Source: Bacteroidota bacterium (GTDB lineage: Bacteria; Bacteroidota; Ignavibacteria; UBA10030; UBA8401). From it: 37,406 bases of DNA. Below are positions 1 through 37,406 of the stretch, piece by piece (position 1 is the stretch's first letter; each line of letters opens with the position of its first letter). The DNA lies in contig JAUXTU010000098.1 in assembly GCA_030679145.1 (NCBI GenBank), forward strand, positions 1 through 37,406, in the 5' to 3' direction. The position numbers were made by a program, and so were the translations under genes. The notes beneath the pieces were generated by a model. It made no database searches, was not told the DNA's origin, and saw only the letters and a list, made by a program, of their open reading frames with translations.

Positions 1-494
1 TTGACAAAATTTTCGAGGATTTGACTCCCAATTTCTTCCTCACCTTCGATAAGCATTTTAATGTTCACGGGAAGTTTTCCGTAATGCTTCATCAATGCTT
101 CAATTCCTTTAAAATGGATGAATACTTGTCCTTTGTCATCAACTGACCCACGCGCGTATATATTTTCACCACGTACAGACATTTCAAAAGGAGGCGATGT
201 CCAAAGGTTTATCGGATCTTCAGGCTGAACATCGTAATGTCCATAGAATAGAACTGTCGGCGCACCAGGAGCACCAAGCCATTCACTATACACAACGGGA
301 TGACCTGCTGTCGGCATTATTTTTATATTTTGCATCCCAATTGTATTCATGTGATCGGCGATCCATTGTGCACATTGCTGCATATCTCCGTTATGATTTG
401 ATTGGGAACTGACACTGGGAATAGCAAGAAAATCTTTAAGTTCAGAGAGGTATCGTTGTTTGTTTGTTTCAATATACGAGAGAACTTTTTCCAT
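1..494 (-). CDS. M20-family dipeptidase (partial, N-terminal part)
   Basis: Reading from an ATG at 494 down to the window edge gives about 164 residues of an M20/carnosinase-type metallodipeptidase; the C-terminal two thirds lie outside the window. Seen directly: an HYDVQPED motif (first metal-binding His of the M20 fold), then ARGSVDDKGQ (bridging Asp region) and EGEEEIGS (the Glu-Glu pair acting as general base and metal ligand), in the order and spacing usual for the family. There is no signal peptide, so a cytosolic enzyme cleaving short peptides is likely; substrate preference cannot be read. The start is supported by a TAAGGAAA ribosome-binding site just upstream and a promoter at 538-566. 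The gene is probably transcribed on its own, because a large inverted repeat separates it from the upstream DHS-like gene. Only the fragment nature limits certainty. Confidence 0.93.
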   Translation of the reverse strand, partial: MEKVLSYIETNKQRYLSELKDFLAIPSVSSQSNHNGDMQQCAQWIADHMNTIGMQNIKIMPTAGHPVVYSEWLGAPGAPTVLFYGHYDVQPEDPINLWTSPPFEMSVRGENIYARGSVDDKGQVFIHFKGIEALMKHYGKLPVNIKMLIEGEEEIGSQILENFV

Positions 495-537
495 TAGTTT
501 GTTTCCTTAGGAGAGGTCGGTTGTAAATAATGGTAAA

Positions 538-566
538 AATATAGCCACGACTTTTTTCAAATGCAA
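538..566 (-). promoter_or_regulatory. Sigma70-like promoter for the M20 dipeptidase
   Basis: On the minus strand TTGCAT (561-566) is followed by 17 bases and TATATT (538-543). Transcription would start near 531, giving a leader of about 37 nt before the ATG at 494. Prediction from sequence only. Confidence 0.5.
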
Positions 567-635
567 TGGAAGCAGCGTAAATTTAAAAATAAAAAAAACC
601 GATAGATTTGACTTTCGGGCTTCTATATTCTATAC

Positions 636-683
636 AACATACCGTTCGTTGTAAACAAGTTCGTAGTGAACGAACGGTATGTT
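636..683. repeat. 15-bp perfect inverted repeat with 18-nt loop
   Basis: AACATACCGTTCGTT (636-650) is the exact reverse complement of 669-683, separated by 18 bases. It begins 16 bp after the DHS-like stop codon. On the minus strand it is not followed by a T-run, so it is not a standard intrinsic terminator. It could still stop transcription or protect the mRNA 3' end, or be one copy of a dispersed palindromic repeat. Confidence 0.75.
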
Positions 684-699
684 CAAGAAAATATCATTA

Positions 700-1728
700 C
701 TATTTTTGGAACATCTTTGTCCATTCATATTTCTTCCGTTTTTTCCAGTCAGCATTATGATAGAGATAACTGAAAATAAGAGGAACAACTGTTGTTGCTT
801 CTGCATACACCATTTGCTCCCATGTTGTTTTCACTTTTCCCCACGAACTTGCTTCTTTTAGTGTTGAAGATGAGCACGCTCCGTCTCGAACGTCGGCAAC
901 GGTAATTTGAATAGCATATTCATGCATTGGAACATCAACGCCAAGTACTTCTGCGCAGACAACCGTGTCTTGAATGAAATTCTTTGGAACCCCTCCGCCA
1001 ATCATAAACAACCCGGATGTTTTAGCAGACATTTTTATCTGAGTTAATTCATAAAAATCTTTTACGGAATCGATCGTCATATATGGTTTTCCCGCTTTCA
1101 TGCGATCATGCTGATGCTTTACCAAACCAAATCCTGCAGAAGAGTCGGTAAATGCCGGACAGAAGATTGGAACATTATTCTCATAAGCGAGTTGAACAAG
1201 TGAATTCTTCTTTTTGGCATTTTTTGTCAGCCATTTTCCCATTTCATAAATGAATTCACGCGAAGAATATGGCCTGTTCTCTAAAGAATCAGCAATCGTT
1301 TTGATAGCACCGTCACACACTTGCAATGCTTCTTCATCAATGTAGGTATCATAAATTCGATCGACATAATTATTGCGAAGCATGTTGTCATCAATGAATG
1401 GTGTCCCTTTATAATGCTTGAAACCAAGTGCTTCAAAGAAATCCATGTCCACAATGGATGCGCCGGTTGCAACGACCATGTCCACCATGTTGTATTTGAC
1501 CATGTCTGAATACACATTCATACATCCACCGGCACTGGTACTGCCTGCAAGAACTAATGCGTTTGTGCAGCCTTTATGTTCGATCATTTTTTTGAAGATA
1601 TCAGTTGCACGCGCAGTATCACGCGAACTAAATGACATATCACGCATTGCATCGATGATTGGAGTTGAATTGAACTTTGTCGCATCAACCTGCTTTACAA
1701 CTTCTTTTAAAAGGTCTTTTTTCTTCAT
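700..1728 (-). CDS. Deoxyhypusine synthase-like protein (possible homospermidine synthase)
   Basis: A protein of 342 aa with the full deoxyhypusine synthase fold signature: NAD-binding stretches AGSTSAGGC (61-69) and VATGASIVD (86-94), CPAFTDSSAGFGL (190-202), GGGVPKN (244-250), and EASSWGK with the catalytic Lys at about 298. In eukaryotes and archaea the family transfers the aminobutyl group of spermidine to a lysine of eIF5A/aIF5A. Bacteria lack that substrate, and bacterial members are linked instead to polyamine chemistry such as homospermidine formation. Retention of the lysine that forms the enzyme-imine intermediate argues for an active aminobutyl transferase. The ATG has a good AAGGAG site. 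It lies 45 bp after an SMR-type exporter gene, so the two are probably one transcript. Family assignment is firm; the substrate is not determined. Confidence 0.9.
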   Translation of the reverse strand: MKKKDLLKEVVKQVDATKFNSTPIIDAMRDMSFSSRDTARATDIFKKMIEHKGCTNALVLAGSTSAGGCMNVYSDMVKYNMVDMVVATGASIVDMDFFEALGFKHYKGTPFIDDNMLRNNYVDRIYDTYIDEEALQVCDGAIKTIADSLENRPYSSREFIYEMGKWLTKNAKKKNSLVQLAYENNVPIFCPAFTDSSAGFGLVKHQHDRMKAGKPYMTIDSVKDFYELTQIKMSAKTSGLFMIGGGVPKNFIQDTVVCAEVLGVDVPMHEYAIQITVADVRDGACSSSTLKEASSWGKVKTTWEQMVYAEATTVVPLIFSYLYHNADWKKRKKYEWTKMFQK

Positions 1729-1773
1729 TGTGTTTCTCCTTGTGATGTAATTATGATAAGTGTTAAATTAAAT

Positions 1774-2103
1774 TCAATGTGATGAGACTACTTTCAAACC
1801 GATTATTGAGCCGACCAATGTCGTTAGAAAGAATATCCTCCAAAAATCCGCCGGTTCCTTAAAGACTAAAATTCCAACAAGAACAGTTCCAATTGCTCCT
1901 ACTCCTGTCCAAACAGCATACGCGGTTCCTATCGGTAATGTTTGTGTTGCTCTATATAACAGATACATACTTACCGAGAGACAGATAAAGAATCCTCCCA
2001 TCCAGAATGCTGCTTCAATTCCGCTGGTTTCTTTTGCTTTTCCAAGACATGATGCAAAACCAACTTCAAAAAATCCTGCAATAATAAGAATAACCCAATT
2101 CAT
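1774..2103 (-). CDS. Small multidrug resistance (SMR) transporter, SugE/Gdx-like
   Basis: A protein of 109 aa with four hydrophobic helices, the usual SMR length. The key Glu13 of helix 1 (IAGFFEVGF) and the helix-3 motif GTAYAVWTGVGAIG are present, which resembles SugE/Gdx more than EmrE. SMR proteins work as dual-topology antiparallel dimers in the inner membrane, exchanging protons for cations; Gdx members export guanidinium. Residue 16 is Phe, where characterised guanidinium exporters have Trp, and there is a short Lys/Glu-rich loop (GKAKETSG) after helix 1, so the substrate may differ. I start at the ATG at 2103, where the family N-terminus (MNWVILIIAG) begins, instead of an ATG nine codons upstream. 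It is the first gene of a likely two-gene unit with the DHS-like enzyme. Confidence 0.88.
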   Translation of the reverse strand: MNWVILIIAGFFEVGFASCLGKAKETSGIEAAFWMGGFFICLSVSMYLLYRATQTLPIGTAYAVWTGVGAIGTVLVGILVFKEPADFWRIFFLTTLVGSIIGLKVVSSH

Positions 2104-2326
2104 AAATACCTGCGTTGAAAATCTGTTCAACTAAAATTGACAAATACTAAAATGGAAAACGGAAATGGAAATCGTTAGTTCGCTGAGGAACTGTCTGAAA
2201 GGATAAATGACGAAATATAGATCGTCTCTAAGAAGTGTATTGTTATGAAGGAGTTATTCACTGGTAGTTTGTTGGTATATTTTCACTACAAAAATATTAT
2301 TTTTTCCCCGATGCTACAACAACGAA

Positions 2327-3295
2327 TTATAGATACCGCAATTCCGGATGCAAATAATTCTGAACGTAATTTTTCACAGATTCTTCAAGCGAACGGAATT
2401 GAATCGGACATCCTGCCTGTTGCAGTTTTGTAATCGATGCTTCCGTATGATATTGATACGCATTGCGGATCGATTCCGGCATCTCTATATATTCAATATT
2501 TGTTTGGAGATCGAGCGCAGAAAAAACAGCTGCAGCAAGATCATTCCACGTGCGTGCTTTCCCTGTTCCGAGATTGAAGATTCCATTAGCTTTAGGATTT
2601 TTTAAGAACCACCAAAGAACTTCCGTACAATCTTTTATGTACACAAAATCCCTAACCTGATCGCCATGTTTATATTCCGGCTTGTAGGATTTGAATAATC
2701 TGATCTTTCCATTCTCTTGTATCTGATAATAGGCTTTGCACACCAAACTCTTCATCTCATCTTTATGATATTCATTCGGACCAAATACATTGAAGAATTT
2801 TATACCAACAACTTTATTTTCTAATTGATTTCTGAGAAGCCAAAGATCGAAAATTTGTTTCGAGTAACCATACGCGTTCAGCGGCACTAACTTTTGCACA
2901 AGTTCATAATCATCGGAAAATCCTAGTGAACCATCGCCGTACGTTGCACCGCTGCTTGCATAAATGAAACGCGCCTTCTTACGGATCGACCATTCTGCCA
3001 ACGCACGAGTATATCGGTAATTGTTCTCCATTAAATGGTCTACATTTTTTTCTGTAGTCGAAGAATTGGCTCCCATATGAATAATCGCATCGATCTTTGG
3101 AAGCCGGTCATTCAATAATATTTCTAAAAAATTATCCTTGTGAACATAATCATTAAAGCGCTTGCCAACAAGATTCTTCCATTTAACAGATGTCGAAAGC
3201 TCATCGACAACCAGAATATCTGTTTCTCCATTCTCATTCAGTTTGGAGATCATTGCGCTTCCAATAAATCCGGCACCGCCAGTTACTACGATCAT
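2327..3295 (-). CDS. hldD: ADP-L-glycero-D-manno-heptose 6-epimerase
   Basis: A protein of 322 aa, an extended short-chain dehydrogenase. It has an N-terminal GGAGFIG nucleotide loop (6-12), VDELS after the second strand, the family stretch IYASSGATYG (111-120), and a YGYSK motif with catalytic Tyr142 and Lys146. FFNVFGPNE and the substrate loop ending GNLGTGKARTW-like follow in order. HldD epimerises ADP-D-glycero-D-manno-heptose at C6 to give the ADP-L,D-heptose used for the LPS inner core, so the cell makes a heptose-containing outer membrane. The start codon overlaps the metG stop by 4 bp, indicating translational coupling. It is the last gene of the omp85-holB-metG-hldD unit. No clear terminator is seen in the roughly 220 bp below it. 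Length and motifs match the family. Confidence 0.93.
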   Translation of the reverse strand: MIVVTGGAGFIGSAMISKLNENGETDILVVDELSTSVKWKNLVGKRFNDYVHKDNFLEILLNDRLPKIDAIIHMGANSSTTEKNVDHLMENNYRYTRALAEWSIRKKARFIYASSGATYGDGSLGFSDDYELVQKLVPLNAYGYSKQIFDLWLLRNQLENKVVGIKFFNVFGPNEYHKDEMKSLVCKAYYQIQENGKIRLFKSYKPEYKHGDQVRDFVYIKDCTEVLWWFLKNPKANGIFNLGTGKARTWNDLAAAVFSALDLQTNIEYIEMPESIRNAYQYHTEASITKLQQAGCPIQFRSLEESVKNYVQNYLHPELRYL

Positions 3296-5358
3296 TTTAT
3301 TCCAACTCCTGAATCAACATTGGTTGAGGAAGTAAGTAAAGCAAAGTTTGCACCATCTGCCGCCGTTGCAAGTAGCATACCTTGAGATTCAACTCCCATT
3401 AATTTTGCCGGAGCAAGGTTCGCTACAACGATGATCGTTTTTCCTATCAACTGTTCCGGTGAAAGCTTTTCAGCAATACCTGCGACGATCTGTCGTTTTT
3501 CAAATCCTAGATCAATCTGTAAACGTATTAATTTCTTTGATTTTGGAACAGCTTCCGCTTCAATAATCTTTGCAATGCGAAGGTCGACTTTTGCGAAGTC
3601 GTCGTATGTAATCTGAGGTTTTACCGGCGCATAATTAGATACCACTGATTCATTTTCTTTTTTCGCTTCTGCGTTTATTCCTAGTGTAGATAATTCCTGT
3701 TCGATTGTCGTATCCTCAATTTTAGTAAATAAAATTTCTGATTGACCTAACTGATGTCCATCAAGTAATTGCGGTTCTCCGGCGTTCATCCATTGTTCAT
3801 TATCCACAATAGAATTTTGATTAAGCATTTTAAAAACTTTATCCGATGAAAAAGGAACCACCGGTGAGAACAACACTGCCAGTGATCGTACAATGTTCAA
3901 ACAAATGTTCAAAGTTGTGCCGCATTGTTCCGGATTTGTTTTGAATGATTTCCACGGCTCGCTGTCGTTAAAATATTTGTTCGCAGCACGAGCAACATTC
4001 ATCATCTCCATCGTTGCATCTCGGAATTTGAATTGCTCAATAAAAACCGCAATCCTTTGGGGAGCAGTTTGAACGTATACAAGGACTTCTCGATCCAGAT
4101 CATTCATCTTTCCACGTTTCGGAACTTTGTTTTCAAAGTTCTTTGCAACAAACGTTATTGTGCGATTAATGAAGTTTCCATAAATGTCGGCGAGTTCATT
4201 ATTGTTCTTAGCCTGGAAATCTTTCCAATAAAAATCAGAATCTTTGGTTTCCGGAAGATTGGTCGCTAATGTGTACCTAAAAGTATCTGCCGGATATCGC
4301 TCAAGAATATCTTTTAGATAGATTGCATTATTTCTGCTCTTTGAAAATTTTCCACCCTCTAAATTCAAAAACTCATTTGCGGGAACATTATCCGGTAAGA
4401 TATATCCACCTTTTGCCATCAACTCAGCTGGAAAAACAATCGTGTGGAAAACAATATTATCCTTCCCTAAGAATGCAATATATCGAGTTGAAGTGTCACA
4501 CCAATATTCTTTCCATTTTTCTGGTTTCCCTTGTTGGATTGCCCATTCCTTTGTACTTGATATATAACCTAGCACAGCATCGAACCAAACATACAGCACT
4601 TTTCCCTCAACACCCTCAATTGGTACCGGAATTCCCCAGCTTAAGTCTCGCGTTACCGCTCTATCCTGCAGACCCTCTTTTAACCAACTGCGTGTTTGTT
4701 GAAGGGTATTATCTTTCCAATCTTTTGAATGGCTCTCAGTGTATTCTTCCAATTTTTTTTGAAACTTTCCAAGAGTAAAAAACCAATGCTTTGTTTTTTT
4801 AACAATCGGGGTTTTTCCGGTGATCAAACTTTTTGGGTTTTTCAATTCCAATTGATCGTAATATTTTCCGCAATTGTCACACTGATCACCGCGTGCTTTA
4901 TCATTTCCACAATTCGGACAAGTTCCTTCAACATATCTGTCGGGAAGGAACATCTTTGCATCGGCATCGTAAAACTGCTCTTCTTCTTTTTCTTTCAGAT
5001 AACCTTTTGAAAGAAGATCGAGAAAAAATTCTTTGGATGTTTCGTGATGGATCGGAAGTGATGTGCGTGAATAATTATCGAACTTGATACCGAACTTTTT
5101 GAATGATTCTTTATTTGCTTTGTGATATTTATCCACAATTGCTTGCGGGGTCGTTTTTTCTTTTTCCGCTGAGATCGTGATTGCTACACCGTGCTCATCC
5201 GAGCCGCAAATGTGCAATACTTCTCTCTGTTGCAATCGTTGGTAGCGCGTATAAATATCAGACGGAACATAACAACCAGCTAAGTGACCGAGATGGATGT
5301 GCCCATTTGCATATGGAAGTGCCGAGGTAACTAAGATTCGTTTAAAATTATTTTGCAT
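3292..5358 (-). CDS. metG: Methionyl-tRNA synthetase
   Basis: A protein of 688 aa, full length for the long bacterial form. It has a class I signature HLGH at 22-25 (variant of HIGH), a zinc knuckle with CPNCGNDKARGDQCDNCG (two CxxC pairs), KFSKS in place of KMSKS, and WFDAVLGY near the active site. The C-terminal ~110 residues form the EMAP-II/Trbp111-like tRNA-binding domain (DLRIAKIIEAEAVPKSKKL, then GMLLAT), which also dimerises the enzyme. It charges tRNA-Met in the cytosol. Its start overlaps the end of holB by 11 bp and its stop overlaps the hldD start by 4 bp, so it sits inside a tightly coupled gene set. No T-box or other leader is possible here because the 5' end is inside holB. Confidence 0.97.
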   Translation of the reverse strand: MQNNFKRILVTSALPYANGHIHLGHLAGCYVPSDIYTRYQRLQQREVLHICGSDEHGVAITISAEKEKTTPQAIVDKYHKANKESFKKFGIKFDNYSRTSLPIHHETSKEFFLDLLSKGYLKEKEEEQFYDADAKMFLPDRYVEGTCPNCGNDKARGDQCDNCGKYYDQLELKNPKSLITGKTPIVKKTKHWFFTLGKFQKKLEEYTESHSKDWKDNTLQQTRSWLKEGLQDRAVTRDLSWGIPVPIEGVEGKVLYVWFDAVLGYISSTKEWAIQQGKPEKWKEYWCDTSTRYIAFLGKDNIVFHTIVFPAELMAKGGYILPDNVPANEFLNLEGGKFSKSRNNAIYLKDILERYPADTFRYTLATNLPETKDSDFYWKDFQAKNNNELADIYGNFINRTITFVAKNFENKVPKRGKMNDLDREVLVYVQTAPQRIAVFIEQFKFRDATMEMMNVARAANKYFNDSEPWKSFKTNPEQCGTTLNICLNIVRSLAVLFSPVVPFSSDKVFKMLNQNSIVDNEQWMNAGEPQLLDGHQLGQSEILFTKIEDTTIEQELSTLGINAEAKKENESVVSNYAPVKPQITYDDFAKVDLRIAKIIEAEAVPKSKKLIRLQIDLGFEKRQIVAGIAEKLSPEQLIGKTIIVVANLAPAKLMGVESQGMLLATAADGANFALLTSSTNVDSGVGIK

Positions 5359-6469
5359 TCAATATTCTACGTAAATTCACTGTTAATGAGAGCATGACAA
5401 GTGGAAGATACACATTTCTGCGGAGAAGTTCGAGTGCTCTTTCGATCGAACTCATACACAATTCTAAGTTTTTCGTACCAAATCTTCCTACAAAACTGCT
5501 CAATTCTTTCTCTTGATCAATATTCAAAATATTGTTTGGTGATTGCTCTCGAATAACCACCGTATCTCGAAACCACACAAGCAGCATTGTCAATATTTGT
5601 TCTGCATTGTCCCTTTTATTCCCCGTCAGATATTCTTCCTGATCTTCAAACAGTTTAATGGTTGATCCACCAAGTATGCTGCGAAGAAATGCAACCGTAT
5701 CTGTTCGATATTTATTTATATCATCACCCAACAATTCAAGGGCACGTGAGTAATTGCCGTTAGCTAATCTGGAAATAAAATGTGCCTGTGTTGGTTCCAC
5801 GGAATTGCGTTCCTCCAACGCAGATTGAATTTCTTCATCCGACAACATTGAACATTGGATAAGCTGACATCGTGAAAGAATCGTTTGTTTTACAGCTTCT
5901 TTTCTGGAAGAGACAAGGATAAAATGAACATCATCAAGAGGTTCTTCAAGAACTTTTAGCAATGAATTTGCAGAAGCATCATTCATCGCGTCAGCATCAA
6001 AAATGATGAATATTTTTTTTCCCGGTTCTGCAGAACTCATAGACGATTCTTTTTTCAACTCTCGGATCGTCTTTATTCGGATAAACTTAGCTTTGGGAAT
6101 ATCGATATGAAAATATGGATTGAGTGCTTTTTCTCCGATCTGCTTACGGACTTCGCCAAGAACATCTGTCTCCATCGGATCAGAATCTTCATTCTTATCA
6201 TTGTCACCGCCGGGCAGCGGAAAAATCAATTTCAAGTTTGGATGCTGAAGTGTTTCCATTTTCTTACAACTGGAACATTCTCCACAAGATGCTTCTCCCT
6301 GCTTATTACACAATAATGTTCTCGCAAATTCAATTGCAAGAGCATCCTTACCAATGCCAACATTTCCCCAGAATAAATATGCATGGGACAATCGTTCATT
6401 ATGAACTGCAGTCTGCAGCGTTCTCTTCACCCGTTGTTGACCAATGATCTTATCCCAGTTAGAATGCAT
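5348..6469 (-). CDS. holB: DNA polymerase III clamp-loader subunit delta' (AAA+ domain)
   Basis: A protein of 373 aa with a RuvB/clamp-loader-like N-terminus (IIGQQRVKRTL). The P-loop is degenerate: GNVGIGKD (35-42) lacks the final Ser/Thr, as in E. coli delta', so ATP binding is doubtful. A four-Cys zinc module follows (Cys54, 62, 65, 68), then a Walker B-like IIFDADAMN (155-163) and the SRC arginine-finger motif (199-201). These features match delta', which helps open the beta clamp and load it on DNA. Between zinc module and core there is an extended loop of about 50 residues with acidic DNDKNEDSD. The gene overlaps omp85 upstream and metG downstream, each by 11 bp. The DnaX alternative is unlikely because of the P-loop and the length. 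Confidence 0.88.
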   Translation of the reverse strand: MHSNWDKIIGQQRVKRTLQTAVHNERLSHAYLFWGNVGIGKDALAIEFARTLLCNKQGEASCGECSSCKKMETLQHPNLKLIFPLPGGDNDKNEDSDPMETDVLGEVRKQIGEKALNPYFHIDIPKAKFIRIKTIRELKKESSMSSAEPGKKIFIIFDADAMNDASANSLLKVLEEPLDDVHFILVSSRKEAVKQTILSRCQLIQCSMLSDEEIQSALEERNSVEPTQAHFISRLANGNYSRALELLGDDINKYRTDTVAFLRSILGGSTIKLFEDQEEYLTGNKRDNAEQILTMLLVWFRDTVVIREQSPNNILNIDQEKELSSFVGRFGTKNLELCMSSIERALELLRRNVYLPLVMLSLTVNLRRILNAK

Positions 6470-8513
6470 GTCCTATGCCAATGTGAACAATTGAAAATGA
6501 ATTAGTAAAGAATTGCTGTTCATATAACCATTGCCTGCCATTCTGTTCTTTAGGATCGTATAATCTCCATGCAAGATCTGCTCGAATTGGACCAACAAAT
6601 GTTTCATATCGTAAACCAACACCAACTGCAAGAGCTATTTCCGATACCATTACATCACTCACTTTATTCCACGTATTACCATAGTCTAAAAATGTTACCA
6701 ACCAAAATCGGGGAATTTCCAGCACATTAAAAATTTTCCCGCCATTAGGGGACAATTGTGTTCGAGATTCAAAACTGCCTTCGAGGGCAAAATTACCACC
6801 AATATTAGAGCCAGGTAAAGCTGAAAGTTGTTTATCTTTCCATCCTCGAACACTTGAACTGCCGCCGGCAAAAAATCTGCGAGGCAGCGGAACAGGTGTC
6901 GTATTTTTGAGATTATATAATTTTGCCATTCCCGTGTTGAATTTTAGTGCAAATACTTGAGACGGTAAATATTCACTACTAAAAAAGTGCTTTAGTAAGA
7001 TCGACAATTTAATATATTCAGAGAATGGAAGTCCAAATCCATCTGCAATTTTTGAGATGACGCCACCTTCTTCAATTGTGCCAGAATGAAAAAAACCTGC
7101 GGTTGGTGAAAAAATATTATTAGTCTTATCCCGCTGCAGCGTGTAAGACTCAATAAAATTGAACTGTTTTGTTGAATCTTCGGGACGAATACCTGATGCA
7201 TCAATTTTTTTATAGAAAGGATCAACACGTTCTATATTTAGATCTGTAATACCGACGGTGTACGTAGAAAGTTTTGTAATAAATCCAAGCTTTGCTCTTA
7301 ATGTTGTAAGATCATAATCACGTTGTTTCTCTGCTTCAGCAGAAAGTGTGATGGATGCACTTGTTTTATTATTCAAAAAATACGGAAAAACAATTTGTGA
7401 TTGAACATCAGCTTTCCCAAACAACGTCGGCTCCGACAGCCCTTTTGAAAACGCTCCGGGAAAATTCAATTCTTCAAAACTATTTGCGCGAATTCTCGGT
7501 GAGAATGAAAAATTCTGTGCCCCTCCGAAAAGATTATGGTGTTTATAGCTTAAACCCAAACCAATCGTTATAAAACTATACTGTGTATTCTCAAGTAAAA
7601 ATTCCGGCGTGATCTCCTGCAATTCCAACGTACGGAATGAAATAATTAAGGGGATGACATTCTTATTACTATCATTCTGGCTTGCCAAAAAATTATGCCG
7701 GACACTGGCAAATTCAAAGATTCCAAGACGGTTAAGATTTTGTTCGCTCTCCATCCGTTTCTCTTCATTATATATCTCCCCTTCCTGAAAATCCATCTGT
7801 CTCAGCATAACGCTGCTGTCAATGCGGTCATCAACATGATCAAAGGTTGTATTACCAAAGACGTACCGTTTCCCCGCATTAAATTTTAAAAGAACGGAGA
7901 TATTGTTCGTTGATGCATAACGGACAGAGGCGCTGCTGTCAAGAAATGCTTCTGAGTAACCACTATTGACCAGTTGTTTCTTAATGCGCGATTGCTCTTC
8001 GGTCAGAAGTTTTTTTGTGAAAGGATCTCCATGTTTCAATAAATTTTTCCCAAGAATATCGTTTCGAACATCAGCATCAATTTCTTCCAAACCCACAATA
8101 TGAACAGTATCTATGAATGATCTTGCATTTTCAGTTATGCCAATAGTTAAATTCACATATTTTTTATCGCTGCTGTACGATATTAGAGTATCAATTTTAG
8201 CGAGAATGTATCCATTATCTTTTAAATAAGTATAAAGATGAATAATATCTTGATAGAAGATATTGGGATCATAATATGCTCTTGGCGATCCGATGCCACG
8301 ATAAATATGCTCATTGAGAAATATTTCTATCGTCCATGGTGTTTCCATTGTAGCCAATTGGCTCACAATCTCATATTCTGAAATATTCTCCCCAACAATT
8401 ACATCAAGATCATTTACTTCGGCTTTTTGAGGAGTCTGGGTAAAACAAAATTGAGGCACAACGATAGCTATAATCGTCAGAAATAAAAAAAAATATAATG
8501 TTTTTACAGTCAA
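6459..8513 (-). CDS. Omp85/BamA-TamA family outer membrane assembly protein
   Basis: A protein of 684 aa with a signal peptide (Lys-Thr then a hydrophobic run, residues 4-25). About 250 residues of POTRA-like repeats follow (for example VDTVHIVGLEEI and LLTEEQSRIKKQL), then a C-terminal 16-strand-type barrel with the Omp85 loop motif VRGWKD and a terminal aromatic (GHAF). BamA/TamA proteins insert beta-barrel proteins or autotransporters into the outer membrane. The length, shorter than BamA, and the limited POTRA number favour a TamA/accessory type. The start is odd: the only reasonable initiator is TTG at 8513, no ATG occurs upstream in frame before the stop near 8574, and the preceding 17 nt are pyrimidine-rich with no Shine-Dalgarno. 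An intrinsic terminator ends only 23 bp upstream. It is the first gene of the overlapping set with holB, metG and hldD. Confidence 0.88.
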   Translation of the reverse strand: MTVKTLYFFLFLTIIAIVVPQFCFTQTPQKAEVNDLDVIVGENISEYEIVSQLATMETPWTIEIFLNEHIYRGIGSPRAYYDPNIFYQDIIHLYTYLKDNGYILAKIDTLISYSSDKKYVNLTIGITENARSFIDTVHIVGLEEIDADVRNDILGKNLLKHGDPFTKKLLTEEQSRIKKQLVNSGYSEAFLDSSASVRYASTNNISVLLKFNAGKRYVFGNTTFDHVDDRIDSSVMLRQMDFQEGEIYNEEKRMESEQNLNRLGIFEFASVRHNFLASQNDSNKNVIPLIISFRTLELQEITPEFLLENTQYSFITIGLGLSYKHHNLFGGAQNFSFSPRIRANSFEELNFPGAFSKGLSEPTLFGKADVQSQIVFPYFLNNKTSASITLSAEAEKQRDYDLTTLRAKLGFITKLSTYTVGITDLNIERVDPFYKKIDASGIRPEDSTKQFNFIESYTLQRDKTNNIFSPTAGFFHSGTIEEGGVISKIADGFGLPFSEYIKLSILLKHFFSSEYLPSQVFALKFNTGMAKLYNLKNTTPVPLPRRFFAGGSSSVRGWKDKQLSALPGSNIGGNFALEGSFESRTQLSPNGGKIFNVLEIPRFWLVTFLDYGNTWNKVSDVMVSEIALAVGVGLRYETFVGPIRADLAWRLYDPKEQNGRQWLYEQQFFTNSFSIVHIGIGHAF

Positions 8514-8535
8514 AGGAAGAAGGGAAGCAGATTGA

Positions 8536-8565
8536 ATAAAAAACCCAGCATCATTATGCTGGGTT
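8536..8565 (-). terminator. Intrinsic terminator after the DUF2795-like gene
   Basis: AACCCAGCAT (8542-8551) and its exact complement (8556-8565) form a 10-bp stem with a 4-nt loop. On the minus strand it is followed directly by a run of six T residues (8538-8543). It lies 29 bp below the stop of the 74-aa gene and ends 23 bp before the Omp85 start, leaving no room for a separate promoter. Confidence 0.9.
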
Positions 8566-8593
8566 ATTGTAAACTATACATTCATCAACAGTA

Positions 8594-8818
8594 TTAATAC
8601 TCACTCTCATCTTCATAAAAGAAATCGTCACCTGTCGGATAATCAGGCCAAATATCTTCTATACTTTCGTACGGTTCTTCCGCATCTTCTAATTCGTTCA
8701 AATTTTCTAATAACTCTGGAGGAGAACCCATGCGAATAGCATAGTCTATTAACTCTTCTTTTGTTGCAGGCCACGGAGCATCATCAAGATACGAAGCCAG
8801 TTCCATAGTCCAAATCAT
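8594..8818 (-). CDS. Small acidic protein, DUF2795-like
   Basis: A protein of 74 aa, very acidic and rich in Trp, Pro and Tyr. The N-terminal half contains PWPATKEELIDYAIRMGSP, a helix pattern like the DUF2795 family (short proteins of unknown role). The C-terminal half is an acidic tail (YESIEDIWPDYPTGDDFF). There is no signal peptide, membrane helix or metal-binding motif. It follows the M23 peptidase by 30 bp and ends before a strong terminator, so it closes that transcript. I recognise this protein type from the Bacteroidota/Ignavibacteriota branch, where it is short and conserved, but I know no function. The acidic tail suggests a protein-binding or nucleic-acid-mimic role, which is inference. 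Confidence 0.75.
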   Translation of the reverse strand: MIWTMELASYLDDAPWPATKEELIDYAIRMGSPPELLENLNELEDAEEPYESIEDIWPDYPTGDDFFYEDESEY

Positions 8819-8848
8819 AACGTCATTACCCTTACACTAAAGTTACTA

Positions 8849-9802
8849 TTACTTGTTATCGACAAGTTGAGCCCTGATTTTTTCATAATCAATATCGTCT
8901 ACGAAATACTCAACCGGATTCTGCTTTTCACTATTCCGAATCACTTCATAATGCAAATGTGGACCAGTAGAACGACCGGTATTACCCGAATATGCAATTA
9001 GCGCACCACGTTTTATTTTTTGTCCAGAACGTGCTACACATTTTGACAAGTGAGCGTACCAACTTTTATATCCATAGCCATGATTTACCATTAAAGCAAT
9101 TCCATATCCGCTACCTGTTGGACCGGTAAATTCAACTTCACCATCGCCTGTAGCATAGATCGGAGTTCCAACATCGCCATGGATATCAACACCTTCATGT
9201 CTCTTCAAACTTCCTATCAATGGGTCGTTTCGCAGACCAAACCCATGATACGAGTACGTTCCTATCATAGGTTTAATCGCCGGCATTGAGGCAAAAACTA
9301 CCTTATTATGCTCATACTGGTTATAAATTTGCTCATAGCTTGACCGTTGGAATTCAACTTCTTTATCTAATTTATTTAACAACTGTTTCGAAGTTCCAAT
9401 CAACTCGTCTGCATCTTTAGAAAGCAAACCGCCAAAAGATTCAACTGCAGTGCCTCCTGTTCCTAATTGACGTGTTTCAAGGTCAATTTTAGGAAGGTTT
9501 ACAATTGAACGCAATTGATTGTCACTCTGAGCCAATGAGCTAATAGAAGAAAAATAATTATTCATTCTCTCATTCATCTCTCTGACTTGCTGTTTGAGGA
9601 TAGCATTTTCGGTTGTTAGCTCATTTGTGGTCTTGAAACCCAATCCGAGAAAATCTCCATAGGAATTATTCACAAAACCCGTAACAAATAAAGCCACAAT
9701 TGTCAAAAAAGTGACAACTGCTGTCATCCGTAAACGATACCCTTTCGCTTCTACGTAAGAAACGCGTTCATTTGAATAGAAAAAAAGTTTTTTTCGTTTC
9801 AT
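8849..9802 (-). CDS. Membrane-anchored M23 (LytM) metallopeptidase
   Basis: A protein of 317 aa with a basic N-terminus (MKRKK), one membrane helix at about 27-44, and a polar, probably coiled-coil stretch of some 130 residues. A C-terminal M23 domain follows. The zinc ligands are intact: HEGVD (HxxxD), HLS near the middle, and HLHYE (HxH), so it should be an active peptidoglycan endopeptidase facing the periplasm, not a degenerate EnvC-like activator. I use the ATG at 9802; a TTG three codons upstream is also open. A near-consensus promoter lies at 9834-9862. It sits between hprK and the DUF2795-like gene. The soluble and coiled-coil layout resembles bacterial proteins tied to cell shape or division, but the exact role is not visible. 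Confidence 0.92.
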   Translation of the reverse strand: MKRKKLFFYSNERVSYVEAKGYRLRMTAVVTFLTIVALFVTGFVNNSYGDFLGLGFKTTNELTTENAILKQQVREMNERMNNYFSSISSLAQSDNQLRSIVNLPKIDLETRQLGTGGTAVESFGGLLSKDADELIGTSKQLLNKLDKEVEFQRSSYEQIYNQYEHNKVVFASMPAIKPMIGTYSYHGFGLRNDPLIGSLKRHEGVDIHGDVGTPIYATGDGEVEFTGPTGSGYGIALMVNHGYGYKSWYAHLSKCVARSGQKIKRGALIAYSGNTGRSTGPHLHYEVIRNSEKQNPVEYFVDDIDYEKIRAQLVDNK

Positions 9803-9833
9803 TATGCCCAATCAAAGTTATTTGTGCAGAAAG

Positions 9834-9862
9834 AAAATATAAAAATAAGAGCGGTTTGTCAA
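9834..9862 (-). promoter_or_regulatory. Sigma70 promoter for the M23 peptidase gene
   Basis: The minus strand shows a perfect -35 TTGACA (9857-9862), a 17-bp spacer and TATTTT (9834-9839). The predicted transcript starts near 9827, about 25 nt before the ATG at 9802. This is the best promoter match in the window. Confidence 0.65.
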
Positions 9863-9886
9863 GAATTACTATAAAAAACGTTCAAA

Positions 9887-10897
9887 TCATTCAAAATCAT
9901 GTTCAAAATAGTCAATATTTCGTTTCCCGGCACCTTTGGACTTACTTTGTATTACTTTTTCCAGTTTTTTCGAGAATTCCTGGGCAGCATCATATCCATA
10001 ATGTTTGGTCAGATAATTCAAAGCAATCACTTCTGAAATTACTGTAACATTTTTTCCCGGATGTATCGGAAGTTTTACATGAGGAATTTCAACGTCAAGA
10101 ATATTGATCTTTTCTTCGTCCAAACCAGTACGAGTAAAATTTCCATTCGGCTCCCATTCCATTAGTTCAACAACAACTTCTATTCGTTTTTGAAATCGAA
10201 TAGACCGAACACCAAAGATGCTTTGAACATCAATCAACCCGAGTCCACGAATTTCCATAAAATGTTTTACGAGATCAGTGCCCGTTCCAATGAGAATATT
10301 TTCCCCTTTTCGGGTAATAGTAACGACATCATCGGAAACTAAACGGTGACCGCGCTCAATAAGATCGAGTGCAATTTCACTTTTACCAATTCCAGAACGA
10401 CCAATAAATAACAATCCGACACCGTAAACATCAACAAATGAACCATGGAGTGTTGATTGTTGAGAGAATTGGTCGTCCAAAAAATCACTGAGCAGGTAAA
10501 CGAATTTTGTAGTTTCAAAAGGAGAACGAAATACAGGAACATTATGGTCTTCAGCAATTTTAAGAAGCTCTTTATCCATGTCATTGTTATTGGTTATAAC
10601 AATACATGGAATTTCAAATTTAAACAGCGTGTTAAAGGATTCAATCCGTTTTTCTAATGGCATACTCTTTAGATATAGCATCTCGGTATTTCCGAATACT
10701 TGCACTCGGTCGTACGTAAATAGACCAACATATCCTGCTAGTGCCAGTCCCGGACGATGGATACTTTTTTCTTTAACCTTGTTATCCATTCCGACATTCA
10801 CCAAAGTCTCTAGTTTCAATCGGTTCTTGTTTTTTTCAACCAAAAATCCAATGGTGATGTGCTGTTTTCGATATTCTTTTCCGATATTCAATGCCAT
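9887..10897 (-). CDS. hprK: HPr kinase/phosphorylase
   Basis: A protein of 336 aa with both HprK domains: the N-terminal ligand-sensing domain (about 1-135) and a C-terminal kinase domain. Visible landmarks are LHG with His151, the P-loop GRSGIGKS (166-173), SDD at 188-190, and the family signature EIRGLGLIDVQSIFG (215-229). The enzyme phosphorylates and dephosphorylates a Ser of HPr-type proteins according to metabolic state. No HPr, EI or PTS gene is seen in this window, and many members of the Bacteroidota/Chlorobiota branch keep hprK without a sugar PTS, so the partner may be an NPr-like protein. A GAGGTG ribosome-binding site precedes the ATG. The gene follows hpf by 8 bp in the xerC-hpf-hprK run, an arrangement that recalls the hpf-ptsN neighbourhood of proteobacteria. 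Confidence 0.95.
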   Translation of the reverse strand: MALNIGKEYRKQHITIGFLVEKNKNRLKLETLVNVGMDNKVKEKSIHRPGLALAGYVGLFTYDRVQVFGNTEMLYLKSMPLEKRIESFNTLFKFEIPCIVITNNNDMDKELLKIAEDHNVPVFRSPFETTKFVYLLSDFLDDQFSQQSTLHGSFVDVYGVGLLFIGRSGIGKSEIALDLIERGHRLVSDDVVTITRKGENILIGTGTDLVKHFMEIRGLGLIDVQSIFGVRSIRFQKRIEVVVELMEWEPNGNFTRTGLDEEKINILDVEIPHVKLPIHPGKNVTVISEVIALNYLTKHYGYDAAQEFSKKLEKVIQSKSKGAGKRNIDYFEHDFE

Positions 10898-10905
10898 AAC
10901 ACCTC

Positions 10906-11238
10906 TTAAATTTTTTCACGGGTTTTACGAATCACTTTTTTATCTTTTTGTTCATGTTTCGATTTATATTTTTGCAACTGCCGCTCTATCTTGTTTACTG
11001 CCGCATCAATTGATTTCACATACTCATCTGTTTTTTCCAAAGATTTAAGTACCGATCCCCGCACCTTCACTACAAGTTCGGCTGCCTTTAAACTGTTTTT
11101 AGATTTTTCATAACTTAAGATAAGATCTGCGCTCAATATTCCATCATAAAACTTTTCTAACTTATTTAATGAATCAAATGCATAAGCACGCAGTGTTTCA
11201 TGTGCTTTAAAGTGTCGAGCAGTAATGTAAATATTCAT
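10906..11238 (-). CDS. hpf: Ribosome hibernation-promoting factor, short form
   Basis: A protein of 110 aa matching the HPF/RaiA (YfiA) fold. It starts MNIYITARHFKAHE, has the central RGSVLKSLEKTDEYVKSIDAA helix region (given in part), and ends in a Lys/Arg-rich tail (KSKHEQKDKKVIRKTREK). This family binds the 30S decoding site and stabilises inactive ribosomes in stationary phase. The absence of the C-terminal dimerisation domain marks it as a short HPF, which usually needs RMF or another partner to form 100S ribosomes. The start is supported by an AGGAAA site. It lies 12 bp after xerC and 8 bp before hprK, so the three are co-transcribed. Confidence 0.92.
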   Translation of the reverse strand: MNIYITARHFKAHETLRAYAFDSLNKLEKFYDGILSADLILSYEKSKNSLKAAELVVKVRGSVLKSLEKTDEYVKSIDAAVNKIERQLQKYKSKHEQKDKKVIRKTREKI

Positions 11239-11250
11239 TGAATTTTCCTT

Positions 11251-12159
11251 TCAGGATGATGCTTTAGGGTGAGCTTGTTGATAGATTTTTTTAAGACGTT
11301 CAACAGTAACATGAGTATATATTTGTGTTGTAGAAAGGCTTTCATGCCCCAATAATTCTTTAACTGCCAAAATATCGGCGCCATTATCAAGTAAGTGTGT
11401 TGCAAATGAATGCCGTAAAACGTGCGGGCTCTTTTTTTGAATTTCTGTGTTTCCGGAAAGATATTTCTTAACGAGTGTGTTTACTTTTGAAGGGGTTAAT
11501 CGCATTCCTTTTTCATCAAGAAAAAATACTGTACCATGATAACTATCATTATTACCACTAATGCTCTTTCGAAATGTAATGTATCGATGGATTGATTGTT
11601 TTGCATTTTTTGTAAAAGGAATGATCCGTTGTTTATTCCCTTTACCAGTTACTTTAATAGTCTGATTTCGTTCATCAATATCGGACAATGTCAAACCAAG
11701 TAATTCTGCCCGACGAATTCCGCTTCCATAGAACAACTCTAATATTGCTGAATCCCGCGCACCCACAAATGTTGTAACATCCGGAAGCATCAATATTTTT
11801 TCCATTGAATCTTTATCAATGAACTGTGGGAGTTTTTTTTCAATTTTAGGTGAGATAATATTAAGCGCCGGGTTATTTCGTACGAATTTCCTTCTGACAA
11901 GAAATTTATAGAACGAGCGTAATGTTGAAAGCTTTCTAACCACACTCTTCTTTGAGATACCAGAGTCCAGCATCAAGCCCAAAAAAGCACGAATAACACC
12001 GGTATCGGTATCATTATGTTTTTGGATCAATTCTGGAAATTCTTTCTTTAAGAATGAGTAATACTGGGCAAGGTCGTTTGCGTACGAAATGATAGTATGT
12101 TGAGAATAATTTCTCTCGTTCTCAAGATACGAAAGGTATTCACTGATAATTTTCTGCAT
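11251..12159 (-). CDS. xerC: Tyrosine recombinase, XerC/XerD type
   Basis: A protein of 302 aa with the SAM-like N-terminal core-binding domain (1-90) and a complete catalytic domain. The catalytic residues can be read off: Arg149 in GSGIRR, Lys173 in TGKGNKQR, His246 and Arg249 in SPHVLRH, His272 in LLGHESL, and the Tyr281 nucleophile in TTQIYTH. This is the length and form of chromosomal Xer recombinases, which resolve chromosome dimers at dif together with FtsK. No integron, phage or attachment site surrounds it; its neighbours are topA and hpf, which supports a housekeeping role. Choosing between XerC and XerD is not possible from sequence alone. It follows topA by only 9 bp. Confidence 0.92.
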   Translation of the reverse strand: MQKIISEYLSYLENERNYSQHTIISYANDLAQYYSFLKKEFPELIQKHNDTDTGVIRAFLGLMLDSGISKKSVVRKLSTLRSFYKFLVRRKFVRNNPALNIISPKIEKKLPQFIDKDSMEKILMLPDVTTFVGARDSAILELFYGSGIRRAELLGLTLSDIDERNQTIKVTGKGNKQRIIPFTKNAKQSIHRYITFRKSISGNNDSYHGTVFFLDEKGMRLTPSKVNTLVKKYLSGNTEIQKKSPHVLRHSFATHLLDNGADILAVKELLGHESLSTTQIYTHVTVERLKKIYQQAHPKASS

Positions 12160-12168
12160 TCAATTCAA

Positions 12169-14442
12169 TCAGACTGCAATTGCTTGTGCTTCCTGCTCAT
12201 CAAGATAATATTCTTCTTTACAGTTCGGACACAGCAGGTAATCACCTTTGCGTTTCGTTGATTTCTTGGTAAGATAATTATTTCCGCAATTCTTACATGG
12301 CTGCATTACAGGCATTTCCCACGAAATAAAATCACATGTCTTTGGCTCACCATTGGAATTTGAGCACCGGAAAAAAATCCTTTTCTTTCGAGTTTTACTC
12401 TGCACAATTTCACCATCGGCGCACTTGGGACATTTTACACCGGTCGAAATCGGCTGTGTATTTTTACACGTCGGATAGTTTGAACATCCAAGAAATGTTC
12501 CAAACGGTCCGCCTTTCACTTTCATTTCACCGCCGCATAATTTGCAGATTAGACCGGTTACATGCGCATATTTTTCCGTTTCATCTTCTAACGGCTTTCT
12601 ATTTTTACAAGTTGGATAGCCCGAACAGGCTTTGAACTGTCCGTATCTTCCCCACTTGATGATCATCGGTTTACCGCACAAATCACACGCTTCACCCGCA
12701 TCATGTTGTAATGATTTTTTGATCTTTCCTGCTTCATCATTCATATGTTCCAATGAATGGCTGAACGGTTTATAAAAATCATCAAGAACTTTTACATAAT
12801 TGTTTTCACCGCTGGCAATCGTCTCTAATTCATCCTCCATCTGAGCAGTGAATTTATAATTTACAATTTCAGGAAAACATTTCATCAGAATCTTGATAAC
12901 CACCTGTCCAAGTCCGGTTGCATATAATTTTCTGTCCTGTTGATCAACATATTGACGATTGAGAATTGTTGAAACGATCTGCGCATACGTACTCGGACGA
13001 CCGATACCTAATTCTTCAAGTTTTTTCACCAAACTTGCTTCGGTATAGCGCGCCGGAGGTTTTGTGAAATGCTGTTTTGGAAGAAGTTTTTCGAGATTAG
13101 CGGCTTGTCCTGCTTCAAGATTTGCAGGAATTTTAGAGGTTGGATCATCGTCTGCTTCAACACCTTTCTCTTCAAGAACATCATCATACACTTGCAGAAA
13201 TCCTCGGAACAACGGTACAGAACCGGTTGCACGGAATAGATACACTCCACCGGTGATGTCTACAGTCAATTGCTCAAAGGTAGCACTGCTCATTTGTGAA
13301 GCAACAAAGCGATTCCATATCAACTGATAAACAGCATACATATCTTTGTCAAGATATTTTTTCACATGTTTTGGTGTGAATTTTATCGATGTCGGACGAA
13401 TTGCTTCATGCGCATCCTGAGACGATTTTCCTTTTTTGTATTCCCGTTTTTCTTTGGGAAGATATTCTTTACCATAATTCGAATAGATATAATCTCGAAC
13501 TCCAGCAATTGCATCTTCACTTAATCGGGTTGAATCCGTTCTCATATAGGTAATGAGACCTACGGTTCCTTCGTCTCCAAGATCTATACCTTCATACAGT
13601 TTCTGTGCCAGCATCATTGTTCGTTTTGCAGAAAGTCTAAGTCGACCTGCGGCTTCTTGCTGCAACGAACTTGTGATAAAAGGAGGATTAGGGTTTCGCT
13701 TCACATCCTTTTTCACAACATCTGAAATTTGGAATTGTGTTTTGCGAATTTCTTCAACTTGTCCGGATGATATTACTTCATTTCCAATGATTGGATCCTT
13801 GCCAGATATCTTTGCAAGTCTGGCGAAGAATGGATCGGACTTTTCAGTTTTAAATTCAGCACTGATCGTCCAATATTCTTCAGGAATAAATTTTTTGATC
13901 TCGTCTTCACGTTCACAAATAATCCGTAACGCAACAGATTGAACACGACCGGCAGATAATCCGTAGTAGACGGTCTTCCACAAGAATGGACTGACTTTGT
14001 ATCCCACCAAACGATCCATTGCACGCCGCGCGCGCTGTGAGTCAACAAGGTTTATATCCACTTTGCGGGGATTGTCCATTCCTTCCGCAACACCAGTTGG
14101 AGTAATTTCATGGAACAGAACTCTATAGATATTCTTATTCTTATCTTCTAACTCTTCAAGGATATCATACGCAATCGCTTCACCTTCGCGATCAGGGTCA
14201 GTTGCGATATAGATATTCTTTGCATCGCTGGCATAGCTTTTCAGTTTTGCAACAACATCTTCTTTTCCGGCTATGACTTCATAGACCGATGCATAATTAT
14301 TTTCAACATCAACACCTAGTTTACTTTTTGGGAGGTTCTTAATATGACCTACCGACGCCTCAACAATATAATCCTTACCAAGGTATTTATTGATTGTCTT
14401 CGCTTTTGAAGGTGACTCAACTATGATTAACGATTTTCCCAT
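12169..14442 (-). CDS. topA: DNA topoisomerase I (type IA)
   Basis: A protein of 757 aa. The N-terminal Toprim domain shows IVESPSKAKT (Glu9) and TDPDREGEA (acidic Asp82, Asp84, Glu86 binding magnesium). The catalytic Tyr is residue 299 in ITYMRTDSTR. The core continues to about residue 570 (GIGRPSTYAQIV). The C-terminus carries four zinc-ribbon-like modules with CxxC pairs beginning CDLCGKPM, CKLCGGEM, CPKCADGE and CKNCGNNY. It relaxes negative supercoils and balances gyrase. The gene lies between smg and xerC; the topA/smg neighbourhood is recurrent in bacteria. Length and domain order are typical. Confidence 0.97.
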   Translation of the reverse strand: MGKSLIIVESPSKAKTINKYLGKDYIVEASVGHIKNLPKSKLGVDVENNYASVYEVIAGKEDVVAKLKSYASDAKNIYIATDPDREGEAIAYDILEELEDKNKNIYRVLFHEITPTGVAEGMDNPRKVDINLVDSQRARRAMDRLVGYKVSPFLWKTVYYGLSAGRVQSVALRIICEREDEIKKFIPEEYWTISAEFKTEKSDPFFARLAKISGKDPIIGNEVISSGQVEEIRKTQFQISDVVKKDVKRNPNPPFITSSLQQEAAGRLRLSAKRTMMLAQKLYEGIDLGDEGTVGLITYMRTDSTRLSEDAIAGVRDYIYSNYGKEYLPKEKREYKKGKSSQDAHEAIRPTSIKFTPKHVKKYLDKDMYAVYQLIWNRFVASQMSSATFEQLTVDITGGVYLFRATGSVPLFRGFLQVYDDVLEEKGVEADDDPTSKIPANLEAGQAANLEKLLPKQHFTKPPARYTEASLVKKLEELGIGRPSTYAQIVSTILNRQYVDQQDRKLYATGLGQVVIKILMKCFPEIVNYKFTAQMEDELETIASGENNYVKVLDDFYKPFSHSLEHMNDEAGKIKKSLQHDAGEACDLCGKPMIIKWGRYGQFKACSGYPTCKNRKPLEDETEKYAHVTGLICKLCGGEMKVKGGPFGTFLGCSNYPTCKNTQPISTGVKCPKCADGEIVQSKTRKKRIFFRCSNSNGEPKTCDFISWEMPVMQPCKNCGNNYLTKKSTKRKGDYLLCPNCKEEYYLDEQEAQAIAV

Positions 14443-14463
14443 TGTGTGAACTACTTTTCCTTT

Positions 14464-14922
14464 TTAATTGATTGTATCTTTTCCACCAAGCATTGTTCTG
14501 CTTCCCGTGTTGAATGAATCATCATTTTCTGCCATTAACTGCGCAACCATTGATTTAACTTCATTCACATCAACAGAGATATATCCACTCATCATAATCC
14601 GATCGATAATTACTTCAATATCCGTATCAGTTATAATTCCAAGTTCGCGTAATTGAATGAGATACCCATATGCTTCTGCATTGATCACCGACCGTTCAAC
14701 ATCATGAAGAACTCTGTGTGAATGAGGGGAACTTGCAGCAATATCGGTGATGATGTTGCTGCCATCAGAGATTTTTTCAAAGAGCCAGTTGAATGCGGTA
14801 CTGATCTCGGTTGTAGAATATCCTTTTTTCGAAAGAACACTCAAATCAATATCGTGGATAGGAATATTGTTGCGCAATTCACCGATCAGATACATTAAAA
14901 TTTCAACTATTTTTTCTTGCAT
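14464..14922 (-). CDS. smg: Smg family protein (DUF494)
   Basis: A protein of 152 aa matching the Smg/DUF494 family: MQEKIVEILMYLIGEL at the N-terminus, the helix-turn pattern LSKKGYSTTEISTAFNWL in the middle, and the characteristic ELGIITDTDIE stretch before the C-terminus. The family is small, cytosolic and of unknown biochemical role; in many proteobacteria it sits by dprA and topoisomerase zinc-ribbon genes. Here it is directly upstream of topA (21 bp) and 13 bp after ybeY, which keeps the link to topoisomerase. The N-terminal half looks like a winged or helical repeat. There is no catalytic motif. Confidence 0.85.
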   Translation of the reverse strand: MQEKIVEILMYLIGELRNNIPIHDIDLSVLSKKGYSTTEISTAFNWLFEKISDGSNIITDIAASSPHSHRVLHDVERSVINAEAYGYLIQLRELGIITDTDIEVIIDRIMMSGYISVDVNEVKSMVAQLMAENDDSFNTGSRTMLGGKDTIN

Positions 14923-14935
14923 CCTTATCCTTTCT

Positions 14936-15358
14936 TCACTTTTTCAAATTCAATACTGAAACATACCGTTCCTGAATTGCATTCATCTTCTTTTGGTTAA
15001 CTTTTGTTGTATCGTCATACCCAATTGCATGTAATGTTCCGTGTACCACAAGACGTGTTAACTCATTTTTTACTGTTACATTATTCTCTTTTGCCTGCCG
15101 TTTTGCCTGCTGTGAGTTGACATAGATCTCGGCATTGACAGCTTTTATTTCCAGCGGAAACGTGATAACATCGGTTACATAATCGTGTTGTAAAAACTTT
15201 TTATTGATCGTTCGAATTGCCCTGTCATTTACTATAATGAATGAGAGTTCTGCATTTTTTATTTTCTCTTTATTACAAACAAATTTTGCTATATGCTTTA
15301 TTTCAGAACCAGAAAAAAGAATATGCTTATACGCTTTTGTTACCGATACAACAATCAT
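14936..15358 (-). CDS. ybeY: Endoribonuclease YbeY (rRNA maturation factor)
   Basis: A protein of 140 aa of the UPF0054 family. It has the conserved block LQHDYVTDVITFPLE (56-70), AEIYVN (76-81), and the metal-binding motif HGTLHAIGYDD at 106-116. YbeY is a single-strand RNase that matures the 16S rRNA 3' end and takes part in late ribosome quality control. Most members have three His ligands in HxxxHxxxxxH; here the third is Asp116. Asp or another residue at this spot also occurs in Bacteroidota members as I know them, so loss of activity should not be assumed. The ATG overlaps the stop of the upstream 147-aa gene by 4 bp. Confidence 0.93.
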   Translation of the reverse strand: MIVVSVTKAYKHILFSGSEIKHIAKFVCNKEKIKNAELSFIIVNDRAIRTINKKFLQHDYVTDVITFPLEIKAVNAEIYVNSQQAKRQAKENNVTVKNELTRLVVHGTLHAIGYDDTTKVNQKKMNAIQERYVSVLNLKK

Positions 15359-15798
15359 TTCTTTTTTGGTTTAGAGTCTTCTTTAGTCAGTGAAAGTGCT
15401 ATACCCGCAAGCATCACGTCGATACTTAACATCCGATAATCACCCGAAAGAATTGAACGATCAACATTCGCATAGAATGTGCAGCCGCCCTCTTTTTCTA
15501 TAACAATTGCGGAAACTTTGTCTTTTGTTTCCCCGATAAATGTCACTTCACCAACATCCTGACTCACTACGTATCCGCTGCAGAACTGTAATTGAAAATG
15601 AGTGTTATGGGTGTAGGCAGAAATGAGATTTCCTTTTTTCTTTCCAATTGAAATGGATGGATAGATTTCAAGTGCTAACTGGCGATTCTCTTTAATGTTC
15701 GCCAATTCAAACCGGAAATTATTTCCTTTCAATTTTGCTTTAACTCCCAGCACTTTCTCTATCTTAGTAATATCAGCTTTTGCAAATGTTGATTTCAT
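15355..15798 (-). CDS. Conserved-looking protein of unknown function upstream of ybeY
   Basis: A protein of 147 aa that I do not recognise. It has no signal peptide and no long hydrophobic helix. It is rich in alternating hydrophobic/polar strands (for example LALEIYPSISIG, HFQLQFCSGYVV) and ends in a Lys-rich tail (KEDSKPKKK), which suggests a small soluble beta-rich protein, perhaps RNA- or ribosome-associated given the tail. Two Cys residues are not in metal-binding spacing. An AAGGAT site precedes the ATG at 15798, and the stop overlaps the ybeY ATG by 4 bp, so its production is coupled to YbeY. It is the first gene of the ybeY-smg-topA-xerC-hpf-hprK run and lies directly after a leader with an intrinsic terminator. 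The function is open. Confidence 0.8.
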   Translation of the reverse strand: MKSTFAKADITKIEKVLGVKAKLKGNNFRFELANIKENRQLALEIYPSISIGKKKGNLISAYTHNTHFQLQFCSGYVVSQDVGEVTFIGETKDKVSAIVIEKEGGCTFYANVDRSILSGDYRMLSIDVMLAGIALSLTKEDSKPKKK

Positions 15799-15816
15799 AC
15801 GAAATATCCTTCAAAC

Positions 15817-15846
15817 AGAAAAACCCCGTAATCGTTGATTGGGGTT
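15817..15846 (-). terminator. Intrinsic terminator or attenuator before the ybeY operon
   Basis: On the minus strand AACCCC (15841-15846) pairs with GGGGTT (15822-15827), with an inner AATC/GATT stem, and a run of five T follows. It ends the MBL hydrolase transcript 100 bp after that stop codon. It also lies between a good promoter (15905-15934) and the ATG at 15798, so it may work as an attenuator for the downstream operon. Confidence 0.85.
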
Positions 15847-15847
15847 C

Positions 15848-15893
15848 GATGTCTCACAGCAATATGTGTTATTATTATGTTCAAATGAGCATC
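15848..15893 (-). promoter_or_regulatory. Leader hairpin next to the terminator
   Basis: In the minus-strand RNA GAUGCUCA (15886-15893) can pair with UGAGACAUC (15848-15856) through eight pairs with one bulged A, around a 29-nt loop. It abuts the terminator stem with almost no gap, so the two may form a tandem regulatory structure. I match it to no known riboswitch class. Confidence 0.45.
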
Positions 15894-15904
15894 AGGTCTG
15901 TACA

Positions 15905-15934
15905 AATATAGAGAGAGGTTAGTATGGAAGTCAA
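15905..15934 (-). promoter_or_regulatory. Sigma70-like promoter for the ybeY-topA-hprK operon or a short leader RNA
   Basis: Minus strand TTGACT (15929-15934), an 18-bp spacer and TATATT (15905-15910). The start would be near 15898, leading straight into the hairpin at 15848-15893 and the terminator at 15822-15846. No other promoter fits between the terminator and the ATG at 15798. Confidence 0.5.
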
Positions 15935-15946
15935 GTTTTTCGTTAA

Positions 15947-16843
15947 TTACCACGAAATTTCAAGACCTTCGTAAGCGGCAGTACATTCAAACGTAAAATG
16001 CTTCTGTTTTATTTCATGTCTGCATTTTTGGAGAATTTTATCGACATTTTCATCCGTTCTATTTGGTTCATGATGAAAGAGAACACAATGTTTTACATTC
16101 GCTTCACTTGCAAGTTTAAGGGTGAATAAGTAATGAGAATGGCCCCATCCTACTTTATCAACATATTCTTCCGGAGTATATGTGGCATCATGAATAAACA
16201 CATCTGCACCTTGAACAAAATCTACAATTCGCTGATTTGGATCACCCTTTTGCTCAAGAAATTTCTTAAGAACAATTGGTTCAAAATTTGTCATTCGAGT
16301 TGCAGATTCTTTATCAAAAGGTTCATTATCACTGATATAGACTAATGATTTTCCTTTATAATCTATTCGGTATGCAACTGTAAATCCGGGATGATTGACA
16401 TACAAGGTTTTTACGCGTGCACCAAAAATATTAAATTCTTCTTCGCCAATACTTCGGAAATGTATCTTTGCTTTCAATTCGTTCAATTGAATTGGAAAGT
16501 AAATCTTCTTCATTTGGTCTGCAATGATATGCTGAAGGTCTATTTCTTCCCGGTCAGTTCCGATAACAGTAATTTCATTCCCGGAAATGAACGCCGGTTT
16601 GAAAAATGGAAATCCTTGAATATGATCCCAATGAGGATGGGTGATAAGAATATAGGTTTGAATTGATTCCCCATTCGCAATAAGGTGATCCCCTAAATTT
16701 CTTATACCGGTCCCTGCATCAAGGATAACCAACTCTCCATTATCCAGACGAAGCTCAAGCGAGGGAGTATTTCCACCGTACTTCACTGTACTTTTTCCCG
16801 GAGTAGGAATTGATCCACGAACACCCCAAAATTTCAATTTCAT
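15947..16843 (-). CDS. Metallo-beta-lactamase-fold hydrolase (WGVRGS type)
   Basis: A protein of 298 aa with an MBL fold of the RNase Z/phosphodiesterase-like group. The N-terminal WGVRGSIPTPG is followed by ILDAGTG, then the zinc motif HPHWDH (69-74). Further ligands are His151 (NHPGFTVAYRI), Asp172 (YISDNE) and a late His in FHHEPNR. All metal ligands appear present, so a binuclear hydrolase is expected. Relatives with the same N-terminus are often cyclic-nucleotide or other phosphodiesterases, and some are fused to signalling domains; none is fused here. There is no signal peptide, so it should be cytosolic. A strong AAGGAAGG site precedes the ATG. It is the last gene of the ctpA unit, ending before the terminator at 15817-15846. 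The substrate is unknown. Confidence 0.88.
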   Translation of the reverse strand: MKLKFWGVRGSIPTPGKSTVKYGGNTPSLELRLDNGELVILDAGTGIRNLGDHLIANGESIQTYILITHPHWDHIQGFPFFKPAFISGNEITVIGTDREEIDLQHIIADQMKKIYFPIQLNELKAKIHFRSIGEEEFNIFGARVKTLYVNHPGFTVAYRIDYKGKSLVYISDNEPFDKESATRMTNFEPIVLKKFLEQKGDPNQRIVDFVQGADVFIHDATYTPEEYVDKVGWGHSHYLFTLKLASEANVKHCVLFHHEPNRTDENVDKILQKCRHEIKQKHFTFECTAAYEGLEISW

Positions 16844-16881
16844 AATAACCTTCCTTCAGGGGAGTTCATTGAAAAAAATAT

Positions 16882-17388
16882 CTATCGATATGTTGCAACA
16901 TAATCAATATAATTTTGCGCTGATTTGATCAAAAACTTCCGCTCATCATCCGTTAATGTTCTGACAATTTTTGCTGGGACGCCAGCCGCCAACATCCCTT
17001 CAGGAATAACCATTCCCATAGTTACTACAGCACCGGCAGCAATCAATGCAAACGGCCCTACTTTCGCATCATCTAATACGACTGCTCCCATACCAATTAA
17101 GGAATAATCATTAATAGTGCAAGCATGAATTACCGCGCTGTGACCTATCGTCACATTAGAACCAATGTATGTTGGAAATTTCTTATTGGTAACATGAACG
17201 ACAGTATTATCTTGAATATTGGTTCGTTCACCAATTCTAATAAAATTTACATCACCTCGAATGACGGTATTATACCAAACACTTGAATCTTTCCCAATTT
17301 CAACATCACCAATGATATGAACTCCTTCAGCAATGAACACCGAAGGATCGATCTTTGGAGTAATTCCTTTATAGGTAATAATTCCCAT
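16882..17388 (-). CDS. Gamma-carbonic anhydrase-like hexapeptide-repeat protein
   Basis: A protein of 168 aa built of left-handed beta-helix hexapeptide repeats (IGDVEIGKDSSVWYN, VIRGDVNFIRIG and so on). The zinc-binding His set of gamma-class enzymes is visible: His65 (NTVVHV), His83 and His88 (GHSAVIHAC). Members of the YrdA/PaaY group are trimers; some hydrate carbon dioxide, others act as thioesterases or have no known activity. The acidic loop seen in archaeal Cam is absent, as in the short bacterial type. Its start codon directly abuts the stop of the DUF3108 gene, so the two are translationally linked. Confidence 0.92.
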   Translation of the reverse strand: MGIITYKGITPKIDPSVFIAEGVHIIGDVEIGKDSSVWYNTVIRGDVNFIRIGERTNIQDNTVVHVTNKKFPTYIGSNVTIGHSAVIHACTINDYSLIGMGAVVLDDAKVGPFALIAAGAVVTMGMVIPEGMLAAGVPAKIVRTLTDDERKFLIKSAQNYIDYVATYR

Positions 17389-18285
17389 TTAATTTTTTGC
17401 CATGGGTGGAACCCATCCTGGTCGAGTCCACTTTATCAGTTCAATATGAACACTTCCAAGGATCACTTTCATCTTGGCTACGACTGGAATTCCCGCATCA
17501 TCATTACTGAAATATCCTTTGAAATATCCTGTTAAACCATACACACCGGTAAAATCAGATGAGCCGTCAAATTCAATCGTCTCAATAGGATATTTTATCG
17601 CATCGATTCTTTGCGAGCTCAATTTATTCGTAAAATTAAAATGGGTCTTATAAGACTTTTCACTTACAAAAACAGGCATCGAGTACTTTGTCATCTGGCG
17701 AAAATTATTCCTCGCATAATAAAATAGTGAAAGACCGTCAAGTTGTTTATCTACAATTGGTTCTTCACCTGATTTAGTAATATAGCCTTGTGGATCAACA
17801 CCGAATTGATATTTTGCTTTGTTTTTCTTGTAGTCAAACAAATATTTCACAAACGGCATCTCTTGAGGTTTTGTGGTGGTGTGAGTAACAAATAATTGAG
17901 AAATTGCATCAACATCCATTTCGCTATAGAAAACCTGATGAAGGTCAACAAATGGTAATCCGCTATACGAATCAAGATATGCCTTCGTCTTAAATACCTT
18001 AACACCATTTTTGATCGCTGTATCTAAGACTTGCATTTTCACAAGTCCAATATCAAATATAGAATAACTAACATTATACTGCAATTCTTCACCTATTTGA
18101 AACATCGAATTTTCAGATGGAATTTCATACTGAAATGTTTCACTCTCTTTTGCTTCAATAGGATTTCGAGTGGTTGTTGGTGCAATAACAATAAAAAGCA
18201 GCGCTATGCAAGCGCTGCTCAAGAATATTTTTTTAAATTGGGGAGATTTCACAAATAATGTTTTTTCGTTAATTAAGTCGAGCAA
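17389..18285 (-). CDS. DUF3108 protein, exported
   Basis: A protein of up to 298 aa with an N-terminal hydrophobic stretch (IFLSSACIALLFIVIAP, 20-36) that acts as a signal peptide or anchor. The DUF3108 pattern follows: GEELQYNVSYSIFDIG, then SGLPFVDLHQVFYSEMD, a GLTGYFKGYFS turn, and the closing VIPVVAKMKVILGSVHIEL-like strands (read here as AGIPVVAKMKV). This family forms a periplasmic beta-rich domain of unknown function. The start is uncertain: TTG at 18285 lies inside the last 17 bp of ctpA, while a GTG at 18252 would begin just after ctpA ends; neither has a clear ribosome-binding site. Its position between ctpA and the carbonic-anhydrase-like gene suggests envelope maintenance, which is inference. 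Confidence 0.8.
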   Translation of the reverse strand: MLDLINEKTLFVKSPQFKKIFLSSACIALLFIVIAPTTTRNPIEAKESETFQYEIPSENSMFQIGEELQYNVSYSIFDIGLVKMQVLDTAIKNGVKVFKTKAYLDSYSGLPFVDLHQVFYSEMDVDAISQLFVTHTTTKPQEMPFVKYLFDYKKNKAKYQFGVDPQGYITKSGEEPIVDKQLDGLSLFYYARNNFRQMTKYSMPVFVSEKSYKTHFNFTNKLSSQRIDAIKYPIETIEFDGSSDFTGVYGLTGYFKGYFSNDDAGIPVVAKMKVILGSVHIELIKWTRPGWVPPMAKN

Positions 18286-19891
18286 ACTTTTCAGCTTCCG
18301 GGAATAATGTTATCGCTTTTTTCACTTGGCCGTCAATACCAAGCAATACGGAATACCACCCTTCATTGTTCCAATAATTTCTGGCAATATATGCTTTTAA
18401 ACGAGCTTGGATATAATCTTTGTCCTTTTTAAAATCGTCTTCGACAAAATCGATTTTCTTTTCTTTTGAAAATGCAATAAATTCATTCAAGAGTACATCG
18501 TCAATTGTAAAATCCTTATTGAATGATTGGAAGTCAGACTTATATTTATTCTTGATCTGTTCTCCATTTCGAGTTAAATATCCAGTAATGAATTCATAGA
18601 ACATATTTCGTCGATTCAATTGGACGGCATATTTTGTAATGTTTCCTGGCTTTACAATATAATCAGGAGTGATGCCGCCGCCGCCAAGGATAACTCTACC
18701 CTTTGCAGTTTTAAATTTTGGACGTCCTGAATCAGCAGCACTTTCTTTATGTTCAATATTCTCGCCTTCCTCTTCATTTCGGGTAAATGCTTCTTCTTGA
18801 TACTTTTCTTTATTCTCGTATGAGCGCTGGATCAGTCTTCCACTTGGAGTATAATAACGAGATATCGTTAACCGCAGAGCAGATCCATCGGATAACGGAA
18901 ATTGTTTCTGAACAAGACCCTTACCAAAGCTTGTTTCACCAACAATCAATCCTCTATCCCAATCCTGAATTGCACCGGATACAATCTCGCTGGCCGATGC
19001 AGAACCATTCGAGAGTAAAATGATCAACGGCATATTCTCGTATTCACTGTTATTTGTTGATGCAAAGTATTCTTCATTAAATTCAGGGCGCCTGCTGATG
19101 GTATAAACAACTTTACGAGGGTTTCCCTTTGTATCTGAATCTAGAAAAAGATCGGACATCTTCACTGCTTGATCAAGATATCCACCCGGATTCTGACGAA
19201 GGTCAAGCACAAGTCTTTTCATTCCTTGTGATTTTAATTTTTGAAGAGCGGCTACCATTTCTTTGGATGTTGTTTCTGCAAATCTGGTAACATCAATGTA
19301 TCCAACATTGTCATTTAGCATAGTTGAAACACTTACGCTATACAACGGAATCACATCTCGAACAATCTCGAATTCCAATAATTCCTTTATACCGGTACGC
19401 GCAATGCTAACAGAAACCTTCGTCCCCTTGGGTCCTTTTAATCCCTTCATAACTTGTTCAGTATTAAAACCAATTGAACTTTTTCCATCGATCTTGACAA
19501 TTTTGTCGTTTGACATAATACCAAGGGAAGCACTTGGTCCACCACCAATCGGTTGAACTACCGTAATTGTATCATTCACTAACGCAAATTCAACACCAAT
19601 TCCTTCAAATCTTCCTTGAAAATCTTCGGTGACACGCTGCATTTGCTGCGGTTTAATGTACACGGAGTGAGGATCAAGATCTGCAAGCATTCCGGTAATT
19701 GCATTTTCTGTTAATTTTTGCGTATCAACATCTTCCACATAATATTTTTCGGCATAACTTAAAACATCCTTAAACTTAGATATCTGTTCATAGATATTGT
19801 CCCCCGAAATTAAATGATTGACCTGCGTACCGCCAATGAATGCAACAAAAAACAGTGTTACAATCATTGGAATCGAGAATCGCTTCTTCAT
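18269..19891 (-). CDS. ctpA: C-terminal processing serine peptidase (S41), CtpA/Prc type
   Basis: A protein of 540 aa from the ATG at 19891, which has an AGGAG site 9 nt upstream; an ATG nine codons earlier lacks one. An N-terminal membrane segment (8-20) leads into a PDZ domain (about 95-180, GIGVEFA and IVKIDG). The S41 protease domain then shows LDLRQNPGG (229-237), the nucleophile Ser299 in NGSASASE and the general base Lys324 in SFGKG. Such enzymes trim C-termini of periplasmic proteins and can degrade cell-wall hydrolases. The C-terminal ~150 residues (FITGYLTRNGEQ onward) are a helical extension found in the Bacteroidota-type members. It heads the ctpA-DUF3108-gammaCA-MBL unit. Confidence 0.95.
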   Translation of the reverse strand: MKKRFSIPMIVTLFFVAFIGGTQVNHLISGDNIYEQISKFKDVLSYAEKYYVEDVDTQKLTENAITGMLADLDPHSVYIKPQQMQRVTEDFQGRFEGIGVEFALVNDTITVVQPIGGGPSASLGIMSNDKIVKIDGKSSIGFNTEQVMKGLKGPKGTKVSVSIARTGIKELLEFEIVRDVIPLYSVSVSTMLNDNVGYIDVTRFAETTSKEMVAALQKLKSQGMKRLVLDLRQNPGGYLDQAVKMSDLFLDSDTKGNPRKVVYTISRRPEFNEEYFASTNNSEYENMPLIILLSNGSASASEIVSGAIQDWDRGLIVGETSFGKGLVQKQFPLSDGSALRLTISRYYTPSGRLIQRSYENKEKYQEEAFTRNEEEGENIEHKESAADSGRPKFKTAKGRVILGGGGITPDYIVKPGNITKYAVQLNRRNMFYEFITGYLTRNGEQIKNKYKSDFQSFNKDFTIDDVLLNEFIAFSKEKKIDFVEDDFKKDKDYIQARLKAYIARNYWNNEGWYSVLLGIDGQVKKAITLFPEAEKFARLN

Positions 19892-19982
19892 AATAACACT
19901 CCTAAAATCTTCTCTCATAAATGAATGGTTAGTATAGAACTATATATTGAATATACGAAATGACGGATAAGTTGCATTGATA

Positions 19983-19999
19983 TTGTTCACAATGAACAA
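19983..19999. promoter_or_regulatory. 17-bp dyad, possible operator upstream of ctpA
   Basis: TTGTTCA-CAA-TGAACAA is a perfect 7-bp inverted repeat with a 3-bp spacer, about 92 bp upstream of the ctpA start. The size fits a dimeric repressor site, but no partner regulator is visible in this window. Confidence 0.35.
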
Positions 20000-20052
20000 A
20001 GACAATTGAAAACCATCTCAAAAATACCTAATCACTGTCAATTCGAGATACG

Positions 20053-20163
20053 ACTTGTCCGCCATCTTTTAGGCGGAAGTATTGAGAGATCTTGCTTTTA
20101 CTTTCAAGATCGAGATTCCTCTCCGCCTGTCCAAATGACTCCTTCGGAGCGGCGGATCGGAAT
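20053..20163. repeat. Structured intergenic element with paired TCCGCC/GGCGGA stems
   Basis: A first hairpin pairs TCCGCC (20058-20063) with GGCGGA (20072-20077). A second, larger one pairs ATTCC (20115-20119) and TCCGCC (20122-20127) with GGCGGA (20151-20156) and GGAAT (20159-20163) through a symmetric TC/TC internal loop, with an inner CTCC-TTC-GGAG hairpin (20139-20149). It is GC-richer than its surroundings. The GAGATTCCTC...GGAATGACA framing resembles short dispersed intergenic repeats seen in many environmental genomes. Confidence 0.6.
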
Positions 20164-20185
20164 GACAATAAAATTCATTTTTGAA

Positions 20186-20336
20186 ACGGCTTCTAATTAG
20201 TTGATCCTTAAAAAGTCTTCATCAACACAACCTTGTCAAGATTGTGCCTTTAATTTTGTAGAATTCAAGCATTGTTTCATTGTTGATTGAGAAACCTTGA
20301 CAAGGTTTCCTACTTTTTAAGTGACGGCTAATTAAA
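20186..20336. repeat. MITE-like nested inverted repeat with similar flanking direct repeats
   Basis: Outer arms CTTAAAAAGT (20207-20216) and ACTTTTTAAG (20312-20321) are exact complements, as are inner arms AACCTTGTCAAG (20229-20240) and CTTGACAAGGTT (20296-20307). The right inner arm is itself nearly palindromic. ACGGCT(TC)TAATTA at 20186-20199 and ACGGCTAATTA at 20324-20334 flank the structure as near-direct repeats. There is no coding capacity. Confidence 0.5.
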
Positions 20337-20374
20337 TAACAAGAAAATGCAAAGAAATGCAAGAAAGAAAGTAT

Positions 20375-22930
20375 TTATAAGTTTAATGTAAATCCAACTC
20401 TAACCCTTCTAAGTTCATAATAGGCACCGGGATCTGAAAGTTCCCCGCCGATTCTACCGTTAGAATCAATCCATTTGATGTTCTTGGTGTTAAATGCATT
20501 GCGTATATCGGCATATATTGACAATTGTTCAGATGAATTTTGAGAGATTGAAAACATTCGTGATATTTTTAAATTAATAATTATTACGTTTTTCATTCGA
20601 AAATTGTTCGGAACAAAATCTTTGACCGAATCAATGGGAGTAAATCCGTCACGAGTTGGGAAATACGTATAGGGTCGTGCAGAATTATATTGAACTATAA
20701 AATTTGATTGTATATCGTAAAACAACTTAACGTTGCCATCAACTTTCACTGTGTGGCGCTGATCCCAGCTTAAAGGAAATGTTGTCGGTGGTATCGGGAA
20801 TCCCCATTGTTCTAAATTTATTTTTTGATTAACGGTCTCACTCATTCCTTCGGTTTGCATATACGTATACGAAATGCTCCCCGTGATATTTTTATCATTT
20901 TCTCGACTCAAAACAATTTCAATTCCAGAGGCTTTCGCTTCTGAATTATTTACATAAGAAGCAAAACCATAATCACCAGCAAATTTACTATCAAACGGTA
21001 CAATTGTTTTTGAGTCAATTTGATTAGTTGTACTTTTCTGGAAATAGGTAATTGACCCGGCAAATACATCACTAAGTATTCGCTTGAATCCGATTTCCCA
21101 AGCAATGGTCCTTTCCGGTTCTAAATCCGGGTTTCCGGCAAGGACAGTATGCGATCCATACCGCAGCTGTGCGGGATTTATTCCAGAGTACAAATAATCA
21201 AAAAGTGGAAATTGAAAATAATATCCGATATTGAAAAAAAACATGCTCGCCGTATCAAGAGGAGCAGCAAACCCAAGACGCGGGCTGAATTGTTGTTTCA
21301 CATGAATTTCTTTTGTTCCTAAGATTTGTTGTTTGTGGGTAACAGAATCAAATTTGTTGTAATCCACTATAGGTTGAGTGGCACGAGGATCAAGAAAATC
21401 CCACCTCATTCCAAAATTTAACATGGCACCATCATGCGAGGATTCAATTCGGTCTTGAATATATGCACTTCCTGAACGCGGGTAATAATTATAATTACTG
21501 CTGTAATTTAAGAGATCTGCTCCGGCAATAGGCTTCCCAAAATAGGTTAATTGAGGTTCAAACTTAATAACATCTGACAAAATTGTATATTGATTTACTT
21601 CAAATCCCGCCTTGAAAAAATTAAATTTATTTAGTTGTGAAGTGTAATCACTTTTTAAAGTATATATTTGCTGACGAGTTTCCGCTCTCCATTCTTTTTT
21701 ACCTCTAATAATATACCGAAGATAAAAATCATATTGATAGGGTTCCAAACTTTGACCGGATGGTGAATCTGGCCCGATATGGGAGCGATTAAAATAACGG
21801 CTCAAGCTGAATGTGTAAGACGAGTTATTAGAGATCACCTTTGAAAAAATTAATGCGAGCCGATAGGCATCCGTTTCGCGTTCGGGTAATCCTGTAAGAT
21901 TAAATCTCCAACTAAATTCATAATCTTTCCAACGAGATAATGAATAGATCGATTGAAGCGAAATTCGAAGATCGGTTGAAGCAACGTATTCAAGTTTATT
22001 TATCCCCGAATAGTCCTGCCGAATTATGGATTTATAGAAATATTCAAAATCACTCCACCAGCGGGTGTCCGAAAGTGTTGCGGCATTTGAAGTAAAATAA
22101 AATAAACGATCTTTTATCAGAGGTCCTTTCGCAAATAATTCAAATTCACTTCTGTGGTCGGTCTGTTGATTCACCGAAGACGAAAGCCAATTGTCGCGTT
22201 CAATTCGTAGTCCCTCGTTAAACTCATTGTCACCTGATTTTGTAACAACATTTACTATACCAGATAATGCATTGCCATATTCGGCTTCAAATCCGCCGGT
22301 ATACAGTGTCATATTGCTGATAGCAGTTTTTGGGAGATTCATACCAAGCCCGCCGCTAATTAAATCTTGCACTGGTAATCCGTCAATTAGATATACAACC
22401 TCATTAGTTTTCCCTCCTCTAACATTTCCTTCAAGAGTCGTTCCCGGTTGAAGCACTAATACATCTTGAAGATTTGTGGTTGGCAATGCTTGTAATTTTA
22501 TTTCTCCAATTGTAAACACCGTTAATGGTTGATCTTTTTGAATTAATGGTTGTTTTGCGGTAATTTCAACCGTCTGTAATTCAATTGATGACGCTGTCAT
22601 TTCAACATCTAATCGTGTTCTGCGATCGGTAAAAATAGTTACCTCTTTTACTATGACAGATGTATAACCAATAATATTGAATCGGACTTCATACCTACCC
22701 GGGAAGATATTATTTATTTGATAATAGCCCTCATCGTCAGATACAGCGCCATTCTTTGTGCCAAGAATTTGCACTGTAACATTTAACAACACCGCTTTTG
22801 AAGCAGAATCAATAATCCGACCTTCAAGAATTCCGGATGTTCCGCTATATGCAAAAATACAGCACGAGCAGATGAACAATACTAATATTCTACATATTCT
22901 ATTGCGAAAAAGAAAAATATGGTTCATCAT
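20375..22930 (-). CDS. TonB-dependent receptor with carboxypeptidase-regulatory-like N-terminal domain
   Basis: A protein of about 851 aa. A signal peptide (hydrophobic LVLFICSCCIFAYS) is followed by a CarboxypepD_reg-like domain of about 85 residues (GILEGRIIDSASKAVLLNV, then SDDEGYYQINNI). The TonB plug follows (LQDVLVLQPGT, VVYLIDGLPVQDL, YTGGFEAEYGNALSGIVNVVT in part). A long 22-strand-type barrel ends in VRVGFTLNL. It should import a large ligand across the outer membrane using TonB energy; the ligand is not readable and no SusD partner lies next to it. I prefer the paired ATGs at 22930/22927, which directly precede the signal peptide; an upstream ATG would overlap the lipoprotein gene by about 100 bp. 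No Shine-Dalgarno is seen. It is the last gene of the trpS-to-TonB run, 16 bp after the lipoprotein gene. Confidence 0.92.
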   Translation of the reverse strand: MMNHIFLFRNRICRILVLFICSCCIFAYSGTSGILEGRIIDSASKAVLLNVTVQILGTKNGAVSDDEGYYQINNIFPGRYEVRFNIIGYTSVIVKEVTIFTDRRTRLDVEMTASSIELQTVEITAKQPLIQKDQPLTVFTIGEIKLQALPTTNLQDVLVLQPGTTLEGNVRGGKTNEVVYLIDGLPVQDLISGGLGMNLPKTAISNMTLYTGGFEAEYGNALSGIVNVVTKSGDNEFNEGLRIERDNWLSSSVNQQTDHRSEFELFAKGPLIKDRLFYFTSNAATLSDTRWWSDFEYFYKSIIRQDYSGINKLEYVASTDLRISLQSIYSLSRWKDYEFSWRFNLTGLPERETDAYRLALIFSKVISNNSSYTFSLSRYFNRSHIGPDSPSGQSLEPYQYDFYLRYIIRGKKEWRAETRQQIYTLKSDYTSQLNKFNFFKAGFEVNQYTILSDVIKFEPQLTYFGKPIAGADLLNYSSNYNYYPRSGSAYIQDRIESSHDGAMLNFGMRWDFLDPRATQPIVDYNKFDSVTHKQQILGTKEIHVKQQFSPRLGFAAPLDTASMFFFNIGYYFQFPLFDYLYSGINPAQLRYGSHTVLAGNPDLEPERTIAWEIGFKRILSDVFAGSITYFQKSTTNQIDSKTIVPFDSKFAGDYGFASYVNNSEAKASGIEIVLSRENDKNITGSISYTYMQTEGMSETVNQKINLEQWGFPIPPTTFPLSWDQRHTVKVDGNVKLFYDIQSNFIVQYNSARPYTYFPTRDGFTPIDSVKDFVPNNFRMKNVIIINLKISRMFSISQNSSEQLSIYADIRNAFNTKNIKWIDSNGRIGGELSDPGAYYELRRVRVGFTLNL

Positions 22931-22946
22931 AGAATGAAATTGAAAT

Positions 22947-23561
22947 TTAATCACACGACGGTCTGGAGCATGATCTTGAAATACCAAATGCGTAACAGCA
23001 AGAATACGTGATTGAAGCAGCTCTGGTGAAACCTGTATGTGAAAACACATTCATTGATCCTTCAATCAAAAAACTTTCTCGAGCAACAAAAATTTGTTCA
23101 CCCACCTCTAAACAATGAGGGGATAAATATGTTTTAAATTCTTGAGGAATAGAATCTCCGTTATCGTCAGTAAAATCCCATACATAAACAAACTGTAATA
23201 CTTCATGAGGATCTATGGTGAGAATCCCAGTGCTTGGGTTATATTGACCATTATTTTGAAGATTCAACTTACTCAGCTTTATAGTTTTACGAGATTGTGG
23301 ATCACCTAACCACTGTATGGTTAATACCCCATCTAAAAATGCATGATCTTGTAATGTTTCATCAAATTTGTTCTCAACGTTGAGCGTAATTGTCATTGTT
23401 GTAAGTGAAACATGCGCTGCATAATTGGCAGTGAGGGATGCAGAAAGGATTTCTTTGGGATCTTCTCTTAACGGCAGAGATTCATAACAACCATTGAGGG
23501 TAAGCGCCAGAATAACTAAGATGCAAAAACTAAATATCAATTTTGATACAATGTCTTTCAT
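22947..23561 (-). CDS. Putative outer-membrane lipoprotein paired with the TonB receptor
   Basis: A protein of 204 aa that I do not recognise by family. The N-terminus is a lipoprotein signal (hydrophobic ILVILALTLNGC, Cys at 25). The mature part looks beta-rich and Ig-like (VSLTTMTITLNVENKFDETL, then LTIQWLGDPQSRKTIKLSK), in the style of cell-surface accessory proteins. The last ~20 residues are unusual in carrying five Cys (YSCC, SCSRPSC), which could bind metal, form disulfides, or reflect an altered C-terminus. It lies 12 bp after lysS and 16 bp before the receptor, so it is co-transcribed with both; a role as partner of the receptor is inference. Confidence 0.78.
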   Translation of the reverse strand: MKDIVSKLIFSFCILVILALTLNGCYESLPLREDPKEILSASLTANYAAHVSLTTMTITLNVENKFDETLQDHAFLDGVLTIQWLGDPQSRKTIKLSKLNLQNNGQYNPSTGILTIDPHEVLQFVYVWDFTDDNGDSIPQEFKTYLSPHCLEVGEQIFVARESFLIEGSMNVFSHTGFTRAASITYSCCYAFGISRSCSRPSCD

Positions 23562-23573
23562 GTAAATTCTATA

Positions 23574-25097
23574 TTATTTTTCCGACCTCATTTGAGGGAA
23601 AAAGATAACATCACGAATATGATCTTGCTGTGTTAACAGCATCACTAAACGGTCAATTCCTATTCCAAGTCCTGCTGTGGGAGGCATTCCATATTCAAGG
23701 GCACGAAGAAAATCCTCATCCATTGTTTGCGCTTCCTCGTCGCCGCGTTCGCGAAGTTTAACCTGCTCTTCAAATCGAGCGCGCTGATCAAGCGGATCGT
23801 TCAATTCGGAGAATGCGTTACAGATCTCCTGACCATTGACAAATCCTTCAAACCGCTCGACCAATCCTTCCTCTGAACGATGTTTCTTTGCAAGGGGCGA
23901 AAGTTCAACAGGATAATCCATGATGAATGTTGGCTGAATAAGATGTGGTTGAACAACAACACTGAAAATTTCATCGATGATCTTTCCAGTGCCGATTTTT
24001 GGGTCAAGATCAATATTTAATTCTTTTGCAATTGCTCGAAGTTCTGCTTCATTTTTCCCCCGAAGCTGCTTGCTGGAATATTTTTCAATTGATCCAAACA
24101 TTGTCAGTCGCTGCCACGGTGGTGTGAAATTAATTTCATTATCTCCAAGTTTTACCGTTGCACTATCATTCAAACTTTGCGCAATGGAGAACACCATCTG
24201 TTCAACTAATTCCATCATCCACTTGTAGTCACGATAGGCAACATACAATTCCATCATTGTAAATTCGGGATTGTGCGTACGATCCATCCCTTCATTACGA
24301 AAATCTTTTGCTATTTCATACACACCGTCAAATCCGCCAACGATGAGTCTTTTCAAATACAGTTCATCTGCAATTCTTAGGAACAATGGAATGTCTAATG
24401 CGTTATGGTGTGTTTCAAATGGACGCGCACTTGCACCACCATAGATCGGCTGCAATGCCGGCGTTTCGACTTCAAGAAAATTCTTTTCATCCAAAAATCT
24501 TCTCATCTGTCGTAGAATCATTGATCGTTTGATAAAAGTATCACGAACTTCGTGATTCACTACTAAGTCAACATATCGTTGACGATACCGAAGTTCTTTA
24601 TCTTGAAATGGATCGAAAGTTGTCTTATTTCCTTGTTCATCAGTTTTTTCTTTTACAACCGGTAACGGACGGAGAGACTTTGACAGCAAAACATACCGCT
24701 GAGCATGAATTGAAACTTCTCCGGTCTTTGTTCTAAAGACATAACCTTCCACTCCGATAATATCACCGATATCGAGAAGCTTAAAATGATCGTACGGTTC
24801 ACCAAGATCATCTTTCTTCAAATAGACTTGAATTCTTCCTGTCATATCCAATATGTGAGCGAATGATGCTTTTCCCATTCGGCGCATCGACATGATTCTT
24901 CCAGCAACAGAAACGATCCATTGCGGCATTTCATCTTTGTATGCAGCTAGAATTTCCTTCGCAGTCGCATTTCGTTCGTATTCGTACGGATACGGATTGA
25001 CATTCGCCGCGCGTAATTGATCTAACTCTTCGCGCCGGCGTTTCATTAACTCATTAAGTTCTTCGTGGTATTCTTGATTGGGATCGTTCTGTTCCAT
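23574..25097 (-). CDS. lysS: Lysyl-tRNA synthetase, class II
   Basis: A protein of 507 aa from the ATG at 25097, close to the E. coli length. An N-terminal OB-fold anticodon-binding domain ([16 protein letters not shown]) precedes the class II core: motif 2 around [19 protein letters not shown] and motif 3 [11 protein letters not shown], with ending VIFFPQMR. It charges tRNA-Lys. An in-frame ATG 19 codons upstream would overlap dacB by 20 bp and adds a segment not seen in the family, so I reject it; the chosen start leaves a 37-bp gap after dacB. It is embedded between dacB and a lipoprotein gene. Confidence 0.97.
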
Positions 25098-25134
25098 TAT
25101 CTCAATTTTCTCATTCGTAAATGTTAATAGTGAT

Positions 25135-26628
25135 TTATCGTCTAAAATCTGCAAGCATTACACAAACCGCATCTTGGATTTTTTCTGCCCATTTTATTGG
25201 AACAGTGTAATGATTAGCAATCATTGAAAATACAAATTGTTCTCCATCAGAACTTGTTACATATCCGGAAAGCGATCGAACATAACCGATCGATCCTGTT
25301 TTTGCATGAACATTGCCTTGTGCGGTTGTTCCCTTCATTCTATTTTTAATTGTTCCATCAATACCAGCAATTGGCAATGACTCATAGAATGGAAGGAAAC
25401 TATTTTCTTTCGACATTCCTGAAAGAATTGAGACAATATCGTTGGGTGTAATCAAATCTTGTCGAGATAATCCGGAACCATCTGCATATCGCAATCGAAC
25501 TGTATCAACTCCCCAAAGTGAAAGTATCGGAAATGCCACTGCTCGTCCGTTATCCATTGAACCAATTCCGAATCGTTCTTTTCCAATGGTGCGAAACACT
25601 TGTTCTGTATAAAAATTCTGACTTGGTTTGTTGATCGTTTTAATTATTTCAGAGTAAGGAAGCGAAGTAAATGAAGCAAGCTGTTTTGAATTGTCATATC
25701 GAATTGTATCTGCAAAATCATCTGCATCAACCACTGTTCCAAGAACTGATATTCCTTTTGATTCGAGTACCTCCTTGAGAGCCATAACTGTATATACTGT
25801 TGGATTCTCAACAGTGACAGATTCAATAAACGGTTTTTTCCCAATAGACATTTTCCCATGAACAAAGATATTGTTGGTTCCACGTTTTCGTTCAAAATAA
25901 ATATCGTTGACTGAATCGGATTCTGCAACAGTGCTTGTTAGATTAATAATATTCACATATCGCGTATTAGGCGACACCGTTAACGAGCAAATATCAGCAA
26001 TCGTACCGGAAGGAGCGATCCGAATATCAACGCAATTGTCATTGAAAGAGAGTCCACTGATCTGAGCTGCGTAATAATCCGTTTCATAATCTGCAGACCA
26101 ACCTGCTCCATAGTATTCATCATCAAAACAATTATCATCACCGATGATATTCCCTTTAATCTGTTGGATTCCAATTGCTTTCAAACTATCGGCCCATTGT
26201 TCAAATGTGATCGTCACTTTACCGCTGTCAAATCTTCCAGAGATCGTTGGATCGCCGCTTCCCACCATAATGAGATCACCATTCAATATTCCATTTTCTA
26301 CTTCACCATTAGTCACTAGTCGTGTCGTATAACGATAGTTTGGACCAAGAGCGACCATTGCAGATGATGATGTAAAGAGTTTCATGTTTGAAGCGGGCAT
26401 GAACATTTTCTTTTCATTTCGTGCATAAATTGTTTCACCGGTCTTCAGAGATTTTATTAAAACCCCCCAATGTGCATTCACAAAATTTGAATCTTCAAAT
26501 TGTTGTGCTATGTCGAACTGCAATTTTTCGACAGGATTACTCGGATCGTATTGCAAACCTTGGTGAGGAGAACAACTGGCGAATAAAAGCGAAGTACAAA
26601 TTAAAAAGAAAAATTTCTCTTTGGTCAT
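25135..26628 (-). CDS. dacB: D-alanyl-D-alanine carboxypeptidase/endopeptidase (PBP4, S13 family), lipoprotein form
   Basis: A protein of 497 aa from the ATG at 26628. The N-terminus has a lipoprotein-like signal ([14 protein letters not shown], Cys19). The penicillin-binding motifs are in order: SxxK as SNMK at 80-83 within MPASNMK, SxN as SQN in [11 protein letters not shown], and KTG in [10 protein letters not shown]. Between the first two lies the long insertion typical of the S13 family. The enzyme trims or cleaves D-Ala crosslinks in periplasmic peptidoglycan. An upstream ATG 14 codons earlier only adds a hydrophilic leader in front of the signal. It lies 61 bp after malQ. Confidence 0.93.
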
Positions 26629-26689
26629 AACATTTTTTTGAGAAATTATTTTATATAGAATTAGAGTCAAGATATTTTTTACAATCCAT

Positions 26690-28231
26690 TTACGGCTGAG
26701 CTTTACCAGATGGATACGCAGGCAAATTTAAACGATCTGCTTTTGCACGGTTTGATAAAGCAGAGATTTCATATAACTTTAAAGCATGCCACGATTGCAC
26801 CTCTTCCCAAATAAATCTCCACGACCAATTCCCTAATGCTTGTCCAGGCATATTCATTCGTGCTTCAGTCCCAAGCCCCATAATATCCTGCATTGGAAAA
26901 ACCGCTATTACAGCAACCGATTCCGCCGCAAGGCGAATAAGATCCCAGTGAATTTCACGACCATCGGTTCCAACATATTTTTTAACAAATTCTCGTTCAC
27001 GATCTGTTGCACTGTTGAACCAACCGATCGTTGTATCATTATCATGCGTTCCTGAATAGACGACGGTGTTTGAAATGTAATTGTGCGGCAGAAAAATATT
27101 TTTGGTATCAGCAGCAAATGCAAACTGCAATATCCTCATCCCCGGAAAGTCATACCTGTCTCTTAATTCAACGACATCAGGTGTAATTTCACCAAGATCT
27201 TCTGCAATGATCGGCATCTTTCCAAGTTTTTTTTCAATGGCATCAAATAATTTTGCACCCGGACCTTTTACCCATTTACCTTTGACGGCTGTCGCTTCTG
27301 TTGCGGGAATTTCCCAATATCCGGCAAATCCTCTAAAGTGATCGATGCGCACGATATCAACCAACTCAAGCGTCGTTTTGATGCGATTGATGAACCATGA
27401 ATAATTTTCATCATGCATCGCCTTCCAATCATACAATGGATTTCCCCATCGTTGTCCTGTAACTGAAAAATAATCAGGTGGAACACCGGCAACAACTTTC
27501 GGTTTCATATTTTTATCAAGATGGAATAAATGCTGATTCGCCCACACATCGGCGCTTTGAAACGCAATAAAGATTGGAATGTCGCCGACAATTTTTATTC
27601 CACGCTCGTTTGCATATTTTTTCAGTGCAAACCATTGACGAAAGAAACACCACTGCGCGAACTCCCAAAAATTGATTTCATTTTCTAATTCTTTTCGAAC
27701 TTTTTTTATTGCCGAAGATTCTCTTGTAACGATATCGCTTTCCCAAGTGCTCCATTCAGCGCCATTGTATTTTTGAATGAGCGACATGAACAACGCATAA
27801 TCTTCCAGCCATGATTTTTGTTTTTTACAGAATGATTGGAAATCTTCCATCTCTGCTTTCGAATTCTTGGCAAAAAAATTCTGCGAAGCAATTCGTAATT
27901 TCTCCATTCTAAATTTTTTAACATCGCCAAAATGAACTTTCTTTGGATTGAACGTTGGAACCTTCTCTAATTCACTCTTTCCCAACCAACCACGCTTCAC
28001 TAATTCTTCAAGATCTATCAACATCGGTTCACCTGCAAATGCGGAAAGACACATATAGGGTGAATCTCCCATTCCTACGGGGCCAAGCGGAAGCATCTGC
28101 CAAATTTTTTGCCCTGCAACAATAAGCCATTCAATAAAATGATATGATGAAGCACCTAAATCTCCAGAGCCGAAAGAGCCGGGAAGTGACGTTGGATGCA
28201 ATAAAACTCCTGAACTACGATCAAAATTCAT
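26690..28231 (-). CDS. malQ: 4-alpha-glucanotransferase (amylomaltase, GH77)
   Basis: A protein of 513 aa, the usual length of compact bacterial amylomaltases. It begins RSSGVLLHPTSLPG and has QMLPLGPVGMGDSPY (45-59). The GH77 catalytic residues are visible: nucleophile Asp297 in VRIDHFRGF, acid/base Glu344 in AEDLGEI and the transition-state Asp397 in GTHDNDT. It transfers glucan chains between maltodextrins or glycogen in the cytosol. No other glycogen gene is nearby; it lies 29 bp below rluB and above dacB, so it seems simply carried in the long operon. The family is certain. Confidence 0.96.
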   Translation of the reverse strand: MNFDRSSGVLLHPTSLPGSFGSGDLGASSYHFIEWLIVAGQKIWQMLPLGPVGMGDSPYMCLSAFAGEPMLIDLEELVKRGWLGKSELEKVPTFNPKKVHFGDVKKFRMEKLRIASQNFFAKNSKAEMEDFQSFCKKQKSWLEDYALFMSLIQKYNGAEWSTWESDIVTRESSAIKKVRKELENEINFWEFAQWCFFRQWFALKKYANERGIKIVGDIPIFIAFQSADVWANQHLFHLDKNMKPKVVAGVPPDYFSVTGQRWGNPLYDWKAMHDENYSWFINRIKTTLELVDIVRIDHFRGFAGYWEIPATEATAVKGKWVKGPGAKLFDAIEKKLGKMPIIAEDLGEITPDVVELRDRYDFPGMRILQFAFAADTKNIFLPHNYISNTVVYSGTHDNDTTIGWFNSATDREREFVKKYVGTDGREIHWDLIRLAAESVAVIAVFPMQDIMGLGTEARMNMPGQALGNWSWRFIWEEVQSWHALKLYEISALSNRAKADRLNLPAYPSGKAQP

Positions 28232-28260
28232 AAATCAATATTCCTTCTATGCGATTGTAA

Positions 28261-29064
28261 TTATTTAATTTCAACATTTTTTCCAGTCCGCGGTTGTTCT
28301 ATCTTTTTTTCTCCGCTCGCCAATGCTTTTAGATTTCTGATTTCTTTGTCCGTTAATGTTCTCCACATTCCACGCTGTAAGCCATGAACATTCAACCCTG
28401 CATACTCAACTCGGTGAAGTCGTTCCACTTCATACCCAAACGATTCAAACATTCTTCGTATCTGCCGATTCTTTCCTTCATGAATGTGCATCACGATCTC
28501 ACGATTTTTTGTTCCGGGAATGATCTCCAATTCTGCGGGAGCTGTTTTTCCATCTTCAATAAAAACACCTCGTGCAAGCTTTTCTGCATGTACTTGATCG
28601 AGACCTTTATCAATGGAAACATGATATGATTTGATCACTTCGCTGGAAGGATGCATCAATTTATTTGCAAGCATCCCGTCATTGGTAAGAAGAAGAACAC
28701 CAGTTGTTTGTCTGTCCAGACGACCGACAGGATAAACACGTTCGCGCACATTCACAATATCGAGAACTGTTCGTCGACCTTTTTCATCGCTGGCAGTTGT
28801 AATAAAATCTTTTGGTTTATTTAAAAGAATATAAACCAATTTTTGAGCAAGCGAATATGTCTGCCCGTTAACCTTTACAACATCACTTTGCGGATTAACT
28901 TTTGTTCCAAGTTCTGTAACGATCTTTCCGTTCAGTTCCACTTCACCGTTGGTGATCATTTCTTCTGCCGCACGCCGCGAGGCAACACCAACCATTGCAA
29001 GAAATCTGTTTAAGCGAAGAGTTTCTGGAAGAACGTTTTCACTTTGTTCTTCCACTTGCTCCAC
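28261..29064 (-). CDS. rluB: 23S rRNA pseudouridine synthase, RluB/RsuA family (conserved core)
   Basis: The conserved part of the protein, 267 aa from GTG at 29064: an S4 RNA-binding domain (RLNRFLAMVGVASRRAAEEM) and the RsuA-type catalytic domain with Asp117 in GRLDRQTTG, then NRQIRRMFESFGY near the end. It makes pseudouridine in rRNA (RluB acts on 23S U2605 in E. coli). The same frame stays open upstream to 29664 and encodes a long basic, repeat-containing N-terminal extension of the kind found in Bacteroidota/Ignavibacteriota RluB proteins. The true protein is therefore probably about 450 aa. In that stretch there is no ATG, GTG or TTG until 29064. It overlaps the scpB frame, and its coding sequence is followed by malQ after 29 bp. 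Confidence 0.9.
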   Translation of the reverse strand: MEQVEEQSENVLPETLRLNRFLAMVGVASRRAAEEMITNGEVELNGKIVTELGTKVNPQSDVVKVNGQTYSLAQKLVYILLNKPKDFITTASDEKGRRTVLDIVNVRERVYPVGRLDRQTTGVLLLTNDGMLANKLMHPSSEVIKSYHVSIDKGLDQVHAEKLARGVFIEDGKTAPAELEIIPGTKNREIVMHIHEGKNRQIRRMFESFGYEVERLHRVEYAGLNVHGLQRGMWRTLTDKEIRNLKALASGEKKIEQPRTGKNVEIK

Positions 29065-30500
29065 CCTGACCTCTGGCCGCTTCCTGATTCCGTCCGCTGT
29101 TCTTGGTCGTAATGTTCGCTTTCTGTCGATTGATCCGAATGATCCGCCCCCACGTCTGTTGTCTGATGAGCCTGATCGATTGGTATCTGGTTCGGATCTA
29201 AATGTCCTACGCGGTTTTCCGTCAGAACGTCGCTTACCGAACGACTCTGATCGTTCATCCTTTGATCTTCCGCCTCGTTCAGAACTTGCTCCGAATTTTT
29301 TGAACGGCTTGTCACTTCGTTTTCCTGCAAACGATCCTGATCGCTCATTTGGTTTTCGAGTTCGTTTGTCTCCAAATGATCCGGTTCGCTTATCGCCAAA
29401 TGAACTTGATCGTTTATCTCCGAATGATCCAGATCGCTTGTCTCCAAAAGATCCTGCTCGTTTATCGCTGAATGACCCTGTCCGTTTGTCTCCAAATGAT
29501 CCTGTTCGCTTATCGCCAAATTTTCCTGTTCGTTTTCGGTCTTCACCGCGTCGATTGTCGGGACGTTTTCGATCTCCCCCGTCTCTTCGACTATTTGTTG
29601 ATTGATTTCTGATAATGTTTCTCCTTCTTTCATATTTTTTTCTTCCGGTATTTGAATGCCGGATTCACCCTGCTCAACAACAGACTGTTGGCTTTCTGCT
29701 GCTTTCTGTGCATCCTTTAGTCTTCGTTCTTCAGTTTTTGCTTCTGCCTTTGCTTCATGTTCTAATTTTATTTTCGATCCACGTTGAAGTTTATTCTTCG
29801 ACCCTTCATTTCCATCCATTTTCTTTTCAAGATCTTCTTTGAATTCCAATTCTTGTTGTTCGGCTAATAATCGGCGGTCAACTTCCAATTCCGTCTCGCC
29901 GATAAGTTCTTCTATCTCTCGCGGTTTCGGTAAATCAGATAACTCGTTCAATCCAAAATGCTCAAGGAATTTCTGCGTCGTTCCATATAACAACGGACGG
30001 CCAGGCGTACTGGCTCTGCCGGTGATGTGAATGAGATCTTTTTCCAGCAATGCATTGATGATGTAATCAACATTCACTCCGCGGATAAACTCAACTTCAC
30101 CTTTTGCAATTGGCTGCTTGTACGCAATGATGGCAAGTGTTTCAACAGCTGTCGGAGACAACCTGCGCCGCGCTCTTTCTTTTGCTAACTTTCCTACCCA
30201 TGAGGAAAATTGTTCCTGTGTGGCATGGACAAATCCTCCTGCTACTTCAATGATCCGAAATCCGCTTCCCATTCTTCCATATCCACGATTGAGATCACCA
30301 ACCGCTTTGCGGATGATGTCTGCATTCACAGTATAATGTTCTGCTGGCGGAAGATCTTTGTTGACATCATCCATGATCGAACGAATGAAACGGACGGTCA
30401 TTGGTTCATCGCTCGCAAAGATCAATGCTTCAATGATGTTCTTCAATTCGGTGGAAACTTCAACATCTTCCGTTTTTACTTCGGCTTGTTCATCACTCAT
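29010..30500 (-). CDS. scpB: Segregation and condensation protein B, with abnormal long tail
   Basis: The open frame encodes 496 aa, while ScpB is normally about 180-250. The first ~205 residues are a normal ScpB with two winged-helix domains (NIIEALIFASDEPMTVRFIR, then RRRLSPTAVETLAIIAYKQP and GRPLLYGTT). With ScpA and SMC it forms the condensin that organises the chromosome. Residues ~206-290 are a charged tail (EAKAEAKTEERRLKDAQKAA). From about residue 295 onward the sequence (HLETNGQGHSAINEQDLLET and similar) is most likely the +1 shadow of the RluB extension. It ends only where the first RluB leucine codon TTA followed by A makes TAA. Physically no stop precedes 29010, so the long tail may still be translated. 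It follows scpA by 3 bp. Confidence 0.88.
   Translation of the reverse strand: MSDEQAEVKTEDVEVSTELKNIIEALIFASDEPMTVRFIRSIMDDVNKDLPPAEHYTVNADIIRKAVGDLNRGYGRMGSGFRIIEVAGGFVHATQEQFSSWVGKLAKERARRRLSPTAVETLAIIAYKQPIAKGEVEFIRGVNVDYIINALLEKDLIHITGRASTPGRPLLYGTTQKFLEHFGLNELSDLPKPREIEELIGETELEVDRRLLAEQQELEFKEDLEKKMDGNEGSKNKLQRGSKIKLEHEAKAEAKTEERRLKDAQKAAESQQSVVEQGESGIQIPEEKNMKEGETLSEINQQIVEETGEIENVPTIDAVKTENEQENLAISEQDHLETNGQGHSAINEQDLLETSDLDHSEINDQVHLAISEPDHLETNELENQMSDQDRLQENEVTSRSKNSEQVLNEAEDQRMNDQSRSVSDVLTENRVGHLDPNQIPIDQAHQTTDVGADHSDQSTESEHYDQEQRTESGSGQRSGWSKWKNKVKTFFQKLFA
29065..29664 (-). other. rluB: Probable N-terminal extension of RluB, overprinting the scpB tail
   Basis: In the RluB frame this stretch reads as a basic low-complexity chain: DRKRPDNRRGEDRKRTGKFG, then seven SFGDKR-type repeats, then KPFKKFGASSERGGRSKDER and FRSEPDTNRSGSSDNRRGGG, joining the S4 domain. 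The frame is closed by a stop at 29665-29667. The most plausible initiator is ATT at 29616, four bases after a GGAG within AAGAAGGAG; this would give 451 aa. Differences among the repeats fall at third positions of this frame (see the repeat entry), which indicates selection on this reading. How it is initiated is the open point: a rare ATT start, frameshifting from scpB, or a local sequence error. Confidence 0.65.
29359..29523 (-). repeat. Seven 24-bp tandem repeats in the scpB/rluB overlap
   Basis: Seven imperfect 24-bp units, each encoding (G/S)SFGDKR(T/S/A) in the RluB frame. Across the units Phe, Asp, Lys and Arg never change although their codons do (TTT/TTC, GAT/GAC, AAA/AAG, CGA/CGG). 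In the ScpB frame the same substitutions alter residues (HLETN, HSAIN, LLETS, HSEIN, HLAIS). Confidence 0.9.
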
Positions 30501-30503
30501 TCG

Positions 30504-31244
30504 TTATGCCTCAGTTGGTAATTTAACTATTGTTATGTCACCGTAAGAATCGAATTGATTGATCGCTATAATATTTTGTTTCATCAATTCTAAAATAGCA
30601 ATGAATGTCACCACAATACGGATCTTTTCAGTCATCAACAGAGCAATCTCATAGAATGAAACTTCAGCTTTATCTTTGAACAAATTGACAATGAACGCCA
30701 TCTGATCATCCAACGATACATTCAATTTATTGATCTCATGAACATGTTTACGAGGCATCTTGTTCACAGCATGTTGGAAGGATGCGATAAGATCGAACAA
30801 TGTTACATCACGCAGAAGATCTTCATCCGTTTCCGATTCCATAATTTTCGGATCGTTCTCAAAATTTCCGCGATACGCTAATTTCCGTTGATGTAATTGC
30901 TTGCGCTCCAACAGCTCTGCCATTTCTTTCCAACGTTTGTATTCCAGCAAACGACGGACAAGTTCTGCTCGTGGATCAAATTCTTCTTCACCTTCTCCCT
31001 CGGGACGGGGAAGCAGCATCTGCACTTTTATCTGCATCAGTTCCGCCGCTGTCACGATAAATTCACCGGCGATATCCAAATTCAATTCTTTTAAATACTG
31101 GAGATACTCCAAAAACTCTTTCGTGATCATTGCTATTGGAATATCATAGATATCCAATTCATCTCTCTTGATAAAGAAGAGAAGAAGATCAAGCGGCCCT
31201 TCAAAGTCAGATAATTTTACACGATATGTTTTTTCAATCGGCAT
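30504..31244 (-). CDS. scpA: Segregation and condensation protein A
   Basis: A protein of 246 aa from the ATG at 31244. The N-terminal SMC-binding region has the hallmark FEGPLDLLLFFIKRDELDIY, followed by ITKEFLEYL and AAELMQIKVQMLLPRP. The C-terminal winged-helix part (FLIVNLFKDKAEVSFYEIALL in part) binds the other SMC head. ScpA is the kleisin of bacterial condensin. A TTG four codons upstream is also open and would start 1 bp after the trpS stop; the ATG fits the family N-terminus better. The pair scpA-scpB is adjacent, as is usual. Confidence 0.95.
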   Translation of the reverse strand: MPIEKTYRVKLSDFEGPLDLLLFFIKRDELDIYDIPIAMITKEFLEYLQYLKELNLDIAGEFIVTAAELMQIKVQMLLPRPEGEGEEEFDPRAELVRRLLEYKRWKEMAELLERKQLHQRKLAYRGNFENDPKIMESETDEDLLRDVTLFDLIASFQHAVNKMPRKHVHEINKLNVSLDDQMAFIVNLFKDKAEVSFYEIALLMTEKIRIVVTFIAILELMKQNIIAINQFDSYGDITIVKLPTEA

Positions 31245-31257
31245 TGTCTTGATCAAA

Positions 31258-32244
31258 TCATCCTATTTTCATCACTTCACGAACTTCACTCATGGTTTGT
31301 TCTGCCACTCGTTTTGCGCGTGATTCTCCATCGTGAAGGATATATTTTACTTCAACGGGATTACTTTCAAAGTACGCCCGCTTTTCACGGAATGGAGCAA
31401 GAGAGTCTGCTATCTTTATAGAACAATTCTTTTTACAATCAACACAGCCAAGTGCGCCTGATTCACAACCGCTTCTAATTTCCGAAACTTCATTCGGATT
31501 AAATTTTTGATGATATGAAAATACGACACATACATCAGGATGACCGGGATCGTTCTTCCGAACTTTTAATGGATCAGTCACTGCCGTGCGCATTTTCTTT
31601 TGTATCTCTTCGGCTGAATCAGAAAGTAAAATCGTGTTGCCAAGTGACTTACTCATTTTCTGATTTCCATCAAGACCGGCAAGACGAGCAAACTTGGTCA
31701 GCTTCGGCTCCGGTTCAGGGAAAATATTACCCCACTGATTGTTGAATCGTCTCGCAATCTCTCGGGTAATCTCAATATGAGGAACTTGATCTTCACCTAC
31801 AGGAACAACTTCACCTTTATATAATAAAATATCTGCGGATTGAAGAACAGGATAACCAAGATGTCCGTACACAACAGAATCCATATTCAGATCGCGGATT
31901 TGATCTTTCAGTGTTGGATTTCTTTCTAACCGTGCAGCAGTGATCAGCATCGAAAAAATCAAATGCAGTTCAGCATGTTCCTTAATCTGAGATTGTCGAA
32001 AGATCGGGCTCTTCTCCGGATCAATTCCTGCGGCAAGCCAGTCAATGACCATGTCAATTGAATTTTGATATAATTCAGTCGTATCCAGATTCGTTGTCAA
32101 TGCATGATAATCTGCAATCAAATGATAATTGTCATATTCATGTTGAAGTGAAACCCAATTTTCCAATGCACCAACCAAATGTCCGATGTGAAGTTTCCCC
32201 GTCGGACGCATACCTGATAGAATTCTTTTTTTCTGTTTTGTCAA
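31258..32244 (-). CDS. trpS: Tryptophanyl-tRNA synthetase
   Basis: A protein of 328 aa of standard bacterial length. Class I signatures are present: GMRPTGKLHIGHLVGAL (HIGH) near the N-terminus and KMSKSLGN. The GEDQVPHIEITREIA stretch is typical of TrpRS. Near the C-terminus there is a CVDCKKNC cluster with Cys upstream (SGCESGALGC), a four-Cys group that could bind a metal. It is the first gene of the long trpS-scpAB-rluB-malQ-dacB-lysS operon. The region above it is short and AT-rich, with a 20-bp inverted repeat between it and the HNH gene. Confidence 0.96.
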   Translation of the reverse strand: MTKQKKRILSGMRPTGKLHIGHLVGALENWVSLQHEYDNYHLIADYHALTTNLDTTELYQNSIDMVIDWLAAGIDPEKSPIFRQSQIKEHAELHLIFSMLITAARLERNPTLKDQIRDLNMDSVVYGHLGYPVLQSADILLYKGEVVPVGEDQVPHIEITREIARRFNNQWGNIFPEPEPKLTKFARLAGLDGNQKMSKSLGNTILLSDSAEEIQKKMRTAVTDPLKVRKNDPGHPDVCVVFSYHQKFNPNEVSEIRSGCESGALGCVDCKKNCSIKIADSLAPFREKRAYFESNPVEVKYILHDGESRAKRVAEQTMSEVREVMKIG

Positions 32245-32280
32245 AATCGTGTTTTTTTAATTAAATATAATCCAAAGTCA

Positions 32281-32338
32281 AAAGTATAAAGTTAAAAGTA
32301 TAAAGCTTAATTATTTTTTACTTTTAACTTTATACTTT
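32281..32338. repeat. 20-bp perfect AT-rich inverted repeat between HNH and trpS
   Basis: AAAGTATAAAGTTAAAAGTA (32281-32300) is the exact complement of 32319-32338, with an 18-nt loop. It lies between the HNH stop and the trpS start and could act as a weak terminator, but the stem is nearly all A-T and the flanks are A/T-rich on both sides. It may instead be a dispersed repeat. Confidence 0.7.
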
Positions 32339-32349
32339 GTCCTTGTTCA

Positions 32350-32853
32350 TTAGTGCATAAATAAATACGGTTTCCATCGATCATCTAAATTTCCTACAAA
32401 ATGACGAAGAAATGTGACATGATTCGGTTTCATCGGTATCCGCAATAACGGCATCCCTGCTTCTTCCGGCGTGCCGTCCCCTTTTTTATTATTACACTTT
32501 ACACATGCCGCAACAAGATTTTCCCATGAATCTTCTCCCCCTTTTGATCTAGGATGAATATGATCCAATGTTAGCGGTACATCACCGCGTCCACAATATT
32601 GACATCGATGTCCATCCCGACGAAGAATATTTTTTCTTGAAAGAATAATCTTTTTATATGGAATTCTGACAAAGGATGAAAGCCGTACAACGCTCGGAAA
32701 TGGCATAGTCAAAGAAACAGAACGAATCACTTTTCCGTTGCTCGCTTCAAGTAATTCTGCTTTCCGCAAAAAAAGGAGCATAATAGCTTTTTTAACATTA
32801 CAGACACTTAATGGCTCGTAGTTTTGATTCAAAACAAGCACTTTACTGTTCAA
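32350..32853 (-). CDS. HNH endonuclease family protein
   Basis: A protein of 167 aa with a C-terminal HNH module: CQYCGRGDVPLTLDHIHPRS, GG, then WENLVAACVKCNNKKGDGT. Both CxxC zinc knuckles and the DHIHP catalytic core are intact. The N-terminal half (VLVLNQNYEPLSVCNVKKAI) is typical of a widespread chromosomal HNH type whose cellular role is unclear; phage or intron origin is not indicated. The only early initiator is TTG at 32853, without a clear ribosome-binding site. An AGGAGG at 32902-32907 lies too far upstream to serve it. A promoter at 33027-33055 gives a leader of about 165 nt. It stands alone between aroC and trpS. Confidence 0.87.
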   Translation of the reverse strand: MNSKVLVLNQNYEPLSVCNVKKAIMLLFLRKAELLEASNGKVIRSVSLTMPFPSVVRLSSFVRIPYKKIILSRKNILRRDGHRCQYCGRGDVPLTLDHIHPRSKGGEDSWENLVAACVKCNNKKGDGTPEEAGMPLLRIPMKPNHVTFLRHFVGNLDDRWKPYLFMH

Positions 32854-33026
32854 ACGTCCGTGAATACTTTTTGAGTGGAATAAAGAACTGAAGACTACTA
32901 TCCTCCTTTTGCATCTTTCATTGCACTATGAAAGGGCTTTTTATAAAACCTAACCTTCAATGAAGTAACATCTTTACCTATTATTCTCGAGGAAAACTTT
33001 TGGTGCAAACCGCAACATATAGATTA
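32854..33026 (-). promoter_or_regulatory. Leader region of the HNH gene with a 7-bp hairpin and an orphan AGGAGG
   Basis: A perfect stem CTTTCAT/ATGAAAG (32915-32921 with 32928-32934) is followed in the transcript by AGGAGG (32902-32907), which has no ATG, GTG or TTG at normal spacing. The region may hold a regulatory leader or a small uncalled peptide. Nothing else is supported. Confidence 0.3.
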
Positions 33027-33055
33027 AATATAGCAAGGGTAGGAGTTAATATCAA
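33027..33055 (-). promoter_or_regulatory. Sigma70-like promoter for the HNH gene
   Basis: Minus strand TTGATA (33050-33055), a 17-bp spacer and TATATT (33027-33032), placed just below the aroC terminator. The predicted start is near 33020. Confidence 0.5.
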
Positions 33056-33069
33056 TTGGGTAGGCAAAT

Positions 33070-33115
33070 TAAATAATAAATCCCAAAAGCCCACTTAATT
33101 GTGTGGACTTTTGGG
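33070..33115 (-). terminator. Intrinsic terminator after aroC
   Basis: CCCAAAAG (33082-33089) pairs with CTTTTGGG (33108-33115), extended by partly paired CCAC/GTGG. The minus-strand RNA then runs into an ATTTATTATTT tract. It lies 27 bp below the aroC stop. Confidence 0.85.
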
Positions 33116-33141
33116 TCTTTATGCAGTTTGGAGTAAAAATG

Positions 33142-34299
33142 CTATTTCAATCTCTTCTGAATTTCTTTTACTGAATCCCCGCCGAATTTCTCCAATAATG
33201 CATTTGCAACAACTGGGGCCACAACTGCCTCACCAATAACAGAAGCTGCAGGAACAGCACAAACATCAGACCGTTCATAGCGTGATTTCTGAGTCTCGTT
33301 GGTTTTTATATCAACTGTTCTCAATGGATTGGCAAGAGTCGAGATTGGTTTCATTGCTCCGCGAATAACAAGAAGCTCGCCGTTTGTGACACCACCCTCT
33401 AATCCACCAGCACGGTTTGTGGGACGAATAATCTTACCGGATTTTGAAATCATTTCATCGTGAACATCTGAACCAAATCGGTGCGCATTTTCAAATCCAT
33501 CTCCAATTTCAACACCTTTTATGGCATGGATTGACATCACCGCTTGTGCAAGCTGTCCATCGAGTTTTCTATCATAATGAACATAACTTCCCAATCCAAT
33601 CGGAACACCCGAAACTAGTACTTCAAATATTCCTCCGAGTGTATCTCCTTTTTTCTTGCATGCTTTAATAGCGGCAATTGCTTTCGCTTCGGTCGCTGAA
33701 TCTAAAATTCTTACTTCAGATTTATCGGCATCAACGGAAAGTTTGGAAATTTTATCAGAATATTTTTTGATCAATTTATCAACTGCCGATCGCTTTTGTA
33801 ATTCAATAGAGCCAATGGATAAAACATGACTGCCGATATGAATACCAAATTCTTCCAGAAATTTCTTTGCAAAGGAACAACATGCGACGCGCATTGCAGT
33901 TTCTCTTGCACTCGCTCGATCAATAACGTTACGAATATCATCAAACCCATATTTTACTGATCCTACATAATCTGCATGACCTGGGCGCGGCAAAGTAATT
34001 TTTTCAATTCCTTTTCCACTACCTTCAACAGACATTCTCTCTGTCCAATTTTGCCAGTCTTTATTCTGCACCATCAAAGCAATAGGTGTTCCAAGTGTTT
34101 TCCCAAATCGGACACCCGAAAGAATCTCAACTTTGTCGGTTTCAATTCTCATTCTTCCACCGCGTCCATACCCTTGCTGTCTTCTCCAGAGTTGGTGATT
34201 GATGTATTCGGATGAGATAGAAAGTCCCGCGGGAATACCTTCAACAATTCCTACGAGCGCTTGTCCGTGTGATTCACCTGCAGTATAATAGCGTATCAA
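33142..34299 (-). CDS. aroC: Chorismate synthase
   Basis: A protein of 385 aa with the family hallmarks: GESHGQALVGIVEGIPAG at the N-terminus, RRQQGYGRGGRMRIE with EILSG, RPGHADYVG near 105, RASARETAMRVA in the centre, and RAGGLEGGVTNGE near 300. It removes phosphate from EPSP to make chorismate using reduced FMN. The start codon is TTG at 34299, backed by a strong GGAGGAG site at the right spacing and by the usual N-terminus (M-I-R-Y-Y-T-AGESHG). No other shikimate gene is nearby. It is probably a single-gene transcript bounded by terminators on both sides. Confidence 0.97.
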   Translation of the reverse strand: MIRYYTAGESHGQALVGIVEGIPAGLSISSEYINHQLWRRQQGYGRGGRMRIETDKVEILSGVRFGKTLGTPIALMVQNKDWQNWTERMSVEGSGKGIEKITLPRPGHADYVGSVKYGFDDIRNVIDRASARETAMRVACCSFAKKFLEEFGIHIGSHVLSIGSIELQKRSAVDKLIKKYSDKISKLSVDADKSEVRILDSATEAKAIAAIKACKKKGDTLGGIFEVLVSGVPIGLGSYVHYDRKLDGQLAQAVMSIHAIKGVEIGDGFENAHRFGSDVHDEMISKSGKIIRPTNRAGGLEGGVTNGELLVIRGAMKPISTLANPLRTVDIKTNETQKSRYERSDVCAVPAASVIGEAVVAPVVANALLEKFGGDSVKEIQKRLK

Positions 34300-34390
34300 A
34301 GTTACTCCTCCTATTATTTAGTGTTCTTAGTGCTTTAGTAATTAAAAGCTCTAAAAATTCCATTCTACGTTCCAAAAGTAATATACAAAA

Positions 34391-34430
34391 TTAAATAAAA
34401 AGACCTGATAAGTTTTTCCTATCAGGTCTT
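34391..34430 (-). terminator. Intrinsic terminator after degP
   Basis: AAGACCTGATA (34400-34410) and its exact complement (34420-34430) form an 11-bp stem with a 9-nt loop, followed on the minus strand by TTTTTATTTAATTT. It closes the mtnA-recO-degP transcript. Confidence 0.9.
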
Positions 34431-34455
34431 AACGTATGTTTCACTCACTTCTTAG

Positions 34456-35970
34456 TTATGGTATCATCACAGCAACAAATCGGGGACTCCCTTGTGCTCC
34501 TTTAACAAGCAGTAATAATGCTTCACCCGATTTTTTTGATTTAACAATCTTCTCAAATTCTGAAACTGTGACAACCGGCTTTTTGTCTACCTGAAGAATA
34601 ATATCGCTTTCATTTAATCCCCGTTTAGCGGCTTCGCTGAAATTCTTTACAGAGGAGACCAAAACTGAACTGGTAACATTTCTATCTTTAGCTAATCGGC
34701 TATCAGCTTTCTTTACTGAAAAGCCGAGAGAACTAAAATCAATAGAACGTACACTTGTTTCTTCGGCACTGGATTCATCACTCTCTCCATCATCTCTATT
34801 GGCTGCGAGAGTTCCGTTATCAGATCGCGGTTTAAGTGTTATAACTTTCTCGATCTTTTTTTCATCACGCCAAATAACAAGTTTCACTTTATCGCCGGGA
34901 TGTTTTGATGCAATGTACGATTGCAACTCATTCGGAGCTTTCATTGGCTTGCCGTCGATCGTTAAAATAATATCGCCCGCTTTTACTCCGGCTACTTTCG
35001 CTGCTTCTCCGACAACTTCTTGAACAAATACACCTTCCGCTTTTTCAAGCCCATTCGCCTTAGCAAGTGTTTCATCAACCTGCGATATTTGAACACCGAT
35101 ATATCCGCGTTCTACTTTTCCGAATTGAATAAGATCTGTCACAACAGTTTTTGCAAGATTGATTGGTATGGCAAATGAATATCCTTGATATCGCTGATTA
35201 GTTGTGGCGATCGCAGTGTTGATTCCAATAACTTCGCCATAAATATTTACCAGTGCGCCGCCGCTGTTTCCCGGATTAACTGCAGCATCAGTTTGAATAA
35301 AATTTTCAATGCCGTAACTGTCATTAATGATTCGGATACTTCTGCCGAGATAGCTGATGATTCCGGCAGTAACGGTTGAGTTCAATCCGAGCGGATTTCC
35401 AATTGCAAGCGCCCATTGACCAACCTGTACTTCATCGGAATTGCCGAGCATTGCAACCGGAAGATTTTCTCCCTCAATTTTTATCACAGCTACATCGGTC
35501 AGGGGATCAGTACCGACAAGTTTTGCTCTGAAGCGGCGTGTATCGTTCAACGCAACTTCAATTCCATCATCGGCTGCATTTTCAATCACATGATTGTTGG
35601 TAATAATGTATCCGTCTTTTGTAATGATCACACCAGAACCAGAACCCTGCGACTGCTCGTCGGGCTGGTGAAAACGAAAATCAGGGAAGTATTTGAAAAA
35701 CTCTTCTTCTCGCCCTTGCGGTTTGCGTGCTTTTGTAGTAACAACTATTGAAACAACCGCTGGTGTTGCATCTTTCGACACTTTGACAAACGCATCATTT
35801 GCTGCTTGAAGATTCAGATCGGTTTTGGTTGGCGATTTATCTGCTCCAAGTTTTATTTGCTTTTGCTGTGCAAATCCGAGATCGACTCCATCAAAATCCG
35901 AAACCAGAACAGCACCGAAGATAATTCCGATGGTGATAAAAAAGAACGCTGCAAGTATGGAACGTTTCAT
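34456..35970 (-). CDS. degP: Periplasmic serine protease/chaperone HtrA (DegP/Do type)
   Basis: A protein of 504 aa from the ATG at 35970, which has a GGAGAG site; an upstream ATG nine codons earlier is less likely. A signal anchor (residues 4-22) leads to the trypsin-like domain with the complete triad His127 (TNNHVIE), Asp159 (LTDVAV) and Ser236 (PGNSGG). Two PDZ domains follow: PDZ1 at about 280-385 (GYIGVQIS, DIILTIDGKP) and PDZ2 at about 425-504 (SDIILQVDKKP). HtrA proteins degrade or refold damaged envelope proteins. An acidic linker (DDGESDESSAEE) joins the PDZ domains. It follows recO by 29 bp and ends at a strong terminator. Confidence 0.95.
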   Translation of the reverse strand: MKRSILAAFFFITIGIIFGAVLVSDFDGVDLGFAQQKQIKLGADKSPTKTDLNLQAANDAFVKVSKDATPAVVSIVVTTKARKPQGREEEFFKYFPDFRFHQPDEQSQGSGSGVIITKDGYIITNNHVIENAADDGIEVALNDTRRFRAKLVGTDPLTDVAVIKIEGENLPVAMLGNSDEVQVGQWALAIGNPLGLNSTVTAGIISYLGRSIRIINDSYGIENFIQTDAAVNPGNSGGALVNIYGEVIGINTAIATTNQRYQGYSFAIPINLAKTVVTDLIQFGKVERGYIGVQISQVDETLAKANGLEKAEGVFVQEVVGEAAKVAGVKAGDIILTIDGKPMKAPNELQSYIASKHPGDKVKLVIWRDEKKIEKVITLKPRSDNGTLAANRDDGESDESSAEETSVRSIDFSSLGFSVKKADSRLAKDRNVTSSVLVSSVKNFSEAAKRGLNESDIILQVDKKPVVTVSEFEKIVKSKKSGEALLLLVKGAQGSPRFVAVMIP

Positions 35971-35999
35971 AATTTGTTTCTCTCCTTTGTGATTCAAAA

Positions 36000-36770
36000 T
36001 TATTTCATGCTATATAACATTGACAATGATTTCAAAGTTCTAACAGTTTCAATATGATAACGAAGGTACAATTGCATTGTTGCAAAAAGCTCATCCCGCA
36101 TTGAGGTTGGTATTGACAATTGTATTGATTTACCAACAGGGTTTTCTTGTAAATATAGCAAAGTCTTCACTATCCCGCCGGATAATTTCACCCCACTCGA
36201 TGTTTGATTCTTTGAACAAAATGAACACACAAACTTCCCATCCGATAATTGCAATTGCACAAATTGAAATTCATTATCTGCTGATTTTCTACCACATTCT
36301 GAACATGAATCAAGGCTTAATCCAAATCCAAATTGGCGAAACATCTTTACAAAGAACCCAAGCAAAACATTCGCACCATTTTTGGTTGACTGATCAATTG
36401 TTTCCAACGATTCAACAAGCAATGAAAAGATCGTCTCGTTCTCTTCTTCGTCGTGCATCACCATATTTACCAATTCTATCAATGCAAGACCAGTGAGTAT
36501 TTTTTCTGAATCATCCTGCATTCTGTTGAAAGGATACACAATTTCACTTTTTGAAAGCAAATGAAGATCCTTGTGTTCCTTTTTATACAGAACAATCGAC
36601 GAATGAGTCATCAACTCAAGCGAGGAACCAAATTTATTTGTTTTCGGATTCCGCGCCCCTTTCGCAACCACTTTAATCTTGCCATATCCCCGAGAATAAA
36701 CCGTGACAATCTTACTTGTATCGCCATAGTTGAATGAGTGAAGTATTACTGCTTCCGTTTCAACGATCAT
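36000..36770 (-). CDS. recO: DNA repair protein RecO
   Basis: A protein of 256 aa with the N-terminal OB fold (TEAVILHSFNYGDTSKIV, then YSRGYGKIKVVAKGARNPKT) and the helical C-terminal domain carrying a zinc knuckle (CSECGRKS and CSFC). RecO with RecR loads RecA onto SSB-coated gaps in the RecFOR pathway. The ATG overlaps the mtnA stop by 4 bp, so translation is coupled to that gene. Length and motif order match the family. Confidence 0.95.
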   Translation of the reverse strand: MIVETEAVILHSFNYGDTSKIVTVYSRGYGKIKVVAKGARNPKTNKFGSSLELMTHSSIVLYKKEHKDLHLLSKSEIVYPFNRMQDDSEKILTGLALIELVNMVMHDEEENETIFSLLVESLETIDQSTKNGANVLLGFFVKMFRQFGFGLSLDSCSECGRKSADNEFQFVQLQLSDGKFVCSFCSKNQTSSGVKLSGGIVKTLLYLQENPVGKSIQLSIPTSMRDELFATMQLYLRYHIETVRTLKSLSMLYSMK

Positions 36771-37406
36771 TGCTTTACCACACTTGAAATAGAATCTGAG
36801 AATGGTGCTCGCAGAACTCCTTTTTCCGTAATGATCGCTGAAATTAAATTGTGAGGAGTTACATCAAATGCCGGATTAAATACAGAAATGTTGTTTGGCG
36901 CAGTTTGTTTTCCAAATCCGTTAACAATTTCAGATGGATTCCGTTCTTCAATCTGAATTCTCTCTCCACTTTCAATTGAACTATCAATCGTTGATGTTGG
37001 CGCCGCAATATAAAATGGGATTTTATGTTCTTTCGCTAATATGGCAAGATTATACGTTCCAATTTTGTTTGCCGTATCTCCATTCATTGCAATTCTGTCT
37101 GCCCCGACAATGATCATATCTATTTTCTTCACCTTCATCGTCCATGCAACAGAATTATCAGTGATAAGTGTCGCAGGAATTCCGACTTTCTGAAATTCCC
37201 ACATTGTCAACCGGGCGCCTTGCAATAGTGGTCGAGTTTCATCTACAAAAACAGATATATTTTTCCCTGAATTGAAAGCAGAGAGAATAACACCAAATGC
37301 AGTTCCAATTCCCCCGGTTGCAAGTGCTCCTGTATTGCAGTGTGTAAGAATCTTTGCACCATTTGGAATGATACCAACTCCAAATCTTCCTATTTCATCA
37401 CACATT
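36767..37406 (-). CDS. mtnA: S-methyl-5-thioribose-1-phosphate isomerase (partial, C-terminal part)
   Basis: The window edge cuts off roughly the first 140-150 residues; 213 codons remain and the frame is open to the edge. Seen: ILTHCNTGALATGG with the catalytic Cys, VDETRPLLQGARLT, GADRIAMNGDTANKIGTY with the catalytic Asp, and NPAFDVTP near the C-terminus. MtnA isomerises methylthioribose 1-phosphate to the ribulose form in methionine salvage; the eIF2B-like fold is shared with translation-factor subunits, but this motif set is specific to MtnA. It is the first visible gene of the mtnA-recO-degP unit. The Met at 37405 is internal, not a start. Confidence 0.93.
   Translation of the reverse strand, partial: MCDEIGRFGVGIIPNGAKILTHCNTGALATGGIGTAFGVILSAFNSGKNISVFVDETRPLLQGARLTMWEFQKVGIPATLITDNSVAWTMKVKKIDMIIVGADRIAMNGDTANKIGTYNLAILAKEHKIPFYIAAPTSTIDSSIESGERIQIEERNPSEIVNGFGKQTAPNNISVFNPAFDVTPHNLISAIITEKGVLRAPFSDSISSVVKQ

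Follow-up and report, generated by a model that had tools for sequence, protein, structure and literature searches.

What purpose does a terminator serve between the promoter of an operon and its first start codon? The question is raised by a locus in the window (the whole stretch of DNA analysed here, 37,406 nucleotides long), where a promoter, a bulged hairpin termed P1 and an intrinsic terminator precede the first gene of an operon on the minus strand. The preliminary description had placed the promoter at 15934-15905, the bulged hairpin at 15893-15848, the terminator at 15846-15822 and an ATG at 15798, and the minus-strand sequence has all four at these positions. It had also taken this ATG for the start of ybeY; the codon instead opens a reading frame of 147 aa, ORF147, and ybeY begins at 15358.

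The leader and the operon behind it

The features of the locus, read in the direction of transcription, are as follows.

15947..16843, minus: MBL, the upstream gene, encoding a metallo-beta-lactamase-fold hydrolase (Pfam Lactamase_B_2)
15934-15929, minus: -35/-33 element TTGACT; all 7 columns of TTGACTT are invariant in 10 genomes
between TTGACT and TATATT, minus: promoter spacer of 18 nt
15911..15918, minus: spacer stretch CCTCTCTC, 8/8 columns invariant in 10 genomes
15910-15905, minus: -10/-7 element TATATT, with TATATTTG reaching to 15903; invariant in 8 congeners
15897..15899, minus: transcription start, predicted from the promoter
15893-15885, minus: 5' arm of P1, GATGCTCAT; the longer GATGCTCATTTGA (15893-15881) is invariant in 10/10 genomes
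15881..15892, minus: minimal reading frame ATG-CTC-ATT-TGA, in the 5' region of P1
15857-15848, minus: 3' arm of P1, GTGAGACATC, with a bulged A15852; 10/10 columns invariant in 8 congeners
15846-15822, minus: intrinsic terminator hairpin AACCCC-13 nt-GGGGTT, its arms invariant in 8 congeners
15846-15841 and 15827-15822, minus: the terminator arms, AACCCC and GGGGTT
15813..15823, minus: T-rich tail TTTTTCTGTTT, invariant in 10/10 genomes
15811-15807, minus: Shine-Dalgarno-like AAGGA of ORF147, between terminator and ATG
15355..15798, minus: ORF147, first gene of the operon, 147 aa, ATG at 15798
14936..15358, minus: ybeY (Pfam YbeY, 2.9e-27)
14464..14922, minus: DUF494 (Smg-like) gene (Pfam DUF494, 1.6e-18)
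12169..14442, minus: topA, DNA topoisomerase I (domain search)
11251..12159, minus: Xer-type tyrosine recombinase gene (domain search)
10906..11238, minus: hpf, S30AE-family (domain search)
9887..10897, minus: hprK (domain search)
8849..9811, minus: M23 peptidase gene (domain search)

The TATATTTG stretch matches the Bacteroidetes -7 consensus TAnnTTTG as quoted in PMC7366714. The terminator and the ATG at 15798 are only about 24 bases apart, the AAGGA ribosome site included, and the terminator stem has an energy of -8.5 kcal/mol in the window and of -8.5 to -12.9 across the genus. Behind the leader, the genes ORF147-ybeY-DUF494-topA-xer-hpf-hprK-M23 all lie on one strand with short gaps between them, and from this orientation and spacing the M23 peptidase gene is probably a further member of the operon. 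A 74-aa reading frame (8594-8818, minus strand) follows it, and a strong terminator behind that frame (8536-8564, minus strand; stem -14.0 kcal/mol) probably ends the operon; the TTG at 8513, listed as the start of the next ORF, sits just behind this terminator.

ORF147 itself has no match in Pfam or NCBIfam, and homologues are found in 51/60 related genomes and in 149/245 genomes of the class. (It is also present in two Zixibacteria MAGs; an AlphaFold2 prediction, mean pLDDT 87.9, gives a beta-rich fold with two helices, for which the top match among solved structures is weak: the immunity protein 6cp9, E 0.05.)

Within the single sequence, the leader shows nothing beyond chance, and it is the comparison with relatives that carries the case. 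A promoter scan of the window sequence found 4 sites when 6.9 were expected from shuffles, the first terminator scan found 0 (its loop limit was 8, and the loop of the leader terminator is 13), and the fold of the window leader has z = -0.50, with 60/200 shuffles equally good. A known RNA family for the leader was rejected on the strength of Rfam 15, which gave 0 matches in the window at the gathering score and, at E up to 10, three matches at the leader, all of them at chance level and to families that are eukaryotic or unrelated; the view that the leader belongs to no known riboswitch class thus holds. No tRNA or tmRNA was found in the window.

Conservation of the leader and of P1

Across the 8 genomes of the genus, in which the fourfold-degenerate sites of ORF147 have a mean pairwise identity of 35%, the elements TTGACTT, CCTCTCTC, TATATTTG, TACAGACCT, GATGCTCATTTGA, GTGAGACATC, AACCCC and CGGGGTTTTTCTGTTTG are invariant, and identity drops to 62% in the P1 loop, 51% in the terminator loop and 72% in the remaining promoter spacer. 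All leader elements are present in 8/8 of these genomes and also in L018 and L019, single genomes from two further genera of the family, where GATGCTCATTTGA and the terminator arms are again invariant; the P1 3' arm keeps 7/10 columns across all 10 P1-bearing genomes. (The invariance of CCTCTCTC in ten genomes is unusual for a promoter spacer, and this stretch could be a regulator site.) The distance from the -10 element to P1 is 11 nt in the genus, compared with 12 and 22 nt in the two other genera, but the spacing between P1 and AACCCC is 1 nt in every one of the ten genomes. A fixed spacing to the terminator and a varying one to the promoter favour the view that P1 is an RNA element tied to the terminator.

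The leader is also confined to this one place. The sequence CCTCTCTCTATATT occurs once in each of the 10 genomes and is absent from the other 12 of the 22 family genomes. A covariance model of the leader has a strong match once per genome in 10/22 family genomes and, over the order, in the same 10/98 genomes, with remaining matches at E 5e-4 or weaker; these scans scored 150 first-look candidates per genome for the family and 45 for the order, so that weak copies could be missed. Since the strong matches are confined to the ORF147 locus, a leader regulon was rejected. Weak matches at the orthologous place in four genomes (G016, G013, G017 and G011) have the terminator and lack P1. The preliminary description had made its reading depend on conservation of the hairpins in relatives with the same gene order, and the arms of both P1 and the terminator are indeed kept in 10 genomes. 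It is this conservation which decides that the leader is, by comparison of related sequences, a real element.

How far P1 can be taken as a structure is a separate matter. Its arms are complementary over nine pairs, an extent reached in 292/20000 shuffles of the arms; the energy of the arm duplex is matched in 51/5000 shuffles, and 98.9% of the P1 alignment cells pair. There is no covariation, 0/16 pairs being changed on both sides, and 7/9 P1 pairs never vary. When the leader is folded by itself, P1 forms in nine of the ten genomes (not in L019), and the stability of the ten leader folds does not exceed that of shuffles (z -1.2 to +0.4). With 45 nt of the gene included, the probability of P1 becomes 0.46, 0.00, 0.05 and 0.00 in L011, L014, L015 and L019, P1 is uncertain also in L016, and the probability of the terminator is 0.00 in L014 and 0.03 in L019. 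On the evidence of these ten genomes, then, P1 is a conserved pair of complementary segments that probably forms a hairpin. A helix ACAGA/UCUGU closing around P1 and the terminator, which appeared in the first fold, was discarded, its top pair probability being 0.00-0.45 in the ten full-length folds.

The locus in relatives and the csp gene

To place the leader among its relatives, the upstream regions were read at 91 loci, comprising 51 and 9 more from the order and 31 outside it (the last from 101 matched genomes there); promoter and terminator patterns were found by simple scans, with a looser terminator scan for the 91 loci. At 54/91 loci (36/51 and 18/40) the start codon is preceded by a terminator whose end lies 16-57 nt away, thus within 60 nt of the ATG, compared with a mean of 1.4 of 91 and a largest value of 6 in 20 dinucleotide shuffles. 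Only 2/30 genes of the window have a terminator near their start: ORF147 and a gene located past the operon's end. The promoter pattern TTGAC-N17..22-TATNNT occurs within 560 nt upstream at 44/51 order loci and 24/40 further loci, and in two-base block shuffles at a mean of 1.4 of 91. The attenuator-type layout that had been proposed from the window is thereby supported, as it recurs in relatives. Also borne out is the claim that there is no room for a second promoter, since the 45 nt that precede the ATG contain a promoter-like site at just 2/91 loci, L021 (which has no terminator) and L178, and not in the window. In L178 (family f12) the promoter-like site overlaps the terminator, and ORF147 may have its own start there; together with the lack of a detected promoter before csp in f12 (see below), this indicates that read-through is not needed everywhere.

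The mean stem energy of the terminators is -11.0 kcal/mol in the genus, -18.1 at loci with a csp gene and -15.0 at all csp-less loci with a terminator. Among the 65 csp-less loci, 31 have promoter and terminator in that order, 21 the promoter only, 1 the terminator only and 12 neither, so that a scanned terminator is absent in 33/65. The congeners L020 and L021 have a near-identical promoter, which is followed in L020 by a leader with a terminator and in L021 directly by ORF147. Because promoter-only relatives exist (the 21/65 csp-less loci, such as L021 against L020), the promoter can be said to serve ORF147. (Seven csp-less loci, L030, L193, L196 and L197 in f6 and L163-L165 in f9, carry distinct leaders in the interval from promoter to terminator; by eye, these are alike within each clade and unlike P1.)

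An MBL homologue lies upstream of ORF147 in 48/51 loci (tblastn), and in relatives a csp gene may stand between the two. The csp gene lies just upstream of ORF147 in 26/91 loci, 22/26 of them with a terminator before ORF147; in the order, it is found between MBL or a contig edge and ORF147 at 15/51 loci. The 12 csp loci that were inspected run from the end of MBL through a TTGAC..TATATT promoter, csp and, mostly, a CCCC/GGGG terminator to ORF147, although in L028 the contig breaks off before the promoter is reached and in L026 no terminator can be made out clearly. Beyond the order, csp adjoins ORF147 in families f12, f13 and f20 (11 loci), so that six families altogether have csp at the ORF147 locus, of which three do not belong to the order. 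The promoter pattern was detected within 420 nt upstream of csp at 18/26 csp loci; none was found in seven f12 loci, and one further locus is cut. The leader of the window thus stands where relatives carry csp. (The window genome has two csps, both away from the ORF147 locus. In three loci of family f2, L084, L086 and L036, the locus csp has a 5' untranslated region of about 200 nt with visible inverted repeats, which resembles a cold-shock thermosensor leader. The start region of the leader itself may resemble the E. coli cold box, a likeness on which the reading given below does not draw.)

In a csp tree, a single branch (99, starred) divides the 26 locus csps from 46 csps that lie elsewhere in the window's family, and a smaller tree with 30 csps from elsewhere in the family gives the same separation; these trees rest on 67 columns, which resolve finer branching poorly, and draw their elsewhere-csps from the window's family only. 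Since locus csps and elsewhere-csps separate, the locus csp has not just been moved about within the family. When mapped onto a tree of MBL and ORF147, the csp label requires 5 changes, and the three states require 10 (mean of 22 after shuffling), counts that carry no direction and so do not distinguish gain of csp from loss; in this labelling, L077 and L081 were assigned a leader with terminator by eye, though stricter scans scored no terminator, and L026 and L028 were counted as csp though no terminator was scored. Two considerations favour loss: the six families with csp at the locus lie both within and outside the order, and the insertion of a gene exactly between a promoter and a terminator is harder than the deletion of one. 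Gain of csp into an older leader is a possible alternative. With csp lying between promoter and terminator in relatives, and belonging there to one csp lineage, the leader of the window would be a relict of a csp transcription unit.

Mechanism, rival explanations and known systems

Taken together, these comparisons point to a reading which we hold to be probable, though by no means secure: the region is the leader of the ORF147-ybeY-DUF494-topA-xer-hpf-hprK operon, it works by partial termination, and it is the bracket left behind by a lost csp. RNA polymerase would start near 15898 and make a leader of about 85 nt, in which the 5'-proximal hairpin P1 would form one base before the weak intrinsic terminator. 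At the terminator the polymerase would either stop, giving a predicted short terminated RNA of about 85 nt, or read through into ORF147, whose putative ribosome site lies directly behind. The weak terminator stems of the genus fit such leakiness. The promoter and terminator, judging from gene order and the trees, would once have bracketed a csp cistron, and as long as csp was present the terminator would have let it be made in excess over the operon behind. In the lineage of the window csp would then have been lost, the promoter-terminator bracket staying on as an attenuator, and P1 would have arisen in, or replaced, the former csp gene as a new, single-copy hairpin. The most likely role of P1 is to tune, in cis, either read-through or the stability of the RNA, because it is single-copy and always stands 1 nt from the terminator, at a distance from the promoter that varies. 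Csp proteins are, by analogy, a candidate trans factor at the leader terminator.

The preliminary description had also considered riboswitch-like switching, and this idea is not borne out: besides the missing Rfam match, P1 and the terminator do not overlap, and no run of three G is found in the leaders of the ten P1-bearing genomes, so that nothing is visible that could hold the CCCC arm in a base-paired switch. An antiterminator pairing with this arm was therefore rejected; in the ten P1 leaders the 5' arm of the terminator is on average 0-11% paired upstream, its outermost (first) base alone being 67-86% paired in the eight congeners. In other clades the CCCC arm is paired upstream (mean 0.70 in L022, 0.63 in L074 and 0.56 in L030), and a different mechanism is possible in clades like these. 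A related proposal is an on/off switch in which GAUGCUCAUUUGA would pair either with GUGAGACAUC, leaving P1 formed and the terminator free, or with the terminator loop (in L014 perfectly over about 10 bp), Csps made elsewhere in the genome choosing between the two, whereby the operon would have kept cold-shock control after the loss of its own csp. In L014 the terminator loop and the invariant GCTCATTTG can pair over about 10 bp (0/500 shuffles are as low), a pairing that the genus does not share. Summed over 9 genomes, the pairing of GATGCTCATTTGA with the terminator loops is equalled in 2/1000 shuffles, or 63/1000 without L014, and when the element is shuffled instead, in 58 and 306 of 2000, respectively; the signal comes mainly from L014, and we consider such a switch very improbable. 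A free-standing sRNA gene of about 85 nt, acting in trans through the invariant GAUGCUCAUUUGA with read-through into the operon being incidental, would account for a single copy per genome, a sharply conserved 5' segment and a promoter and terminator of its own. Yet each of the 10 genomes with the leader has it immediately before ORF147, the operon promoter has no other place, and neither the 13-mer nor its complement has a second site common to the genus (extra matches occur in 4/8 congeners, at differing places). An sRNA gene is consequently unlikely, even if it deserves some weight.

The terminator might instead belong to MBL as its 3' terminator, with the ORF147 promoter lying upstream of it by chance and termination being an unregulated side effect. 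MBL is upstream in 48/51 loci and the terminator is no more than 125 nt from the MBL stop, but the terminator is kept where MBL is not upstream (L020 and the f12, f13 and f20 loci) and where csp separates MBL from it, and the conservation of P1 would go unexplained; we regard this explanation as rather unlikely. A repressor or activator might also recognise P1 or the promoter spacer at the DNA level, with no RNA element involved. Such a role would agree with invariant sequence that lacks covariation and with the invariant spacer stretch CCTCTCTC; for P1 alone, however, it sits poorly with arms about 28 nt apart and with a promoter distance that varies by 11 nt between genera when the distance to the terminator is fixed. 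A DNA site of this kind appears quite improbable. Finally, a ribosome on ATG-CTC-ATT-TGA could open P1, so that termination shifts with growth rate, as in an ampC-like, translation-linked attenuator. This frame, situated inside P1 at the 5' end, is invariant in 10/10 genomes (its invariance also makes codon usage uninformative). In the genus it nevertheless has no Shine-Dalgarno sequence, its stop is 35 nt from the terminator, so that a ribosome would not touch the terminator arm, and neither L017 nor the remaining family genomes beyond the ten have it; a longer GTG frame, which spans the terminator, is by eye out of register in 3/8 congeners (L012-L014). Such translational control is extremely doubtful. 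Leader peptides, whether from the minimal frame or from the GTG frame across the terminator, were set aside by eye for lack of codon evidence, as was an antisense frame with a purine-rich stretch opposite the spacer, in which the substitutions, also by eye, are not synonymous.

By its layout, then, the leader would be classed as an attenuator, one that belongs to no described riboswitch family and, as far as the sequence tells, is not of the ampC type. The E. coli ampC attenuator is a short arrangement of promoter, leader, terminator and gene, with a minimal reading frame in the leader. The layout and the minimal frame are alike in the two, but the frame here has no ribosome site, lies 35 nt from the terminator and is separated from it by a conserved hairpin. 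A promoter-proximal hairpin upstream of a terminator is also found in the cis-acting antitermination RNAs put and EAR; the likeness lies in this order of hairpin and terminator, and the leader has no Rfam match at the gathering score. No published report of the leader was found in a search that reached few subscription papers.

If the preferred reading of a csp relict is correct, the loss of a gene has given rise to a regulatory RNA: the promoter and terminator of a lost first cistron have become an attenuator for the genes that follow, and living relatives still show intermediate stages: loci with csp, loci that have a terminator and no csp, and loci with the promoter only. Terminator read-through would then be a control point for the ybeY, topA, hpf and hprK operon in a poorly studied lineage of Bacteroidota/Ignavibacteria type. 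As an element the leader is of an ordinary kind, and its interest lies in how it arose and in how sharply P1 is conserved.

For the role of Csp proteins, the closest parallel comes from B. subtilis, where loss of CspB/CspD changes terminator read-through, mostly towards more (PMC8307031); antitermination by E. coli Csp proteins is cited in the same paper. The likeness to such Csp-controlled terminators is that the leader terminator borders csp in relatives, and any effect of Csp proteins here could have either sign. For the origin, the nearest precedent is the survey of attenuators by Naville and Gautheret (2010; PMC2965389), with which the leader shares a weak intrinsic terminator near the start codon of an operon. 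In that survey 5' terminators are less stable than 3' terminators, and the 3' terminators of decayed insertion-sequence genes are proposed to have been kept as attenuators of the next gene; its main text makes no mention of topA or cold shock. The reuse of a 3' terminator as an attenuator at the 5' end has thus been proposed before; what differs here from that survey is that the donor, csp, appears to be a vertically inherited housekeeping gene and that its promoter, still in use, has been kept besides the terminator.
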